Position numbers and translations under genes: made by a program | Notes under the pieces: generated by a model | Told to the model about the DNA's origin: nothing | The model's input: only the letters and a program-made list of their open reading frames with translations | Databases searched by the model: none | In this document: in pieces, positions 1 to 64,000 of the stretch | How positions within the stretch are numbered: position 1 is the first letter of the stretch | Layout of the letters: each line of letters starts with the position of its first letter | Assembly (NCBI GenBank): GCA_949300325.1 | Contig: CASGDQ010000024.1 | Coordinates: 62,001 to 126,000 of the forward strand | Direction of reading: 5' to 3' | DNA from: an uncultured Spirochaetales bacterium | GTDB taxonomy: Bacteria; Spirochaetota; Spirochaetia; Sphaerochaetales; Sphaerochaetaceae | DNA: 64,000 bases

Positions 1-213
1 AAAGGAAAGGATATTCCTATCGAGCAAAGGAGCAAGGACGAGGTGATACGCCCAGGCGGAGTCTTAGTCGCCCCTGAAGAAATCGATGTATACAATCCGT
101 CGTTTGATGTCACACCGCATCAGAACATTACAGGGATAATCACTGAAAAAGGAATAATCCGCCCACCATTCGATTTGAATATCGAAAGGATCAAGAACGG
201 AGAAAGCATATGA
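1..213 (+). CDS. mtnA: S-methyl-5-thioribose-1-phosphate isomerase, C-terminal end (partial)
   Basis: The frame is open from the window edge to a TGA at 211-213 and encodes the last 70 residues of an eIF-2B-like sugar-phosphate isomerase. The segment contains [11 protein letters not shown], then NPSFDVTP, then [15 protein letters not shown], which is the characteristic C-terminal block of MtnA and its aIF2B relatives. MtnA converts methylthioribose-1-phosphate to methylthioribulose-1-phosphate in methionine salvage. A related ribose-1,5-bisphosphate isomerase cannot be excluded from the tail alone. A terminator hairpin follows at once. Confidence 0.85.
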
Positions 214-216
214 TTC

Positions 217-246
217 AAGGCATGCACCGCATGCCTTATTTTTTTC
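217..246 (+). terminator. Intrinsic terminator of mtnA
   Basis: A perfect 9-bp stem (AAGGCATGC at 217-225 with GCATGCCTT at 229-237) and a 3-base loop are followed by a run of T. It begins 3 bases after the mtnA stop. Confidence 0.85.
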
Positions 247-292
247 CGCAGATATAATTATGCATCAAGCCTAGTCATGCCAAGCTCTTCAT

Positions 293-321
293 AAAAAAAG
301 GCTCCTGCAAAAACAGGAGCC
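293..321 (-). terminator. Intrinsic terminator of the mglBAC operon
   Basis: On the minus strand GGCTCCTG (321-314) pairs with CAGGAGCC (307-300), then seven T follow. It lies about 20 bases beyond the mglC stop. Confidence 0.85.
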
Positions 322-342
322 ATGACTTGATTGATTACTGAA

Positions 343-2022
343 TCATTTCTTCTTGAGATACTTGATGCTGTCAAGGGAGACTGCAGCAAGAATGATGATG
401 CCCTTGAACACGAACTGGAGGTTCGTATCTATTCCGAGGAACGTGAGGCAGTATGTCAAAGACGTGAAGATTATGACACCTATCGCGGCTCCGCCTATCT
501 TACCGATACCGCCGTTGAACGATATGCCTCCGACGACGCATGCTGCGATAGCATCCATCTCATACCCCTGCCCTGTTCCTGCGCTTGCATTGGCCCTGAA
601 GGCTTCCAAGAAGGATCCGCAACCGTAGAACACACCGGCCATCACGAACACAAGCACGGTGACCTTGAAAACGCTGATTCCGCTGACTGCGGCAGCTTCG
701 CTGTTTCCTCCGACTGCGTACATGTTCTTTCCAAACGTGGTCTTGTTCCATATCAGCCAGGCAACGATTATTGCGATTACCGCCGGGATGATAAGCTTTG
801 GGAAGGTTATGATCTGGCCGCCGAGCACACCGAGCGTCCAGCGTCCGCCGATAAGGCTCCTGATGCTGCTGTCGATCGATCCTACAGGAGTTCCGCTTGT
901 ACCATAAAAGAGGGTTCCATAGATGATCAGCTGCATAGCCATCGTAGAGATGAACGGATGCATCTTGAACCTTGCTGTGAAGAAGCCTGCAATGGAGCTG
1001 AAGAGCACGCAGAGGGCAATGGACAGAACGAGGGCCATCAGCACTCTCCAGAACATCGGGATACCCGAGAAGTTCCAGGTCGGAAGCCCGAAAAGCGATA
1101 CGATGTTCATGCCGGGATGGAGGATCAGACCAGTAGTCACAGATCCGAGTGCAACCATTCTTCCTATCGAGAGGTCGGTTCCGGCAAGCAGGATGAGGCC
1201 GGCTACTCCGAGAGCATAGAACATGCGGGTCGAGGCCTGCTCAAGGATTGTGAAGATATTGGGAAGCGAGAAGAGGTTTCCAGATCCCACAAGAGGAGCG
1301 GCGATTATGCAGACGATGAAGAATATCACAATTGCGATATAAAGCCCGTTTGCAAGGAAGAATGATGATGCTTTGAAATTCCTGATGAAATTCTTCCATT
1401 TCATCTGGGTGTTTTCGATGAAATTATCCTTTCCATTGCGGAATTCCCTGTTTTTCTGGATATGGTCGACAAAAGCCTGATGCTTGATCGCCTTGGATTT
1501 GTCCAGCTGGTCCTCAAAGCGGTTCTTGGAATCATAGAGGGCGCTCTTGAGCTCGTAACGGCAGATCTCAAGCTCGCTCTTGAGCTCTTGCGGATCAGAA
1601 ATCCTTGCCTTCACATCCTCTTCCCTCTTAAGGCCGTCGGCTTTTATCTTTGCTACCTCTTTCTCGTAGAAAGCCTTGGCTCCAGCCATCCTCTTATTCT
1701 GTTTTTCCGCAACCCGGGCCTCTATGCCCTTGGAAATGGAGTTGACATAGGCCACAGCTTCCTTGCTTATGGAAGCTATCTGGGCCTTGTTTTCTTCTGC
1801 AACCTTCTTTGCATCCAGAATCTCCTTCTGAAGCTCCTCGATCCTTCTTGTGCGGATATCGTCGTCAATAAGCTTGTTTTTCTTTATTGCGGCAAGTTCA
1901 AGCTTGCAGTCGGCAAGCTTCCTTACCCCGTTCTCCCTGAGGGCCCTCAGCTGCTCCGAGTACTGCTGGACTTTTACGTCCTCCTCAAGCGACATTATTT
2001 CATATACCTCTTTTTCTGCCAT
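343..2022 (-). CDS. mglC: Galactose/methyl-galactoside ABC transporter permease with a coiled-coil N-terminal extension
   Basis: This is the membrane permease of a CUT2-type sugar importer acting with MglA and MglB. From about residue 220 it is an ordinary BPD_transp_2 permease with many hydrophobic helices, including GVAGLILLAGTDLSIGRMVALG and the late YEMDAIAACVVGG motif. MglC is usually about 330-340 residues; this one has 559. The extra 210 or so N-terminal residues are soluble, rich in K, E, R and A in heptad-like order (for example RRIEELQKEILDAKKVAEEN), and should form a long cytoplasmic coiled coil. There is no stop or frameshift between the parts. An AAGGAG ribosome site precedes the ATG and the gene lies 15 bases after mglA. 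Confidence 0.9.
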   Translation of the reverse strand: MAEKEVYEIMSLEEDVKVQQYSEQLRALRENGVRKLADCKLELAAIKKNKLIDDDIRTRRIEELQKEILDAKKVAEENKAQIASISKEAVAYVNSISKGIEARVAEKQNKRMAGAKAFYEKEVAKIKADGLKREEDVKARISDPQELKSELEICRYELKSALYDSKNRFEDQLDKSKAIKHQAFVDHIQKNREFRNGKDNFIENTQMKWKNFIRNFKASSFFLANGLYIAIVIFFIVCIIAAPLVGSGNLFSLPNIFTILEQASTRMFYALGVAGLILLAGTDLSIGRMVALGSVTTGLILHPGMNIVSLFGLPTWNFSGIPMFWRVLMALVLSIALCVLFSSIAGFFTARFKMHPFISTMAMQLIIYGTLFYGTSGTPVGSIDSSIRSLIGGRWTLGVLGGQIITFPKLIIPAVIAIIVAWLIWNKTTFGKNMYAVGGNSEAAAVSGISVFKVTVLVFVMAGVFYGCGSFLEAFRANASAGTGQGYEMDAIAACVVGGISFNGGIGKIGGAAIGVIIFTSLTYCLTFLGIDTNLQFVFKGIIILAAVSLDSIKYLKKK

Positions 2023-2037
2023 TTTTATTTTTGCTCC

Positions 2038-3534
2038 TTATAGATATTTGGCCGACAGCCTCAAAAGCTCTTCCTGGTCCGTTTCCTTGGTATTGACAAT
2101 ACCTGCGAGACGATGGTTCGACATCACAGCGATCCGGTTCGTAATACCGAGGATCTCAGGCATTTCAGAAGAAACGACTATGATAGTCTTGCCTTCCTTG
2201 GCCATCTTGATGATCAGCTGGTATATCTCATACTTCGCACCGACATCGATTCCTCTGGTAGGTTCATCCATCAAAAATACATCTGGGGATCTTTCCATCC
2301 ATTTTCCTATGATGACCTTCTGCTGGTTTCCTCCGGAAAGTGCGCTTATGAGCTCGTCTGCGGATACACACTTAGTGTTCATGACCGCGATCTCCCTGTT
2401 CGTCGCATCATACATCTTCTTGTTATCAAGAAGCTTGAAAGTCTTATATGCTGGAAGATTGGTGATCGTGGTATTGAATTTTATGGTATCCTTTCCAAAC
2501 ATTCCGTTGAGCTTGCGCTCCTCTGTGACAAGAGCAAACGAATGGTCCATGGCATCCTTGGATGAATGGAATCTCAGTTTCTTGCCATCCACGGCTATTT
2601 CACCGCTTGCCACAGTCCTGATTCCGAACAACGATTCAAGCAGTTCGCTCCGTCCTGCTCCCACAAGCCCGTAAAGACCGAATATCTCACCTTTTTTAAC
2701 AGTAAAGGAAATATCATGCAGGATCGGAGGGAACTTGGTATTCAGTCCGGTTACCTTGAGGTAATCCCTGCCCGGCTTATTATCTACATCGGGGAATCTC
2801 TTATCGAGAGAACGGCCTACCATTGCCGAAATCAGCTCGTTCATATTCGTATCCCCGGTATGTTTCTTGAATATCATCTTTCCATCGCGCAGGACCGCAA
2901 CATCATCGCAGATCTCAAATATCTCATCCATCTTATGGGAAATATAGACAAAGGAAACTCCCTGCTTGCGAAGATCGTCGACGATGGAGAACAGCTTCTT
3001 CACTTCACGTTCTGTAAGGGAAGAAGTCGGCTCGTCCAAAACTATAAGCTTGGCATTGTAGCTTACAGCCTTCGCGATTTCAACCATCTGACGCTGGGAA
3101 ACCGACATGGTCCTCATGATGGTCTTCGGGTTAACATTCATTTTCAATCTGGCAAAAAGGTTATTGCTTTCCTGAAGCATCCTGGCCTCATCCACAATAC
3201 CGAATTTCTTTGGATATCTTCCCAGAAAAAGATTATCCATGACAGTCCTATCAAGACATTGCTGCAACTCCTGATGGACCATAGCCACCCCGTTTTCTAG
3301 AGCATCCTTTGGGTTTTTGAAGTCTATAGGACGTCCGAAAAGGGACATCTGTCCTTCATCCTTGGCATATATTCCGAATAGGCACTTCATCATCGTCGAT
3401 TTTCCGGCGCCGTTTTCTCCCATGAGCCCGCATACGGTACCTTCTTCAACAGAGAGATTGATACCATCGAGAACACGGTTTTTTGCAAAGGATTTGGATA
3501 GGTTCTTTATTTCGAGTACTGTCTTGCCACTCAT
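2038..3534 (-). CDS. mglA: Galactose/methyl-galactoside ABC transporter ATP-binding protein
   Basis: This is the duplicated ATPase of the Mgl sugar importer, with 498 residues as expected for the family. The first nucleotide-binding domain has Walker A GENGAGKST (about 39-47), signature SVSQRQMVEIAKA and Walker B LIVLDEPTSSLT. The second has the relaxed Walker A GLVGAGRSE and signature LSGGNQQKVIIGKW, followed by VFLMDEPTRGIDVG. This asymmetric pair is typical of CUT2 sugar ATPases (MglA, RbsA, XylG). A GGAAGG site precedes the ATG. The 178-base gap from mglB holds two hairpins. Confidence 0.95.
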   Translation of the reverse strand: MSGKTVLEIKNLSKSFAKNRVLDGINLSVEEGTVCGLMGENGAGKSTMMKCLFGIYAKDEGQMSLFGRPIDFKNPKDALENGVAMVHQELQQCLDRTVMDNLFLGRYPKKFGIVDEARMLQESNNLFARLKMNVNPKTIMRTMSVSQRQMVEIAKAVSYNAKLIVLDEPTSSLTEREVKKLFSIVDDLRKQGVSFVYISHKMDEIFEICDDVAVLRDGKMIFKKHTGDTNMNELISAMVGRSLDKRFPDVDNKPGRDYLKVTGLNTKFPPILHDISFTVKKGEIFGLYGLVGAGRSELLESLFGIRTVASGEIAVDGKKLRFHSSKDAMDHSFALVTEERKLNGMFGKDTIKFNTTITNLPAYKTFKLLDNKKMYDATNREIAVMNTKCVSADELISALSGGNQQKVIIGKWMERSPDVFLMDEPTRGIDVGAKYEIYQLIIKMAKEGKTIIVVSSEMPEILGITNRIAVMSNHRLAGIVNTKETDQEELLRLSAKYL

Positions 3535-3575
3535 TTCTCATCCTTCCACAAATCAATCGAGTTGTTTCTTAATAC

Positions 3576-3599
3576 GCCGCATATACACCCGTCTGCGGC
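3576..3599 (-). other. Intercistronic stem-loop 1 between mglB and mglA
   Basis: GCCGCA (3576-3581) and TGCGGC (3594-3599) form a 6-bp stem with a 12-base loop in the mglB-mglA gap. No T-run follows, so an mRNA-stability or processing hairpin is more likely than a terminator. Confidence 0.45.
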
Positions 3600-3666
3600 C
3601 CTTGCCATCCACGCACCTTAATAAAGAAGAAAAACAGGTACCAGATGGCCTGAAAAATCCGAATAA

Positions 3667-3690
3667 TGGCGGATACTCGCGCATCCGCCA
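3667..3690 (-). other. Intercistronic stem-loop 2 just after mglB
   Basis: TGGCGGAT (3667-3674) and ATCCGCCA (3683-3690) are perfect 8-bp arms with an 8-base loop, starting 22 bases after the mglB stop. There is no T-run. Such hairpins often protect binding-protein mRNA so that the periplasmic component is made in excess over MglA and MglC. Confidence 0.6.
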
Positions 3691-3712
3691 TCCAAAAGAG
3701 CTTCGGCAGGAA

Positions 3713-4978
<1,266 letters not shown>

Positions 4979-4997
4979 TTAGAACATCCCGGCAGTC

Positions 4998-5021
4998 TTC
5001 TTGCAAGAAAAATGTTTTATA
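4998..5021 (-). promoter_or_regulatory. mglB promoter -10 with 12-bp palindrome at the predicted start
   Basis: On the minus strand a -10-like TATAAA lies at 5021-5016, with no convincing -35. A perfect palindrome TTCTTGCAAGAA occupies 4998-5009, where transcription would start. This is the expected place for a repressor operator. The untranslated leader to mglB would be about 85 bases. Confidence 0.4.
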
Positions 5022-5089
5022 TTGAAGGGTTTTTAACAAAAAAAACAAAATGAATAATTAAAATTCCATGATACTTGCAAAGCTGAATG

Positions 5090-5110
5090 AAAAACCCTCC
5101 AAAAGGAGGG
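5090..5110 (-). terminator. Intrinsic terminator of the gltX-glyS-tyrS operon
   Basis: On the minus strand CCCTCC (5110-5105) pairs with GGAGGG (5100-5095) across a 4-base loop, followed by five T. It lies 13 bases after the tyrS stop. Confidence 0.8.
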
Positions 5111-5122
5111 CTTCGACATATG

Positions 5123-6367
5123 TCAGATTATTACAATTTTAAAGAATCTCTTCTTGCCGGCCTTGAGCAGGAAGCTTCCATCTTTTGCCAAATCAAGGGT
5201 TATCATGGTCTTGGGATCGGTATATTTTATTCCGTTTATCTCAGCTCCTCCCTGGGTGACAAGACGCCTTGCTTCCCCGTTGCTCGCAGTCAGACCGCTT
5301 CTGGTATAAAGATTCAATATTCCCATCCCCTCGGGAAGGAACTCGCTCTCAGCTATCTCCATCTGAGGCATGCCCTGCATGTCCCCACCGGTGGAAAAAA
5401 GGCTCTTTGCCGCATTCAGGGCCTTATCGGCCTCCTCCTGGCCATGGATGATCTTCGTAACCTCGTACGCCAGACGCTCCTTGGCTTCATTGATGTTCCT
5501 GCTCTCTGAATCATACTCCGCAATCTCATCAAGCTCCATGAACGTGAAGAGCTTCATAAATCTGATGACATCGGCATCGTTGACATTCCTCCAGTATTGG
5601 AAGAAATCATACGGGCTGTAAAGATCGGGAGACAAGAAAACCGCACCCTTTTCGCTTTTGCCCATCTTCTTGCCATCGCTGCGCATTATCAGATTGAACG
5701 TAAGGCCGTAGCATTCAGGACCGCCCATGCGGCCGATCAGGTCGATGCCGGCGACTATGTTGCCCCACTGGTCGGCTCCACCGATCTGAAGCCGGCAGCC
5801 AGCCTTCTTATTGAGCATATAAAAATCATAGCTCTGAAGAAGCTGGTAATTGAACTCGATAAACGAGAGTCCGCGCTCAAGGCGCTGCTTGACGCCTTCG
5901 AACGTAAGCATCCTGTTCACACTGAAATACTTTCCGACATCGCGCAAGAAGCTTATATAATTGAGGTCCACAAGCCAGTCTGCATTGTTCATCATCCTAG
6001 CCTGCCCCATTCCATCTGCCGGGTGTTCGGAAAAATCGACAACCTTGGAAAGCTGCTTTTTGATATTCACGACATTGCTTTCAATCTGCTCGACCGAGAG
6101 GATCTTCCTCATTTCGGTTTTCCCCGACGGATCGCCGATCAGTCCCGTACCGCCGCCTACGAGCGCAATCGGATTATGCCCTGCCTTCTGCAGATGATGC
6201 ATAGCAAAGAAAGGAACGATATGCCCGACATGAAGGCTCGGACCTGTAGGATCGACTCCGCAGTAGAAAGTGACCTTCTCCTTATCCATCAGATCGCTCA
6301 GGCCCTGCTCGTCGGTGAAATCCTTGACGAACCCCCTGTCGATAAGCACCTGTAAAGCTTTATTCAT
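5123..6367 (-). CDS. tyrS: Tyrosyl-tRNA synthetase
   Basis: A class I synthetase that charges tRNA-Tyr. It has the HIGH-type motif HVGH in YCGVDPTGPSLHVGH, the tyrosine-site GGADQWGNI, and a KMSKS loop as KMGKS. The C-terminal 80 residues form an S4-like tRNA-binding domain (RLVTQGGAEINGIKY). Its 414 residues are normal. The ATG at 6367 is preferred: the glyS stop (TGA, 6372-6370) ends two bases before it and an AGAGGG site precedes it. A TTG at 6373 would add only two residues. It is last in gltX-glyS-tyrS. Confidence 0.96.
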   Translation of the reverse strand: MNKALQVLIDRGFVKDFTDEQGLSDLMDKEKVTFYCGVDPTGPSLHVGHIVPFFAMHHLQKAGHNPIALVGGGTGLIGDPSGKTEMRKILSVEQIESNVVNIKKQLSKVVDFSEHPADGMGQARMMNNADWLVDLNYISFLRDVGKYFSVNRMLTFEGVKQRLERGLSFIEFNYQLLQSYDFYMLNKKAGCRLQIGGADQWGNIVAGIDLIGRMGGPECYGLTFNLIMRSDGKKMGKSEKGAVFLSPDLYSPYDFFQYWRNVNDADVIRFMKLFTFMELDEIAEYDSESRNINEAKERLAYEVTKIIHGQEEADKALNAAKSLFSTGGDMQGMPQMEIAESEFLPEGMGILNLYTRSGLTASNGEARRLVTQGGAEINGIKYTDPKTMITLDLAKDGSFLLKAGKKRFFKIVII

Positions 6368-6369
6368 CC

Positions 6370-7695
6370 TCAAACCCTCTTATATTCCATATCCGCCTGG
6401 TGGATAAACGGAACAATCTGGGAAACAGAAACCCTCTCCTGCTTCATCGAATCGCGGAAACGGATGGTGACCGTCTGGTCCTGGAGGCTCTGATAATCCA
6501 CTGTAATGCAATACGGAGTTCCAATCTCATCCATTCTTCTGTATCTTCTGCCGACAGCGCCAGACTGATCGAAGAATGTCGTGAATGAGGATCTGAGATC
6601 TTTCTCGAGGTTCTTGGCATACTCGCCAAGTCCGTCCTTCTTGACAAGAGGAAGCACAGCCACCTTCACAGGAGCGATCTGAGGATGGAAATGAAGAACC
6701 GTCCTGACATCACCCTCCGGGGTCTGTTCCTCATCATAGGCATCGCTTAGAGCCATGAGCACATTCCTTGTCAGGCCGGCACTGGTCTCCACAACATACG
6801 GTATGTATCTCTCATTGGTCTCAGGATCGAGATAAGTCATATCCTTTCCGCTGAACTTCTGATGCTGGGTAAGGTCGTAATCGGTTCTGGAATGGACTCC
6901 TTCAAGCTCCTGCCAGCCCATCGGGAAGAGGAACTGGATGTCATAGGCATCCTTGGCATAGAAGGCAAGCTCATCCGGACCATGCTGATGCCACCTGAGG
7001 CTTTCAGGACGGATGCCCATCTTATGATAATAGTTCATCCTCTCGTTCCTCCAGTACGGGAACCACTCGTCCTCCGTGCCAGGGCGGCAGAAGAACTGCA
7101 TCTCCATCTGCTCGAACTCGCAGGAACGGAAGATGAAATTCTTGGTGGTGATCTCGTTTCTGAAGGATTTTCCAATCTGAGCGATTCCAAACGGAACCTT
7201 TACACGGGAAGATTGCAGCACGTTCTTGAAATCGACATATATTCCCTGTGCAGTCTCAGGACGGAGATATACAACAGACGCGCTGTCCGTATTGGCTCCA
7301 ATATGGGTCTGGAACATGAGATTGAAATTCCTGGGGGCAGTGAAGCTGTCCTTGTTGCCGCACACAGGACATGGTTTCGTCAAATCGATCTGATCTGCAC
7401 GGAAACGGCTCTTGCAGCACTTGCAGTCGACCATCGGATCTGTGAAATTTGAAACATGCCCGCTGGCTTCCCAAACACGGGGATGCATCAGGATGGAAGC
7501 ATCAAGCCCGACAATGTCGTCGTGCATCCTGGTCATTTCCTTCCACCAGAAATCCCTTATATTATTCTTCAGCTCAACACCCATCGGACCATAATCATAT
7601 GCTCCGTTCAAACCGCCATAGATCTCGCTGGACTGGAAGATAAAGCCTCTTCTCCTGCAAAGCGATATGATCTTATCCATTGTAACTTCACTCAT
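6370..7695 (-). CDS. glyS: Glycyl-tRNA synthetase, dimeric (eukaryote/archaea-like) type
   Basis: A class II synthetase that charges tRNA-Gly. Its single chain of about 441 residues is the alpha2 type, not the bacterial alpha/beta form. It starts MDKIISLCRRRGFIFQSSEIYGG and shows the zinc-binding CKCCKSRF...CPVCG pair, motif 2 FRNEITTKNFIFRSCEFEQ, and the C-terminal anticodon domain (APVKVAVLPLVKK). The ATG at 7695 has GGAGG in front and overlaps the gltX stop by 8 bases, so the pair is probably translationally coupled. Confidence 0.95.
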   Translation of the reverse strand: MSEVTMDKIISLCRRRGFIFQSSEIYGGLNGAYDYGPMGVELKNNIRDFWWKEMTRMHDDIVGLDASILMHPRVWEASGHVSNFTDPMVDCKCCKSRFRADQIDLTKPCPVCGNKDSFTAPRNFNLMFQTHIGANTDSASVVYLRPETAQGIYVDFKNVLQSSRVKVPFGIAQIGKSFRNEITTKNFIFRSCEFEQMEMQFFCRPGTEDEWFPYWRNERMNYYHKMGIRPESLRWHQHGPDELAFYAKDAYDIQFLFPMGWQELEGVHSRTDYDLTQHQKFSGKDMTYLDPETNERYIPYVVETSAGLTRNVLMALSDAYDEEQTPEGDVRTVLHFHPQIAPVKVAVLPLVKKDGLGEYAKNLEKDLRSSFTTFFDQSGAVGRRYRRMDEIGTPYCITVDYQSLQDQTVTIRFRDSMKQERVSVSQIVPFIHQADMEYKRV

Positions 7696-9172
7696 TTTTC
7701 GCCTCCAAAATCCTAATTGCTCTGTCAATTCTCTTTTTAGTCTCATCCAAGCCGAGCAAAGCTATGGAATCGAACAGCGGAAGCGATACCGTGGAATTGG
7801 TGATCGCAACCCTGAGAGGCTGGAATACCCCATTCACCTTCACTCCGAGTTCGGTAGAAAGTGCAACCAGCTCCTCTTCTATCTTCTCATTCGCCTTGCC
7901 GTCCTTAAGTCCAGAAAGAAGGATCTCTGCTCCATTTTTAAGAGCAGACAAAGTCTTTTCAGCATCGCTTCCCTTCGCACAGTATACAGAAGCATCAACA
8001 ACAGGCTCATCGACAAAGATGAATGCAGAAAGCGGAACAATGTCGCTCAGCACCTTCATCCTTTCCTTTGCTGCAGGAACGAGCTTTTTCACAAGCTCAA
8101 GCTCATCGCTTCCAGGCTCGCTTCCGATGTACCCCGCTTTGATGAGATATGGCAGTACGAGCTCTTCCAGCCTGCTGTTTTCACAAGCTCTGATATAATA
8201 ACCGTTGAACCAGTCAAGCTTCTTATAATCAAATACGCCGGGAGCCTTGTGGATATTCTCGATCTTGAAACACTTCTCAAGCTCCTCTTTGCTGAAAAAC
8301 TCCGTCGACCCATCGAGAGACCATCCCACCAGCGTCACATAGTTTATGATCGCTTCAGGAAGATATCCCTTTTCTCTGAAATCCCTGAGGCTCGTCGAAC
8401 CATGGCGTTTGGAGAGCTTCTGCCCGTCCTTTCCCATGACCATAGGAAGATGGCAGTATACGGGAGGCTCCCATCCGAAGGCCTCGTACAAAAGTATATG
8501 CAGCGGCCCGGAGGGGATCCATTCCTGAGCCCTCATTATATGAGTGATGCCCATGAGATGGTCATCGATGACGTTCGCAAGGTGATAAGTCGGGAATCCG
8601 TCGGATTTCAACAGGATCGGATCGGGAGACACATCCCTGTTCCTTCTCGTGATATCCCCCATGAGGATGTCATGGAACGTGGTCTTGCCTTCGGTGGGAA
8701 CCTTCAGCCTGATTACGGGTTTTATTCCCTGACGCTCATATTCGGCCCTCTGCTCATCTGTAAGATTTGCACAATGCCTGTCATACCCCTGATATTCGCT
8801 CTTAGAGGCCACCTGTTCGGCTCTAAGCTTTTCCAAGCGCTCAGGACTGCAATAGCAATAATAGGCCTTGCCATCCTTTACAAGCTGCTCTGCATATTTT
8901 TTATAAAGTTCAAACCTTTCCGACTGGATATAAGGTCCGCACGGACCTCCCACCACGGGGCCCTCGTCCCATTTTATCCCCAGCCAGTCCAATGTCTGGT
9001 AAAGATCATCAAGGGATTCATCGCTGTATCTCTCCCTGTCGGTATCCTCGACCCGGAGGATGAACTTGCCCCCGGAGGACCTGGCGAAGAAATAGTTGAA
9101 CAATGCGGTGCGTACCCCACCTATGTGCTGCAGCCCTGTCGGCGACGGGGCATAACGGACACGAACTTCCAT
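7688..9172 (-). CDS. gltX: Glutamyl-tRNA synthetase
   Basis: A class I synthetase that charges tRNA-Glu. The N-terminus MEVRVRYAPSPTGLQHIGG carries the HIGH motif (HIGG), followed by RVEDTDRERY; the KMSKS loop is KLSKRHG. The C-terminal helical anticodon-binding domain is present and 494 residues is normal. The ATG at 9172 is preceded by AGGAGAGGAAGA and places YAPSPTG correctly; an open frame extends upstream to 9250 but adds residues unlike the family. It heads the synthetase run. Confidence 0.96.
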   Translation of the reverse strand: MEVRVRYAPSPTGLQHIGGVRTALFNYFFARSSGGKFILRVEDTDRERYSDESLDDLYQTLDWLGIKWDEGPVVGGPCGPYIQSERFELYKKYAEQLVKDGKAYYCYCSPERLEKLRAEQVASKSEYQGYDRHCANLTDEQRAEYERQGIKPVIRLKVPTEGKTTFHDILMGDITRRNRDVSPDPILLKSDGFPTYHLANVIDDHLMGITHIMRAQEWIPSGPLHILLYEAFGWEPPVYCHLPMVMGKDGQKLSKRHGSTSLRDFREKGYLPEAIINYVTLVGWSLDGSTEFFSKEELEKCFKIENIHKAPGVFDYKKLDWFNGYYIRACENSRLEELVLPYLIKAGYIGSEPGSDELELVKKLVPAAKERMKVLSDIVPLSAFIFVDEPVVDASVYCAKGSDAEKTLSALKNGAEILLSGLKDGKANEKIEEELVALSTELGVKVNGVFQPLRVAITNSTVSLPLFDSIALLGLDETKKRIDRAIRILEAKNE

Positions 9173-9186
9173 TCTTCCTCTCCTAA

Positions 9187-9217
9187 TCAAAAGAAAACAT
9201 CCACTTAAAGCGGATGT
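9187..9217 (-). terminator. Probable terminator after the hydrolase gene
   Basis: On the minus strand ACATCC (9217-9212) pairs with GGATGT (9202-9197), then TTTTCTTTT follows. The stem is short, so it is called with moderate confidence. Confidence 0.5.
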
Positions 9218-9246
9218 CATAATACTAATTATTTTCAGGCTTTTAC

Positions 9247-10074
9247 TCAACCTTCAGAAAGGAATCCGACGCTTTCCGAAACAGCTTTGGCATAAGATTG
9301 CCTGTTTTTATCGTAATAAAGGTAATGGCTACCTCCTTCGATAAGGGAAAAACGCATAGATGGCGGGAAATCCTCATCTAAGATCGTAACCAGCTCATCG
9401 CATGTGCCATAAAGAACCAGGGATGGAATGCGGTAATCCGAAATCCCCTCCATCACCTTCTGCTGAAGATCCAGCATGTCCAAAAACGGCCCAGGATACA
9501 AATGGCTCCAATACTCGCGGCCGAGAAATTCATCATCACAAGGCGCATTCTCATAAAGGAGCTTATATGAAGGATCAGCCTTCCATGGAAGCGGTGAATC
9601 CTTTTTTGCCTTCAGCATGCCTTTTAAAAGGATCCTGGGAACCTTTGCCTTCAGATTGAAAGCAGGACTTGCCAGCACAGCCTTGGAATACGGATAGGAG
9701 GCAGAAGCCAATACAGCAAGCAGGCAGCCCATCGAATGGGCGACAATGGAAAGAGAATCATATCTGCCAAACAGATCTGCAGACGCCTTTTCAACCAAGG
9801 AAAGCCAATCTCCAGCACGGCTTGCTGAAAAATCCTTTCCGCTTGTACCCATTCCGGGAAGGCGTGGGACAAATACATCGAATCCGGCCTCAAACAGCTC
9901 TTTGGCCGGACTGACCAGCTCTCCGGGATAACCGGCATAGCCATGTATGAGCAGTACCGCCGCCTTCGTGTTGTCCTTATGCACCATTGAAAAGGATCTT
10001 GCCGCGCTGCAAGGGCTGTGCACATCCTTGTACAGCCCATCATACCACAGGGGATTAACAGAATATTCGATCAC
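9247..10074 (-). CDS. Alpha/beta hydrolase (serine esterase/lipase-like)
   Basis: A 275-residue cytoplasmic alpha/beta-hydrolase of the carboxylesterase/monoacylglycerol-lipase (S33-like) group. Visible are the oxyanion region VLLIHGYAGYPGE, the nucleophile elbow AHSMG (Ser about residue 114), the acid Asp in GTCDELV and the catalytic His in EGGSHYLYYD. There is no signal peptide. Its ATG overlaps the stop of the upstream LuxR gene by 4 bases, so it is the last gene of the five-gene operon starting at 13557. The substrate cannot be read from sequence. Confidence 0.85.
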   Translation of the reverse strand: MIEYSVNPLWYDGLYKDVHSPCSAARSFSMVHKDNTKAAVLLIHGYAGYPGELVSPAKELFEAGFDVFVPRLPGMGTSGKDFSASRAGDWLSLVEKASADLFGRYDSLSIVAHSMGCLLAVLASASYPYSKAVLASPAFNLKAKVPRILLKGMLKAKKDSPLPWKADPSYKLLYENAPCDDEFLGREYWSHLYPGPFLDMLDLQQKVMEGISDYRIPSLVLYGTCDELVTILDEDFPPSMRFSLIEGGSHYLYYDKNRQSYAKAVSESVGFLSEG

Positions 10075-10985
10075 CAGGAAGCCTCCTCAAAAAGATTCAA
10101 AAGATCTATCCGGCAACGTACATTTGTCTTTCCGAATATGTTGGCAATATGGTTGTTTACTGTATTCACGCTTATGTTGAGCTTTGCGGCTATCTCCTTG
10201 TTGGTCAATCCGATCTTTATCAGACGGACAATCTCCATCTCCCTGTCTGTTATATGGAACCGCTCAGCAATCTCTTCAGCAAGCTCGGCTTTCTTCTCAT
10301 CGCTTGCAGGTATGGACAAGAGCTGTATCTTTTTTTCGGAATTTGCAAGAGCGATAAAAAGAAAAACAAGCAGCATGATGAAATAACATAAGGCGATCAA
10401 AGGCAGGAAAAAGCTTCTGACCTTATCAGTTATCATGGATGAGATGAAAAGCGGAAGCATGGCCAAGGATACGATCATTATGGTCAATGTGGCATGCCTG
10501 ACATTCTTTTCCTCTATCTTGCGCCTTACGCTTATCATTATTATCACGGTATAGACCAAGACGATGGAAAAAAGAGCATAATCCAGAACCACGAACAAAT
10601 TTTTCGGCATTACCAGATCCAAAGCAGCAACGGATGTGAAAAGAATGCTCAGCAATATGAATAAGACCTTTTCCCAGGCAGGAAACGGACGTGCCACCAC
10701 CCAGTTGATGAATCTCGGAATGAAAAATATCAAAAAGGCCACATCCAGAACGAAGATGCATTTCCATACGAGCATGAACACTGCAGAGAACGTGCTGTCG
10801 CCGAAAAGCAAGGCAAACTGCATCAATGAATATGAAAATACGACACCGATCAGCGTCGCAACGAAAACCACAAGGAAATTCGACCATTTAAGCTGAACCC
10901 TGCGCCCCCATACTATGGCGAGCGCAAGGTCCATTGAAGATATGGATATTGCAAAAATGCAAACCAGTAATGTCAGCCCAGTCAT
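10071..10985 (-). CDS. Membrane-anchored LuxR-family transcription regulator
   Basis: A 304-residue protein with two parts. Roughly residues 1-220 are hydrophobic and look like about seven transmembrane helices. The C-terminal 65 residues are a LuxR/GerE helix-turn-helix: ITDREMEIVRLIKIGLTNKEIAAKL and then NISVNTVNNHIANIFGKT, with the conserved T-N-K-E-I and V-N-N-H positions. This matches a class of spirochaete and Bacteroidetes regulators with a 7TM sensor module. It starts 3 bases after the RloB-like stop and overlaps the hydrolase gene. It may sense a membrane or extracellular cue and control this operon or others; the target is unknown. Confidence 0.82.
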   Translation of the reverse strand: MTGLTLLVCIFAISISSMDLALAIVWGRRVQLKWSNFLVVFVATLIGVVFSYSLMQFALLFGDSTFSAVFMLVWKCIFVLDVAFLIFFIPRFINWVVARPFPAWEKVLFILLSILFTSVAALDLVMPKNLFVVLDYALFSIVLVYTVIIMISVRRKIEEKNVRHATLTIMIVSLAMLPLFISSMITDKVRSFFLPLIALCYFIMLLVFLFIALANSEKKIQLLSIPASDEKKAELAEEIAERFHITDREMEIVRLIKIGLTNKEIAAKLNISVNTVNNHIANIFGKTNVRCRIDLLNLFEEASW

Positions 10986-10988
10986 GCC

Positions 10989-11624
10989 TTATTTGAAAGC
11001 CTTCTGGTTGTGTGACATATCCGCCTTGCCGCAGACGGTCTGGATGCATTCGTCGAAGAGAGGCATTGTTGTTGCCGCAAGCCCTGTCTGAATCTCAACC
11101 CTGTCATTGTAATTTCTTGCATTAAGGTCTGCTGTCGCATGCCTTGAGAACAGCTGCAAATGCAGGTTGAGCCCTTTTGTCAGAAGGAATTCCGGAGTCA
11201 TGGAGAAGCCAGGAATAGCCTGAGCCACCTTAGCTCTGATCGCATCAGCATCGGCTAAGAATGCGCTTGGCTGCATCAGGTGAAGAAGGAACCAGATTTC
11301 AAAACAAGGATTGAAATAGCAGAGGTTTATCTTCTTTTTCTTGGCATATTCCTCATATTCCTTTATCTCGTCGATATCGGTGCCAACCTCATCGAAGCCG
11401 AACAGGCACCAGACATGCTGATACTTGCCCAACAGCTTCTTCTTGCTTGTGGCATCGATAAGATGCTTCAAGGTAAGATCCTTGACATCCGCACATTCCA
11501 CCGTCAGGTTCATATAGCGGCAGTCCTTTCTCATCTGGGAAAAGTAGATTGCTTCTGCCTTTGTGGCGGTAACCAAGAGAATCGTACCTTTCGCCTCTGT
11601 TGTATTTTTCTTACGGATGGCCAT
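10989..11624 (-). CDS. RloB-like protein, partner of the RloA-like ATPase
   Basis: A 211-residue protein resembling RloB (Pfam RloB family), usually encoded beside RloA and linked to restriction or abortive-infection loci. Recognisable are an N-terminal strand ILLVTATKAEAIYF, a central VWCLFGFDEVG, and the hallmark CFEIWFLLHL. From memory of the family, the first motif usually has EG..TE and the second D.D; here the first acidic residue of each appears lost (TATKAE and GFD). The ATG at 11624 follows AGGAGG and shares a base with the upstream stop (TGATG). A GTG at 11627 is less likely. Confidence 0.75.
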   Translation of the reverse strand: MAIRKKNTTEAKGTILLVTATKAEAIYFSQMRKDCRYMNLTVECADVKDLTLKHLIDATSKKKLLGKYQHVWCLFGFDEVGTDIDEIKEYEEYAKKKKINLCYFNPCFEIWFLLHLMQPSAFLADADAIRAKVAQAIPGFSMTPEFLLTKGLNLHLQLFSRHATADLNARNYNDRVEIQTGLAATTMPLFDECIQTVCGKADMSHNQKAFK

Positions 11625-12907
11625 CACTTATCCTCCTTAACTTCTTCTTCCTCATCCTCCATCGGCGTACCGTCGTGAACGAAATAGAAGTCGCTGGTGA
11701 CCGGAAGCGCTCCAAAGGCTCCCTGGAGATATCTGTTGTATACGGTTGTCCTGCTTCTGCCTTTGAAATCGGAAAGGCTGAAGAAAACCGTTGAACTCTC
11801 ATTGTCCTTCTGTGCAAACCAGATTGCATCCTTTCTCAAAAGACCTTCCTTGAGCAGCGATGGATTGCAATCCACAACGAGCATCTGGCTGTGCTTGTTG
11901 CAGCTTTCGAATATCTCAACAAGGTGGCAAAGCACATCCGGATGCAAAAGCTGTCCGAAATCATCGATCAAAAGCGTCTTCTCGCTTACGAAGCTCGTGA
12001 AGAAAGCTATGCCGATGGCAACCAGACGACGCAGGGAAAGCGATTCCATAAGGAACGACTGGCTGTATCCGTCCACCTTCTTGTCGTTGACATAAACGTG
12101 GGTGAACACGACGGATCTTGTTCCATCCTCTTTCTGCTTGACCCCGACACGCCTTATATCGGTAATATCGAGAGCCCAGAGATAATTGACAAGCATGTCG
12201 CCCCAGCCCGGATGCTTTGCAAGGGCATCTGCGACAAACTGCTCGGCCTGAGTACCGACACCCATCGGCAGGACGTTCAAGGTATTCTTGAACCAGTTAT
12301 ACATCTGTCCGCTGGTCTGTCCTCCAGAAAGAGCCGATTCGCTCAAGAACGTCCGTGATTCAGGCAGATTCTTGGCAGCTCTCTTCTTATCGCCCCTGTA
12401 CAGTTTTCCGAAGCGGTAGACATAGCCTTCTCCATCCTCGATCTTCTTTCTTTCAAACATAACCTTCTTGGAACCGTTCACGATAAAATAAAGCGATTCG
12501 CAGAAGACCCGTTCGCGGTTAGCAACCAGGGTGTATCTTCCAATAACGGTAGGCTTTTCTTCGTTGCCTTCTTCTCCTTTTTCAAGAAGCACATCTATGC
12601 TTATCGTCGCAGGCGTCATCTTATCTATGCCATAGGCAAAAACGGTTCCGGAGAGGCTGCTTGCCAGAGGGTTCACAGTCTCAGGATCTGAAAGGACGAT
12701 CCTTCTCAATACCTCGAGAGCCCTTACAAAGGAACTCTTACCAGCTCCGTTCGGACCGATGACGGCACTTGTTTTGATCAGATTAAGCTTCTCGGTGACC
12801 TGGATGACCTTGGATGGATCAAGACGGTTGTCCTTGACAGCTTCGAAACTGATTGTCTGGCTCGACTTTACAGATTTGAAGTTTTCAATAGTCATGCTTA
12901 ACAGCAT
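11624..12907 (-). CDS. RloA/AbiLii-like AAA ATPase
   Basis: A 427-residue ABC/AAA-type ATPase of the RloA/AbiL group. It begins MTIENFKSV and has Walker A VIGPNGAGKSS (about 54-64), a long insert, and a Walker B-like TLLIDDFGQLLHPDV. The C-terminus has FSLSDFKGRSRTTVYNRYLQGAFGALP, matching the usual sLsDf...Y..G.yGa.P ending. Two positions differ from what I recall for the family: the residue after the Walker B aspartate is Asp instead of Glu, and the TTHD-like segment reads VDCN. The ATG at 12907 has AGGAGG and forms TGATG with the upstream stop. It probably works with the next gene. Confidence 0.8.
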   Translation of the reverse strand: MLLSMTIENFKSVKSSQTISFEAVKDNRLDPSKVIQVTEKLNLIKTSAVIGPNGAGKSSFVRALEVLRRIVLSDPETVNPLASSLSGTVFAYGIDKMTPATISIDVLLEKGEEGNEEKPTVIGRYTLVANRERVFCESLYFIVNGSKKVMFERKKIEDGEGYVYRFGKLYRGDKKRAAKNLPESRTFLSESALSGGQTSGQMYNWFKNTLNVLPMGVGTQAEQFVADALAKHPGWGDMLVNYLWALDITDIRRVGVKQKEDGTRSVVFTHVYVNDKKVDGYSQSFLMESLSLRRLVAIGIAFFTSFVSEKTLLIDDFGQLLHPDVLCHLVEIFESCNKHSQMLVVDCNPSLLKEGLLRKDAIWFAQKDNESSTVFFSLSDFKGRSRTTVYNRYLQGAFGALPVTSDFYFVHDGTPMEDEEEEVKEDK

Positions 12908-13557
12908 CACACCACCTCCTTAAGAGTTTGAGCCAGATGGCTCATCTTTTCAAATATATAAGGATAGCGGACGACACCCTCGCCTAATGCGATGATATCA
13001 TCCTTGTTTCCATGGCAATCGGAAGCAAGCAGATCGACAAAACCGCTTTCGCAGTACCGCCGAGCCTTATCCGATTTGCTCAAAGCCTTCCCATTCACCT
13101 GTATCAGATACCCCCTGTTATGGAATTCCTCGACAAGCGGGCTATCCACATCGAGCCAGCTGTAGCGTTCAATATGGGCTATTATAGGCACGCATGGACT
13201 CAAGGCCTCAAGCTTTTCCAAAAGATTCATTGGAGCGAATGTCGTGCTGAATTCGACAAGATAATATTTCCCCAAAAGCGGAATCCCTTTTATCGCAAAT
13301 TCATCGCGCACATAAATTTCGGACCCTAAAAAAGAAAAAAGGCCGCAGGAACAGGCAATCTCCGATGCTCTCAAATAAGCAGTGCGGATCTCGGATACCT
13401 GCGTAGTCACATATGGGTCATAAAGATGAGGAGTGAAGCACACGCCATCAAACCCAGCTGCCTTGTAGGTAGCCAGAAGCGCCTTTAACCCATCCCATTT
13501 GGCAAAGGAATCATCGATTTCAGGCAAAAGATGGCAATGTAAATCAAATAAGCTCAT
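12907..13557 (-). CDS. PHP-domain phosphoesterase, CpsB/CapC-like
   Basis: A 216-residue PHP-fold metal-dependent phosphoesterase related to CpsB/YwqE tyrosine phosphatases. The metal ligands are visible: DLHCHLLPEIDD at residues 5-16, then FTPH, LGSEIYV, IIAHIERY and LLASDCHGN. In many bacteria this family dephosphorylates capsule-regulating tyrosine kinases, but here the gene heads a tight operon with RloA- and RloB-like genes, while the Wzc-like kinase is 40 kb away. The ATG at 13557 is chosen because the PHP motif follows at once; it has no Shine-Dalgarno. A TTG at 13608 would lie upstream of the -10. Confidence 0.82.
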   Translation of the reverse strand: MSLFDLHCHLLPEIDDSFAKWDGLKALLATYKAAGFDGVCFTPHLYDPYVTTQVSEIRTAYLRASEIACSCGLFSFLGSEIYVRDEFAIKGIPLLGKYYLVEFSTTFAPMNLLEKLEALSPCVPIIAHIERYSWLDVDSPLVEEFHNRGYLIQVNGKALSKSDKARRYCESGFVDLLASDCHGNKDDIIALGEGVVRYPYIFEKMSHLAQTLKEVV

Positions 13558-13566
13558 ATTGATAGT

Positions 13567-13595
13567 ATTATAAACAGAAAAATACACAAAAATAA
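13567..13595 (-). promoter_or_regulatory. Promoter of the PHP-RloA-RloB operon
   Basis: A perfect -10 TATAAT (13572-13567) ends 9 bases before the ATG at 13557, with a weak -35 (TTATTT, 13595-13590) 17 bases upstream in very A/T-rich DNA. The leader would be 0-3 bases. Confidence 0.5.
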
Positions 13596-13734
13596 ATTTT
13601 TTTATCAATTTCAGACTATCGTGAAATAATAGCCCAAAAAATAGTTTTTAATTACAAAAAATGGTGGAATATTATCGGATAAACCAACATTTTAACATAA
13701 ATAAAGAATATTTCAGGATATTGATTTAAAAAAA

Positions 13735-13770
13735 ATAAAAAAAACTACTTAACATATGCTAAGTAGTTTT
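13735..13770 (-). terminator. Terminator after the 121-residue hypothetical gene
   Basis: Perfect 11-bp arms AAAACTACTTA (13741-13751) and TAAGTAGTTTT (13760-13770) flank an 8-base loop; T-rich sequence follows on the minus strand. The surrounding 13558-13786 is A/T-rich and holds no gene that I can see. The palindrome could also bind a regulator. Confidence 0.65.
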
Positions 13771-13786
13771 ATAAATCTTTAATCCT

Positions 13787-14152
13787 TTAAAAATCCAAAT
13801 CGGCCCTTTTCTCTGCAACCTTGGAAATCATTCCGGGCAGATGATCATCCAAAACAACCAAGCTGGTCCTTTCAAACGCATCGACATGATCCTTTATCCA
13901 AAAGAGCACATCATCATCGCCAAAGTCGGAAAAAGCCTCAAGAAAGCCTGAAAAAACCAGAATATCGAAGCTGGCGCTGCTGATCCATCTCTTCATCTGG
14001 CTGAACGCCTGCGAGGCCTCACCCTTTTGAAAGCTTTTGATAAGAACGCCCTCCATGGCAGAAAAACCGGTATCATAATCGATCACAGCGGCTTTTCTGC
14101 CAATAATATCCTTTCTGATATCTACACCTTCATAAATAACGATTTTAGCCAT
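13787..14152 (-). CDS. Hypothetical protein (121 aa)
   Basis: I do not recognise this protein. It is soluble, with no signal peptide or membrane segment, and alternates beta-like and helical stretches (MAKIVIYEGVDIRKD, FDILVFSGFLEAF, SLVVLDDHLPG), giving a small alpha/beta look somewhat like a receiver or Rossmann-like fold. It has no obvious catalytic motif. It starts one base after the lipoprotein stop at 14154 with a weak AGG site, so it is probably co-transcribed with it. A strong hairpin ends the unit. Confidence 0.65.
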   Translation of the reverse strand: MAKIVIYEGVDIRKDIIGRKAAVIDYDTGFSAMEGVLIKSFQKGEASQAFSQMKRWISSASFDILVFSGFLEAFSDFGDDDVLFWIKDHVDAFERTSLVVLDDHLPGMISKVAEKRADLDF

Positions 14153-14153
14153 A

Positions 14154-15251
14154 TCAATACCTCACAGAATCATAGATGCTGCTTTCATAGGCATCTTGTT
14201 TTTCATTCAGCCCCTCTATCTGCTTTTTTGATTCGCTATTGCTCTTTTGTGCAAACAGCAGATTGCTCTGAAGCCTATAGGCATCCCCGCTTCCCGTGGA
14301 GGTGCACACTTCATCGATAAGCTTCAAAGCCTGATCGATATCGCCTTGCGCACCGGTAAGAAGTGCGGCATTGTAGCCGGAAGGAAGATGACCTGTCTTT
14401 TTCCAGTTATCCCAAAAGCCCTCGCTTGAGGCCTTGAGGTTCCCATCCTTTGCATAATCATAGAACACCTCTACCGATTTATCTTTGGGCTTGTTGTTCA
14501 TCAGATCTACAGAAAGCGACATCCGCGTGGGGACAAGCTGCTTGAGAATGTCATTCTGGATCGACCTGAGCATTGAGCAGAAGTCCCAATAGGGATCGTT
14601 AGGAGAGAAATACAGATTATCAAGAGTTATATTATCCGAATCCTCCACATAAAACGAACGTTTTGCAACCACCTTCTCAGTTTGCGTGTCTATGATGGTG
14701 TATGAGAAGGTAAGGCTCAAATTAACCTGATAATAATAAATCCGGTCATACACCTTCCTGCTGTTGCCATCCTTGTCTGTGACAATACGCTCTTTGATCC
14801 TTGAATAGATATATTCATCCACTCCCATCGTCTCGATCTTTGGGATTATGACCGCATCAATCCCGTTATCCTTGAAAATCTTGCTCGCATCCACCCCCAC
14901 GGCAGAGGCATCCAGCACAGCATCGGTAAACGAAGGTCCCTTGATGGTAAAGTATCCGCTGGAAGAAAGCGTCTGCAAAAATCTTTCCGTGGCATAGGAA
15001 GCAACCTGATCCCTGAGTCTGGGGCTGTATGAGGAATATACAAGATTGTAGGGGCCAGGATCGATGCTTCTGATATACGCAGGAGGATTGTTGAACCCGA
15101 TATAGGGAACTGTAGATGCGACAGCAATATTCCTATAATGCCCCATGTCTATCTCGCTCGGAGCGATATATGAGATGGCCACACTGGTGGCGCAAGAGCA
15201 TAAAGAAAACAACGCAATGACAAGAATTAATAACCCAAAAAGTCTTTTCAT
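14154..15251 (-). CDS. Putative lipoprotein (365 aa)
   Basis: An exported lipoprotein by its signal sequence: a hydrophobic stretch ending LFSLCSC near residue 19. The mature part begins with an IAVAST-type strand and contains FLQTLSSSGYFTI and DAVIIPKIETMG. This layout resembles lipoproteins with a CsgG/GNA1162-like or DUF6340-like fold, but the family call is tentative. The C-terminal third looks helical and TPR-like (ALLTGAQGDIDQALKLIDEV), as in assembly-factor lipoproteins. It lies between two other uncharacterised genes. Confidence 0.75.
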   Translation of the reverse strand: MKRLFGLLILVIALFSLCSCATSVAISYIAPSEIDMGHYRNIAVASTVPYIGFNNPPAYIRSIDPGPYNLVYSSYSPRLRDQVASYATERFLQTLSSSGYFTIKGPSFTDAVLDASAVGVDASKIFKDNGIDAVIIPKIETMGVDEYIYSRIKERIVTDKDGNSRKVYDRIYYYQVNLSLTFSYTIIDTQTEKVVAKRSFYVEDSDNITLDNLYFSPNDPYWDFCSMLRSIQNDILKQLVPTRMSLSVDLMNNKPKDKSVEVFYDYAKDGNLKASSEGFWDNWKKTGHLPSGYNAALLTGAQGDIDQALKLIDEVCTSTGSGDAYRLQSNLLFAQKSNSESKKQIEGLNEKQDAYESSIYDSVRY

Positions 15252-15277
15252 AAATCAATTCCAAAAAAACATAATAT

Positions 15278-15302
15278 AAACCCGCCGAAACCTAGCAGGT
15301 TT
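15278..15302 (-). terminator. Possible terminator or attenuator hairpin after the 261-residue hypothetical gene
   Basis: On the minus strand AAACCTGC (15302-15295) pairs with GCGGGTTT (15285-15278) with one G-U pair; a T-rich tract follows about 9 bases later. A competing 7-bp hairpin GAAACCT/AGGTTTC uses 15287-15303. The hairpin lies in the gap before the lipoprotein gene, so it may reduce read-through instead of stopping it. Confidence 0.4.
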
Positions 15303-15306
15303 CAAT

Positions 15307-16092
15307 TCAGCTGCTGATCGAATGCTTGAGTATGTAACCGGCGACCTTGAGACCTTTGAGAAAATTGCTTTTCTCATTTAGGCAGACAAAAGGAAGCCCG
15401 TAATATATGCTCATAGCATCTGTAAACCCGAGATCGTCAAAGCTCAAAATGGCCTTGTACTCCTTCTGGAAGACCTTGCTGCTGTCATGGACGACCTCCA
15501 CATCAAGGCCAAGGTGCTTGGCAATGCGCAAGATCTCATCCTCTCTGACATCCTGCCCTTCAGCACCAACAAGTGCAAACGGCAAGCTCTGGTCGAAATT
15601 TTCCGACTGTGTTATCGAGCCTATCGTTATCATCAGATCGATGACATTCTCCCTTGTCACTTCAAGCTTTTTCGGATAAGGAAATATCTTGACCCAATCC
15701 GGAGTGAAGATCAGCCTGTTGAGGATATTCGGACTGGCTTCAGAAATCAGAAAGTCCCTGTACTCCAAATCATCCCCGTATGTATATAGAACCCGGGGCG
15801 GAAGATTGTTCATCACTCCCACCGACTTGCCCATGATATCCTTTCCCGCATCAAGCAGGATGAGCTGTTCGGAATTCTTCATCTCTGCTAAAAGGGATGG
15901 ATTATCGTATGCAAACGCAGAAAACGGAAGCGCCCTCGAATAGGAAAGGCACAAGGAACGTACACGATCCAAATCAGCTACGACGATCAATCTGGAAGAC
16001 TTGTCTGATGCTTTTTGGGATAACCCATCCAAAGCAGATAAAACGGCCTCTTCCTCCCGTGCAAGAATTGCAACAACCGTATAGTTAACCAT
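15307..16092 (-). CDS. Hypothetical protein (261 aa), alpha/beta fold
   Basis: I do not recognise the family. The protein is soluble, begins MVNYTVVAILAREEEAVLSAL, and has a repeating strand-helix pattern (SRLIVVADLDRVRSL, EQLILLDAGKDIMG, PFALVGAEGQDV, YKAILSFDDLGFTD) suggesting two Rossmann-like halves, as in GT-B glycosyltransferases or periplasmic-binding folds, but no diagnostic motif was found. It has no signal peptide. The ATG at 16092 has no Shine-Dalgarno but an extended -10 ends 6 bases upstream. Confidence 0.7.
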   Translation of the reverse strand: MVNYTVVAILAREEEAVLSALDGLSQKASDKSSRLIVVADLDRVRSLCLSYSRALPFSAFAYDNPSLLAEMKNSEQLILLDAGKDIMGKSVGVMNNLPPRVLYTYGDDLEYRDFLISEASPNILNRLIFTPDWVKIFPYPKKLEVTRENVIDLMITIGSITQSENFDQSLPFALVGAEGQDVREDEILRIAKHLGLDVEVVHDSSKVFQKEYKAILSFDDLGFTDAMSIYYGLPFVCLNEKSNFLKGLKVAGYILKHSISS

Positions 16093-16098
16093 GGCTTA

Positions 16099-16127
16099 AG
16101 CATACCATATCAGGACATAAAAAAGAA
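16099..16127 (-). promoter_or_regulatory. Promoter for the gene at 15307-16092, leaderless arrangement
   Basis: An extended -10 (TGG then TATGCT, 16104-16099) ends 6 bases before the ATG at 16092; the -35 position (TTCTTT, 16127-16122) is weak. Transcription should begin at or next to the start codon. Confidence 0.5.
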
Positions 16128-16157
16128 TAGGAAACAAAATGAGAGGTTTAGGAGGCT

Positions 16158-16185
16158 TTGAAACATTTAACACTTCCATTATAAT
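16158..16185 (+). promoter_or_regulatory. Sigma-70 type promoter for the small acidic gene
   Basis: TTGAAA (16158-16163), a 16-base spacer and a perfect TATAAT (16180-16185). The ATG at 16196 is 10 bases beyond, so the leader is only about 3-5 bases. Confidence 0.65.
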
Positions 16186-16195
16186 ATTAGGGCAT

Positions 16196-16348
16196 ATGTA
16201 CGATTTCTATGATGACGACGAGATTGATGAGCAAGCGGAAGAAAGCGAAAGCTTCTTCACGGATATGAGAAAACTGCTCAAAGTTATGGAAGACGTGGAA
16301 GAAGAATTGGAAGATCTCCCTGACGAAGAGGCCGACGTGGATTTCTGA
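16196..16348 (+). CDS. Small highly acidic protein (50 aa)
   Basis: A 50-residue protein starting MYDFYDDDEIDEQAEESE. About half its residues are D or E and there is a short amphipathic helix FFTDMRKLLKVMEDVEEEL in the middle. I do not recognise it. The ATG at 16196 is chosen over one at 16139 because a good promoter lies between the two. A conserved DNA-mimic, chaperone-like or partner-binding role is possible but not shown. No clear terminator was found before the next gene. Confidence 0.55.
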   Translation: MYDFYDDDEIDEQAEESESFFTDMRKLLKVMEDVEEELEDLPDEEADVDF

Positions 16349-16433
16349 ACGGAGCCTGCTTTTTTCCTTCAGATTATGAGAATTTCGGCTAAGAACCCCC
16401 TTTGTTATTAAAAAATGTAAAAAATTTGCATAA

Positions 16434-16452
16434 ATATGCACCTTATGCATAT
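16434..16452 (+). promoter_or_regulatory. Inverted repeat upstream of the aromatic-type ABC transporter
   Basis: Perfect 7-bp arms ATATGCA (16434-16440) and TGCATAT (16446-16452) around CCTTA. It lies 53 bases before the binding-protein ATG, near a TTGCAT that could act as -35. Operator-like; no T-run, so not a terminator. Confidence 0.4.
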
Positions 16453-16504
16453 TGAAGCTTAATTTCGGTTACGCTATCATTTTCTCATAATTTGGAGGGA
16501 TCAA

Positions 16505-17503
16505 ATGAAAAAAATTGCTCTTGTATTCACCTTGTTGCTTGTAGCTGGAATCCTTTTTGCAGGTGGAGCCAGCGAAGCGGCGGACGACGGTACCGTTAAA
16601 ATCGGTGTATCCAAGCTCATGAGCCATGCAGCACTTGATGCGGTTGAGACCGGAATGCAGGATTATCTTGCCACCACCGACCTCAAGGTCAGCTATGACT
16701 TTCAAAACGCAAACGGCGATATCAGCAGCAGCGCATCCATCGCTCAGAAATTCAAGGATGACAACGACGATATCGTAATAGGTATTGCAACCCCGACTGC
16801 CCAGGCGCTTGTAAATGTCTTTTCTGACACTCCGATAATCTTTGCAGCCGTCACGGATCCTGTGGACGCAGGACTTGTCGATTCATATGAAGGAAGCGCG
16901 GATACAAATGTCTGCGGAGTATCCGATCTGAGCCCGGTTGAAGAGCAGATCAAGCTTCTTATGGACATCACCGGTGCAAAAACAATCGGAAATATCTACG
17001 CATCCGGAGAGGCCAACGGAGTAGCTCTCATGAACATGGCGAAGGAAGCAACGGAAAAGCTTGGAGGCACATTCGTTTCTGCAGCAGTCGCAAATTCTTC
17101 AGAAGTCATGATGGCCACCCAGTCGATCATCGACCGTGTTGATGCAGTATACATCGCTACCGACAATGCAGTAATCAGCGCTCTTGCATCCGTTGATCAG
17201 GTATGCTCGGACAACAACAAGCCGCTCTTCTCGTCCGACCCGTCCGGCGTGGATGGCCTCGATTGCCTTATTGCATGGGGATTCAACTATTATCAGATCG
17301 GAGTGGAGACAGGAAAGGCTGTTGAGAAGATTGCAAAAGGCACCAACGCCGGCACCCTTGGAACCATATACCTCACAGATCCTGCGGATTTCGAGCTCTG
17401 GTTCAACCTCGACACAGCCGCCAAACTTGGAATCACAATCGACCAAAGCTATCAGGATATGGCAGCAGTTCTGATAAAAGACGGTCAGAAGATTGTAAAA
17501 TAA
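16505..17503 (+). CDS. ABC transporter substrate-binding protein (tryptophan/tyrosine type)
   Basis: A 332-residue periplasmic binding protein of the ABC_sub_bind family (PF04392), similar to TrpX. A signal peptide ends LFAGGASEA. The mature part begins KIGVSKLMSHAALDAVETGM and contains the family features IATPTAQAL, PIIFAAVTDPVDAGLV and YIATDNAVIS. TrpXYZ transporters in Gram-positives take up aromatic amino acids, but substrates vary, so the ligand is inferred. GGAGG precedes the ATG. The permease and ATPase genes follow after a strong hairpin. Confidence 0.88.
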   Translation: MKKIALVFTLLLVAGILFAGGASEAADDGTVKIGVSKLMSHAALDAVETGMQDYLATTDLKVSYDFQNANGDISSSASIAQKFKDDNDDIVIGIATPTAQALVNVFSDTPIIFAAVTDPVDAGLVDSYEGSADTNVCGVSDLSPVEEQIKLLMDITGAKTIGNIYASGEANGVALMNMAKEATEKLGGTFVSAAVANSSEVMMATQSIIDRVDAVYIATDNAVISALASVDQVCSDNNKPLFSSDPSGVDGLDCLIAWGFNYYQIGVETGKAVEKIAKGTNAGTLGTIYLTDPADFELWFNLDTAAKLGITIDQSYQDMAAVLIKDGQKIVK

Positions 17504-17524
17504 TCTAAAAGGAATTAAAGTTTA

Positions 17525-17548
17525 AGGGCCACCTTTTCCGGTGGCCTT
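17525..17548 (+). terminator. Hairpin between binding-protein and permease genes
   Basis: Nine paired bases, including one G-U, flank a 6-base loop (GGCCACC at 527-533 with GGTGGCC at 540-546). The T-run is poor, so it probably causes partial termination or mRNA protection, giving more binding protein than permease. Confidence 0.6.
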
Positions 17549-17569
17549 ATTCACACCAGAGGGGTTTAT

Positions 17570-18505
17570 ATGATAGAAGGAATCTTTGTCGAGGGGCTGA
17601 TATTCTCCATCATGGTTCTCGGCGTTCTCATCAGTTACAGGATACTCGATCTTGCAGATCTCACCTGTGACGGCTCTTTTGCTACAGGAGCTGCGGTTGC
17701 AACGATGTGCATAGTAAACGGGATCGGCATCACAGTTGGGCTGATTCTGGCTTTTTTGGTCGGAATTCTTTGTGGAATGGTGACCGCAGTGATACACACA
17801 AAGCTCAGGATCCCCGGATTGCTCGCAAGTATCTTGACAATGACGATGCTCTATTCAATCAATCTGAGAATTCTCGGCAACAAGGCAAATGTTCCGCTTT
17901 TAAAGGTCGATACGCTTTATAAGCTATTTCCCAGTGCATTTCCATTTGTCTCGTCTGCAATAGCAAGCCTGATAGGAACCATAATAATCGTTCTGGCTGT
18001 CAAGATTCTGATGGATGTGTTCTTCAGAACCGATCTTGGCCTTGCAATAGGAGCACTTGGCGGAAACGAGCAGATGGTCATCTCGCAGGGCATGAACCCT
18101 TCATTGCTGAAGCTGATCGGACTTGGAATATCCAACGGGCTGATATCCCTATCAGGCGGGCTTCTTGCCCAATACCAGGGCTTTGCTGACGCGAACCTTG
18201 GAACCGGAATGGTCGTCCAGGGGCTGGCAGCGATAATGATCGGAGAATTCCTATTTTCTTCCAATAGGATAAGCCTCATAACGCTCAGGGCGATCCTTGG
18301 AGCCATAATCTACAAGGGGCTTATGTTCTTCGGCAGAAAATACGGATATCTGATCGGAATCACGACAAACGATTTCAAGCTTCTTACAGGCATACTCGTC
18401 ATAATTTCCTTGGCAGTTGCAAAGGCCCGCTCCAGCGCAAGCGATGCAGGAGCGAAGAAGAAAGCGCTTGAAAGAACAAAGAGAAAGGGGGAAGAGAATG
18501 CTTGA
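17570..18505 (+). CDS. ABC transporter permease (TrpY-like)
   Basis: A 311-residue permease of the BPD_transp_2 family, with about nine hydrophobic segments. LGVLISYRILDLADLTCDGSF near the N-terminus and LGGNEQMVISQGMN mid-protein are typical of permeases paired with PF04392 binding proteins. The C-terminus is basic and cytoplasmic (KKKALERTKRKGEE). A GAGGGG site precedes the ATG. It overlaps the ATPase gene by 8 bases. Confidence 0.9.
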   Translation: MIEGIFVEGLIFSIMVLGVLISYRILDLADLTCDGSFATGAAVATMCIVNGIGITVGLILAFLVGILCGMVTAVIHTKLRIPGLLASILTMTMLYSINLRILGNKANVPLLKVDTLYKLFPSAFPFVSSAIASLIGTIIIVLAVKILMDVFFRTDLGLAIGALGGNEQMVISQGMNPSLLKLIGLGISNGLISLSGGLLAQYQGFADANLGTGMVVQGLAAIMIGEFLFSSNRISLITLRAILGAIIYKGLMFFGRKYGYLIGITTNDFKLLTGILVIISLAVAKARSSASDAGAKKKALERTKRKGEENA

Positions 18506-19289
18506 GATTAAGAATGTTACAAAGGTTTTCTTTCCTGGAACGATAAATGAGAAAGTAGCGCTTGAGGACATCAACCTCACCGTCAACGACGGTGATGTGG
18601 TATCCGTCATAGGCTCGAACGGAAGCGGGAAATCCACTCTTTTCAATATGATAGCTGGAACTTTTCCAGTAACAAGCGGGAATATAACCTTGAATAACAA
18701 GGACATCACACACGCTCCGGAATATAAGAGAGCATTCCACATTGGAAGGATTTTCCAGGATCCCACAAAAGGAACAAGCGCAAACATGTCGATCCAGGAT
18801 AATATGATCCTTGCCTATGCAAAAGGCATGAAGGGGCTCAAGATAAGCCTCAACAGCCAGAAAAAGGAGATGTTCAAGGAACTGCTTGCCCCTATCGGGC
18901 TTTCGGAAAGGCTTGAGGATAATGTAGGGCTTCTTTCAGGAGGACAGCGCCAGGCGCTCACTCTTCTGATGTCCATCCTCTCCCACCCTTCGCTGATGCT
19001 TTTGGATGAACATACTGCGGCTCTTGATCCTGTGAATGCAGAGATTGTGATGGATCTCACAAAGCATTATATCGAAAAGGAAAAATTGACCGCTATGATG
19101 GTCACCCACAACATGCAGTTCGCGATCGATTATGGCAACAGGCTCATAATGATGGACGAGGGGCACATCATCTTCGACATAAAGGAAGAAGAGAAGAAAA
19201 AGCTTACCGTGCAGACCTTGGTCGAGATGTTCAGAGACATCAGGAAAAAGGAATACACCTCAGACGAAGGGCTGCTCACAACAGATTGA
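18498..19289 (+). CDS. ABC transporter ATP-binding protein (TrpZ-like)
   Basis: A 263-residue single-domain ATPase completing the transporter. Walker A is GSNGSGKST (about residues 38-46), the signature is LSGGQRQALTLLM, Walker B is LMLLDEHTAALDP and the switch His is in MMVTHNM. The glutamate after Walker B is retained; the usual EPT reads EHT, as in this subfamily. The ATG at 18498 is chosen because MLEIKNVTKVF is the natural start and GGGGGAAG precedes it; an upstream ATG at 18417 would add 27 basic residues inside the permease gene. Confidence 0.92.
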   Translation: MLEIKNVTKVFFPGTINEKVALEDINLTVNDGDVVSVIGSNGSGKSTLFNMIAGTFPVTSGNITLNNKDITHAPEYKRAFHIGRIFQDPTKGTSANMSIQDNMILAYAKGMKGLKISLNSQKKEMFKELLAPIGLSERLEDNVGLLSGGQRQALTLLMSILSHPSLMLLDEHTAALDPVNAEIVMDLTKHYIEKEKLTAMMVTHNMQFAIDYGNRLIMMDEGHIIFDIKEEEKKKLTVQTLVEMFRDIRKKEYTSDEGLLTTD

Positions 19290-19307
19290 AAAAAGTATTC
19301 CAATTCC

Positions 19308-19335
19308 AGGCTGCCCTTCTGCGGCAGCCTTTTTT
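19308..19335 (+). terminator. Intrinsic terminator of the ABC transporter operon
   Basis: AGGCTGCC (19308-19315) pairs with GGCAGCCT (19323-19330), and six T follow. Confidence 0.9.
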
Positions 19336-19352
19336 ATGCACTGCGGCAATAT

Positions 19353-19382
19353 AAAACCCTTCCAATCCCAGACTGGAAGGGT
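19353..19382 (-). terminator. Intrinsic terminator of the lipoprotein/outer-membrane protein operon
   Basis: ACCCTTCC (19382-19375 on the minus strand) pairs with GGAAGGGT (19363-19356) with TTTT next. It faces the terminator at 19308-19335. Confidence 0.8.
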
Positions 19383-19404
19383 CATGCCATTATCCCAGAA
19401 AATG

Positions 19405-20691
19405 TTATCTATCGTAGCCGATATTGAATCTGATCGAGAAACCGTCAAGGCCGTAATCGCCGACAGTCTCACCGAACTCAAGCCAGTAGTATGCCAGATC
19501 GACTTTCAAAAGGAACAGGTCAAGCCCCGCACCGACGGACCAATACCCCTGATTAAGACCGCCTCTTACATCAAGAACGCTCAAAAGCCTGATTTCAGCA
19601 CCTGCTTTCACATGCTTCATGATGCTGCGCCCATCAAAGGAACCGGACTTTGCAAAGCCTACGATATCAACCATATCCACAGCAACAGTCGGGCTGAAAA
19701 GGCCGTTCTCCCATTTCCAGGAAAGGCCTGCATCAAGCTGCCAGGGAACCTCGATCTTGAAATCCTTTGCACCTGTTATGCTTTCACTCCATCCGGAAGT
19801 GAAGCTGTTGACGTTGTCAAAGACCCTCATGCGGTAAGAGCCGTTGAGGTTCCTTGCAACCGTGCTGATCCTGAATCCCGCAGGAAGATTGAGATTCACT
19901 CCTACATCGAAAGGAATTGCAAAGCCGGCTGCAAGAGGAAGCTGCTCCGTAAAATACTGCGCAGGATCGACAGAGGAATCGCTTCCAAACATATCCAAAG
20001 CGGTTTTCGCGCCAACTCCCGCAGTATAACCGAGATAACTGAATCTGACGGCTCCTCCGATATCTATTGAGAAAGAGGCTCCGAGATTGATCCTGAATCC
20101 AAGTCCGAGCGTGGCCGCCGCGTTCAATTCATCAAACAGCTGGGTGTCAAGGCCTCCGGTACTGCCTCCATAAGTATGTATGGTATCCCTTACCTGTACT
20201 CCAAGTCCGAAACCGCCTGCGGTGAAACCGACGGATGCGTCCAATGTGGCAAGCTTTCCGGCTCCTTTTTGGAAGGAGCGGAAGAAATTGGTCGCAGATC
20301 CAACCACCTGGTCCATGTTGCCGCTGTCCATTGCATTGATTATGTCATCGACAAGACTTGTGCCAGTATCCTCGTTAACCTTGAGCATCTCATACGGATG
20401 ATATACGGTGACAGCAACCGAAGGAAGGGAAAGCTGGAATTTCTTTGCTCCGAGATTTGCCGGATTGACGAAGAAGCTGTCGCTTCTGCCGCCCACAGCA
20501 AGCTGCGCGCCTCCCATGCCGAGGGCTCTTACGTTGGTCGGCATATAGGAAGTCAGCAGCCCGTCATACATGGCATCCACCCCGGGCTGTCCCAAGCTGA
20601 TCGGAGAAGAGGATGCATCCTCTGCGGCATAAACACCGGAAAGGACCGATAAGAAAATCATCATTATTATTATCAGTTTATTGAATCTCAT
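19405..20691 (-). CDS. Outer-membrane beta-barrel protein, PorV/UPF0164-like
   Basis: A 428-residue exported protein with a signal peptide ending SGVYAAED. The mature N-terminus has VRALGMGGAQLAVGGRSDSFFVNPANLG, the hallmark of the FadL/PorV and UPF0164 families, which are outer-membrane barrels common in treponemes. Alternating hydrophobic strands continue to a C-terminal FNIGYDR. The ATG at 20691 is preferred: GGAG lies 9 bases upstream, whereas the ATG at 20700 has none at a useful distance. It overlaps the upstream lipoprotein gene by 14 bases, so the two are coupled. Confidence 0.82.
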   Translation of the reverse strand: MRFNKLIIIMMIFLSVLSGVYAAEDASSSPISLGQPGVDAMYDGLLTSYMPTNVRALGMGGAQLAVGGRSDSFFVNPANLGAKKFQLSLPSVAVTVYHPYEMLKVNEDTGTSLVDDIINAMDSGNMDQVVGSATNFFRSFQKGAGKLATLDASVGFTAGGFGLGVQVRDTIHTYGGSTGGLDTQLFDELNAAATLGLGFRINLGASFSIDIGGAVRFSYLGYTAGVGAKTALDMFGSDSSVDPAQYFTEQLPLAAGFAIPFDVGVNLNLPAGFRISTVARNLNGSYRMRVFDNVNSFTSGWSESITGAKDFKIEVPWQLDAGLSWKWENGLFSPTVAVDMVDIVGFAKSGSFDGRSIMKHVKAGAEIRLLSVLDVRGGLNQGYWSVGAGLDLFLLKVDLAYYWLEFGETVGDYGLDGFSIRFNIGYDR

Positions 20692-22093
20692 TTCTGTCAT
20701 CTCCTAACCATGCGATGATTTCATCGATATTGCCTTCCAAATCAAAACCGGAAAAGCTATCCAAGCTTACATATTTCGTCATAATCTTGAAAGTGTTCAA
20801 AGCACTTATCATGCCTGAAGCATGGCCTCTAAGAAAAGCTTCATCATCAGCATCAGGAGCATATTTCTCCAGATTCCAGCTCTCAGGATATTTCAGAACA
20901 GCAGGCTTGGAGCTGTCCTTAAGCCAATCATTTGCAGAGACAAACTCCTTTAAGACGGTTTGAATGTCGCCTTCCTTATAATCGGCATTGATTATTCCCT
21001 TCAGTTTTTCAACAAGTGTTCCATAGGGTTCTTCTGCAGACTTCATAGCCTCAAACATCTTATCCACTTCCGTTATTACAGAAGCAAGAGCATAGTTGAT
21101 GAGCCCTTCATAAGAAGCAAGCTCACTCAAGGCTTTTTTACCGATGTCCCCTGCTTCTTCGCTGGAGGCTAGGCTGACAAGAGTCTCGTATGTCGATTTA
21201 TGGAATGAGAGGGCGGAAATGAAACTGTCATAATTCTTGGCATCAATCATCGGCCTTATCATCTGATACGCCATGCGGCAATACTTTGCGGCATCAGCAT
21301 CCAACTCCATCTCCTGAGTAAAATCCTCCAATGCCCTCGCATTGCCATCCTTTCCATTCATGCCCGACATCAGCTGGCTGACTATTGCGCCAAGGTCGAT
21401 GTTGAAGCTGCTTGCTGGAGAAATGGTCTCAGCGACGATCACAAGCTGGTTCGCCTCACTGATAAGCTTATCGATAGTGAAATCATTGCCATTTATGCTT
21501 TCTGAAACAGTCTGCACAAAGCTCTGCACCATCTGGACGAGAACGACATCGGCCTTTGTAACCGTAGAAGAATCAGCTATCGAGGCAAGGCCTTCAGAAA
21601 TCTGGCTGACTGCCTCAGGAATAGCCTTTTTATTTTCGTCCAATACCTTATCTATAGCCTTTTGATAAAGCTTCGCGGTCCCTTTCACGGCAGCTTTTGT
21701 TTTTTCATCGGTCTCCTCTTTCGCCATCTCGGTCTGCAGCTTTGCGGTTGATTCCGAATTCTTTCTTGCATCTGTTATGCTTGATACGATAGCTTTCTTC
21801 TTTTCAGGGGAAACAGACTCTATTATGGAAGTGATCTCACCTTCGTCAACATCGACTTTGATATTTCCGGCGACAGTCACAGTCCCATCGTCATTGATTT
21901 CAGGCTCTGCGATGCTGGACTCATCCACCTTCGAAGACTCTACAGCATTATCGACACTGCTTGTATCGGAGCCCATCACGTTACCGCTCATGGAGCCCAT
22001 GAGATCGGCAAATTTAGCTCTCATGTCAGCTTCACAGGAAGTGAAGAAAACAAGAGATAGAGCCATAAGAAGCAAAATAAAAAATTTCTTCAT
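20678..22093 (-). CDS. Putative lipoprotein (471 aa), helical
   Basis: A lipoprotein by its signal, MKKFFILLLMALSLVFFTSC, with the acylated Cys at residue 20. The rest is mostly helical and rich in K, E, D, S and A, with no recognised domain. One segment reads VTVAGNIKVDVDEGEITSI. The gene overlaps the next one (a PorV-like barrel), so it may encode its periplasmic partner or assembly factor. GGAG precedes the ATG by 7 bases and a promoter lies upstream. It is probably spirochaete-specific. Confidence 0.78.
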   Translation of the reverse strand: MKKFFILLLMALSLVFFTSCEADMRAKFADLMGSMSGNVMGSDTSSVDNAVESSKVDESSIAEPEINDDGTVTVAGNIKVDVDEGEITSIIESVSPEKKKAIVSSITDARKNSESTAKLQTEMAKEETDEKTKAAVKGTAKLYQKAIDKVLDENKKAIPEAVSQISEGLASIADSSTVTKADVVLVQMVQSFVQTVSESINGNDFTIDKLISEANQLVIVAETISPASSFNIDLGAIVSQLMSGMNGKDGNARALEDFTQEMELDADAAKYCRMAYQMIRPMIDAKNYDSFISALSFHKSTYETLVSLASSEEAGDIGKKALSELASYEGLINYALASVITEVDKMFEAMKSAEEPYGTLVEKLKGIINADYKEGDIQTVLKEFVSANDWLKDSSKPAVLKYPESWNLEKYAPDADDEAFLRGHASGMISALNTFKIMTKYVSLDSFSGFDLEGNIDEIIAWLGDDRNEIQ

Positions 22094-22114
22094 ATTTTCT
22101 CCATACCGCCGTTA

Positions 22115-22143
22115 ATTATGCTGTAAAGAAATAAAGTTGTAAA
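22115..22143 (-). promoter_or_regulatory. Promoter of the lipoprotein/outer-membrane protein operon
   Basis: TTTACA (22143-22138), a 17-base spacer and CATAAT (22120-22115). The start site would be near 22108, leaving a leader of about 15 bases with GGAG. Confidence 0.55.
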
Positions 22144-22241
22144 CATTGCAATCCGTCGGATTTTGAAAATAAAATGGTATATTATTTCATTTTTTAGAAA
22201 ACAAATGTTTATTTGAAGGAAAATATCATTTTGTCAAATAG

Positions 22242-22270
22242 TTTACAAATTCCTTTTTATGTAATAATAC
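22242..22270 (+). promoter_or_regulatory. Promoter of the MATE gene, leaderless arrangement
   Basis: TTTACA (22242-22247), a 17-base spacer and TAATAC (22265-22270); the ATG at 22279 follows after 8 bases with no Shine-Dalgarno. Confidence 0.6.
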
Positions 22271-22278
22271 TTAGAGCC

Positions 22279-23637
22279 ATGCCGGCAAACAACATCGAAA
22301 AGAACTCTTTAATGTTTTCAAACAGATACCTGGCAGCATTGATAATCCCACTGCTGATAGAAACGCTTTTGAATGTCACAATAGGGATGATGGATACGAT
22401 AATGGTATCCACCGCGGGGGAAGCGAGCGTATCGGGGGTGTCTCTTGTCGACAGCCTTGCAAATTTGTTCGTATTCCTTTTTTCGGCATTCGCAACGGGA
22501 GGTGCGGTAGTTGCATCGCAATACCTTGGAAGAAAGGACGAAGCGAATGCATCAAGATCTGCAAAGCAGCTGATATACATTTCGCTCTCCTTTGCCTTTT
22601 TGATTGCAGTATTTTTGATACTCTTCCGGGTACCGGTCATGAAGCTCGTCTATGGGACGATCGAAAACGATGTCGAGACAGCGGCTCTCAGATACCTTAC
22701 TCCCATTGCAATCTCATTTCCGTTTCTCGCCATAACAAACAGCGCCAACGCAATCTGCCGCAGCATGGGAAAAAGCCGGATAACCATGACAGTTTCCCTT
22801 GTTATGAACATCATAAACGTCTCCGGAAACGCAATTCTGATCTACGGATTTGATATGGGGTCTCTTGGAGCGGGACTTGCAAGCCTCGCCTCAAGGATCG
22901 CAGCCTCTGTCATAATGCTTGTTGTCATAAGCAGGAAAGACCAGCAGATAAGGGTGGACAACATCTTCAAAATCGAGATCAGGACAGATATGATCAAGCG
23001 CATCCTGCGCATCGCGCTTCCATCGGGAATCGAGAACTGCATATTCCACATAGGAAAGATCCTCGTATCCTCCACCATCGCTTCCTTCGGCACTGCAAGC
23101 ATAGCGGCAAACGCAGTGTTCAACAGCCTTGGAACCTTTGCAAACATCCCAGGGACTGCAATCGGAATGGCAGCAGTGACGGTTGTCGGGCAATGCTGCG
23201 GAGCGAAAAAATTCGATCAGGCGGTCTACTATGCAAAGCGTCTTTTGCTCCTGACTTACCTTCTTATGGGAGCAACCTGCCTTTTCATCTATATCTCCAC
23301 CCCGTTCTTGGGAAGCTTGTATAATCTTTCGGATGCGGCCTATGCAATGGCTGTAAGCTACACAAGGCTGGATTTGATCCAGACAATAATCTTCTGGCCT
23401 CTGGCGTTCACCATCCCGAATTTCTTAAGGGCAAGCGGCGATGTGAAGTATACGATGATAGTATCCATCTGCTCCATGTGGGCCTTCCGCGTACTGAGCG
23501 CAAAAATCCTAGGTGTCTATTTCGGGCTCGGGCTGCTCGGGGTCTGCTGGGCTATGTTCATAGACTGGTATTGCAGAGGAGCCTTCTTCCTCTTTAGATT
23601 CCTTAAAGGAAAATGGAAGGAGAAAACAGTCATATAA
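22279..23637 (+). CDS. MATE-family multidrug/metabolite exporter
   Basis: A 452-residue inner-membrane protein with twelve hydrophobic helices in two homologous halves. Visible family features are LLIETLLNVTIGMMDTIMVSTAGEASVSGVS (N half), ATGGAVVASQYLGRKD, and in the C half FGTASIAANAVFNSLGTFANIPGTAIGMAAVTVVGQCCGAKK. MATE proteins export cationic drugs or metabolites by Na+ or H+ antiport. The ATG at 22279 is chosen because it lies just after a promoter; a TTG at 22213 would be upstream of that promoter. The stop overlaps the rsfS terminator. Confidence 0.9.
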   Translation: MPANNIEKNSLMFSNRYLAALIIPLLIETLLNVTIGMMDTIMVSTAGEASVSGVSLVDSLANLFVFLFSAFATGGAVVASQYLGRKDEANASRSAKQLIYISLSFAFLIAVFLILFRVPVMKLVYGTIENDVETAALRYLTPIAISFPFLAITNSANAICRSMGKSRITMTVSLVMNIINVSGNAILIYGFDMGSLGAGLASLASRIAASVIMLVVISRKDQQIRVDNIFKIEIRTDMIKRILRIALPSGIENCIFHIGKILVSSTIASFGTASIAANAVFNSLGTFANIPGTAIGMAAVTVVGQCCGAKKFDQAVYYAKRLLLLTYLLMGATCLFIYISTPFLGSLYNLSDAAYAMAVSYTRLDLIQTIIFWPLAFTIPNFLRASGDVKYTMIVSICSMWAFRVLSAKILGVYFGLGLLGVCWAMFIDWYCRGAFFLFRFLKGKWKEKTVI

Positions 23638-23660
23638 AAAGGCGTCCCGCTCGGAACGCC
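23636..23660 (-). terminator. Intrinsic terminator of the rplU-rsfS operon
   Basis: On the minus strand GGCGTTCC (23660-23653) pairs with GGGACGCC (23648-23641), one pair being G-U, then five T. The T-run overlaps the MATE stop codon. Confidence 0.8.
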
Positions 23661-23666
23661 CTTAAC

Positions 23667-24008
23667 TCAAAGCTCCTCTGTCTTCTTCCAAAGCTTTTCA
23701 AGATTATAAAAATCCCTGAGCTCAGCGGACATCAGATGCACAACGATATCCCCGCAATCAACGAGCTCCCACCCGTCATCTCCCGGCGTCTTATGCCTGT
23801 TCGAGACTTCCAGGCCCAATTGCTTGAGCAGGCCCCACATCTGATGTGCCACACCCTTCAGATGGGCTACGGAAGAAACCGTTCCGACCACGAAACAGTC
23901 CGTCCAGGAACAATCGGGAGTAAGGTCCATGACCACCACATCCTTGACCTTATGCTCCTCAAGATACTCTTTGATCTTTTGTGCTTTCTCTTCTATTTCT
24001 TTTCTCAT
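23667..24008 (-). CDS. rsfS: Ribosomal silencing factor RsfS
   Basis: A 113-residue protein of the RsfS/YbeB/Iojap family, which binds L14 on the large subunit and blocks subunit joining when nutrients are short. Diagnostic positions are SWTDCFVVGTVSSVAHLKGVA, then DGWELVDCGDIVVHLMSAELRDFYNLEKLW. The length is normal. It is the last gene of the rplU operon, where rsfS is often found near nadD. Confidence 0.95.
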   Translation of the reverse strand: MRKEIEEKAQKIKEYLEEHKVKDVVVMDLTPDCSWTDCFVVGTVSSVAHLKGVAHQMWGLLKQLGLEVSNRHKTPGDDGWELVDCGDIVVHLMSAELRDFYNLEKLWKKTEEL

Positions 24009-24012
24009 TTTT

Positions 24013-24555
24013 CTACCTCAATATCTGGTCGGTCCAAAGATTGACAAAATCGACACAATCCTCCCATGAAGAATTTTTCGAGAGAACCACTTCAAGGGAA
24101 TACTCGGCGACACGGTCCCTGTTTGAGAGCAGTTTCGACAGGGTCTTGTCATCAAAAGAACCGGAAAGTCCGTTTATAGTATTAAGAAATCCGGTTTTGC
24201 GCAAGTCTCCACCGAATCTCTTCAAAGCCTCCAGTATGCTGGAAGAATCCGTCTCATAGCATAGAAGCTCCAAAAGCTTCATGCGGTATTCATAGCTCTG
24301 CTCATCCACCTCGACAAAGCTTCCTTGCCCAAAAAGCTCGAAAAGGAGAGCATCGTCAGTCAAGCCGGAAATCATCTGCAGATGGTCCATCATCTCTTCC
24401 CCGATCTCCACATATATTCCGCTGGAATGGGAGAACATGTATACAGAGGCCTCCTTGCCGCTTGAAAGGATCATAACCTCCCGGGAGCCGGAACAGGAGG
24501 AAAAAAGAAGAAGGAAAAAAACGGTGCAAGCCAAAAGCAAAGACCTAATTCTCAA
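24013..24555 (-). CDS. Small putative lipoprotein (about 180 aa)
   Basis: A short N-terminus (RIRSLLLACTVFFLLLFSSC) gives a lipoprotein signal with Cys near residue 21. The remainder is acidic and helical, with no recognised domain. In this position between yqeK and rsfS many bacteria carry a LytR/CpsA/Psr gene, but this is unrelated. No ATG fits: a TTG at 24555 lies 9 bases after GAGG and is preferred, while a GTG at 24564 sits directly on that site. It overlaps the yqeK end by 11 bases. Confidence 0.7.
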   Translation of the reverse strand: MRIRSLLLACTVFFLLLFSSCSGSREVMILSSGKEASVYMFSHSSGIYVEIGEEMMDHLQMISGLTDDALLFELFGQGSFVEVDEQSYEYRMKLLELLCYETDSSSILEALKRFGGDLRKTGFLNTINGLSGSFDDKTLSKLLSNRDRVAEYSLEVVLSKNSSWEDCVDFVNLWTDQILR

Positions 24556-25123
24556 ATCGTCCACCCTCTTTCAAATAAGCATATAGCTCGTCGGTAATAC
24601 CTGCGCTGGTCTTATCGGTGGTTCTGAAGTACTCGTACTGCATTTCCAATATATATGATACCATCGCTTCAAAAGAAGGCATGGAAAAGATTTTGCGGCG
24701 CTCTCCGTCATCAAGATGTTTTCTTCCAGGCTCGGCATAATCCGCAATATACACCGCAGCCCCCAGCATTCCCATATCCTTGGAGCCGAGGGTGTGCCAC
24801 CGTACAGCCTTAAGATACGAATCTGGAACAGGCCCGACAATCTCTCTCATATGGAATGCTGCTATCGGAGCATGGAGCAGGACAGGAGATTCCATCTCTT
24901 CGGGAACTGTCGGTATAGAATGCTTATTTACTTCTGAAACGGCAGCATCAGGTGCTATATATCTGAAATAATCGTGATATATACCGCATATCCGGCCGGA
25001 TTCGGGATCAAGACCAGCTTTCTCAAGCAGCATGGCAGAAGTTTCCGCCACTCCTATTGAATGTTCGAGCCGGCTTGGCTTCATATTCTTTCCAACCAGC
25101 TTTTCAAGCTTTGTATAGTCCAT
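24545..25123 (-). CDS. yqeK: YqeK-like HD-domain hydrolase (Ap4A hydrolase family)
   Basis: A 192-residue HD-superfamily protein. YqeK enzymes cleave diadenosine tetraphosphate symmetrically to two ADP. Metal-binding elements are RLEHSIGVAETSAMLLEKAGLD, ICGIYHDYFRY (HD pair) and LLHAPIAAF, followed by VRWHTLGSKDMGMLGAAVYIADYAEPGR. Its placement next to nadD is the usual one. The ATG at 25123 is inside the last codons of nadD (20-base overlap), with AAGGA close upstream. Confidence 0.9.
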   Translation of the reverse strand: MDYTKLEKLVGKNMKPSRLEHSIGVAETSAMLLEKAGLDPESGRICGIYHDYFRYIAPDAAVSEVNKHSIPTVPEEMESPVLLHAPIAAFHMREIVGPVPDSYLKAVRWHTLGSKDMGMLGAAVYIADYAEPGRKHLDDGERRKIFSMPSFEAMVSYILEMQYEYFRTTDKTSAGITDELYAYLKEGGRFEN

Positions 25124-25688
25124 GATCCTTTGCATACGCATAAACCCTTTTTGAAAGCATCCCCTCATCCCCTGCCCTGGCCTTTGTGCTCGAGGCGGGA
25201 AAAACAGGTGCATCGACAAATATTATTTCAGCTCCCTGAGCACTCCGCCTTACTCCATCCCTCGGAAAGCAGATGAAGATGACATGTTCTTTCAAATAAT
25301 CGAAATCGTGCCATTTATCCAGTTTTTCCAAAATGTCATCGCCGATGAGAAAGAAGAGCTTTCCATCCACTCCGTAATCAGGAAGAAGAGCGCGTACAGT
25401 ATCAGAAGAATAGGATATGCCTCCCCTGTCTCCCTCGATCGTGCTGACAGTCAAAGCCAGATTATCTGCAGGATATATCTCTTTGAAATCCTCGATTGCG
25501 AGACGCGCCATCTCCACACGCTGAAAAAAAGAGGCGGGATTGGAATTCTGCTTGAAATTGGAAATAAGGGCAGGAATCAATATCACATGGCCTATATCCG
25601 TCCTTTCAGCAACCTCGTGCAGAAGATGCAGATGGCCCAAATGTATCGGATCGAACGATCCGCCGAACACTGCGGTCTTACACTTCAT
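25104..25688 (-). CDS. nadD: Nicotinate-nucleotide adenylyltransferase
   Basis: A 194-residue nucleotidyltransferase that makes deamido-NAD from nicotinate mononucleotide and ATP. It starts MKCKTAVFGGSFDPIHLGHLHLL, the (H/T)xGH signature. FFLIGDDILEKLDKWHDFDYL is typical of NadD, and the C-terminal ISSTxIR motif appears as ASSTKARAG. The ATG at 25688 lies within the end of obgE (11-base overlap) with AGGG close by. Confidence 0.94.
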   Translation of the reverse strand: MKCKTAVFGGSFDPIHLGHLHLLHEVAERTDIGHVILIPALISNFKQNSNPASFFQRVEMARLAIEDFKEIYPADNLALTVSTIEGDRGGISYSSDTVRALLPDYGVDGKLFFLIGDDILEKLDKWHDFDYLKEHVIFICFPRDGVRRSAQGAEIIFVDAPVFPASSTKARAGDEGMLSKRVYAYAKDHGLYKA

Positions 25689-26727
25689 CCCTGTAGTGGG
25701 CATCTGTATCCATCCTAGAAGTGAATCCGCCGCCGATATCTGATGAATCGAAGCTGACAAGATGCATGAAAGCCCTTTTGATATCATCAAGCAGCTCGTC
25801 CATATAAATGGACAGAGGAAGTACGGTCATCTCGGGATATTTGGCTTTGATCTGCTCAAAGCGCTCCTTAGAGCCCTCCTCATCCATCTTAGTGCAGATG
25901 AGAAGACTGTTTTTCCCCGCAAGCTCGGCAGAATACTCTGTCAGTTCCTTCTTAAGAATATCAAAAGCATCGAGAAAATTGTCATCGCTTACATCAACAA
26001 GATAGGCAAGCCCCTTCGTGCGTGAAATATGCCTGAGGAATTTGAAGCCCATCCCGCTGCCGGTGCTTGCACCCTCTATGATTCCGGGAATATCGGCAAG
26101 AACAAGATCCTGATCGGCATAGCGCATGACCCCTAGCTGAGGGATTTTTGTTGTGAAAGGATAACCAGCAACCTTGCTGCGCGCGTTTGTGAGCAAATTG
26201 AGAAGAGAGGATTTGCCAGCATTCGGAAAGCCTACGAAACCGATATCCGCAATTATCTGAAGCTCTACACCGATCCTCATCTCCCTGCCCTTCTCTCCGG
26301 GCTGGGCAAATTTGGGACTCTGTCTGACAGCGGTGCGGAAATGCCAGTTGCCAAGTCCTCCGCGGCCTCCTGTCAAAAAAACATATCTGTCAAGTCCGGT
26401 AAGGTCCTTGAGCACCTCTCCCGTCTCAGCGTCCTTTATGACTGTTCCGGGAGGAACGGGAATCTCGACATCCTTGCCATCGCGGCCAAAGCATCTGTCG
26501 CCCTGCCCGTTTCGTCCATTTTCAGCACGATAGACCCTGACCATCTTGAGATGGCCAAGGGTCCTGAGATTTTCTCTGACGACGAATACGACATCACCGC
26601 CCCGTCCGCCATCACCGCCGTCGGGGCCGCCTTTCGGTACGAATTTCTCACGGCGGAAGGACACACATCCAGCTCCGCCGTCTCCGCTCGCGACATCTAT
26701 GTAGGTTTCGTCAGAAAAGCCAAACAT
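25678..26727 (-). CDS. obgE: Obg GTPase
   Basis: A 349-residue ribosome-associated GTPase for large-subunit assembly. The glycine-rich Obg domain (about 1-160) is clear: DVASGDGGAGCVSFRREK and GGPDGGDGGRGGDV. The G domain follows with G1 GFPNAGKSS, G3 DIPG and G4 as CTKMD instead of NKxD-type. It ends soon after the G domain, as in short Obg forms. It starts 4 bases after rpmA with no strong ribosome site, so it depends on coupling. Confidence 0.95.
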   Translation of the reverse strand: MFGFSDETYIDVASGDGGAGCVSFRREKFVPKGGPDGGDGGRGGDVVFVVRENLRTLGHLKMVRVYRAENGRNGQGDRCFGRDGKDVEIPVPPGTVIKDAETGEVLKDLTGLDRYVFLTGGRGGLGNWHFRTAVRQSPKFAQPGEKGREMRIGVELQIIADIGFVGFPNAGKSSLLNLLTNARSKVAGYPFTTKIPQLGVMRYADQDLVLADIPGIIEGASTGSGMGFKFLRHISRTKGLAYLVDVSDDNFLDAFDILKKELTEYSAELAGKNSLLICTKMDEEGSKERFEQIKAKYPEMTVLPLSIYMDELLDDIKRAFMHLVSFDSSDIGGGFTSRMDTDAHYRDEV

Positions 26728-26731
26728 TCAG

Positions 26732-26992
26732 TTACTCTGTAACCTTTTCAACGATAGAACAGTATTTCCTGTTGTTCCTCTCGTGGAAGAGAACTGTTCC
26801 AGTAACCTTTGCAAAAAGAGTGTAATCCTTTCCAAGTCCGCAGTTTGCACCCGGATGGATCTTTGTACCCTTCTGACGAACGATGATTTCTCCGGCATTG
26901 ACAAGCTGTCCGCCGAACCTCTTGACGCCAAGGCGCTGTGAATTCGAATCTCTTCCGTTCTTGGAGGATCCGCCACCTTTCTTATGTGCCAT
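26732..26992 (-). CDS. rpmA: Ribosomal protein L27
   Basis: 86 residues beginning [20 protein letters not shown], the standard L27 N-terminus that reaches the peptidyl-transferase centre. It lacks the extra cleaved N-terminal peptide of Firmicutes, and accordingly no prp protease gene lies between rplU and rpmA. Confidence 0.98.
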
Positions 26993-27003
26993 CTTCTTCC
27001 TCC

Positions 27004-27315
27004 TTAACCTGTGATCTTAGAGAACTTGATCTCTACATACTGTTCACGATGTCCCTGGGTCCTTCTGTAACCCTTTCTTCTGTGGAACTTGTAAACCTTG
27101 ATCTTCTCGCCCTTCTTGATCTCGCCGACAACAGCCTCAACCTTGGCCCCCTCGATATAAGGAGTTCCAAACTTGACGTTATCCCCATCGACGATAGCAA
27201 GAACCTTGTCTGTTTCGTAAGTCTGACCGGCTTCGATGCCGAGAAGATCCACGAGGACGCTCTCGCCTTCAACCGCCTTGTACTGCTTACCTGCAATTTC
27301 TACTAATGCGTACAT
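27004..27315 (-). CDS. rplU: Ribosomal protein L21
   Basis: 103 residues starting [18 protein letters not shown], with the family C-terminus [19 protein letters not shown]. The ATG at 27315 has AAGGA 7 bases upstream. It heads the operon rplU-rpmA-obgE-nadD-yqeK-lipoprotein-rsfS. A -10-like TATAAA lies upstream on the minus strand but the -35 is poor. Confidence 0.97.
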
Positions 27316-27418
27316 TCTTAGGTCCTTATTCAAATTTGATTTCCCATTTTTTATACACAATAAAAGAAGATGGTGGAATAAGTATCCAAAAATAAATGGG
27401 GAAATTAGGGGAAAAAAG

Positions 27419-27454
27419 AAAAAAACTAACTAACATTCGGTAGTTTTTTTGAAT
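27419..27454 (+). promoter_or_regulatory. TetR-type operator overlapping the tetR promoter
   Basis: AAAAAAACTA (27419-27428) and TAGTTTTTTT (27441-27450) are perfect 10-bp arms around a core containing CTAACATTCGG. The right arm overlaps a -35 TTGAAT (27449-27454), which is 17 bases before TATACA (27472-27477). The position directly ahead of a tetR gene suggests autoregulation. Confidence 0.55.
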
Positions 27455-27489
27455 TATTGAACTATGATGCATATACAATCTGCATTCTT

Positions 27490-28053
27490 ATGGATATAGT
27501 TTCTAACATGAAGATAGAAAACAAGGATAAGATACTGGAGGAATGTGCCGCACTAATTGGAGCAGGAGAAGATTTTTCCCTGGCGCTTCTTGCCGATCAG
27601 CTGGAAATCAAGAAAGCGAGCCTGTACCATTATTTCGGATCGAAAGAAGAGATGCTTTTCCAGATGCATGCCATGTACCATAAGAGGCTCTTGGCAAAAG
27701 GCTATAGGATAACATTCTCCGGAAGCCTTGAAAAAGACCTTGAGAACCTTGTCAGCCACTGGAGCGGGCTGTATCTCTCAAAAGATTTCTTTTTATATCT
27801 GAGGGCTCTGATGATGCTACGCTTCAAAGATGAAAGGGCCGCAGAGGAATCGCGTTCCCTTTCCCTCATGCTCTCCAGCCAGAGCCGTGTGGTTCTTGAG
27901 CACTACCTGGGAGAGAAAAAAGATGCCGAGACGCTTTACATCCTCTTTTCCTCCCTTCTGGAAAAGAAGCTCGAAGATATACTTTTATATCAGAGGGAGG
28001 AAGGGGATATCGGCGGCCTTGCAGCGCATTTCGCCCGTTTCATATCACATTGA
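27490..28053 (+). CDS. TetR-family transcription regulator
   Basis: A protein of about 187 residues with an N-terminal TetR helix-turn-helix: KDKILEECAALIGAGEDFSLALLADQL and then KKASLYHYFGSKEEMLFQ, the diagnostic YHYFGSKEEM. The C-terminal ligand domain is not assigned. Two ATGs are possible, 27490 and 27508; neither has a Shine-Dalgarno. The first gives a leader of about 5 bases from the predicted promoter, like other genes here. Its last 9 bases overlap the argS end on the opposite strand. Confidence 0.88.
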   Translation: MDIVSNMKIENKDKILEECAALIGAGEDFSLALLADQLEIKKASLYHYFGSKEEMLFQMHAMYHKRLLAKGYRITFSGSLEKDLENLVSHWSGLYLSKDFFLYLRALMMLRFKDERAAEESRSLSLMLSSQSRVVLEHYLGEKKDAETLYILFSSLLEKKLEDILLYQREEGDIGGLAAHFARFISH

Positions 28054-29850
28054 TTCCAAAAACGGGATTCCGACCAGGGCAAATCCGTTCTTCAGCACCT
28101 GAAGCACCGCCTGGCAAAGGCAGAGACGCGCTGAGATAAGAGCAGGGGTATCAGCCTTGAGAATCTGGTTATCATGATAATAATGGCTGAAGGTCTTTGC
28201 GACATCGTAAAGGAAAGAGGTGATCACGGAAGGATCATAGCCTTCTGCCGCCTGCTTCACCAAAGCAGGATACGAGGAAAGCAGCAGAATCAGATGCTCC
28301 TCATCCTCATTGCATAAAAGGCTGCCATCCACATCAGGTGAGATAGACAGACCTTCCTCGGATGCCTTTTTCAAGATTGATGAGATCCTGGCTCCCATAT
28401 ACTCAAGATACGGACCGGTATTGCCACTGAATGATATCGACTTCTTCGGATCGAAGATCATATCACGCGATGGGCTGACCTGCAGAAGGTAATAATTGAG
28501 GGCCGCAAGCGCGATTTTCCGGCTGCATTCCTCCACATCTCCGACCAGAGCCTCCCTGCCCTTTGATATTATCTCATCCTTTGCGAGGCTGGAAAGCTCT
28601 GCAAGAAGGTCATCAGCATCCACAACGGTTCCCTCCCTGCTCTTCATCTTGCCTTCCGGAAGGTTGACCATGCCGTATGAAAGATGGTGCAGCCCGGCAG
28701 CCCAGCCATAGCCGAGCTTCTTGAGAATATGAAAAAGAACCTTGAAATGATAAGCCTGCTCGGAAGCAACGACATAGATCATGCTGTCAAACGGCCAATC
28801 CTCATGACGGCGGATCGCTGTCCCCAGATCCTGGGTTATGTAGATCGTGGTTCCATCTTTTCTGAGCAGGACTTTCTTATCCAGGCCTATATCGGCCAGA
28901 TCTATCTGCACAGAGCCGTCCTTTTCACGGAAAAACACCCCTTGCTCCAATCCTTTGAGCACCTCGCTCTTGCCGAATTTATAGGTATCGCTCTCATAGT
29001 AATAGCGGTCAAAGCTTATGCCCATGTCCTTATAACTCTGCTCAAGGCCGTCGAGCGTCCACTTGTTCATCATCCTCCAGAGGGCAAGAACCTCCTCATC
29101 CCCGTCCTCCCAGGCCTTGAGCATCCTCTGGGCCCTGGCATCGGGGCTGTCCGCCTTAAGCTTCTCCGCCTCTTGCTTGCAACCTTTTTCCTCAAGCTCT
29201 TTTATCCTCGCCTCAACCTCTTTCGACCAGTTGGCGAAACGCACATAATACCGCCCGACAAAATGGTCTCCTTTCTCGCCTGTGCGCTCAGGAGTCTCGC
29301 CGTTTGCAAACTCCTTGTAGGCAAGCATGCTTTTGCAGATATGCACTCCGCGGTTGTTTATGAGATTGACCTTCATCACATCGGCACCGTTGGCCTTAAG
29401 AATGGCGGCAACGCTTTCACCGAGACTGTCATTCCTCATATGTCCCAGGTGCAATGGCTTATTGGTGTTCGGGCAGGAAAATTCGAGCATCACCTTTTTC
29501 CCTTCGAGGCTGCTGTTTTTTCCATAAGAGTCCCCTTGCCCGATTATTGTCTTTGCAAGTTCGCTGAAAAGGGACGAACTGTCTATCTTGACATTAAGAT
29601 ACGCCCCTGCTGTGGAAAGAGTCCCAGCAGGATGAGCAGAAGAAGAAATGAGCTCACACACCTCATTTGCAATCTTTACTGGATTCATCCCTTTTATCTT
29701 CGCATAAGCGAACATGGGGAAAGCTATATCCCCCATCTCCGGCTTCGGCGGGACGCCCATTCCCGGTTCCGGGAAATTATCAGATCCAATATACTTTTCA
29801 AGGGCCTTTGAAACACAATCCTTCCATTCGCTTTTGATCTTGTCTATCAT
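28045..29850 (-). CDS. argS: Arginyl-tRNA synthetase
   Basis: A 601-residue class I synthetase. The N-terminal Add-1 domain is followed by the HIGH motif in NTNKPLHLGHMRNDSLGES, the family NNRGVHICKSM, and the KMSKS position as GKMKSREG. The C-terminal DALR anticodon domain ends the protein. It lies 9 bases downstream of birA. The stop region overlaps the convergent tetR gene by 9 bases. Confidence 0.96.
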   Translation of the reverse strand: MIDKIKSEWKDCVSKALEKYIGSDNFPEPGMGVPPKPEMGDIAFPMFAYAKIKGMNPVKIANEVCELISSSAHPAGTLSTAGAYLNVKIDSSSLFSELAKTIIGQGDSYGKNSSLEGKKVMLEFSCPNTNKPLHLGHMRNDSLGESVAAILKANGADVMKVNLINNRGVHICKSMLAYKEFANGETPERTGEKGDHFVGRYYVRFANWSKEVEARIKELEEKGCKQEAEKLKADSPDARAQRMLKAWEDGDEEVLALWRMMNKWTLDGLEQSYKDMGISFDRYYYESDTYKFGKSEVLKGLEQGVFFREKDGSVQIDLADIGLDKKVLLRKDGTTIYITQDLGTAIRRHEDWPFDSMIYVVASEQAYHFKVLFHILKKLGYGWAAGLHHLSYGMVNLPEGKMKSREGTVVDADDLLAELSSLAKDEIISKGREALVGDVEECSRKIALAALNYYLLQVSPSRDMIFDPKKSISFSGNTGPYLEYMGARISSILKKASEEGLSISPDVDGSLLCNEDEEHLILLLSSYPALVKQAAEGYDPSVITSFLYDVAKTFSHYYHDNQILKADTPALISARLCLCQAVLQVLKNGFALVGIPFLESM

Positions 29851-29859
29851 CTTTTCTTC

Positions 29860-30837
29860 CTAAAACGTGTTCAATATATAGTTTTGTTCTCCATCATTCA
29901 AGCTGATGGTGACCTCGGCCGAGGAAAAATGCTCCTCGCTGCCATCTGGATAGCTTATTACGAGATACCCCTCGTCATCTATGCCGCTTACAATCCCTTC
30001 TCTGGCTGTGCCGTCCTTTGCCCGCCTTTCGATTCCATGGCCAAGAAGAAAACAGAGCTTGCGGTAGCGCGGCAGGAAATCCTCTTTCAAGACCGCCATG
30101 ACCTTCGATACTGCAAGCCCAAGTATTTCCGCCCTGTTGAAAACCTTTCCCGTTTCTATGAAAAGCCCTGTGGCCTTCCCATATAGGGATATAAGCTCAT
30201 CCTCTTTCGTGTTGACATTGATTCCGATGCCGATTATCGCAGCCTCCAAGCCTCCGAGCTCGAGATCAACTACCCCCTCGGTCAATATGCCTGTGCATTT
30301 TTTCCCAGCAAGATAGACATCATTCACCCATTTGATCGAAAACTCGAGACCGCTTATATCCTTAAGGGTTTCGGCTATTGCAACAGCTGCGGCAGTCGTG
30401 ATGAGGCCGGCCTTGGTAAGATATTCCCTGGGAAGGCAAAGGGAGAAATAGAGCCCGCCGGATGGGCTTTCAAATCGGCGCCCCAGCCTTCCACGGCCTC
30501 CTGTCTGATGATCCGTGACCACCACAAACGGCTTTTTATAATCAAGCTCAATCCGTTTTGCAACATCATTCGTGCTTCCTTCGACGGCATTGTGGAAAAA
30601 CAGCTTCACCTCAGGATCAAGATATCTTAAAACTGATACCTCGTTAAAAACATCATCCGAGCCCAAAAAATAACCCTTCTTGGGAACAGCCATGATATCG
30701 ATCCCCTCCTCCCTGAGCTGTGCAACAGCCTTGTTCACAGCCATTCGGGATACCCCGAGCTTTTCGGCCATGGCCTCGCCGCTGACATATTCCTTTTTTG
30801 CATCCAAGAGGATTGAAAGCACCTGATCCTTAATCAT
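29860..30837 (-). CDS. birA: Biotin-protein ligase and biotin-responsive repressor
   Basis: A 325-residue bifunctional BirA. An N-terminal winged helix (residues 1-60, MAEKLGVSRMAVNKAVAQLREEG) indicates DNA binding. The ligase domain has GGRGRLGRRFESPSGGLYFSL with the catalytic GRGRxGR, and KWVNDVYLAGKKCTGILTE. It biotinylates acetyl-CoA carboxylase-type carriers and should repress bioY when biotin is plentiful; a matching operator is present at bioY. The ATG has no Shine-Dalgarno and a -10 TATACT ends 10 bases upstream. Confidence 0.95.
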   Translation of the reverse strand: MIKDQVLSILLDAKKEYVSGEAMAEKLGVSRMAVNKAVAQLREEGIDIMAVPKKGYFLGSDDVFNEVSVLRYLDPEVKLFFHNAVEGSTNDVAKRIELDYKKPFVVVTDHQTGGRGRLGRRFESPSGGLYFSLCLPREYLTKAGLITTAAAVAIAETLKDISGLEFSIKWVNDVYLAGKKCTGILTEGVVDLELGGLEAAIIGIGINVNTKEDELISLYGKATGLFIETGKVFNRAEILGLAVSKVMAVLKEDFLPRYRKLCFLLGHGIERRAKDGTAREGIVSGIDDEGYLVISYPDGSEEHFSSAEVTISLNDGEQNYILNTF

Positions 30838-30847
30838 AACATCGTAA

Positions 30848-30853
30848 AGTATA
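30848..30853 (-). promoter_or_regulatory. -10 element of birA
   Basis: TATACT (30853-30848) ends 10 bases before the birA ATG, giving a leader of only about 3 bases. The -35 is ambiguous (TGTTCA at 17 bases or GTTCAA at 16). Confidence 0.4.
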
Positions 30854-30941
30854 CCTTAAATCGGTCCCGTTGAACATATCGCCAGAAAATCAGGAACCTC
30901 ATCTGCTGAATCAAGGCTTATGGTTGCTTACAGACAGGGTG

Positions 30942-30970
30942 TTGACACATTTGCATCCAATATGTAAACT
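30942..30970 (+). promoter_or_regulatory. bioY promoter
   Basis: A perfect -35 TTGACA (30942-30947), a 17-base spacer and TAAACT (30965-30970). Transcription would start near 30977, 18 bases before the bioY ATG. Confidence 0.65.
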
Positions 30971-30994
30971 CATTTTCATTATTAAGGTTTACAT
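30962..30994 (+). promoter_or_regulatory. BirA operator at bioY
   Basis: ATGTAAAC (30962-30969) and GTTTACAT (30987-30994) are perfect inverted arms separated by 17 bases. This matches the known BirA half-site TGTAAAC with the usual spacing. It covers the -10 and the ribosome-binding AAGG and ends directly at the bioY ATG. Confidence 0.85.
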
Positions 30995-31525
30995 ATGAAA
31001 AAACTACTTCCTCCATTATTTTGCGCACTTATCATCGTCGGAACCTATATAAGAGTTCCACTTCCTCCCGTCCCAATCACGCTGCAGAGCATGATCATAA
31101 TGATTGCAGCCTTTACCCTGGATTGGAAACAGAGCCTGACTGCGGTTCTTTTATGGCTGTTTCTAGGCCTTGTCGGACTTCCCGTATTCACTTCAGGCGG
31201 AGGCATCGCCGCGTTTTTAGGGCCAACAGGCGGATACATTTGGGGAATGATGCTGACGCCCCCTCTTTTTTCAGCGCTTCCAAAAGCTTTCAAAGACAAA
31301 TTCTGGAAGCTTATCCTGCTTGGAATACCTCTGAATCTTATTATTTATCTGATCGGGACCGTGTATCTGATGCATAACAGGGGATTGAGTGCCATGCAGG
31401 CGCTTTCTGCAGGAGTCATTCCATTTTTGATCGGAGATACCGTAAAACTCTTGGTATCATCAATTGTGAGCCCGGTAATCACAAAACAGCTGGAAGGACT
31501 GGAAAAAGAAGAAACGAATTGTTAA
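30995..31525 (+). CDS. bioY: Biotin transporter BioY
   Basis: A 176-residue membrane S-component of ECF biotin transporters with about six helices. Recognisable are VPLPPVPITLQSMIIMIAAF, LLWLFLGLVGLPVFTSGGG and LGPTGGYIWGMML, the biotin-binding signature. No energy-coupling genes lie nearby, so it acts alone or with distant EcfAT. With birA divergently encoded and no bio synthesis genes seen here, biotin is probably scavenged. AAGG lies 7 bases before the ATG. Confidence 0.96.
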   Translation: MKKLLPPLFCALIIVGTYIRVPLPPVPITLQSMIIMIAAFTLDWKQSLTAVLLWLFLGLVGLPVFTSGGGIAAFLGPTGGYIWGMMLTPPLFSALPKAFKDKFWKLILLGIPLNLIIYLIGTVYLMHNRGLSAMQALSAGVIPFLIGDTVKLLVSSIVSPVITKQLEGLEKEETNC

Positions 31526-31528
31526 ATT
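31500..31528 (+). promoter_or_regulatory. Possible cysE promoter within the end of bioY
   Basis: TGGAAA (31500-31505), a 17-base spacer and TAAATT (31523-31528, including the bioY stop). The cysE ATG follows after 6 bases. Both boxes are weak; the call rests on the spacing shared with other genes here. Confidence 0.35.
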
Positions 31529-31534
31529 CTTCTT

Positions 31535-32434
31535 ATGAACTACAATTGTGAAAGATTTATCGATCCTTATATAGAATCGTTTTCAAGAACGGGCAAGGTC
31601 CAGGAAGAAAAGAAAGGGCTGCAGCTTCCATCGATGGAGGATATAGCCACACTCCAGCAAGAGATAATAAACCTTTTCTTTCCAGGACTGTCCGGAGGAG
31701 AAACGAGGAGCAAGCTCATCAGCGTGACCACCTATCATATGGAAAACGTCACAAGGCTGCTTTCAGATTCGATCTTCCTGGCGCTCAGCTATGAGGATAA
31801 GGGAAGAACCAATCAAAGGAAGCTGGAGGACCAGGCAACAGAAATAGTGGATGATCTTGCCTCGCATTTCAGCGATATCCGCTATCTTCTCAAGCTCGAT
31901 GCAGAAGCGGGATTCAGCGGGGATCCTGCTGCAAAAAACGTACATGAGGTCATCCTATCCTACCCGAGTATGAAAGCCCTTTGCGTGCACCGCGTGGCAC
32001 ACCATCTCTATAAGCTTGGAGTTCCCCTTGTACCGAGGATGATGAACGAGGTGATGCATATGCAGACGGGAATAGATATCCATCCCGGAGCGGAAATCGG
32101 CAAAAGCTTCTTCATAGACCATGGAACAGGCGTGGTGATCGGAGAGACCACTGTAATCGGGGAAAATGTCAAGATCTACCAGGGAGTGACACTGGGCGCC
32201 CTCTCATTTCCGAAAGACGGATGCGGCCTTCTTTTAAGGGGCATAAAACGCCATCCAACCATAGAAGACAATGTGACAATCTATGCAAATGCCACGATAC
32301 TTGGCGATGTCACTATAGGAAAAAACTCCATAGTCGGATCATCCACCTGGATAAAGGAGGATGTCCCTTCGGATTCGTTGGTATTCACCCCACAGCCGGA
32401 AATCAGGATACGCAAGAGAATTCAACAGGACTGA
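31535..32434 (+). CDS. cysE: Serine O-acetyltransferase
   Basis: A 299-residue enzyme that makes O-acetylserine, the precursor of cysteine. The N-terminal helical domain (about 1-170) has the family CVHRVAHHLYKLG, and the C-terminal left-handed beta-helix begins IDIHPGAEIGKSFFIDHGTGVVIGET, with catalytic His-Asp residues, then VKIYQGVTLGALSF. It belongs to the long EpsC-like form. There is no Shine-Dalgarno in front of the ATG, 9 bases after bioY. The 3' end overlaps mtaB by 32 bases. Confidence 0.93.
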   Translation: MNYNCERFIDPYIESFSRTGKVQEEKKGLQLPSMEDIATLQQEIINLFFPGLSGGETRSKLISVTTYHMENVTRLLSDSIFLALSYEDKGRTNQRKLEDQATEIVDDLASHFSDIRYLLKLDAEAGFSGDPAAKNVHEVILSYPSMKALCVHRVAHHLYKLGVPLVPRMMNEVMHMQTGIDIHPGAEIGKSFFIDHGTGVVIGETTVIGENVKIYQGVTLGALSFPKDGCGLLLRGIKRHPTIEDNVTIYANATILGDVTIGKNSIVGSSTWIKEDVPSDSLVFTPQPEIRIRKRIQQD

Positions 32435-33692
32435 TATTGCTGATAAACCCTTTCAATAGGCTCCCCGATGGCGCTTCGGAGCCTATTATTTTTGCCTTTA
32501 TGTAATTTCCAGTCGTTCCATAGAGGCCATCTGGAAGCTTTTCCTCAACCAGGATCTCGGCTTTCTTGCCGATCTGTCTCTCCAGATATCTCTGAAAGTG
32601 ACATGCTGACATATCCCGCAGGGCTGCCGCCCTCTCATCGCGCACCCTTTCCTCTATGAAATCCTTTGCCCCGAATAATGCCGTGCCTTCCCTTTGGGAA
32701 TATGGAAATACATGGAAAGCGGCAAAGTCGTACTTCTCCAGAAAATCGAGCGTGATAGAAAAATCCTCATCCCTTTCACCCGGAAGGCCTGCGATCAGAT
32801 CGCATGCGAAAAAAGGATCGTCCCTCATTTGCCTGATGCGCTCGATTATGTATCTCACATGATCCATGCTATAGACGCGCCCTATCCTCTTAAGAAGCCT
32901 GTCGGATGCTGTTTGTATCGGCAGATGGAAATGCGGCTGGATCCTTTCATCTTTTATGCAGCGCAGCAGCCGGTCGTCTATATGGTCGGCCTCCATAGAG
33001 GAAAACCGTATCCTCATATCCGGCCCCAACGCTTCAAGAAGCTTTTCACATAATCCGCCCAGCCCATCTTTCTCATGATCGTACATGGTAAGATTGACCC
33101 CTGTGAGCATGATCTCATGAAAGCCTTCTTTCTCAAGCTTCAAAGCCCTATCTACAACAACATCATCTCCAAGGGAGACAGAAGGGCCGCGCGCTATGCT
33201 TGTACGGCAGAATCCGCAATGGTTGTCGCATCCATCCTGGATTTTCAGATAGGCTCTCGAGTGATATGAAAACGAGGAAGCGTCGAAAACAAACGGATCC
33301 ATATCCAAAGCAAAGAACGAGGAAAAAGCCTCATTCAAAGACAGGCCTGAAAACAAGCATGTCTTTATATGCTCTGCCAGATTAAGCAGCGCTCCCTTCT
33401 GCCTGAGGGAAAACACATGCACCTTAGCAGAAAGCGCTGCAACCTCTTTGGGATCCATCTGGGCATAGCATCCGGTGACGACAACAGCCTCAGCGGTTTT
33501 CGAATAAAGCCTTATCATGCGTCTGGCCTTCTGTTCGGCTTTTGTGGTGACGGTACAGCTGTTGACTATCACTATATCGGCGCTTCTGCCGTTATCCGCC
33601 TTCTGAAATCCTGCTTTTATGAAGGAATCCATTATCGCTTCGCTTTCGCACTGATTCAGCCTGCAGCCCAAAGTATAGACGAATACCTTCAC
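32403..33692 (-). CDS. mtaB: tRNA t6A37 methylthiotransferase MtaB
   Basis: A 429-residue radical-SAM methylthiotransferase (MiaB/RimO family, MtaB/YqeV branch) that adds methylthio to t6A37 of ANN-reading tRNAs. The N-terminal UPF0004 domain begins KVFVYTLGCRLNQCESEA with cluster cysteines at CR..N.CE, NSCTVTTKAE and VTGCYAQ. The radical-SAM motif is CDNHCGFCRT (CxxxCxxC). A C-terminal TRAM-like region follows. The GTG start has AAGGAGG in front and overlaps the tyrA stop as GTGA. Confidence 0.93.
   Translation of the reverse strand: MKVFVYTLGCRLNQCESEAIMDSFIKAGFQKADNGRSADIVIVNSCTVTTKAEQKARRMIRLYSKTAEAVVVTGCYAQMDPKEVAALSAKVHVFSLRQKGALLNLAEHIKTCLFSGLSLNEAFSSFFALDMDPFVFDASSFSYHSRAYLKIQDGCDNHCGFCRTSIARGPSVSLGDDVVVDRALKLEKEGFHEIMLTGVNLTMYDHEKDGLGGLCEKLLEALGPDMRIRFSSMEADHIDDRLLRCIKDERIQPHFHLPIQTASDRLLKRIGRVYSMDHVRYIIERIRQMRDDPFFACDLIAGLPGERDEDFSITLDFLEKYDFAAFHVFPYSQREGTALFGAKDFIEERVRDERAAALRDMSACHFQRYLERQIGKKAEILVEEKLPDGLYGTTGNYIKAKIIGSEAPSGSLLKGFISNISPVEFSCVS
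32455..32493 (+). terminator. Terminator of cysE lying inside the mtaB coding region
   Basis: AATAGGCTCC (32455-32464) and GGAGCCTATT (32478-32487) form a perfect 10-bp stem with a 13-base loop, followed by ATTTTT. The bases also encode part of the MtaB C-terminus on the other strand. Confidence 0.8.
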
Positions 33693-34420
33693 ATCTCCTC
33701 CTTCATAAGGCGGTTGAGCACCTTTTCTATTGCAACCTGAAGGCTGAGCCTCATTTCCTTCGCATACGGGTTATACCGCTGCAGATCGCAGAAAAGCTGC
33801 ATGGGGTCGTTGCATGTCTGCTCGACAATGCTCATGAGATTCTTGTAGCCCTGTGTTGCGATCTCCGTATCCTCAAGGCCCATCTCCTTCAAGGTCCGGC
33901 CGACGAAATGGGTCACTCCCTGGCTGTATGCGGCCTCCCTGTCATGCTCCATCGGACTCATTTCCAGCACCTTCAGCCCCATGGAAACAAACAGCTTTCT
34001 GATTTTGGAATAATGCTCATCCTCATCAACTATCTTGCATAAGACCACAGGAAGACCGCAGACCCCGTTCTTTCCGCTGTCAGGGCCGAACATCGGGTGG
34101 GTGGCTATGGCAACCTGGCCGGCAGCCAGATTCCCTTTCATCCATTTTGCAGGATAAGTCTTTACAGAACAAGTATCTATTATAACAGAAGAGGGATCTA
34201 CCCTGCCTGATATCCTCTTTAAGACCTCTTCGAAATGGCTGATGGAGACACAGAAGAAAATATATGGGCACTTGAGAATTTCATCCTCGGAGACTTTCGT
34301 CACGCGTTCATCCACCGCATGCTCGCTGCGTGAATAAGCCTGGACCGTACAACCGGCATCACAAAGCGTCTTCGCCCAAAACGAACCGAATCGTCCAAGA
34401 CCATAGACTCCTACCTTCAT
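33689..34420 (-). CDS. tyrA: Prephenate/arogenate dehydrogenase (short form)
   Basis: A 243-residue NAD(P)-dependent dehydrogenase for tyrosine synthesis. The Rossmann fold begins MKVGVYGLGRFGSFWAKTL (GxGxxG), then FFCVSISHFEEVL and DTCSVKTYPAKWM, ATHPMFGPDSG (the catalytic-His region) and HDREAAYSQGVTHFVGR. It lacks the C-terminal ACT domain, as in plant-like arogenate dehydrogenases, so the substrate is not settled. The ATG at 34420 follows GGAGGAAGAAT; an upstream TTG-type start at 34459 is unlikely. Confidence 0.88.
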   Translation of the reverse strand: MKVGVYGLGRFGSFWAKTLCDAGCTVQAYSRSEHAVDERVTKVSEDEILKCPYIFFCVSISHFEEVLKRISGRVDPSSVIIDTCSVKTYPAKWMKGNLAAGQVAIATHPMFGPDSGKNGVCGLPVVLCKIVDEDEHYSKIRKLFVSMGLKVLEMSPMEHDREAAYSQGVTHFVGRTLKEMGLEDTEIATQGYKNLMSIVEQTCNDPMQLFCDLQRYNPYAKEMRLSLQVAIEKVLNRLMKEEM

Positions 34421-34447
34421 ATTCTTCCTCCAAATTACGACTGGTAA

Positions 34448-34477
34448 ATGATAACACAAGCTTCAAGCTAGTAGCAA
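34448..34477 (-). promoter_or_regulatory. tyrA promoter
   Basis: TTGCTA (34477-34472), an 18-base spacer and TATCAT (34453-34448); transcription would start about 20 bases before the tyrA ATG. Confidence 0.5.
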
Positions 34478-34488
34478 TGAGAGCAAAA

Positions 34489-34498
34489 AAACGCTTTC
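34489..34498. promoter_or_regulatory. AAACGCTTT-type site 1 (cre-like)
   Basis: AAACGCTTTC. Read on the minus strand as TGAAAGCGTTTTTT, it fits the CcpA/LacI cre consensus except near the end. It lies 11 bases upstream of the tyrA -35. Confidence 0.45.
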
Positions 34499-34548
34499 AT
34501 AAGGTTTTAAGCAGAAAACGCGGCCATTATCAAAATTTGATCCAACAC

Positions 34549-34558
34549 AAACGCTTTC
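34549..34558. promoter_or_regulatory. AAACGCTTT-type site 2 (cre-like)
   Basis: AAACGCTTTC, identical to site 1 and exactly 60 bases away, so on the same face of the helix. Confidence 0.45.
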
Positions 34559-34692
34559 TATAATTTTTCTTTTTGATCTCCCATCCGGCTGCTCTGCCAT
34601 TTTTTATGCATAGCTTAGAAAAGATTACAATTCATCTTTGCTTTTGACATCGGAGAAAACACAAAAAATGCCCCTTCATAAATGAAACACCC

Positions 34693-34721
34693 TTTCAAAA
34701 AAAGAGAAACGCTTTTATACT
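34693..34721 (+). promoter_or_regulatory. pta promoter with embedded AAACGCTTT site
   Basis: TTTCAA (34693-34698), a 17-base spacer and TATACT (34716-34721). The spacer contains AAACGCTTTT (34707-34716), so a bound repressor would block RNA polymerase. The leader of about 44 bases ends with TAGGAG before the ATG. Confidence 0.6.
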
Positions 34722-34771
34722 GTCATATTGGGTATGGATGATTCCGCCTGTTATATTTAGGAGAAGAAAAA

Positions 34772-35776
34772 ATGAGTTCATTCAGCGACAAGATGAAGGA
34801 TCTCGCCAGGAAGGCCAATAAAACCCTCGTTCTGGCAGAAGGTCTTGAAGAAAGAACGGTTAAGGCAGCCAGGAAGATCATGGATGAGAAACTTGCCAAG
34901 AAGGTAATTCTCGTCGGAGAAAAGGCAAAAGTCGAGGCATTCGCTTCCTCTTTAGCAGTCAATCTGGAGGGAATCGAGATTTCCGATCCCCAGACAAGCC
35001 CGCTCAAGGCGGAATTCGCCCATGAATATTATGAACTTAGAAAGCATAAGGGAATGACTGAGGAGCAGGCCCTTGTAGACATAGTCGACATGCTCCGCTG
35101 GGGAGCAATGCTTGTTCACACAGGAAAGGCGGATGCAATGGTGGCAGGAGCAGAAAGCACCACAGCAAACGTTCTGAGAGCCGCATTCAACATCATCAAA
35201 TGCCGCCCCGGCATCAAGAGCGCATCCAGCTGCTTCGTCATGGCTACTGATAAGACAAACTACGGAGTCGGCGGCTCGTTCATCTTTGCCGACTGCGCAA
35301 CCATTCCGAATCCGACAGCCGAACAGCTTGCAGAGATTGCGGAAATGAGCGCCGACAGCTGCAGGACATTCCTAGAGGCAGAACCGGTTGTAGCGCTTCT
35401 CAGCTACTCGACAAAGGGCTCTGCAAAAGGCGATCTTGTCGACAAGGTTGTGACAGCAACAAATCTTGTGAAGGCAAAATGCCCGGACCTCAAGGTCGAC
35501 GGAGAGCTGCAGCTTGATGCTTCCATCGTAGACAAGGTTGCAAAACAGAAAGCTCCTGGATCGGAAGTGGCAGGACATGCAAACGTCCTCGTATTCCCGG
35601 ATCTCCAGGCAGGAAATATCGGATACAAGCTCGTACAGCGCCTTGCTGGAGCAGAGGCATACGGCCCGATATTGCAGGGATTTGCAAAACCGATCTCAGA
35701 TCTTTCCAGAGGCTGCTCGGTCGATGACATCGTCGTCACAAGCGCGATTACGCTTGCCCAGAGCGCAAAGAACTAA
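34772..35776 (+). CDS. pta: Phosphate acetyltransferase
   Basis: A 334-residue short-form Pta that interconverts acetyl-CoA and acetyl phosphate, a step of acetate fermentation. Typical are [38 protein letters not shown] and [12 protein letters not shown], then [31 protein letters not shown] and the C-terminal [15 protein letters not shown]. An acetate kinase gene is not beside it. TAGGAG precedes the ATG and cre-like sites cover the promoter, suggesting carbon control. Confidence 0.96.
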
Positions 35777-35787
35777 GGAAAGGACAA

Positions 35788-35817
35788 AATGCGGCAGAAA
35801 CCCTGCCGCATTTTTTT
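35788..35817 (+). terminator. Intrinsic terminator of pta
   Basis: AATGCGGCAG (35788-35797) pairs with CTGCCGCATT (35803-35812), followed by a run of T. Confidence 0.92.
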
Positions 35818-35846
35818 CTGAAACAAGCTCAAGCTAGCCTTTTTCT

Positions 35847-36395
35847 TCATGACTCAAAATTCTTGAAGATTGCATCTATTATAAAATCATTCAGCTTTTC
35901 AGTCTCTTTCTCATTCTCTTTTTTCAGGCTATGCCCTACTTCGGGTACGATCAGAGTCGGGAAGCCATGCGCTTTGCCAAAAGATGCCAGAAATGAAGCA
36001 TCCAAGAGAGGATCCCTATCGCCAATGACCGCATATTCAACCAAGGAATATGCAGACAGCTCGTTGAGCGCATCCATTGTAGGAGTAAGAAGCATATGCC
36101 TGGTTTTTATCTTCAAAAGCGAAGAGATCTTCAATGCGCTTATGCATCCGAGGCTTTTTGAGACGAAAACCAAATCATCCTCTCCGCTCACCCACAAATC
36201 GCTTAAAACACATAGTGCATAACCTGTTGCGATATCCGCAGCCTCCTTGACCGTCTCAATATCCTTAAAAGGGATGAAGGAGAAGCTGATCGGAAATGAT
36301 GAGAATCCGCGCTTTTCAAGCTCAAGACGCACACGGACAAAAAGCCTTTCATCGCAGGTATATCCGGTTCCAGGGAAAAATATGGCCTTTCTCAT
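35847..36395 (-). CDS. Small alpha/beta hydrolase-like protein (182 aa)
   Basis: A 182-residue compact alpha/beta-hydrolase. It begins RKAIFFPGTGYTCDERLF, has a nucleophile elbow VSKSLGC (Ser in S-x-S-L-G, a departure from GxSxG), a later acid-strand AVIGDRDPLLDA and a candidate catalytic His in PEVGHSL. It has no signal peptide. GGAG lies 7-8 bases before the ATG. The family is probably an uncharacterised dienelactone-hydrolase-like or YdeN-like group. Confidence 0.7.
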   Translation of the reverse strand: MRKAIFFPGTGYTCDERLFVRVRLELEKRGFSSFPISFSFIPFKDIETVKEAADIATGYALCVLSDLWVSGEDDLVFVSKSLGCISALKISSLLKIKTRHMLLTPTMDALNELSAYSLVEYAVIGDRDPLLDASFLASFGKAHGFPTLIVPEVGHSLKKENEKETEKLNDFIIDAIFKNFES

Positions 36396-36451
36396 TGAAA
36401 ACTCTCCATCCTCATTCTAGCATGGAAATGCACATCTTGAATCCGGCATGA

Positions 36452-36457
36452 TACAAT
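36452..36457 (+). promoter_or_regulatory. Extended -10 ahead of the HAD gene
   Basis: TGA then TACAAT (36452-36457) is an extended -10; the ATG at 36471 is 13 bases away, so the leader is about 6 bases with no Shine-Dalgarno. Confidence 0.4.
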
Positions 36458-36470
36458 AAAAGAATGCCTT

Positions 36471-37073
36471 ATGTTTTTTTTCGATATCGGTTCGACTTTA
36501 GTTGATGAACGGCAAGCCTATGATGAGAGGGCACGTGCGATGCTTAAAGAAAGCGGCATATCGTTTGAGCAATATACTGCAAAAAGGATTTTTTTCTCTC
36601 AAAAAGGCCTGGACGGAGATAGCGAGGCTGTAAGATTCTTCAACCTCAAGAAAACCCCTTGGCCAAGCGGGTTCGAAAGACTTTTCCTCGATGCCGAAAG
36701 AATCCTTTCATATCTGAAAAAAAAGGGATATAAGCTTGGAATAATCGCAAACCAGCTTCCAGGAGCAAAGGAGAGGCTGAAGGACTTTGGAATCCTTGAA
36801 TACTTTGAAACGCTTGCCATATCTTCTGAGCTTGGAATGCAGAAACCTGATGAGAGGATCTTTTTATGGGCATTAGAGGCTTCTATGTGCACTGCCCACA
36901 ATGCTGTTATGATTGGGGATCGGATAGACAACGACATAATTCCAGCAAAAAGGATTGGAATGAAAACAATTTGGATAAACAGAAATCCTAATATGACAAA
37001 GCTGGATTTTGGATTATTGGGTTTTGCAGACCATACCGTGCACACGCTCGACGGCTTGAGAGACCTTTTATGA
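36471..37073 (+). CDS. HAD-family hydrolase
   Basis: A 200-residue haloacid-dehalogenase-superfamily phosphatase. Motif I is FFDIGSTLVDE at residues 3-13 with the nucleophile Asp, though the second Asp of DxD is replaced by Gly-Ser as in some HAD subgroups. Motif II is IIANQ, and motifs III/IV are ELGMQKPDERIF and MIGDRIDNDIIPAKRIGMKTIWI. The substrate is not predictable. It converges with the phosphoesterase gene 4 bases away. Confidence 0.85.
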   Translation: MFFFDIGSTLVDERQAYDERARAMLKESGISFEQYTAKRIFFSQKGLDGDSEAVRFFNLKKTPWPSGFERLFLDAERILSYLKKKGYKLGIIANQLPGAKERLKDFGILEYFETLAISSELGMQKPDERIFLWALEASMCTAHNAVMIGDRIDNDIIPAKRIGMKTIWINRNPNMTKLDFGLLGFADHTVHTLDGLRDLL

Positions 37074-37077
37074 TGCT

Positions 37078-37824
37078 TCACTGATACAGCTCGGAAACCA
37101 GGCTGCTTTGGAATAACTGCCCGGTATCAAGATCCATCATCGTAAGCCTCATCCCCCATCCTGCGCCCGTATCAAGATCGATCAGATTGTAATCCCCGCT
37201 CATAAGAGGGGAATAATCCTTTTTTACAAGTGGAGAATGTCCCACGAGTATCTTTCTGGAGAGCTTTTTCACCTTCTTCATAACATCCTTTCTTTTTTTA
37301 CCGTCATAGGCCAGCAGCACCAGGCTGCGGTCTACCGTCACGGAAGGCGGATCGTCGGAAAATACCAAATCATCTCTTACTGATTTAAAAAGCATGTCCG
37401 GTATCAGAGAATCCCAATCAGCATCCACAGGAAGGCCTCCATGGACCATCACATATCCCGGGAAAAGCCTGATATACGGCCAAGAAGATAAGAAGGAGGC
37501 CATCTCAAGCAGCCTGCTTCTGCCTACCCCCGACCTTTTGAAAGAGGAAACAGTAGCATCCCCTCCCTTTCTGCCATACCAGAAATCATCGCTGCCGCCC
37601 GATAAAAGATAATCCAAAAGATATAGATCGTGATTGCCGAGCACGGGATAGAATTTCTTGATCCTCATCATAAGTGCAAGCGTCTCATAGGTCTCCGGAT
37701 ACCGGTCGCATACATCGCCGACAAAATAAAGCTCATCATCCTCAAATGAGAAAGAAACCTTTTCCAAAACGTCACAAAGCGCCCTATATGCCCCATGCAC
37801 ATCGCCAAGGGCATACCGGGCCAT
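37078..37824 (-). CDS. PPP-family metallophosphoesterase
   Basis: A 248-residue serine/threonine-phosphatase-like or ApaH-like enzyme. The motifs are complete: ALGDVHG (8-14), FVGDVCDRYPE, VLGNHDLYLLD, MVHGGLP and ILVGHSPL. It could dephosphorylate proteins or cleave dinucleoside polyphosphates. The ATG at 37824 shares a base with the rsmA stop (TGATG) and GGGAG lies about 10 bases upstream. Confidence 0.88.
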   Translation of the reverse strand: MARYALGDVHGAYRALCDVLEKVSFSFEDDELYFVGDVCDRYPETYETLALMMRIKKFYPVLGNHDLYLLDYLLSGGSDDFWYGRKGGDATVSSFKRSGVGRSRLLEMASFLSSWPYIRLFPGYVMVHGGLPVDADWDSLIPDMLFKSVRDDLVFSDDPPSVTVDRSLVLLAYDGKKRKDVMKKVKKLSRKILVGHSPLVKKDYSPLMSGDYNLIDLDTGAGWGMRLTMMDLDTGQLFQSSLVSELYQ

Positions 37825-38654
37825 CAGCAAAGTCTCCCATGAAGGCGCAGCAGATCCTCAAGAGAAAGGTTCTCCGCCCTCTCTCCGGGATTTATTCCAG
37901 CTGCATCAAGCACCTGGTCCACCCTGTCTTTTCCGGTCAACGGAATAAGATTGTTCCTTACAGTTTTCCTCCGCTGGGAAAAAAGCGTCCTGACCAAAAA
38001 GGAAAATGCCTTGCGGTCGATATCATGAAGCTCATCTTTTTTCCTCATCACCACGACAGCTGAATCGACATTCGGTTCGGGAAAGAAATTCTTCCTTCCT
38101 ATGTTGAATGCACAATACGGAGCATAATCAAGCTGGCAAAGAACTGAAAAAGATGAATAATCCTTATTGCCAGGCTTTGCATCCATCCTGTCCACGACCT
38201 CCTTCTGGAGCGTAAAAACCATGATCTCGGGAAGGACAGCCCTTTCTATCATGTCAGCGATTATTAGTGATCCGACGTTGTAAGGAAGATTGCCCATTAT
38301 CGCATAAGGGTGATCGGATATGCCTTTCATCGTCTTAAGCGCATCCCCCTCCACAAGAGAAAAAAGGGGCTCATCAAAAAAAGCCTCCTCCTTGAGGATC
38401 TTCGCAAAGCCATGATCTATCTCAAAGCAGGTCAGGACGGCGCCTCTTTTTATTAGCTGCTCGGTAAGGGCTCCCAGCCCCGGGCCTACCTCCCATACCG
38501 TCTTTCCTCTGATATCTCCTGCAAGATCCGCAATACGGCTTCTCACAGGCTCGGGAAGAAGAAAATTCTGGCCGAATTTCTTGCTCATGGCAAAGCCATG
38601 CGAATCCAGTACAGCTGTAATTTCCCTGACGCTCTCGTAATCAAGATCCCACAT
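37824..38654 (-). CDS. rsmA: 16S rRNA dimethyladenosine transferase (KsgA)
   Basis: A 276-residue SAM-dependent enzyme that dimethylates A1518 and A1519 of 16S rRNA. Motifs: KKFGQNFLLPEPV, VWEVGPGLGALTEQLIKRG, CFEIDHGFA, and the catalytic NLPY in MGNLPYNVGS; the C-terminal domain has NFFPEPNVDSAVV and LFSQRRKTVRNNL. The ATG at 38654 fits family starts. It has no Shine-Dalgarno and a TATGCT -10 ends 6 bases upstream. Confidence 0.95.
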   Translation of the reverse strand: MWDLDYESVREITAVLDSHGFAMSKKFGQNFLLPEPVRSRIADLAGDIRGKTVWEVGPGLGALTEQLIKRGAVLTCFEIDHGFAKILKEEAFFDEPLFSLVEGDALKTMKGISDHPYAIMGNLPYNVGSLIIADMIERAVLPEIMVFTLQKEVVDRMDAKPGNKDYSSFSVLCQLDYAPYCAFNIGRKNFFPEPNVDSAVVVMRKKDELHDIDRKAFSFLVRTLFSQRRKTVRNNLIPLTGKDRVDQVLDAAGINPGERAENLSLEDLLRLHGRLC

Positions 38655-38658
38655 GGCT

Positions 38659-39966
38659 CTAGCATAAGAGATTTTTCTCCGGTTTTGCAACATAAACAGC
38701 CAGAAGAAGGCAGGAAAGGATCATCACAAGGCCGGCATATGTTCCCTTATCGCTGGTCTGTGCTAAAGATGGAAGGTCGCTGAGAATGAAGCATAAGGCA
38801 TCATAAGGATAACGTATTAAAAAAGATAAAAAAGGAAAAATCAGGGCCAGCATGCAGAGCGCCATGAACACCGTCACAAGAAATGTGGCTGGAAACGAGA
38901 AAAAAAGGCCCGATAGGGTAAAAGATCCGAAAAGCATCAGCGAATAAGGAATTGAAAATGAAAGAGCTCCGGCACTCTACACCACAGGCTTGAAGAACCG
39001 TATCAGAGGCGCCTTCTCAAGAGGGCTGAAGAAAAACATTCCCGATAGGGATAAGAAGCTATAGACAGAGGCTGCGCAAAAGAGGTTTTCAGGGAAAAAG
39101 AGAGAAAGCAGGATGAAGGAAAGGCACACAGCCTCATCGCTATCGGCATCAGGAAAGAAGAAGAATATCATCCTGAAGCAGAATGCTCTGAAAAGGGATG
39201 CTCTGAAAGAGGAAAGCCAGGTAAAAGAAAAAAGAAGTGGAATGGATAACGCCCTGGCCCGCTTTTTTCCCAAAAAAGGAGCAAGAGGAAGAACAAGGAA
39301 GGAGGACAATATCGACAAGTGCATTCCAGATAACGCAAAAACATGCGCTACCCCTTTTTTTCTGCCTTTTTCTATTACGCTGTTCTCTGGATCGTATCCT
39401 GCACCAAAGAAAAGGAGGCGGAAAAGCTCCAGTTCCTCCTCTCTAAGCCCATTAAGGCGGGAGGAAAGGAAAAACCTGATGCCTCTTCTTACCTCGTTGG
39501 AAACTGAAAGGTTTTCCGCCTCCAGATGCTCTGCAAAAAAAAAGCCGTCCTCGGCAAAATACCCCTCTGCCCTGATGAATGCATCCCTTCCAAAAGGATC
39601 ATATGGGCTGAGGACCCCCACCACCCCGGATGAAGAGGCATAAACGCCATGATCGGTTTTGATGCTGGAAAGCTCCATGGAGAAATACTGCATTCCATCA
39701 TTCTTGATGGACGGCTCGCTTGAGGCAATGCCTGTTATGCCGCTGATGCGGTCCTTCTCGAGGCAAAGGGATATATAGAAGCTGTCCGCCGCTTTTTCTG
39801 AAGAGGCCAGAACTGCGGCAAAAATGATGATGCGCACCTTCTTTTTCTCATCGCCCGTAAGGAAAAAGAGAAGAAGCAGAAGCACAAGAAAAAAAGGAAA
39901 CGGAAAATATTGGCAAGGGAAAAGCAGAACTGCGTAAATAACGAGAACAAGCGGTATGTAAAGCAT
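38659..39966 (-). pseudogene. comEC: ComEC/Rec2-type DNA-uptake channel, interrupted by an in-frame TAG
   Basis: The first part (39966-38977, 329 codons) has the DUF4131-like N-terminus and the ComEC signature VAHVFALSGMHLSIL with following helices. It stops at TAG (38979-38977). Reading on in the same frame for 12 codons and beyond gives SAGALSFSIPYSLMLFG and then GLFFSFPATFLVTVFM, which continues the conserved ComEC membrane core, to a stop at 38659. One base change to a sense codon would restore 435 residues. No C-terminal metallo-beta-lactamase domain is present even then. The start has GGAGGAAGGA. Confidence 0.78.
38661..38690 (-). promoter_or_regulatory. Promoter of rsmA, leaderless arrangement
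   Basis: TTGCAA (38690-38685), an 18-base spacer and TATGCT (38666-38661), then 6 bases to the ATG at 38654. It lies inside the end of the broken comEC gene. Confidence 0.5.
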
Positions 39967-40011
39967 TCCTTCCTCCTACTATATAGAGAAAGGAAAGGCG
40001 GTTATGTCCAA

Positions 40012-40746
40012 CTAAAGCGATAGATAGAACGCTAAAAGATATATGTCATAACGTCCGGTGCCGTAAGCTTTCAGAAGGCGGTTCTTCATCGATCTGGAAT
40101 CATAACCACCCTTTTTCAAATCCTGCATATCGGAAAAAAGAGCTTTCTCCTCCTTAGCAATATAAGAAGAAAATAATCTGGTAAAAAGAGGATACATATC
40201 TTCCTCTCCAGAAGGGATGAGAAAACTGTCCAGGCCTGAAACGATCTTGTCTGTAAGCTCTACCGGGGAAAACTTTTTCAAATCTGCATAAAGGGATTCC
40301 AAATGTCCAAGCAGCGGGCTTTCCTCCTCCAAGGCATTATCAACGGCCTTCAATAGCCTCTTCTTATAATCTAAAGCCATGATCTGCCTGGTATCACGGT
40401 TTTTCATATACCGCCAGAAAATAACGCTTGCTGCAAGAGCGATTATGATCTCATCGAGAATTGGAAACGGATCGCGTACGGCAAGCGTTCCGATAAAATA
40501 AACTATCAAAAAGACAAGAGAAGAAAGCAGGAGACGGACAGTATACCTTTTCTCCTGCACATAATGGTCGACCATCTTGGAAATCTTTTGCTTCAGTTCA
40601 GCTATGAATTCCTCCTCCTCTTTTCCAGTAAGAAGAGAGGAGGAAAAAATATGGAAAGATGGAACCTCTGAAGCTCCGCAGTCCTTGATGTCGATATCGC
40701 TCAGATCGATCGCCTCGCCATCAAGGACCATATGGAAAACTGTCAT
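40012..40746 (-). CDS. Hypothetical membrane protein (244 aa)
   Basis: I do not recognise the family. The N-terminal 75 residues are polar, two adjacent transmembrane helices follow (LLLSSLVFLIVYFIGTLAV and ILDEIIIALAASVIFW), and the C-terminal half is helical and charged. Both termini are probably cytoplasmic. The ATG at 40746 forms TGATG with the phosphoglucomutase stop, so it is co-translated with that gene. AGGA lies upstream. Confidence 0.7.
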   Translation of the reverse strand: MTVFHMVLDGEAIDLSDIDIKDCGASEVPSFHIFSSSLLTGKEEEEFIAELKQKISKMVDHYVQEKRYTVRLLLSSLVFLIVYFIGTLAVRDPFPILDEIIIALAASVIFWRYMKNRDTRQIMALDYKKRLLKAVDNALEEESPLLGHLESLYADLKKFSPVELTDKIVSGLDSFLIPSGEEDMYPLFTRLFSSYIAKEEKALFSDMQDLKKGGYDSRSMKNRLLKAYGTGRYDIYLLAFYLSL

Positions 40747-42464
40747 CAAAGAGCATCCTTGAAATCAGAAATTATTTCGCCAAGCCTCTCTTCCAGGGCC
40801 TTTCTTCCGTCCGCGCCCTCTTTAAGGAATACATAATATTTGATCTTTGGCTCGGTGCCTGACGGACGTACGACAAGCTTTTCACCGCTGACAAAACGGA
40901 TGATTATGACATCTGCCTTCGGAAATCCTGTGCCTGGCTCCAAAAGATCCTCGATTTTCCCAATCGTTCTGCCAACAAGCGTGTCTCCTGCTTTCAGGCA
41001 GCGGAAATTTCTCATGATCTCCTGCATCTTCTCTTTTCCGCTTGCGCCCTCATAATCACGGCTGAACACCACTTCCGTACTGTAGCCATAAGAGGCATAG
41101 ATAGCATCAAGCCTCTGCTGCAGGGTAATGCCCTTTGAGGCGTAGTAGCACATCATCTCCACTGCGGCAACAGCTGAGGATACCGCATCCTTGTCTCTGA
41201 CAGCATTGACAGTCAAGAATCCATAGCTTTCCTCGCAGCCAAAGAGGAAATATCTATCCTGTGTGATGCCATCGTCAATCTTCTGCATCTGTTCTGCAAT
41301 ATACTTGAACCCGGTCAAAACATCCTTGCACTCCCCGCCGTTCTTTTCCGCGATATCCCTGACAAGATCGGTGGTTACAAGGCTCTTTACTACAAGCGGG
41401 CTTCTTCCTGCGCCAAGCCCGAGCTCCTTCGCAGTAACCAAAAGATAATCGGAAAGAAGGGTTGCTATCTGATTTCCGGTAAGAAGCTGATACTCGCTCT
41501 TATCGCTGTTCTTTGGTATTGCTATTCCCAGCCTGTCGGCATCCGGGTCCGTACCAAGCACGATATCCGCCTTCTCCTTTTTAGCAAGAGCGATAACTTT
41601 CTCCATAGCCTCGGCAGATTCCGGATTGGGAAGCTTGACAGTCGGGAACGACCCGTCCGGCTCTTCCTGCTCCTTGACAACCACGACATCGATTCCAAGG
41701 TCCCCGAGCATAGTCCGAACAGGAATATTTCCTGATCCATGCAGCGGAGTGTAAGCAACCTTTATCTTCGCCTTGCTAAGAAGCTCCGGTCGGCGCAGGG
41801 ATGCCTTGACCATCGCATAATAGGCCTCATCGACCTCTTTAGGAACGGACGTGAGAATGCCGCTCTTTCTGGCTTCCTCCTCCCCCATATCCTTGATATC
41901 CTTAGCCTCAACCGCATTTGCAAGCTTTGCAATCTCTATATCATGAGGCGGCGTGACCTGACCGCCGTCAGACCAGTAGACCTTGTAGCCGTTATACTTG
42001 CTGGGATTATGGCTGGCTGTAACAACAATTCCGGCCGTCGCTTTCAGATAACGCGTACAGAAGCTGAGCATCGGAACCGGATGAAGAACATCATAAAGGT
42101 ATGTCCTTACCCCGTTGGCAGACAGCACCAAAGCCGCAGAAAGAGCAAAATCTTTCGAAAAATGCCTGCTGTCATATGCGATCGCAACACTGGGATCCTT
42201 GATCGATTTCAAATAATCGGCAAGTCCCTGGGTGACCTTGCGCACCATGAACGTATTGATCCTGTTGGTGCCTCCCCCTATCACACCGCGCATTCCCGCG
42301 GTCCCGAAAGCAAGCGATGTGTAGAACCTGTCATAAAGTCCATCCCAATCCTGCATCTCTACAGCATTTTCAACCTCGCTTCTGAAAACCGGGTTCTTTT
42401 CGCTAGAAATATAAAGACGAGCCTTTTCCAACACTTCCGTCTTCTGTTTCTCGGTAATCTCCAT
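40746..42464 (-). CDS. Phosphoglucomutase/phosphomannomutase
   Basis: A 572-residue alpha-D-phosphohexomutase (PGM2-like length). Active-site serine loop TASHNPSKYNGYKVYWSDGG, metal loop GTDPDADRLGIA, sugar-specificity loop GCEESYGFL and phosphate-binding RPSGTEPKIKYYV are all intact. It interconverts hexose-1- and hexose-6-phosphates for glycolysis and polysaccharide precursors. AAGGAGG precedes the ATG. Confidence 0.93.
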   Translation of the reverse strand: MEITEKQKTEVLEKARLYISSEKNPVFRSEVENAVEMQDWDGLYDRFYTSLAFGTAGMRGVIGGGTNRINTFMVRKVTQGLADYLKSIKDPSVAIAYDSRHFSKDFALSAALVLSANGVRTYLYDVLHPVPMLSFCTRYLKATAGIVVTASHNPSKYNGYKVYWSDGGQVTPPHDIEIAKLANAVEAKDIKDMGEEEARKSGILTSVPKEVDEAYYAMVKASLRRPELLSKAKIKVAYTPLHGSGNIPVRTMLGDLGIDVVVVKEQEEPDGSFPTVKLPNPESAEAMEKVIALAKKEKADIVLGTDPDADRLGIAIPKNSDKSEYQLLTGNQIATLLSDYLLVTAKELGLGAGRSPLVVKSLVTTDLVRDIAEKNGGECKDVLTGFKYIAEQMQKIDDGITQDRYFLFGCEESYGFLTVNAVRDKDAVSSAVAAVEMMCYYASKGITLQQRLDAIYASYGYSTEVVFSRDYEGASGKEKMQEIMRNFRCLKAGDTLVGRTIGKIEDLLEPGTGFPKADVIIIRFVSGEKLVVRPSGTEPKIKYYVFLKEGADGRKALEERLGEIISDFKDAL

Positions 42465-42525
42465 AAACCCTCCTTATCAAACCGGAAAATCTCTCTTAGA
42501 TTATACAACAGAAAATGAAACGGCC

Positions 42526-43191
42526 TCAATCAAATAATACCGCCGAAAGCGCTTTTGAAAGCATTTTCACATCCTTTGCTACATATAGGGGGCAAAAAGC
42601 CTCAAAGCTTCGGGCATCCCTGAAGCCGTAGGAAACGAGGATTACTGGGGCATTGATATTTTTAGCAGTATGGTAATCCACATCGCTGTCGCCGACAAAA
42701 ATGACCTTTTTCCTATTCAGGCCGGCCTCCTCCAAAACGGATAGCGTCAATCCTGCATCGGGCTTTAGTGGAGAAGCAGGCCTTTTTCCCCTTACGAAAA
42801 GAAATCTTATTGAAGGAAAATGCACTTTCATCAAAAGCTGTGCTATGTCCTCATCCTTATTTGTAAGAACCCCCATGGGAATGCCCTTTGCCTGCAATGT
42901 CAAAAGCATTTCCTCCATACCTTCATAACTTCTTGTTCTGACGGATGGATTGCTCCTATAATAGCGCAGCATCGTATTATAGCATCCATCAACATCCGCC
43001 TCTGCTCCGCCATGGGCCAATACTGCCCGTTCCATAGCCTTTTTCAGACCATTTCCAACATAGGATTTAACCTCTTCTGTAGTGCAGGTTTTCAAATTTC
43101 TTGATACAAGTGCGAAATTGATGGCTTCCTTTATATCAGGCAGTGTATCCAAAAGTGTTCCGTCAAGATCAAAAACAACAGCTTTTTCCAT
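42526..43191 (-). CDS. HAD-family phosphatase, phosphoglycolate-phosphatase-like
   Basis: A 221-residue HAD subfamily IA enzyme. Motif [17 protein letters not shown], cap-domain YVGNGLKKAMERA, motif II GVLTNK, motif III with PLKPDAG, and motif IV FVGDSDVDYHTAKN are all present. The closest named relatives are Gph and PpaX, but the substrate is open. The ATG lacks a Shine-Dalgarno; TTGATC and TAGACT lie upstream with the -10 only 6 bases away. It is divergent from the methyltransferase gene. Confidence 0.88.
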   Translation of the reverse strand: MEKAVVFDLDGTLLDTLPDIKEAINFALVSRNLKTCTTEEVKSYVGNGLKKAMERAVLAHGGAEADVDGCYNTMLRYYRSNPSVRTRSYEGMEEMLLTLQAKGIPMGVLTNKDEDIAQLLMKVHFPSIRFLFVRGKRPASPLKPDAGLTLSVLEEAGLNRKKVIFVGDSDVDYHTAKNINAPVILVSYGFRDARSFEAFCPLYVAKDVKMLSKALSAVLFD

Positions 43192-43197
43192 ATCAGC

Positions 43198-43227
43198 AGT
43201 CTACTGCCTGCATGTGGTTGCGATCAA
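43198..43227 (-). promoter_or_regulatory. Promoter of the HAD phosphatase gene, leaderless arrangement
   Basis: TTGATC (43227-43222), an 18-base spacer and TAGACT (43203-43198), then 6 bases to the ATG at 43191. Confidence 0.55.
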
Positions 43228-43279
43228 TATGCCTGATAGCTCTCCGATCTAAAGCTAGGAGTATTATTTCCTTAGGGAG

Positions 43280-43308
43280 TTGGATTACTTATAAAATACG
43301 ATTATCAT
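43280..43308 (+). promoter_or_regulatory. Promoter of the rRNA methyltransferase gene, leaderless arrangement
   Basis: TTGGAT (43280-43285), a 17-base spacer and TATCAT (43303-43308), then 7 bases to the ATG at 43316. Confidence 0.6.
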
Positions 43309-43315
43309 TTATGCC

Positions 43316-44548
43316 ATGTATAAAATAAACATCAGGCAAGGAAAAGAAAAACAGCTCAAGCGCCACCACCCATGGGTCTTTACAGGGGCCATAGAAAAGA
43401 TAGAACCAGGCTTCAGCGAAGGAGATTGGGCAGAAGTTCTCGACTCGGAAGGAAATTTCATAGCCTATGGCTACTATGATGAGAAAAGCCATATCGTGCT
43501 GCATCTGCTTTCATGGGATGAAAAGGAAATGCCCTCCGAGGATTGGATAAAAGAGAAAATCCGGCAGGCGGTGCTGAGGAGGAAGAATTTCTTTTCAAGC
43601 GATTGCACCACCAGCTGTTTCCGCATCGTGCATGGAGAAGCGGATTTTCTTCCAGGCCTGGCAGCAGACTGTTATGCCAAGCTTATCAAGATAATAATCT
43701 CTTCACGCTTTGCATACCGTTTTCTGGATATAGCAGCCAGCGAATTAGATAGGATGCTTCATCCTGCTCTGATAAGCGCAGCTGCAGACCCCGCCTACTC
43801 CTCTGCAGAAAGCCTTGCAGAAAAAACCATCTGCTACAGAAACGGAAAAAGAGAAAAGGTCGATGAAGCCTCTCTTGAAAACGTCACAGTGCTGGAAAAC
43901 GGGATATACTACGAGGTAAGCGCTGCAAGGGGTCAGAAATCAGGCTTTTATTGCGACCAGAGAGAAAACCGTACAGCAGTCGAGAAATATGCCAAAAATG
44001 CCGTCTGCCTGGATGTATGCTCGTTTACAGGCGCATTCACGCTCCATCTGCTCAAAGCCGGAGCTGAAAGCGTGAAAGCAATCGACAGCTCTGAAAGCGC
44101 ACTCAGGCATCTTTTATACCAGGTGCATCTGAACGAAAACAAGAAAACGATACCCGAAGGCTCAAGGAGCAGGGTTGAGATTGTGGAAGGCGACTGCTTT
44201 GAGCTGCTTAGAAAAGAAAAAGACGATTTCTACGACCTCATAATACTCGATCCTCCGAAGCTGGCAAAGACAAAGGGACAGCTTGAGAATGCGATGAAGG
44301 CCTATAAGGATCTTAACAGGGTTGCAATGATGAAAATAAAGGATAATGGCATACTCGTATCCTTTTCCTGCTCGGCGGCCCTTACGAGGGAAGATTTGAG
44401 AACTGTAATAGCATGGAGCGCTAAAGACGCAGACGTCGAGGCCCAGATCCTTGAAACCCTTTCAGCAGGATCCGACCATCCGGTGCGTCTGTCCTTTCCC
44501 GAATCGGAATATCTGAAAGGATTCATACTCAGGATAATAAAGAGCTGA
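43316..44548 (+). CDS. Class I SAM-dependent rRNA methyltransferase (RlmI-like)
   Basis: A 410-residue enzyme with an N-terminal PUA-like domain (KEKQLKRHHPWVFTGAIEKIE) and a C-terminal Rossmann methyltransferase. SARGQKSGFYCDQRENR and LDVCSFTGAFTLHLLKAGA are the RlmI/RlmKL-type motifs, and DLIILDPPKLAKTKGQ is the catalytic region, followed by FSCSAALTREDL. RlmI makes m5C1962 in 23S rRNA. It ends one base from the corA stop on the other strand. Confidence 0.92.
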   Translation: MYKINIRQGKEKQLKRHHPWVFTGAIEKIEPGFSEGDWAEVLDSEGNFIAYGYYDEKSHIVLHLLSWDEKEMPSEDWIKEKIRQAVLRRKNFFSSDCTTSCFRIVHGEADFLPGLAADCYAKLIKIIISSRFAYRFLDIAASELDRMLHPALISAAADPAYSSAESLAEKTICYRNGKREKVDEASLENVTVLENGIYYEVSAARGQKSGFYCDQRENRTAVEKYAKNAVCLDVCSFTGAFTLHLLKAGAESVKAIDSSESALRHLLYQVHLNENKKTIPEGSRSRVEIVEGDCFELLRKEKDDFYDLIILDPPKLAKTKGQLENAMKAYKDLNRVAMMKIKDNGILVSFSCSAALTREDLRTVIAWSAKDADVEAQILETLSAGSDHPVRLSFPESEYLKGFILRIIKS

Positions 44549-44549
44549 A

Positions 44550-45569
44550 TCAGTCCTTATCATCCTGCTCAAGAGAGGCCCTCTTTCTGGCAAGGTATTT
44601 CCTTTCTGCAGGGCTCTTCCTCTTCAGCTTGCTTCCGTTTGCCTTCAAGAGTATCCTATTGCGCTTGTCAGAGAGTACATAGCTGCCGACCAGGGAAACC
44701 AATATGCAGGCAAATATCAGCACAAGCCAGGCCCAGGGGCTGTCCATGCCTGGAATAGATACGTTCATGCCGAAGAAACCGGTGATGAACGTAGGGAACA
44801 TCAGCGAAAGGGAGATGATCGTGAGACGTTTCATTATGATGTTCATATTGTTGCCGATTACGGAAGCAAATGCATCCATGGTTCCGGTAAGGATATCGGA
44901 ATAGATGTTCGCCATCTGTATTGCCTGCCGGTTATCGGTGACAGCATCTTCCAGGAATTCCCGCTCCTCGTCGCTGTTCAGGTTGAAGAACGGAGTTTTC
45001 TGCAATTTTTCCAAAAGCATCTCATTTCCATTCAAGCTTGTAGTGAAATATACAAGGGACTTCTGAATCTGCAAAAGCTGGATAAGCTCGTAATTCATGA
45101 TCGATTTATGCAGCTGCTCCTCGACAAGATCCTTCTGGCGGTTGATGTATTTCAAAAGGCGGATGTAAACAAGAGCCGCCCGTCCGAGGATTGAAAGCAC
45201 AAGGCCTTCTTTGGTATCGACAGGGCATGAGCGTACGCGCCGGCGGGCAAGATCGTCGATAACCACGCTGTCTTCTTTGCAGATTGTCACTATCTTGTCT
45301 TGAAAAAGCACTATGCCCAAAGGAATGCAGGTGCGCACCAACGGGTTGTCCTCATCCTCCTCTTCGCTTGGAAGACGGCATATGATTACTGTATAGCCAT
45401 CCTCGCGCTCGATTCTGGCCTGTTCGTCCGAGTCCATGATATCGGCAAGTATCTCGCTTGAGATCATATACTCGTCGGTAAGAACGGAAATATCTTCTCT
45501 GGTGATTTCACGTACATCTACCCAAGTATAATTCTGGTTAGCTGTCAAATCGTTTCTTTTAACAATCAT
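44550..45569 (-). CDS. corA: CorA-type magnesium/divalent-metal channel
   Basis: A 339-residue CorA channel. The cytoplasmic domain occupies about 1-260; two C-terminal helices follow, the first ending in TFITGFFGMNV with the invariant GMN, the second WAWLVLIFACILVSLVGSYVL. The basic tail is intact. A short leader ORF and a hairpin lie between its promoter and ATG, suggesting control by magnesium or by leader translation. The region before the ATG is GGGGCGTGGAAC and not a classical Shine-Dalgarno. Confidence 0.94.
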   Translation of the reverse strand: MIVKRNDLTANQNYTWVDVREITREDISVLTDEYMISSEILADIMDSDEQARIEREDGYTVIICRLPSEEEDEDNPLVRTCIPLGIVLFQDKIVTICKEDSVVIDDLARRRVRSCPVDTKEGLVLSILGRAALVYIRLLKYINRQKDLVEEQLHKSIMNYELIQLLQIQKSLVYFTTSLNGNEMLLEKLQKTPFFNLNSDEEREFLEDAVTDNRQAIQMANIYSDILTGTMDAFASVIGNNMNIIMKRLTIISLSLMFPTFITGFFGMNVSIPGMDSPWAWLVLIFACILVSLVGSYVLSDKRNRILLKANGSKLKRKSPAERKYLARKRASLEQDDKD

Positions 45570-45572
45570 GTT

Positions 45573-45598
45573 CCACGCCCCAAAAACGCCGGGCGCGG
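45573..45598 (-). promoter_or_regulatory. Hairpin covering the corA ribosome-binding region
   Basis: On the minus strand CCGCGCCC (45598-45591) can pair with GGGCGTGG (45580-45573) including one G-U. The right arm lies directly before AAC-ATG of corA, so the stem would hide the start. The loop contains five T after GGCG, so a termination function is also possible. Confidence 0.45.
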
Positions 45599-45605
45599 AA
45601 AGCTC

Positions 45606-45665
45606 TCAGCGCCTGACGGAAAAAACAATTAAAGATGCAGGTAAAGGATAACTGCCGTCGTCCAT
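45606..45665 (-). CDS. corA leader peptide (mgtL/corL-like), 19 aa
   Basis: A small ORF encodes MDDGSYPLPASLIVFSVRR and ends 36 bases before corA. AAGGAG lies 11 bases before the ATG. The D-D start with nearby prolines (PLP) resembles MgtL of enterobacteria, whose acidic and proline residues destabilise ribosomes at low magnesium. Its translation would affect the hairpin at 45573-45598. Position and composition support it; expression is not shown. Confidence 0.45.
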   Translation of the reverse strand: MDDGSYPLPASLIVFSVRR

Positions 45666-45704
45666 ATCGCTGATAACTCCTTAAGATCAATCGGGAAAAC
45701 CCGA

Positions 45705-45746
45705 GCCTTTATGAGAATAACACTATTTCATGAAAAGTGAAAGAGC
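45705..45746 (-). promoter_or_regulatory. Possible corA promoter and 5' leader start
   Basis: A TTGCTC followed at 17 bases by TAGTGT on the minus strand could drive a leader of about 140 bases containing a small TCGGG/CCCGA hairpin, the leader ORF and the corA start hairpin. The -10 is poor and the assignment is tentative. Confidence 0.3.
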
Positions 45747-45794
45747 AAAACAGAAATAACAAAAAGCAATATAGGCAAGAAAGGACGTATAAGA

Positions 45795-45800
45795 TAGAAT
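45795..45800 (+). promoter_or_regulatory. -10 element of the small membrane-protein gene
   Basis: TAGAAT (45795-45800) ends 6 bases before the ATG at 45807, the same spacing as other leaderless candidates here. The -35 is not clear. Confidence 0.35.
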
Positions 45801-45806
45801 TCGATT

Positions 45807-45986
45807 ATGAAAACGATATTATCCCTGCTGGCGGCTCTTGCAACCTACATCATAGCCTTTTTCATTGTAAGCCTTTTTTATAAAGGCCAGGTGAGCTCTT
45901 TCGGGTTCTGCATTGCCGTAATCCCTGCCATAATAGTCTGGATCCAAGTGAAAAAGAGATTGCAAAACAAAAAGAAAAGTGAATAA
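45807..45986 (+). CDS. Small membrane protein (59 aa)
   Basis: A 59-residue protein with two hydrophobic helices (ILSLLAALATYIIAFFIVSLF and FCIAVIPAIIVWIQV) joined by a short YKGQVSSFG loop, and a basic C-terminus KKRLQNKKKSE. Both ends are probably cytoplasmic. I do not recognise a family. There is no Shine-Dalgarno. It lies between corA (divergent) and an outer-membrane protein gene. Confidence 0.6.
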   Translation: MKTILSLLAALATYIIAFFIVSLFYKGQVSSFGFCIAVIPAIIVWIQVKKRLQNKKKSE

Positions 45987-46043
45987 AACTTATCTGTACT
46001 TTAAGCCGTGATTATGCTATCCCTTATATATATGGAGGAAAAC

Positions 46044-46565
46044 ATGAAGAAAGCTTTAGTTATCGTTCTCATGGTATTCATGGTCGCATCCGGCATCTAT
46101 GCATCAAACGTTGATGTCAGCCTGGCTGCAGGAGCAACCACAAATTATTTCAATATGGGATTCTCTGCCGGAGATAAGAAGCAGGATTTCTCTGCAAAAG
46201 TCGGGCTCCAGGCAGATGTAGATGTATTCTTCGATTCACATAACGGTTTTTATGTCAACCTTGGATACGACATGAAAGAAAGCAATTCCATAACGATCGG
46301 CGGAGGATATGCCTACACTACGCCTGTTGACAAAATGGATTGCGTACTCACCGTTGGCCCGAAATTCATAATAAAGGGTAAGACAACGACATTTGGCGCA
46401 GATCTCGATGCAAATTTCAAATATAACATCTACAAGGGCTGTTTCCTGCGCTTCGGAGCCGGAATTGACCTTGCATTCGTAGATTTCGGAAAGAATCAAA
46501 AGACACTTGGATATTTTGAATTCAATTTCCTCGTGCCGCAGCTTGCAATCGGCTGGGATTTCTAA
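46044..46565 (+). CDS. Small outer-membrane beta-barrel protein (173 aa)
   Basis: An exported protein with signal peptide MKKALVIVLMVFMVASGIYA. The mature part alternates hydrophobic and polar residues in eight or so strands (GLQADVDVFFDSHNGFYVNLGYD, TIGGGYAYTTP, VLTVGPKFIIKGKTTTFGADLDANF) and ends VPQLAIGWDF with the aromatic C-terminal residue expected of barrels. No named family. The ATG at 46044 has GGAGG directly upstream; a start at 46008 would spoil the signal peptide. Confidence 0.8.
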   Translation: MKKALVIVLMVFMVASGIYASNVDVSLAAGATTNYFNMGFSAGDKKQDFSAKVGLQADVDVFFDSHNGFYVNLGYDMKESNSITIGGGYAYTTPVDKMDCVLTVGPKFIIKGKTTTFGADLDANFKYNIYKGCFLRFGAGIDLAFVDFGKNQKTLGYFEFNFLVPQLAIGWDF

Positions 46566-46584
46566 AAATAAATCATTCATGACG

Positions 46585-46610
46585 TGCCACCTTTGAGGTG
46601 GCATTTTTTT
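46585..46610 (+). terminator. Intrinsic terminator of the small barrel gene
   Basis: TGCCACC (46585-46591) pairs with GGTGGCA (46597-46603), followed by seven T. Confidence 0.9.
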
Positions 46611-46699
46611 GCTCTTGATATGGCAAGAGAGCGCTGGATGATCAACCAGATGAGGGCTTGATACTTAATCCTGATGATCCCCACTCTACTCTAAGTCGA

Positions 46700-46728
46700 T
46701 TGCACAGCCCTGGATCTTCTGCAATAAT
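46700..46728 (+). promoter_or_regulatory. Promoter of the HTH/desulfoferrodoxin-like gene, leaderless arrangement
   Basis: TTGCAC (46700-46705), a 17-base spacer and AATAAT (46723-46728), then 7 bases to the ATG at 46736 with no Shine-Dalgarno. Confidence 0.6.
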
Positions 46729-46735
46729 CGTTTTC

Positions 46736-47293
46736 ATGGAAAAAGAAGGTAATGAAATAAGAAAGGCGCGGCTTGAAAAAGGTTTTACACAAAGAGCGCT
46801 TGCAGAAATGATAAATGTTTCAGACAAGACCGTCTCAAAATGGGAGCGGAATCTAGGCCTGCCGGATGTTGCAACCCTGCCAAAGCTTTCACGGGTCCTT
46901 GGCATATCGATTTCCTCGATAATCGGGGAAGAAACGGAGAAAAAGATGAAAAAGACATGCTTCTATTATTGTCCCATATGCCACTCTGTGGCATCAAGCC
47001 AGGGAGAGATGGAGATATCATGCTGCGGTAAAAGATTGGTCGCCTTAAAAGAGGAAAAGGCTAAGGAAGAAGAAAAACTCATGCTGGAGGATGTGGAAGA
47101 TGAAATCCATATCACCTCAGGCTATCCTCAGACAAAGGAAGATCACATAGCCTTCATAGCATTCGTAAACGGGGAGAGAACCGAGTTGATACGGACATAT
47201 CCCGAATGGGACATATCGGTACGCATAAAGAAAAGAAGAGGATACCTGTTCTTCTTCAGAACAAACGGGAAGCTCTGCTATCAGCTGATCTGA
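46736..47293 (+). CDS. XRE-type HTH protein fused to a degenerate desulfoferrodoxin-like domain
   Basis: A 185-residue fusion. Residues 1-62 form an XRE/Cro helix-turn-helix (GNEIRKARLEKGFTQRALAEM, VSDKTVSKWERNLGLPDV). From about residue 78 it has a zinc-ribbon-like CPICHSVASSQGEMEISCCGKRL and a strand-rich tail (DHIAFIAFVNGERTELIRTYPEW) as in HTH proteins carrying a superoxide-reductase-like domain. The iron-binding histidines and the CxxH segment of true superoxide reductases are missing (RTNGKLCYQLI at the end), so any catalytic role is unlikely. It probably senses something through the Cys cluster. Confidence 0.78.
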   Translation: MEKEGNEIRKARLEKGFTQRALAEMINVSDKTVSKWERNLGLPDVATLPKLSRVLGISISSIIGEETEKKMKKTCFYYCPICHSVASSQGEMEISCCGKRLVALKEEKAKEEEKLMLEDVEDEIHITSGYPQTKEDHIAFIAFVNGERTELIRTYPEWDISVRIKKRRGYLFFFRTNGKLCYQLI

Positions 47294-47294
47294 A

Positions 47295-47525
47295 CTACCG
47301 CCTCCGCAGCCTGACAGAATAGGTGCCGCGAAACAGGCGCGATGGGATCATGTCATATTCAATTCCATCCATTTCGACAACCCTTTCTGAAATGAAAGAA
47401 TAATCGAGCCCATTTTTTGTGCAGTAGGCAGAAACGATCTTCTTCATCTTGTCCGTTCCAGGCGGGGATGAAAGAACCTCCTCCGTATCAAGCAATATAG
47501 TCTTATTAAAAATATTGAAAATCAT
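47295..47525 (-). CDS. Small hypothetical protein after pyrC (76 aa)
   Basis: A 76-residue protein, MIFNIFNKTILLDTEEVL at the start and a basic end SVRLRRR. The ATG overlaps the pyrC stop as ATGA, which supports translation by coupling; no separate ribosome site is visible. No family is recognised. It ends one base from the convergent HTH gene. Confidence 0.5.
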   Translation of the reverse strand: MIFNIFNKTILLDTEEVLSSPPGTDKMKKIVSAYCTKNGLDYSFISERVVEMDGIEYDMIPSRLFRGTYSVRLRRR

Positions 47526-48559
47526 GACCACAAGAAAGGATGGAACGGATACTCATTATCCACAAGATGGAATCTGTGCTCAATGTCCTTTGGAAGAAAC
47601 ACTGGCTCATCATCCAAGCTGAATATTTTGAGTACATTGCCACCAAAGAGAGCTTTCAGCCTGTCATCGGCAACTTTCGCATCCTTCAGCCTCTTTAATA
47701 GAAGCAGGCTTCCAGCAAACCCGGGAATGCCGCTTGCCCCGCTCTGCTTGTCAGCTATTGTATGAGGGGCATGGTCGCTCTCGACATAATCTATTTTCCC
47801 ATCCATGAGGCTGGAGAATATGAAAGCCCTGTCTTCTTCCGTCCTGAGCGGCGGATTCATCTTGAGATATCTTTCCCTATCCTTTGCATCCTGCAAAGAA
47901 AGAAGCGCATGATGGGCTGTCGCCCCCGAGGAGATCCTCATCCCCTCCTCCTTTGCTTTTTCCACTAGCTGCACGGCAGCCTTGGTTGATATATGGCATA
48001 CATGAAGATGCCCTTTGAATCCCGTCTGCTTTGCAATCCGGATTATCTGCTCGACTGCAAAGGCCTCCCCTTCTGCGGGACGCGCAAAGGAATGCGTGGA
48101 ATAATCTGAAGGATCGTAAAGAGAAGGCTTATTAAGCGCTTCACACTCCGCGTGGAGCGCAAGCACTCCGCTGTAGCAGCAATCAGAAAGGACCTGCATA
48201 ACCTTTCTCTGCTCATCTTCCGTAACAAGCCCCATATTCCCGGTGCTGTGGGCAAGAAACATTTTCAGCCCGATTGCAAGGGGAAACAGCTCCCCATGAA
48301 GGCGGCACATCTGCTCGACCTGGCTGCAATCGGAGGTAAGTCCAAGAAAGACATGATAGGCAACGCCGTATTTTTTGACAGAAGGCGATGCGAGAGCCAA
48401 TCGGGATATGACAGCATCCCTATCGGTAAGGCACATGCTGGTATTAGGCATATCAAACACACGGGTTATGCCGGCAAGATGTGCGGCATACAGCCCGTGT
48501 GCTACAGTTTCTTTATCCTTCTGCGCCCAATCACGCAGATGCACATGAGGATCTATCAC
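47522..48559 (-). CDS. pyrC: Dihydroorotase
   Basis: A 345-residue zinc amidohydrolase closing carbamoyl-aspartate to dihydroorotate. The N-terminus IDPHVHLRD holds the first zinc ligands; DMPNTSMCLTD, the carboxylated-Lys region GLKMFLAHSTG, LALHAECEAL, LHVCHISTK and the catalytic Asp in YVESDHAPHT follow. It is a short type without the N-terminal strand domain. The GTG start follows directly on the pyrDK stop with GGAG 6-7 bases upstream. Confidence 0.94.
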   Translation of the reverse strand: MIDPHVHLRDWAQKDKETVAHGLYAAHLAGITRVFDMPNTSMCLTDRDAVISRLALASPSVKKYGVAYHVFLGLTSDCSQVEQMCRLHGELFPLAIGLKMFLAHSTGNMGLVTEDEQRKVMQVLSDCCYSGVLALHAECEALNKPSLYDPSDYSTHSFARPAEGEAFAVEQIIRIAKQTGFKGHLHVCHISTKAAVQLVEKAKEEGMRISSGATAHHALLSLQDAKDRERYLKMNPPLRTEEDRAFIFSSLMDGKIDYVESDHAPHTIADKQSGASGIPGFAGSLLLLKRLKDAKVADDRLKALFGGNVLKIFSLDDEPVFLPKDIEHRFHLVDNEYPFHPFLWS

Positions 48560-50239
48560 TTACAACTCCACACGGTTATCGAGGATATAGCGCCACGTAA
48601 CGAAGGTGCCCTCTTTGCAGGAAAGATGATTTCCACATACACATTCCCCGCATAGTCCCACCCCGCACATAGTCATCTTCTCAAGCGAAATATAGATCCT
48701 GTCAGCCGGAAGCCCGAATGACATGAACATCTCAGCCGCTTTCCTCATCATTACGGAAGGTCCTACCACATAGGCTGCGGCATCGCCTTCCACATCAGAG
48801 GCGCTGTAGCTTTCAAGAACCCTTCCAGGCTTCCCATCATCTGCTACAATGCGGTAGGCTCCATATTTTTCCAAATCCTTTTGCATAAGCCCATTTCCAT
48901 CATCAGGCAGTTTGGGCAGACCTAGACGTATATCAAGAAGAGTGTCCTCAGCATGAAGCTTTTCTGCAAGAAGATTCAAAACAACCACGCCGGTTCCCCC
49001 TCCCAAAAGAAGGGCTTTTTTTGTATGGATGTTCTCAACACCTTTGCCGCATAGGCCGCGGGTGTAGATGATATCCCCCTCTTCAAGCCCTGCAGCAGCT
49101 TCAGTGAACGGCCCCCTGATTTTTATTATGAAAGTCAAAGGATCATTCTTTGCGACGCTGAAAGGCCTTTCTCCGACATTTGGAATCCAAAGGAAACTGA
49201 ACTCTCCAGCCTTGCATGAGCTCTTTCCATCAAGGGTGAGGATCACAGTATCCTCATCATACATCTTCTTTGAGAGCACAATATGGCGCTCATACTCCAG
49301 ATTGTCATGACGCAAGCTGAGAAGGTCCTCGACACTCCCGCCGTTTTTTATCCTAGAAAAATACAAGGCCCAGTCTTTCGGCTCGACACGTGAAAGCGCA
49401 GAACCGATACCGACGCTGTCGGCGCCGGCCTCCAAAAGAGATCTGGCATCAGAGCTCGAGACGACCCCGCCCATTCCGAGTATGATGGGCTCATCGCCTA
49501 TCCTCTCACGGATGCTCCTTACAGCATCGAGCGCGATATCGAAAACCCATGCGCCGCTCGCACCGCCTTTTCCTCCAAGCTTATTGAATAGAATCGGATG
49601 CCCATCCTTAAAATACTCTCTGGGCCCGACCGTGTTGATCGCGGCAATGCCGTCAGCCCCGCTTTCAATTGCAGCCTCCGCTATTTCGGCAATATCTGGA
49701 ACATTCGGGGTAAGCTTGATGATCAAAAGCGCCTTGCGCTCAGGATAAGCTTCACAGATCGCTTTAACAAAAGCCCTTACTGTTTCTTTGTCGCTGCCGA
49801 TTGAGGCGCCATATCCTTTTGCAGCATGAGGACAGGAGAAATTAAGCTCCAAAAGATCTGCAACAGGATCGAATTTCTTTACAAGGGTTATGAAACCCTC
49901 TTCATCATTTGCAGAAAGGGATACGTTCAAAAGGGCCCGCATACCCTCTTTGCGAAGCTCTTCAAGCTCAGGATAAGCCTTATCCATCCCTGGATTGCGC
50001 AAGCCTACGGAGTTACCGAAATCACCAAGAGACGGGCTGGTGATTACAGGAGGCGTGTTGCCGGGATTCGCCTTGACCTGGAAGCTTTTCGTGGTAATGA
50101 TGTCCACAGCCTCGATATCCCTGTCAAAGAGCCTCACAAGCTCTATCTTGGTGCTTGCCACACCGGAAACGGTGGACAATACCATCCTTTTTCTCAGATG
50201 GTTGTGATATAAAAGCTCATATGCCCTTCCTGATTTCAA
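48560..50239 (-). CDS. Dihydroorotate dehydrogenase fused to its electron-transfer subunit (PyrD-PyrK)
   Basis: A 559-residue fusion of the class 1B dihydroorotate dehydrogenase catalytic subunit and its FAD/[2Fe-2S] partner. Residues 1-320 form the TIM barrel with NSVGLRNPGMD, LNFSCPHAAKG, KLTPNVPDIAEIA and GMGGVVSSSDARSLLEAGADSVGIGSAL. Residues 330-559 are PyrK-like, with RPFSVAKNDP (FAD), LLLGGGTGVVVLNLLAE (nucleotide) and C-terminal cysteines CGVGLCGECVCGNHLSC for the cluster. The two are normally separate genes. The TTG start at 50239 is supported by GGAGG 7 bases upstream and overlaps the pyrF stop as TTGA. Confidence 0.92.
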   Translation of the reverse strand: MKSGRAYELLYHNHLRKRMVLSTVSGVASTKIELVRLFDRDIEAVDIITTKSFQVKANPGNTPPVITSPSLGDFGNSVGLRNPGMDKAYPELEELRKEGMRALLNVSLSANDEEGFITLVKKFDPVADLLELNFSCPHAAKGYGASIGSDKETVRAFVKAICEAYPERKALLIIKLTPNVPDIAEIAEAAIESGADGIAAINTVGPREYFKDGHPILFNKLGGKGGASGAWVFDIALDAVRSIRERIGDEPIILGMGGVVSSSDARSLLEAGADSVGIGSALSRVEPKDWALYFSRIKNGGSVEDLLSLRHDNLEYERHIVLSKKMYDEDTVILTLDGKSSCKAGEFSFLWIPNVGERPFSVAKNDPLTFIIKIRGPFTEAAAGLEEGDIIYTRGLCGKGVENIHTKKALLLGGGTGVVVLNLLAEKLHAEDTLLDIRLGLPKLPDDGNGLMQKDLEKYGAYRIVADDGKPGRVLESYSASDVEGDAAAYVVGPSVMMRKAAEMFMSFGLPADRIYISLEKMTMCGVGLCGECVCGNHLSCKEGTFVTWRYILDNRVEL

Positions 50240-51117
50240 ATCCCAGCCTCCGAAATAAGTTTTTCAAGCCCGAAGAGGCAGGAAGATGTCCAGTCCTTTG
50301 GGGCTGGAGCTTTTTTCCATGGATGAGTAAGCCCGCTAGAGGAATTGATCCTGGCAATAGACACATCATAAGAAGCCCTTCTGAGCGCTGCCATGACTTC
50401 CTCTGCGCTTCCACCCTGGCTTCCGACACCTGGAATCAGCATCGCAATGTTTTTTCCAGCAAAATACCCAGCAATATCTTCAAGCTCCTTCATGTTTGTG
50501 GCCCCTACCACAGCTCCATAGCCGGGCTTGCCCTCGGACCACCGGACAATCGTATGGGCAACTGCCATATAAAGGGGATAAGTCTCCTTTTCGTCGACAC
50601 TGTCAAGCATCAGGCGGTTCTGCAGATCCGCCCCGCCCGGATTGCTGGTCCTATCCAAGACATATATTCCCTTTTCGGGAAAGGAAAAAGGACTCACGCT
50701 ATCCGTTCCCATATATGGAGAAACCGTCACAGAATCCGCATTCCAGCAAGAAAACGCCTCATTGGCATAATTAAGGCTGGATTTTGCTATATCCCCTCTT
50801 TTGCTGTCGAGAATCACAGGAATTCCGGGGAAAAAGGATTCAAGCATGTCCAAAACATGCGCCAGGGCCAGGCTGCCATCAAAACGCCCTTGCCGGGGCC
50901 GGTCAAGAATGCTGTAATAGCCGATATTCGGTTTGAATGCCGCAGGACAGAGGCCCGCCTTCTTCATCGCCTCAAAAAGATTTTCCATATACTTGCGGAT
51001 CCTTGAAAGCCCATCAAGCTCCTCATATGGAAGTACGGATAATACCGGATCAAGCCCCATGCATACGATGTTCTTCACCTTATTTGCACTTGTTGCAAGT
51101 TTGGTATTGTAATCCAT
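50236..51117 (-). CDS. pyrF: Orotidine-5'-phosphate decarboxylase, type 2
   Basis: A 293-residue enzyme making UMP from OMP. It belongs to the longer type-2 family (about 270-300 residues). It has CMGLDPVL, AAFKPNIGYYSIL, the catalytic charge network VILDSKRGDIAKSS, the flexible loop region with TVSPYMGTDSVSPF, and LIPGVGSQGG. GGAGG lies 7 bases before the ATG. It follows pyrE by 2 bases. Confidence 0.94.
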   Translation of the reverse strand: MDYNTKLATSANKVKNIVCMGLDPVLSVLPYEELDGLSRIRKYMENLFEAMKKAGLCPAAFKPNIGYYSILDRPRQGRFDGSLALAHVLDMLESFFPGIPVILDSKRGDIAKSSLNYANEAFSCWNADSVTVSPYMGTDSVSPFSFPEKGIYVLDRTSNPGGADLQNRLMLDSVDEKETYPLYMAVAHTIVRWSEGKPGYGAVVGATNMKELEDIAGYFAGKNIAMLIPGVGSQGGSAEEVMAALRRASYDVSIARINSSSGLTHPWKKAPAPKDWTSSCLFGLEKLISEAGI

Positions 51118-51119
51118 GA

Positions 51120-51815
51120 TCAGCCCTCCTTAGGAAATCCGTGATTTTCTCCCCAGCTAAACGGATCATTCCTCCACTCCTGAAGGGTCTCCGCCTCTTC
51201 TAGGCTGATATATCCGATTTCAGCAGCAATCCTTATCATCAAATCGTATGAGAGAATGGTATGGTAGCAGCAGCTGGGCTGAAGGGAAGCAAATGCATCC
51301 TCACTTGCTTTAAGACCATAAGTAAAAATTCCAAGACATGTATCCACCACCCCTCCGGTGGCTCTTATAGCCTCGACAGCCTTTATGGAAGAAGAACCTG
51401 TGCTGATGAGATCCTCGATCAAAAGCACACGTGCACCTTCATAGCTGCCGCTTCTTCCAAGTCCCTCTACCTGATGTCCTAATCCATGATCTTTAGATCC
51501 TCCACGCACATAGGAAAGCGGTTTATTAAGCCTGTCTGCAAGGCTGGTGGCATGAGGAATGCCGGCAGTGGCGGTCCCTGCGATATTATCGAACTGAAGA
51601 TTGAGAGATTCAATCATATCGGAAAAAGCATCACAGATCAGGGCTCTGTACTTTGCAGAAGCCAGAAACTGCCTGTTGTCGTTATAAATCGGCATCCTGT
51701 ATCCGCTTGCCCATTTAAAAGGATCCTTAGGGCTGAGGCGGATTGCTCCCAAATCCAAAGCAGCCTTTGCAAGCTGCGTTCCATAGTAAGTCGTAATTTC
51801 GTTGAGTGTCTTCAT
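51120..51815 (-). CDS. pyrE: Orotate phosphoribosyltransferase
   Basis: A 231-residue enzyme joining orotate to PRPP. The type I phosphoribosyltransferase motif is VLLIEDLISTGSSSIKAVEAI. YRMPIYNDNRQFLA and AGIPHATSLADRLNKPLSYVR are typical of PyrE. The ATG at 51815 has GGAG 6 bases ahead and is preferred to an ATG at 51827. Confidence 0.94.
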   Translation of the reverse strand: MKTLNEITTYYGTQLAKAALDLGAIRLSPKDPFKWASGYRMPIYNDNRQFLASAKYRALICDAFSDMIESLNLQFDNIAGTATAGIPHATSLADRLNKPLSYVRGGSKDHGLGHQVEGLGRSGSYEGARVLLIEDLISTGSSSIKAVEAIRATGGVVDTCLGIFTYGLKASEDAFASLQPSCCYHTILSYDLMIRIAAEIGYISLEEAETLQEWRNDPFSWGENHGFPKEG

Positions 51816-51839
51816 ATTGTGCTCCATTATAACAGAATA

Positions 51840-53435
51840 TCAGCTTCTTTTGTTCCAAATTTCCTTGAAAGAATGCACTTTGCCGCAATAGGCGCAACGA
51901 TATTTGTCATCCTGTGTCCTGAAGAATACCGCAGGAACTCCTTCTCCGTTGCATGGATTGGATATGCAGGCTTCGTTTTTGCAGGACAGGTCGGAGAAAT
52001 TATAGATCCGAGGAGGCATATGGGTGCGGAATTTGCTCTCAACTTTGGAATTCTTTATGATATTAAGCGTACAATGCGGAGCGACAGCGGCAAGCCTTTT
52101 GAGGTCCTTGCGGCTAAGCTCGTAATTTCCTGGACGGAAGATTATCCCCTTGTACTGGCCATCGCTTCCGCGGCTGACCCATTCTCCGCCTTTGCTCTCA
52201 TCGAGATTGAGAACGGAAGAAATGAGCCTCATGTGGCTCCTTATCTCGCTCGGGCTGTCCCCCTTGCAGATATGATCGATCACAATGCCGTTCTCAAGAG
52301 GACGGACACCTTCGGAATAATTCTTCTTGCTCTTTGCCTCATTATCGCTGAGGTCAACCGAAATTATGTATTCCTCGCTTCTGTAATCCTTTGCATCCTC
52401 CTCGCATCCCTCGTAATCGGAACCGACTTTGCCGGCGATAAGACCAAGAAGGACCATGCGCACATACATGCCGTTTATTGCCTGGCGCTCCCATCCGTTG
52501 AGCTCTGTCTTATCGAGGAATGTAGGAATGGTCGGATGCTCCTTATGGCGGGGAAGCGGATGATAGAACTTTGTTCCGCTCTGAAGATAGGGAAGGAACT
52601 GTTCTTTAAATGTTATGGCATCCCTGAGCATATCCTGTTTCTGCAATATCCTCTCGCCCATCCTCTCCAGCTGAGGCCGCGTGAAATACCACATCTTCGC
52701 AGTGTCATTGGAGGCAAGATAGTCGGCTATCGATGAGAAGATCCTGACCTCAAATCCATTTTCCCTCATGATCTCTATATAGTTTTCAGGCATCATGAGC
52801 TCCTCTGGAGCTATAAGATCAACCTTCACCTTATCAAAAACCTTGAGCCCGTCAGCCTTTGAATGAACTGTGCGCCCATGATAAAGATCTCCCACGAGAG
52901 CCAGATGGATGTGGGAAAAATCCATGTTCTGGTCTTCTAGGAATGTGAATTCATCGAGAAGCTCCTGGGTTGGATGCTCATGCTTGCCATCCCCTGCGTT
53001 TATGAACGCCGGCTTATATGGAAGGCCGTTGCGCACAGCATATTCCCCGCATTCCTCGCTGAGCCATTTCGTAAGCCCCTCGACCTTGCTGCGTACGATG
53101 AAAATCCTGTTCGAATATCCGCTGAGCATGTTGAACGTATCAGCAAAGCTCTCCCCCTTGTTGATGCTGGAGGAGGAGCAGAGGAGCTCGGATACTTTTG
53201 CATGGTGGAATTTTGCCGCATTCCTGAAAGACTCCTTGGTTCTTGTGCTGTCCTCGAGAAAAACCTCATACATGCCGAAATCCGGATCATCGATCCTGAA
53301 CTTGGCCATCGTCTGCTCATCCCCGGATACCACAGCGTTTTTTAATTCCATAACCTTCTTGAAAAGGTAACGCCTTTCATTGATAGAAAAGTCTTCGATT
53401 ACATTAAGGCTCCTGCCCTTGAACACGTTTGCCAT
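51840..53435 (-). CDS. pyrBI: Aspartate carbamoyltransferase fused to its regulatory chain (PyrB-PyrI)
   Basis: A 531-residue fusion. Residues 1-350 are the catalytic chain with the carbamoyl-phosphate loop FLEDSTRTKESF, the HPTQ motif in GKHEHPTQELLDEF and HPLPRHKE. The C-terminal 160 residues are PyrI-like: GIVIDHICKGDSP (nucleotide-binding domain), then a zinc domain with four Cys (CKNEACISNPC ... CAYC). Such fusions are known in Thermotoga and treponemes and imply allosteric control by nucleotides. The ATG at 53435 follows GGAGG. A leader ORF and terminator lie directly upstream. Confidence 0.94.
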   Translation of the reverse strand: MANVFKGRSLNVIEDFSINERRYLFKKVMELKNAVVSGDEQTMAKFRIDDPDFGMYEVFLEDSTRTKESFRNAAKFHHAKVSELLCSSSSINKGESFADTFNMLSGYSNRIFIVRSKVEGLTKWLSEECGEYAVRNGLPYKPAFINAGDGKHEHPTQELLDEFTFLEDQNMDFSHIHLALVGDLYHGRTVHSKADGLKVFDKVKVDLIAPEELMMPENYIEIMRENGFEVRIFSSIADYLASNDTAKMWYFTRPQLERMGERILQKQDMLRDAITFKEQFLPYLQSGTKFYHPLPRHKEHPTIPTFLDKTELNGWERQAINGMYVRMVLLGLIAGKVGSDYEGCEEDAKDYRSEEYIISVDLSDNEAKSKKNYSEGVRPLENGIVIDHICKGDSPSEIRSHMRLISSVLNLDESKGGEWVSRGSDGQYKGIIFRPGNYELSRKDLKRLAAVAPHCTLNIIKNSKVESKFRTHMPPRIYNFSDLSCKNEACISNPCNGEGVPAVFFRTQDDKYRCAYCGKVHSFKEIWNKRS

Positions 53436-53445
53436 TGCAGCCTCC

Positions 53446-53475
53446 AAAAAAAAGCGGCCTGAAAAACAGACCGCT
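53446..53475 (-). terminator. Attenuator hairpin ahead of pyrBI
   Basis: On the minus strand AGCGGTCTG (53475-53467) pairs with CAGGCCGCT (53461-53453) over nine positions with one G-U, followed by eight T and then the GGAGG of pyrBI. The stem starts 5 bases after the leader-peptide stop. A ribosome at that stop would cover the stem and allow read-through. Confidence 0.85.
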
Positions 53476-53480
53476 GAAAA

Positions 53481-53558
53481 TCAAACAATAAGATGAAAAG
53501 GAAACACCATGCGGGCAACCAATAGAGAAAAACTGTTATCCGCTTTCCATTTGTCCAT
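53481..53558 (-). CDS. pyrBI leader peptide (25 aa)
   Basis: A 25-codon ORF starts MDKWKADN and ends MVFPFHLIV just before the attenuator. GAGG lies 6 bases before the ATG. Its last 10 codons are T-rich (GTGTTTCCTTTT and on to GTTTGA), giving U tracts where polymerase would pause when UTP is scarce. This matches pyrL of enterobacteria in layout though not in sequence. Expression is inferred from layout. Confidence 0.7.
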   Translation of the reverse strand: MDKWKADNSFSLLVARMVFPFHLIV

Positions 53559-53579
53559 GATGATCCTCACTAGCGAAAG

Positions 53580-53608
53580 AGAATAACAGGAAGATAAATC
53601 TTTGTCTA
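53580..53608 (-). promoter_or_regulatory. Promoter of the pyrimidine operon
   Basis: TAGACA (53608-53603), a 17-base spacer and TATTCT (53585-53580). Transcription would start near 53573, about 15 bases before the leader ATG. The -35 overlaps the stop codon of the Wzc-like gene. Confidence 0.6.
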
Positions 53609-56047
53609 CTCTTTTTTGCCGCGGGCCGCCTCATCATTTTCTATTTCCGCGAGAAAAGCATCAAAATCGGAAGGTTTGGCAGTCTTCACAGTTTTATTAT
53701 CAGCCTTTTTCTCTTGATGCTTTTCATGATCGATCCCATCAGGATAGGCAAGAGGAGCATCCGGCCACAAGCTGGCATCCTTTTCCTGCAGGCGGGATTT
53801 CAGCTGCTTTTTATAAATAGACGAATATTTGCTTGCTTTCCTGAGGTAAGTCTTTCTGATGATCTTGTTCTCCTTATCTCCCAGATTATAGCCGCCATAA
53901 CCGTACTTGTAGCCGTATCCCGTCTTCATGCCGAAGCTGGTGGCATCCAAAGCAAGCCCATTAAGACATGCGCCTATGATATTTGCGCTGCCGCCTCTGA
54001 GCTCTTCTATAAGGAGCTCCACCTCAGGAATATTGCTTATGCCGGCCCTGGCCACGATCAATACCTCAGGAGCTACGCAGGCTATCGTGAGAAGCTCGGA
54101 GGCGAAAGAAAGAGGAGGTGCATCAAAGAAGATATAATCATAATGGTTGCTGACCTTTTCCAAGAACTGTTTAAGGGGCTGGACCTGGATGACAATGGAA
54201 GGAACCACGACGCTGGATCCTGTGCCAAGGATATGAAGGGAAGGAAGATTATCATACGGCACTCTTATGGTCTCCGATATATCGACATCCCCATTAAGAA
54301 CATCGACAAGTCCTTTTGGAGAATGCTTTACCTCAAAAACATTCTCCACATTCGGCTTTCTCAAATCCATATCGACCACAAGCACTTTCTTGCCGTTCAA
54401 TGCAAGAGCGTATGCGATATTCGCAACTGTGGTGGTCTTTCCATCGGTCTTTCCAGGAGAGCATACAGTAATATACCTGCTCTCCAGCTTCTTGCCATAT
54501 ATTATCGACGAGGCGACATGCTTATAGCGTTCGCTCATGAAGCTCATCGGATTGCGGTAAAGCGCAAGGCCTACCCTTCCATCTTTTCCCGCTTTGTTCT
54601 TTCTGACTTCCAAAGGAATCCAGCCAAGTATTGGAATGTTATCGCCAATAGCTTTTGCAAGGTCTTCCCTATCTTTTATCCTCTTATCTGTAAGACCGAG
54701 CACAACTGCAATGCCAACTCCTGCAAATATGCCCAAGAATCCAGCAATCAAAAGAGTTTTGGCTTTCTTCGGGGATACCGGATCCTCAGGAACCAGCGCA
54801 CTATCGATGCTTGTAACATTGTCTATGATGGAAGCTCTGAGCAAAGCGGTCTCGCTCTCCATCTCCCTCAGTTTCAGAAGCAGCTGCTGATTAATTTCCA
54901 CATCCCCCTGCAGCTCAAGAAGACGCCTTTGTATATCGGGCATCTTCATCAGCTCCTCGTCAAGAAGGATCTCCTCATTATCAAGCACTGCAACGCTCAC
55001 CTCTGCGACAGTCTTCTGAACATACGCAGAAGCAAAGCTTCTTGCAGCAACAGAAGACATATAAGGCAAAGCAAGATCCTCAACGATGCGTTCCATCGCG
55101 GTCTTCGCCGTGTCCTGCATCTGGGAAACGCTGTAATACCGTGCCTGCTGACCTACTGAGAGCACCTGGTTCTGCCTGTTGTTGGAAGCGGCGATCACGT
55201 CAAATGAAAGGAGCTCGACATAATAGTTGCTTATATTCTGCTTCAGCCCTGCAATCTCGCTATTTTCTGAAATGGCCTGATAAAGCGCTTGATCGGCATT
55301 GATCGAAGAAAGGATCTTGTCAGCCTCCTCAATCTCATATTCAAGAGGAGTTCTTATCAGGCTGTAATAGCTGAGCTTCATCAGCAATACTTCATTTTGT
55401 TCTGTAAGGCGCATAACCCCGTTGTCTTTTTGGAAATCTGACAGCGACTGGGTGGATTCGGCTAACAGCTGCTCAACCATTGGAATCTGGGAAGTCACGA
55501 AATCAAGCTGGTTCTGAGCGCTGTTTCTTGCAAGCCCTGTAAGCAGCTCAGAATAGGCAAGAGCTATGGCATTGCAGAAATCGCTTGCAAAATAAGGATT
55601 CTGGTTCCTCACCGTTATCTTAACAAAGGAAGTGTTGTCGACCGTATCAAAGGATACGATTTCCTGAAGGGCTTCATAATCCAAAGGATTCTCAAAATCC
55701 GAATATCTTATCCCCTCTGAATTTACATACTGCGTAAGATCCAGCTTGCTCAACGCATTGTCAAACGTGGTGCGGGAACTGAGAAGCTCTATTTCAGTAT
55801 TTATAGAATTGCTGCTGCCGAGGCTGAGGGAAAGCATGCTGCTCAAGCTGCTGCTCTTTGATATAGGCTGAACCATCATGCTTGCACTGGTTTCATAAAT
55901 AGGAACAGCATTCAAAAGATAAAATACTGCAAATGCAACCGTAATGAAGAAGGCAAGAATCACTATCCAGATACGGCTCAATACGCTTTCAATCAATTCG
56001 GAGATGCTGATTTCCACCTCTTCGTTTTCTTTTCTCGTCTCACTCAT
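53606..56047 (-). CDS. Polysaccharide co-polymerase / BY-type tyrosine kinase (Wzc-like)
   Basis: An 813-residue inner-membrane protein for exopolysaccharide assembly. It has an N-terminal Wzz domain with the first helix IWIVILAFFITVAFAVFYLL, a long periplasmic coiled-coil region, the second helix near LLIAGFLGIFAGVGIAVVLG, then a cytoplasmic BY-kinase: Walker A SPGKTDGKTTTVAN, Walker A' VLVVDMDLRKPN and Walker B YIFFDAPP. A Tyr-rich cluster (YGYKYGYGGYNLG) follows, but about 85 charged residues come after it, unlike Wzc where the cluster is terminal. The ATG at 56047 has GAGG. Confidence 0.92.
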   Translation of the reverse strand: MSETRKENEEVEISISELIESVLSRIWIVILAFFITVAFAVFYLLNAVPIYETSASMMVQPISKSSSLSSMLSLSLGSSNSINTEIELLSSRTTFDNALSKLDLTQYVNSEGIRYSDFENPLDYEALQEIVSFDTVDNTSFVKITVRNQNPYFASDFCNAIALAYSELLTGLARNSAQNQLDFVTSQIPMVEQLLAESTQSLSDFQKDNGVMRLTEQNEVLLMKLSYYSLIRTPLEYEIEEADKILSSINADQALYQAISENSEIAGLKQNISNYYVELLSFDVIAASNNRQNQVLSVGQQARYYSVSQMQDTAKTAMERIVEDLALPYMSSVAARSFASAYVQKTVAEVSVAVLDNEEILLDEELMKMPDIQRRLLELQGDVEINQQLLLKLREMESETALLRASIIDNVTSIDSALVPEDPVSPKKAKTLLIAGFLGIFAGVGIAVVLGLTDKRIKDREDLAKAIGDNIPILGWIPLEVRKNKAGKDGRVGLALYRNPMSFMSERYKHVASSIIYGKKLESRYITVCSPGKTDGKTTTVANIAYALALNGKKVLVVDMDLRKPNVENVFEVKHSPKGLVDVLNGDVDISETIRVPYDNLPSLHILGTGSSVVVPSIVIQVQPLKQFLEKVSNHYDYIFFDAPPLSFASELLTIACVAPEVLIVARAGISNIPEVELLIEELRGGSANIIGACLNGLALDATSFGMKTGYGYKYGYGGYNLGDKENKIIRKTYLRKASKYSSIYKKQLKSRLQEKDASLWPDAPLAYPDGIDHEKHQEKKADNKTVKTAKPSDFDAFLAEIENDEAARGKKE

Positions 56048-56056
56048 ATCCACCTC

Positions 56057-57628
56057 TTACTTACCTGCATTCGCTATATTGATGCTTGCTGTGATTATAC
56101 TTGCGACAATGCCTACGATCGAGGAAACAAGTCCGACCACGGCGACAGTTGGCGCAATCTTTGTCTGCAGGACATTCTCTTCAACCGTAATAACGGTCTC
56201 TGCAGGGATGGTATCATCCTTGGATAGTTTGTTTCCCTCTTTATCGATTATGGAAATATACTTTTCTCCCTTGGCAGAACCCGTAAGTCCTCCTGCAAGA
56301 TTTATGTAATAGCTCATTGTACGTCCGGGAACATATCCATAGACGCCGGGATTGGCAACAGCGCCGTTTACGGAAACAAGCATCTGATTGAACGGGATAT
56401 AAAAACAGTCCCCTGCCTCAAGCAACATATTTCCTGTGGAGGCTCCATCATAAAGTATCTTCTGGAAATCCAGAGCTATCGATTCACCGCCGCGGACCAG
56501 ATAGGCATTCTCGAGATTGCTTGAAGGTATGAAATACTGGCTGATTGCACTCAGCATATCATAAACGGTCTCTCCGGGTACAAAACGATAATAATACTTC
56601 TCGTTCTTATCCCCTTGGATCATATTGGTTGTGCTCTGGCTCAAAAGCGCACCTTCGATGGAAACGGAGGAAAGGTTGTCAACACTGGGCTCGACATAGA
56701 CAATATCCCCGTCAAGCAAGGCAATTTCTGTGGAGGAGGTAACATTTATCACATCCACATATCCTCCGATGGAGCTTCTCTGGATGCTGATCTTCCCGCT
56801 TGCAGAGCTTTCCAATCCACCGGCATAGTCCTTCAAAAGAGCCTGAAGGTTTTCACCGCTGAGGATCTGATATGTACCAGGAGAGGATACTGCTCCGGAG
56901 ATTATGATGCTGCGCTCCTTTACTCCTACAGTAATCGTATCGCCAGGTCTGAGACGTGGATTCTGATCCCCTTCTCCCCTTCTCATTGCTGAATAAAGAT
57001 CATAGCTTACAGTATTGCCGGATTTATCCGTGATGCTGACATTCCTGCTGCTTGCATTCGCAGATGCCAGATACATCACATCCGCAAGGCGGCTCATGCC
57101 GCTTACAGTAACATATTTATTAGATACGACCTCACCCTTCATCAATACAGAAAAAAGTCCAAGGGATGTGAGATTTATGACAGGCTCGGAATATCTGTTG
57201 TATTCGATCAGAACCTTCATGATGGCTGCGCGAGCCTCGGAAAAGGTCATCCCTTCCACATCTATCTCAGAAATGCCAGGGATCCTGATCTTTCCGTCGA
57301 TTGGCACTGAAACGCTCAGATTCACAGGAGTGGTTCCTGTCCTCTCAAGATAGGAGATGCTTATCACATCCCCGGGAACGAGGATATAACCGGGATCGGA
57401 AGTGGCCAAAAGCAGTTCAACCGCTCTTCTTGACGAATAATTGTCATCGTCAACAAGGACAGGATTCTCATCAAGTCCGAGCTGTACGGCCAAGCTGTCG
57501 AAAGTGGTCTTCATTTCATATTCCACGTTCCCTACGCGTGGGGAAACCACTACCTGGGCACTGAAACAAGGGATTATGCAAAGGAGCACAATCAATGCCA
57601 ATACAAGATATCTTCTGAAGTTTTTCAT
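56057..57628 (-). CDS. Polysaccharide export protein (Wza-like, SLBB repeats)
   Basis: A 523-residue exported protein. A signal peptide (ALIVLLCIIPCFSA) is followed by the Poly_export domain YILVPGDVISISYLERTG and DGKIRIPGISEIDVEGMTFSEARAAI. At least two SLBB units follow (IIISGAVSSPGTYQILSGENLQALLKDYAGG; VSVNGAVANPGVYGYVPGRTMSYYINLAGG). A hydrophobic helix near the C-terminus could span the outer membrane. It has no lipobox. It lies 9 bases from the Wzc-like gene, forming an export pair; no glycosyltransferases are adjacent. Confidence 0.92.
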   Translation of the reverse strand: MKNFRRYLVLALIVLLCIIPCFSAQVVVSPRVGNVEYEMKTTFDSLAVQLGLDENPVLVDDDNYSSRRAVELLLATSDPGYILVPGDVISISYLERTGTTPVNLSVSVPIDGKIRIPGISEIDVEGMTFSEARAAIMKVLIEYNRYSEPVINLTSLGLFSVLMKGEVVSNKYVTVSGMSRLADVMYLASANASSRNVSITDKSGNTVSYDLYSAMRRGEGDQNPRLRPGDTITVGVKERSIIISGAVSSPGTYQILSGENLQALLKDYAGGLESSASGKISIQRSSIGGYVDVINVTSSTEIALLDGDIVYVEPSVDNLSSVSIEGALLSQSTTNMIQGDKNEKYYYRFVPGETVYDMLSAISQYFIPSSNLENAYLVRGGESIALDFQKILYDGASTGNMLLEAGDCFYIPFNQMLVSVNGAVANPGVYGYVPGRTMSYYINLAGGLTGSAKGEKYISIIDKEGNKLSKDDTIPAETVITVEENVLQTKIAPTVAVVGLVSSIVGIVASIITASINIANAGK

Positions 57629-57774
57629 TTCGCTACCAAATCCATAATTTCCGTATCTCCAATAAAGTATCAGAGATACGAAGAAAAAGCCATACCAAAG
57701 AAAAAAACATTATCAGACCGCAAAAAGTCTATTTCTTTTAAAAAATTATGAACCTTCGAAACATCCATCTCAAA

Positions 57775-57802
57775 AGCATAGGCTGGGCTCAAAGCACAGC
57801 CT
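57775..57802 (-). terminator. Hairpin at the ridA stop, possible terminator
   Basis: On the minus strand AGGCTGTGC (57802-57794) pairs with GCCCAGCCT (57788-57780) with one mismatch, followed by a weak ATGCTTTT. The stop codon is in the loop. 57629-57774 shows no gene. Confidence 0.4.
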
Positions 57803-58172
57803 GGACCTCTATTTCGACCTTTACATCCTTTGGAAGACGTGCAACTTCAACCGCTGAACGTGCAGGAAGGACTTCATTATTCTTGAAAAAGTCGGCATAA
57901 ACTTCATTTACAGATGCAAAATCATTCATATCCTTCAAGAAAACAGTCGCTTTGACAACATTCTTTTCCGTTGCACCTGCTGTTTCCAAAACAGCTTTTA
58001 TGTTCTTGAACACCTGGCGGGCCTGATCGGCAGTGCTGCCTTCAACAATCTTTCCCGTAGCAGGATCCACAGGAATCTGGCCAGAGGCAAACAGGAAAGA
58101 GCCAACCTTTACGGCCTGGCTGTAAGGCCCAATTGCTGCCGGTGCATTCTTCGTCTCAATCTTCTCAATCAT
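57789..58172 (-). CDS. ridA: RidA-family enamine/imine deaminase
   Basis: 127 residues of the YjgF/YER057c/UK114 family. RidA hydrolyses reactive 2-aminoacrylate and related enamines formed by PLP enzymes. The signature [22 protein letters not shown] carries the carboxylate-binding Arg; [24 protein letters not shown] and [14 protein letters not shown] are conserved. GGAGAG lies before the ATG. It follows the HAD gene by one base. Confidence 0.96.
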
Positions 58173-58173
58173 T

Positions 58174-58824
58174 TCAACTCTCCTTACAAATTATTCTATC
58201 ATACAATTGACAGGGTTTGGATAGAAACGATCCATCGTTTTTATCCCTGTCAGAAAAACCAAAGCCCCACCCGACCGGAATAAACTGGACTCCAGCCTCC
58301 ATAGCACCTCTCTCATCGCTTTCGCTGTCGCCGACCAACACGGATTTTGAAAATGGGACAGAAAGGAAACTGCAGACTTTTTTGATGATCATCGCTTTTG
58401 TCAAAGTCTCAGCCTCGTCGCTTCCTCTTATTACATCAAATAATCCATTAAAAAGAGAAGAGGATATCATCATTTCGGCAGCAGACTCGTTCTTAAGCGT
58501 GGCAACGCCGAGCTTCAATCCTTTCTCTTTCATATTTTTTACAGTATCGACCAGGCCAGGATAATAACGGTACCTGTTTATCCCGATGTCCTTATATAGT
58601 TTTTTATAAGTAACAACCGCTTCTCTGTTTTTTTCGCCTGCCAGGCCAAAAACTTTCTCAAATCCTATATGAAGAGGAGGACCTACGAAGAGTGAGAATC
58701 TCTTCAGATCATGACATTCCTTTCCACCCATCATCCTTATTACTGTATTGGCAGTTTTAAAAATACCTTCACTGGTATCAAGCAAAGTGCCATCAAGATC
58801 GAAAATCACAGCCTCAACAGCCAC
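58174..58824 (-). CDS. HAD-family phosphatase (216 aa)
   Basis: A 216-residue HAD subfamily IA enzyme of the phosphoglycolate-phosphatase type. Motif [18 protein letters not shown], cap [16 protein letters not shown], motif II GVATLK, motif III with the lysine region [10 protein letters not shown], and motif [30 protein letters not shown]. The GTG start has GGAGG 7 bases upstream and overlaps the inositol-phosphatase-like gene by 11 bases. Confidence 0.88.
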
Positions 58825-59596
58825 AGGTTATCCTCCTGAGGCTTTCAAACGAACGCTTGTTCGCTGCTGAAACATCATAAATCCCGTCTTGGACCTCAAG
58901 CTGGACCAGACCGCCAGCTTCACTCAGGATTTGCAGTCCTGCAGCAATATCATAAAGATGGAGAAATCTTTCATAATATGCGCTTGCTCTGCCGGATGCT
59001 ACATAACAAAGGCTCATGGCTGCGCTTCCTATGCTCCTCATATCAGAAAAGACCTCATAAAGGCGTCTCATGCGAAGCCAGAAATCATCCAGATATTCAT
59101 GCCTTCGATGCGGCGGAACCATCAAAATGAGTCCCTTGGAGCTTTCAATATCGCTTACATATATCCTTTTTCCATTCAAATATGCACCCTGCCCAGCAAT
59201 GGCATAAAAGCATTCTCCTCTTGCCGGAGCGGTGACGAAAGAAAAGGCATCATTACCATTTTCCCTGTAGCATAGAGAGATGCAGTAATCAGGATAACCA
59301 TTCATGAAATCAACCGTCCCATCAATAGGATCGATGATCCATAAGCCGCCAGATCCCGCCATCTCCCCTTCCTCTTCCGTAAAGAATCCATCAGATGGAT
59401 AACGCTTTTTTATAGATTCAATAAGCATATGCTCAACAGCGACATCAGCATCTGTAACATAATCATTGAAGGTCTTTTCCTTCAACCTTACATCATGGAC
59501 CGATAGAAGGTGTGAGCCGGCTTTATCAAGCAGATCCATTGTAAAAAGAAACTTCTCGATTAAATGGGCATCAAGCGGTAAGGAATCCTTTATCAT
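58814..59596 (-). CDS. Inositol-monophosphatase-family phosphatase
   Basis: A 260-residue Li-sensitive-type sugar phosphatase of the IMPase/CysQ/SuhB superfamily. Metal-binding parts are VTDADVAVEHML, FFTEEEGE, WIIDPIDGTVDFMNGYPDY and the C-terminal YDIAAGLQILSEAGG, where Tyr replaces the usual Trp. It may act on inositol phosphate, PAP or fructose-1,6-bisphosphate; the sequence does not decide. The ATG at 59596 overlaps the upstream stop as ATGA. Confidence 0.9.
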   Translation of the reverse strand: MIKDSLPLDAHLIEKFLFTMDLLDKAGSHLLSVHDVRLKEKTFNDYVTDADVAVEHMLIESIKKRYPSDGFFTEEEGEMAGSGGLWIIDPIDGTVDFMNGYPDYCISLCYRENGNDAFSFVTAPARGECFYAIAGQGAYLNGKRIYVSDIESSKGLILMVPPHRRHEYLDDFWLRMRRLYEVFSDMRSIGSAAMSLCYVASGRASAYYERFLHLYDIAAGLQILSEAGGLVQLEVQDGIYDVSAANKRSFESLRRITCGC

Positions 59597-62544
59597 CCCC
59601 TTCCCCTTGCAATAAGCTCTTCTCCGATGACGGATACAATCTTCCAATTGGAGGCGCTGAAATAATTCCTGCTGATGCTTTTCATCTCCGCAGTCTCAAC
59701 AACATAATCCTTGTTTATGTAAAGCACGAGGGCATTCCAAACATTTTTCCCCTTTGAATACATCACCGCTCCTGCATTATTCATCAGCTCCATATCCCTC
59801 AGCTCATCATGCACCTTGCCTTTTGAAAGCAATACGGATAAATCGTATTCGAAGATGCTGAACATCTTATCCTTGCCGTCCTGGCACTGCTTCTCCCACA
59901 TCTGGTGCAGCACGTTATTGAAATAATCAAGGACGCTGCGGTCCTCCTGCTCCAAAAATTTTGCAAAAACTCCAGCCTTATTACCAAGAAGTGAGACTAT
60001 CTGGCGGATCGTTTCCGAATATCTGGGATTCTCCAAATCAATTGTGAGGCCATCCTCATCAAAAGAAACCGAAGCCTTTTCATCCTTGACAGCATCAGCA
60101 TATGGCTGCTCTTCGACCTTCATTCTCCCCCGATTAAGATCAACATCATCCTTTGAGAGAGTAAAAACCTTTTCCCCAGATTCTTCGACATATGACGGAG
60201 CATCTTTATGAGCAAGATCTTCCACCTTTTCTTCAGAGCCTGCATCAGAAACCTCATCCGCCTGCTCTTCTTCCAAAGCATCTTCTTCCAAGGTATCTTC
60301 TTCCAAGGTATCTTCTTCCAAGGTATCTTCTTCCAAGGTATCTTCCTCTAAGGTATCTTCCTCTAAGGTATCTTCCTCTAAAGTATCTTCCTCTAAAGTA
60401 TCTTCTTCCAAAGTATCTTCTTCCGCTATCTCAGGAGAAGAAACATCCTCACCAGGCGCTTCTTCTGCACAAGGCTCAAAAGGAGGAACATCCGTTTTTG
60501 CTGCAGTCCCAGCTTGGGTATTTGGAAAATCGGATGAAGATAAATCATCCTTCATAACGGGTTCAGACATAAAAGAATCTTTCTCTAACGATGAGCAAGC
60601 ATCACCTTCAGCCTCTTTTTCTGCATCCTCATCTGGAATTGCAAATGAGAAATCAGGCTCGATTTTCTCGCTCTGCACATCCTCTTCATCAAGGATATCC
60701 ATGAAATTGAGCTGATCGGGATCCTCATCATCCTCAATGGCAGCCTCTTCTTTTATCTCCTCTTCCTCGGTCTCCACCTCATCATCGACATCAAGGTCCA
60801 TATCCTCATCCTCTTCATCTCCAGAATCCAGATAGTCCTCATCATCGTCATATTCATCATCGTCGACACCGTCATACTGAGTATTGTCAACCGCTTTTCC
60901 CAGTTCTTCCTCTATGATGTCCTGGTTATCCTCATAAGTCTCCAGATACTTGCTCTTCTCATCTTCGGATATCGGACAAGAAGAGGAAACAAGACGAGGA
61001 TCTTCCTCCTCCGGCAAAACCTCCTGCTCTGATTCCTCCTCCGGCATATAATCGGCATCATCAAAATCCTCAAGCTCGCTTTCGGGAAGATCCTGGTCGT
61101 CTTCGAGGCGGACTTCCTCATTTGCAACTTCGTCCGACTCAAAAACATCCGAATAAGGAGATGGCTCCACATCCGTATATTCACCCAATATGGTTGTGAA
61201 GAAATCGCTTCTCGTATCATTGCTCTTCACATTCAGCAATTCGACAACGCTGGTGGAAAATGTATTCTCATCCATTTTCACAAGCCTCTCATCCCCATCC
61301 GGATCGACAAAAATAAGCTTGTGACCAAGCTGCGGACGCACCTTCTCATCTTCCATTCTAGCCAGACGTCTTAAAAACCATTGCTGAGGCAAAGCATATG
61401 CATTGATATCCAGAAGGCTTTCCAATACGGAAATATCGATCTTCTTGCCATCGAAAGAATATACTCCGACCACATCGGTCTCTGTAAAAAGCCAGGACAG
61501 TGCCCGATATGTCGCGGCGGTAATCCTGGAGTGCAGGTTGAGGGTTTCTGATGCCACGCGCTGCGCACAGGATAATATATATTTGCCCACGAAAGAAAAA
61601 TACATGTCCCCAACTTTCAAGAATGGGAAAACAGTGCTTATCCAAAGCCCTTTGGAAAAGAAATAGTTTTCAAAGTTCAGCGATCCGGTCTCCACGGAAA
61701 GCTTATCCAAGGCCTTTGCCGACATATTGGAGCAGAACTCAGGCCTGAAAAGATCGAATCCATCGCGCTGCCCCTCAAGACGGAGCGCCTGCTGATATAT
61801 CGAAGCATCCTTATAGACCTTCATCTTCAGCTGCTCATCATCAAGGCCTGCTCCACCTTCCTCAGCCTTGAGCTTAGCCATGCGCAAAAGCACCTCGCTT
61901 TTGAATGCTGCGCTTTCCTGGCTCAGACGATCGATTCCCTCAAGGCTTTCATATGCGATAGAAGATAATCCGGTTATGAACTCATCGACCTTCATACCGA
62001 AAAAAGAGGATACTATCTCCTCTTCCCCCTCGAAGGAGGTATGGGCCATAAGCTTTTCCTCTTCAAGCTTTTTCTTATCCTTAAATTCCGGGAAAAACTG
62101 ATGATAAAGGGCAATCCTGTAATCCGAGGCGCCTTTTTCATCGGTATTTCCTTTTAAAAACTCAAGTGCGGCACGGCTGTCCAAAAGGCGGCAAAGCTTT
62201 CTGGAAACATCCTGTCCAAGATTGACAAGCCTAAGCCAATCCTTCTCCCTGACATCCCTGTTGGAGCTCCTTCTTTCATACATCGAAGAAGAAAGGATCG
62301 ATTGGACAAGCACCGGAAGCAGCCGGTAGGAACGCAAGGTCTCTTCATTTTTCTGGATCCGTGTGATACGGCGCTCCTCCCATACGCACATCTTCACCAA
62401 TTCCAATGGATGATAGGAAGAAAGGATTTCCGCGATATTCTTGAAATCCAGGCGGAGGTAATTCTCCGCTTCCGTGACATTGCGCTCAGCCTTCTCCTTT
62501 GAGATGCTCAAGAGCGGTAGAAAATCATTTGAAAGGTTGTCCAC
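59593..62544 (-). CDS. Large acidic protein with 15-bp tandem repeats (983 aa)
   Basis: I do not recognise this protein. Residues 1-450 are mixed and helical, starting [20 protein letters not shown], with no transmembrane segment. A long, very acidic, probably disordered stretch follows (about 455-830), containing nine EEDTL pentapeptides and one EEDAL. The last 150 residues are ordered again, with [20 protein letters not shown] and [20 protein letters not shown]. The GTG start has AGGAG 7 bases upstream. It may be cytoplasmic and adaptor-like; PilZ-like or scaffolding roles cannot be judged. It overlaps the IMPase gene by 4 bases. Confidence 0.75.
60271..60420. repeat. 15-bp tandem repeat (10 units) within the acidic gene
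   Basis: Ten perfectly in-frame 15-base units of the form TTCCAAGGTATCTTC run from 60271 to 60420, encoding [10 protein letters not shown] on the minus strand. Units fall in blocks (TTCCAAGG, CTCTAAGG, CTCTAAAG, TTCCAAAG), as expected of recent expansion by slippage or unequal exchange. The copy number is likely to vary among strains. Confidence 0.95.
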
Positions 62545-62603
62545 AGGATAACTCCTAGCTTTTGATTATATTGCATATTCCGTTTTACGGAAACATCCGG
62601 CAA

Positions 62604-62636
62604 CAAATAAAATGCCGCAATGAAAAGACTGCGGCA
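62604..62636 (-). terminator. Intrinsic terminator of the aminotransferase gene
   Basis: On the minus strand TGCCGCA (62636-62630) pairs with TGCGGCA (62619-62613), followed by TTTTATTTG. Confidence 0.85.
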
Positions 62637-62646
62637 CCCTGATCTG

Positions 62647-63858
62647 TCATTCACCTATTTTCATGACCTGTTTTCTATAAGCCTCAAGCCCGTGCTTGAG
62701 ACATTTCGCAGCAAGCAGAAGCTCATTCTCATTAAGCACGTATGCAAATCTCGCCTGATTATGTCCCAGCCCTTTCGTAACATAAAAATCCTCGGCAGGA
62801 GCGAACATGACCGTCGCACCCTCGTAAGAAAAATCCTTGAGCATGAATATGGCAAATTTCTCGGCATCATCCACAGGAAGGGATGCAACGAAATAAAAAG
62901 CTCCTTTCGGCATCGAGCATACCACTCCAGGAATCTTCTGCATCTCGGAAATCAGCAGGTTGCGCCTGCGCTCATAATTCTCCCTGACATCCTCGATATA
63001 GTCCTCTCCTGCAGTAAGGGCTTTTTCCGCCGCAACCTGCTCCACAGCAGGCGGGCATAGCCTGGCCTGTGCGAGCTTGAGCGCATTCTCAAGGACTTCC
63101 TTATTCCTGGTGACAATGGCTCCGATTCTCGCTCCACACATGCTGAAGCGCTTGGAGAAGCTGTCTATGCAGATGACCCTGTCGGAATATTCGGGAAAAG
63201 AAAGAACACTGGTAAAGCTCTTTCCATCATAGCAGAATTCCCTATAAACCTCGTCGACAACAAGGAAAATATCATGCTTCTTGCAAAGCTCAAGGATGGC
63301 AAGAAGCTCATCCTTTGTATAAATATGCCCAGTAGGGTTGTTCGGCGAACAAAGGATTATGCCCATGGTCTTTTTGCCGATCTTCTTCTCAAACTCGCTG
63401 ATCGGCGGCAGGACAAAACCATCCTCTATGCGGCTTGTCACAGGAACAAGATTGACCATGGCTATGTTTGCAAACGTAGCAACATTAGTATAGTACGGCT
63501 CGGGGATTATGAATTCATCATATGGATCACAAAGCGTCATGAATGCAAACTGGATGGCTTCTGAGCCGCCGGTTGTGATAAGTATGTTGCCCTCATCCAA
63601 ATCGGTGATGCCATACTTTTCATAATACTTCAAAAACCCTCTTCTCAGCTCCACCTCCCCTTCCGAAAGGCCGTAAGCGATTATATCGTCCTTGTATCCC
63701 TTTATCGCATCCAAAGCCTCCTTCGGCGTTTTGATATCAGGCTGCCCGATATTCAGATGCACCACATGTATGCCGCGGGCTTCGGCCGCTCTTGAATACG
63801 GCACAAGCCTTCTGATCGGCGAGCACTGGAACGATGAAATCCTATTTGACATCCGCAT
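62647..63858 (-). CDS. Class I/II pyridoxal-phosphate aminotransferase
   Basis: A 403-residue aspartate-aminotransferase-fold enzyme. Visible are NIGQPDIKTPKEALDAI, TTGGSEAIQFAFMTLCDP, ILCSPNNPTGHIYTKDEL, VVDEVYREFCY and the PLP-lysine segment CIDSFSKRFSMCGARIG, with the substrate Arg in HNQARFAYVLNE. It most resembles aspartate or aromatic aminotransferases (family I gamma); the substrate is not settled, though a Tyr-pathway role with tyrA is possible. GGAGG lies 8 bases before the ATG at 63858. Confidence 0.92.
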   Translation of the reverse strand: MRMSNRISSFQCSPIRRLVPYSRAAEARGIHVVHLNIGQPDIKTPKEALDAIKGYKDDIIAYGLSEGEVELRRGFLKYYEKYGITDLDEGNILITTGGSEAIQFAFMTLCDPYDEFIIPEPYYTNVATFANIAMVNLVPVTSRIEDGFVLPPISEFEKKIGKKTMGIILCSPNNPTGHIYTKDELLAILELCKKHDIFLVVDEVYREFCYDGKSFTSVLSFPEYSDRVICIDSFSKRFSMCGARIGAIVTRNKEVLENALKLAQARLCPPAVEQVAAEKALTAGEDYIEDVRENYERRRNLLISEMQKIPGVVCSMPKGAFYFVASLPVDDAEKFAIFMLKDFSYEGATVMFAPAEDFYVTKGLGHNQARFAYVLNENELLLAAKCLKHGLEAYRKQVMKIGE

Positions 63859-63872
63859 TTGGTTTTCCTCCT

Positions 63873-63894
63873 AAAAAACAGCCCCTTGCGGGGC
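63873..63894 (-). terminator. Terminator between the partial gene and the aminotransferase gene
   Basis: On the minus strand GCCCC (63894-63890) pairs with GGGGC (63885-63881) with a 4-base loop, followed by TG and six T. The T-run is directly ahead of the aminotransferase ribosome site, so it could also act as an attenuator. Confidence 0.65.
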
Positions 63895-63917
63895 CATGAA
63901 AAATCCTTTCTCTCCGC

Positions 63918-64000
63918 TTAATCTGAGAACATATCCTTGTCTGCAGGTACGGGGGCGTTGGGATTTGCCTGGGAAGTATCCACCAGGCGCTGTATGAATT
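63918..64000 (-). CDS. C-terminal end of an unidentified protein (partial)
   Basis: The minus-strand frame is open from the window edge to TAA (63920-63918) and encodes FIQRLVDTSQANPNAPV and a further nine residues. It is followed by a terminator 24 bases on. Too short to identify; the proline-rich polar end looks like a tail. Confidence 0.5.
   Translation of the reverse strand, partial: FIQRLVDTSQANPNAPVPADKDMFSD

Follow-up and report, generated by a model that had tools for sequence, protein, structure and literature searches.

A probable ribosome-coupled pyrBI attenuator in Sphaerochaetaceae, with a predicted helix that may gate the leader ribosome-binding site

The fused pyrBI gene of an uncultured spirochaete is preceded by what is probably (roughly 80%, judged from comparative sequence analysis) a ribosome-coupled transcription attenuator that would sense UTP, the presumed signal, through the speed of RNA polymerase. 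Leaders of this design were compared in 69 distinct versions from spirochaetes of gut and sediment, and control of de novo pyrimidine synthesis through nucleotide sensing by transcription-translation coupling would be conserved throughout the family. This would imply that transcription and translation are tightly coupled in spirochaetes. The many divergent leaders amount to a natural mutagenesis experiment, which exposed a predicted helix, designated P1, between the leader ribosome-binding site (RBS) and the segment ahead of the terminator. Attenuators of this kind are already known from enterobacterial pyrBI, and the spirochaete leaders may represent a further case, with P1 as a general feature. 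No published account of pyr attenuation in spirochaetes was found in our literature searches, and a survey of premature terminators mentions neither pyrB nor spirochaetes (PMC2965389).

The attenuator locus and its gene cluster

All parts of the putative attenuator lie upstream of pyrBI on the minus strand of the window (the whole 64,000-nt stretch analysed). In order, they comprise an extended -10 promoter (53580-53608; TAGACA and TATTCT separated by 17 nt, with TG before the -10 element, TG.TATTCT), a leader Shine-Dalgarno (SD) sequence GAGG (53565-53568), a leader ORF of 25 codons plus TGA (53481-53558, ATG at 53558, TGA at 53481) encoding MDKWKADNSFSLLVARMVFPFHLIV, a 5-nt spacer (TTTTC), an intrinsic terminator hairpin of 9 bp (53453-53475; AGCGGTCTG-TTTTT-CAGGCCGCT) with a T-run to 53446 (eight T, i.e., the last hairpin base and seven more), and GGAGG followed by the pyrBI ATG at 53435. 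The original prediction had named each of these elements, and all of them are present. The fold of the whole leader as a single sequence proved ordinary (z -0.58) and uninformative; the evidence given below is comparative.

A U-rich tract ahead of the terminator, which is a feature of pyrBI-type attenuators, is also present (53476-53500, partly within the ORF) and is a putative UTP-dependent pause region. The 25 nt before the hairpin contain 64% U at this site and 43-53% in the 69 thinned leaders described below, compared to an average of 32% before the other terminator-like sites found in a 347-kb scan of the same genome. The promoter motif is likewise recurrent among the 69 distinct leaders (TRGACA / TG.TATYCT, approximately 22 nt from the -10 element to the AUG), with a score of 10.2 versus 6.8 for shuffled sequences.

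The gene behind the attenuator is a fused pyrB-pyrI (51840-53435; aspartate carbamoyltransferase catalytic and regulatory parts, NF009916 with 827 bits against a cut-off of 800, Pfam OTCace and PyrI domains). It is followed on the same strand by pyrE (51120-51827, TIGR00336 above cut-off), pyrF (50236-51117, TIGR02127 above cut-off), a pyrD-pyrK fusion (48560-50239; dihydroorotate dehydrogenase and electron-transfer subunit, NF005574 and NF000796 on separate halves, both below cut-off), and a dihydroorotase-like pyrC (47522-48559, NF002668 / TIGR00857, below cut-off). Because neighbours in this pyrBI-pyrE-pyrF-pyrDK-pyrC cluster are at most 12 nt apart or overlap, the attenuator could control five genes of the pathway. 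Elsewhere in the window (59593-62544, minus strand), a 983-aa protein carries about ten TLEED repeats within a very acidic region.

By the named relatives of its pyrBI gene, the window is assigned to Candidatus Ornithospirochaeta (Sphaerochaetaceae), with Bullifex porci, Sphaerochaeta, and Pleomorphochaeta as near relatives. The gene is present in 119 of the 139 genomes of the order, and the upstream regions of nearly all of them were examined. One genome (G093) has two pyrBI copies on different contigs (L125 and L126), each with a leader of its own.

Conservation of the leader reading frame

In each relative, the hairpin before pyrBI was located and, of the ATG and GTG codons 45-100 nt upstream, the one preceded by the best SD sequence was chosen, with stop codons ignored. 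Leaders whose SD sequence scored -4 or better formed a set of 97, which was reduced to 69 by dropping those more than 75% identical. The chosen frame runs without a stop codon to 10 nt or less from the hairpin in 97 of 97 leaders, whereas frame 1 does so in 40 and frame 2 in 26; in the thinned set the corresponding numbers are 69 of 69, 24, and 22. Relative to the first hairpin base, leader stops fall at -9 to +20 in 53 of the 69 leaders, later in 16, and earlier in none. In the full set every stop is at -8 or later, with a cluster from -8 to +16 plus a read-through tail. The original reading as a pyrBI attenuator gains support from this family-wide layout; its specific arrangement, in which the leader stops just before the hairpin, is true of the window but is only one of several: other relatives have their stop codon within the hairpin or continue past it, as in E. 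coli pyrL. Reporter experiments in E. coli showed that termination is nearly lost when a stop codon lies a few bp ahead of the terminator and is fully regained beyond approximately 27-30 nt (PMC4824070).

The leader peptides are widely divergent across the family. Among 31 sister pairs, substitutions are evenly spread over codon positions 1, 2, and 3 (125/99/110, p 0.22), so that the test for purifying selection on a functional small protein was negative, indicating that translation has been kept but its product has not. Judging from frame openness, it is leader translation that is conserved and not the peptide sequence, the pattern that the check suggested with the original prediction called for in relatives.

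The possibility that the hairpin merely terminates an upstream gene and that the ORF is open by chance has to be weighed at this point, given that a long gene on the same strand (53606-56053) finishes just upstream. It appears scarcely credible: the hairpin is separated from that gene by a conserved promoter, the leader unit is kept where the upstream sequence differs, and the frame test gave 97 of 97 open against 40 and 26. In addition, the layout is rare in the 347 kb of the same genome, where six terminator-like sites just before a gene yielded three leader calls, one of which falls inside an upstream gene.

A second alternative, a leader sensing a protein or small molecule (a PyrR element or a riboswitch) with an incidental ORF, draws on the control of pyr operons by PyrR in other phyla. 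It is considered exceedingly unlikely, since an incidental ORF would not stay open in 97 of 97 leaders. Moreover, an Rfam search of the leader returned nothing over threshold (the best match, L20 leader, has 23 bits, below the cut-off of 58.7) and no PyrR site. PyrR was not found among the phosphoribosyltransferases examined: there are seven phosphoribosyltransferase-like matches in the genome, the two small candidates are of the hypoxanthine/xanthine type, and PyrR models were far below cut-off or silent, although a PyrR could have been missed in a genome that is 86% complete.

Several members of the family depart from the common form. Three loci (L147, L163, and L181) have no recognisable terminator before pyrBI. 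Leaders without an SD sequence occur in four members of genus g45 (L157, L180, L184, and L188) and five genomes labelled as the window's genus, g1 (L034-L037 and L187); a TG.TAGATT-like -10 element lies approximately 8-10 nt before their AUG, and these ORFs look leaderless from their sequence, so P1 cannot act there in the same way. They (MRSKSNKVTVSYDLWI, MTQRHRRDIDFFR, and others) still finish at or within the hairpin. In the five g1-labelled genomes, pyrBI is only 64-66% identical to that of the window and the leader and hairpin resemble those of genus g45; the unit may have been transferred as a whole, or the genomes may be misplaced.

A leader ORF of a different character was observed before a CorA-type Mg2+ transporter gene (PF01544, 44550-45569, minus strand), where a short SD-led ORF (MDDGSYPLPASLIVFSVRR, then stop) lies at 45665-45606 on the same strand. 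Such an ORF is found at 42 of 42 corA loci in Sphaerochaetaceae, with an acidic and mostly proline-containing start (MDDGSYPLP, MDEGGSINPLPR, MSTLDDGGSITPLPR, MSDDSGSPLPK, ..DDANPHPDS), and some of these leaders have a 3' part complementary to the SD region of corA. The corA leader peptide is conserved, in contrast to that of pyrBI. By analogy it resembles MgtL of enterobacteria, a Mg2+-sensing leader that destabilises the ribosome.

Helix P1 and its co-variation

A further comparative signal comes from the pairing between the SD/AUG region of the leader and the 48 nt immediately ahead of the hairpin, which was controlled with permuted partners, shuffled 3' segments, and sliding windows on both arms. 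Each leader's own partner gives -17.1 kcal/mol, compared to -14.1 kcal/mol for partners permuted among species and -13.7 for shuffled 3' segments as a composition control. Own pairing was unmatched in 5000 permutations over all 69 leaders, and likewise within g1 and within g26; in genus g40 alone, 4 of 5000 permutations were as good. With 16-nt windows, the signal is limited to about -36 to -8 before the hairpin (z -12.0 at -32 to -16) on the 3' side and to about -14 to +8 around the AUG on the 5' side; elsewhere z is near 0. Compensating changes include AAGGG/CCCUU (L011), AAGGAU/AUCCUU (L017), UAAGGU/ACCUUA (L018), and GGGAGUGC with GCACUCCC (L178). On this co-variation, the leader SD/AUG region co-evolves with the stretch 32-12 nt ahead of the hairpin, at the U-rich tract, with which it is predicted to form helix P1, described here as new. 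In the window, pairing computation and the family-wide co-variation place its 5' arm (SD and AUG) at 53555-53569 and its 3' arm (the anti-RBS segment) at 53497-53512.

The position of P1 also bears on an amino-acid-sensing attenuator of the trp/his type, in which stalling at the codons of one amino acid picks between competing hairpins. The leader shares with such systems a peptide and a terminator, and helix P1 lies upstream of the latter. However, the leader RBS does not co-vary with windows that overlap the hairpin, and P1 is thus not a competing structure. Furthermore, no conserved or repeated codon exists in the leaders, whose composition is mixed (Ser 10.9, Leu 9.4, Ile 9.3, Arg 8.0, and Phe 6.8%), and known amino-acid leaders keep their stop codon over 20 bp away from the terminator (PMC4824070), whereas here stops abut or overlap the hairpin. 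This type of attenuator is very improbable.

The state of the leader RBS during transcription was predicted by folding only the RNA outside a 12-nt polymerase footprint, with shuffled controls for comparison. The SD/AUG region is predicted to be more open than in shuffled sequences until the polymerase is 12 nt before the hairpin (t about +4) and less open from about 8 to 4 nt before the hairpin on (t -4 to -6). The position of this flip coincides with the U-rich tract. The predicted folding suggests that UTP-dependent pausing keeps the leader RBS open, and the most likely role of P1 is that of a gate on this site.

Proposed mechanism

When UTP is plentiful, the polymerase would cross the U-rich tract fast, the terminator hairpin would form, and transcription would stop before pyrBI. 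When UTP is scarce, the polymerase would slow in the tract, and the leader RBS would be open while the polymerase still encloses the 3' arm of P1; a ribosome could then load on the leader ORF, trail the polymerase closely and, at or near the stop codon, cover the 5' arm of the hairpin, so that the polymerase reads into pyrBI-E-F-DK-C. As the polymerase moves on, P1 would close the leader RBS, which would sharpen the switch and stop late ribosomes.

Alternatively, within the same attenuator, P1 could be a pause hairpin that keeps the polymerase waiting within the U-rich tract and is melted by a ribosome, in the style of the trp leader. P1 would be clear of the polymerase with the RNA 3' end approximately 0-8 nt before the hairpin, which is roughly the geometry of a hairpin pause. 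Nevertheless, its 5' arm is centred on the SD and AUG and not anywhere in the ORF, and the pause of E. coli pyrL was not seen to depend on a hairpin or on NusA in one study (PMC9291695), which speaks against such a function. We regard this role as unlikely, and gating of the leader RBS is retained as the preferred reading.

Comparison with known systems

Several known attenuators share parts of this design. In the pyrE (rph-pyrE) attenuator of E. coli, translation stops a few nt before the terminator hairpin and coupling leads to read-through; the end of translation near the hairpin is the likeness, whereas a full gene, rph, lies upstream there instead of a short leader peptide. The pyr attenuators of Bacillota depend on PyrR and a protein-bound anti-antiterminator and have no leader peptide; the pathway and the principle of transcription attenuation are shared, but PyrR was not found here. 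The trp and his attenuators resemble the spirochaete leader in having a leader peptide and a terminator and differ in codon-specific stalling and alternative hairpins.

The closest counterpart is the pyrBI leader of E. coli, whose mechanism is established: with ample UTP, pyrL is transcribed rapidly and transcription ends at the terminator, whereas at low UTP the polymerase pauses and a ribosome can prevent termination (PMC10135430). Both precede the same gene and share an SD-led leader ORF approximately 85 nt before the hairpin, a U-rich tract, and an intrinsic terminator within reach of the leader ribosome. In contrast, E. coli pyrL has 44 codons and runs through the hairpin (+47), whereas the ORF of the window stops 5 nt before it, and the window has a cluster of five genes with pyrB and pyrI fused. 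As had been stated originally, the leader sequences are unrelated.

On a plasmid of Ilyobacter polytropus (Fusobacteriota; L229, 280-450), an annotated 56-aa 'hypothetical protein' with a strong SD sequence precedes pyrB and runs into the terminator hairpin before this gene, which is the same layout; its RBS sequence GGTAGAAAA has a perfect complement, TTTTCTACC, within the ORF. Together with a helix at the same position in E. coli, this ORF and hairpin make common ancestry or transfer with the enterobacterial leader possible, and an independent origin is unproven; with unrelated sequences and a shared P1 position, the enterobacterial and spirochaete leaders are compatible with both descent and convergence.

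Five gammaproteobacterial leaders (E. coli, Klebsiella, Proteus, Photobacterium, and Aeromonas), taken from a plasmid collection and E. coli K-12, were analysed with the same script, the start of the Aeromonas leader being set by hand. All five have the same leader anatomy and an SD:anti-SD helix at about -38 to -14 (-13.0 to -20.4 kcal/mol; in E. coli -33 to -16, -19.5 kcal/mol). Of 120 permutations, identity included, 2 were at least as good as their own pairing, and flanking windows showed no such effect. In E. coli, the 3' arm of the predicted helix lies within UGCCGUUUUUCUUCCCGU, a sequence that contains the U-rich stretch. For these few leaders, two of them from close relatives, the sequences are suggestive of a P1-like helix, which, as far as the part of the pyr attenuation literature covered here goes, may have been overlooked in E. 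coli, the most-studied example. We therefore put forward tentatively, at somewhat below even odds, that pyrBI attenuators generally, E. coli included, have an unrecognised helix in which the anti-Shine-Dalgarno strand of the leader RBS is provided by the U-rich pause tract or by the 5' edge of that tract: a polymerase paused by UTP starvation would hide this strand and leave the RBS open, and a moving polymerase would free it and shut the RBS. If this is true, UTP is read by gating leader initiation and not only by the distance between ribosome and polymerase.
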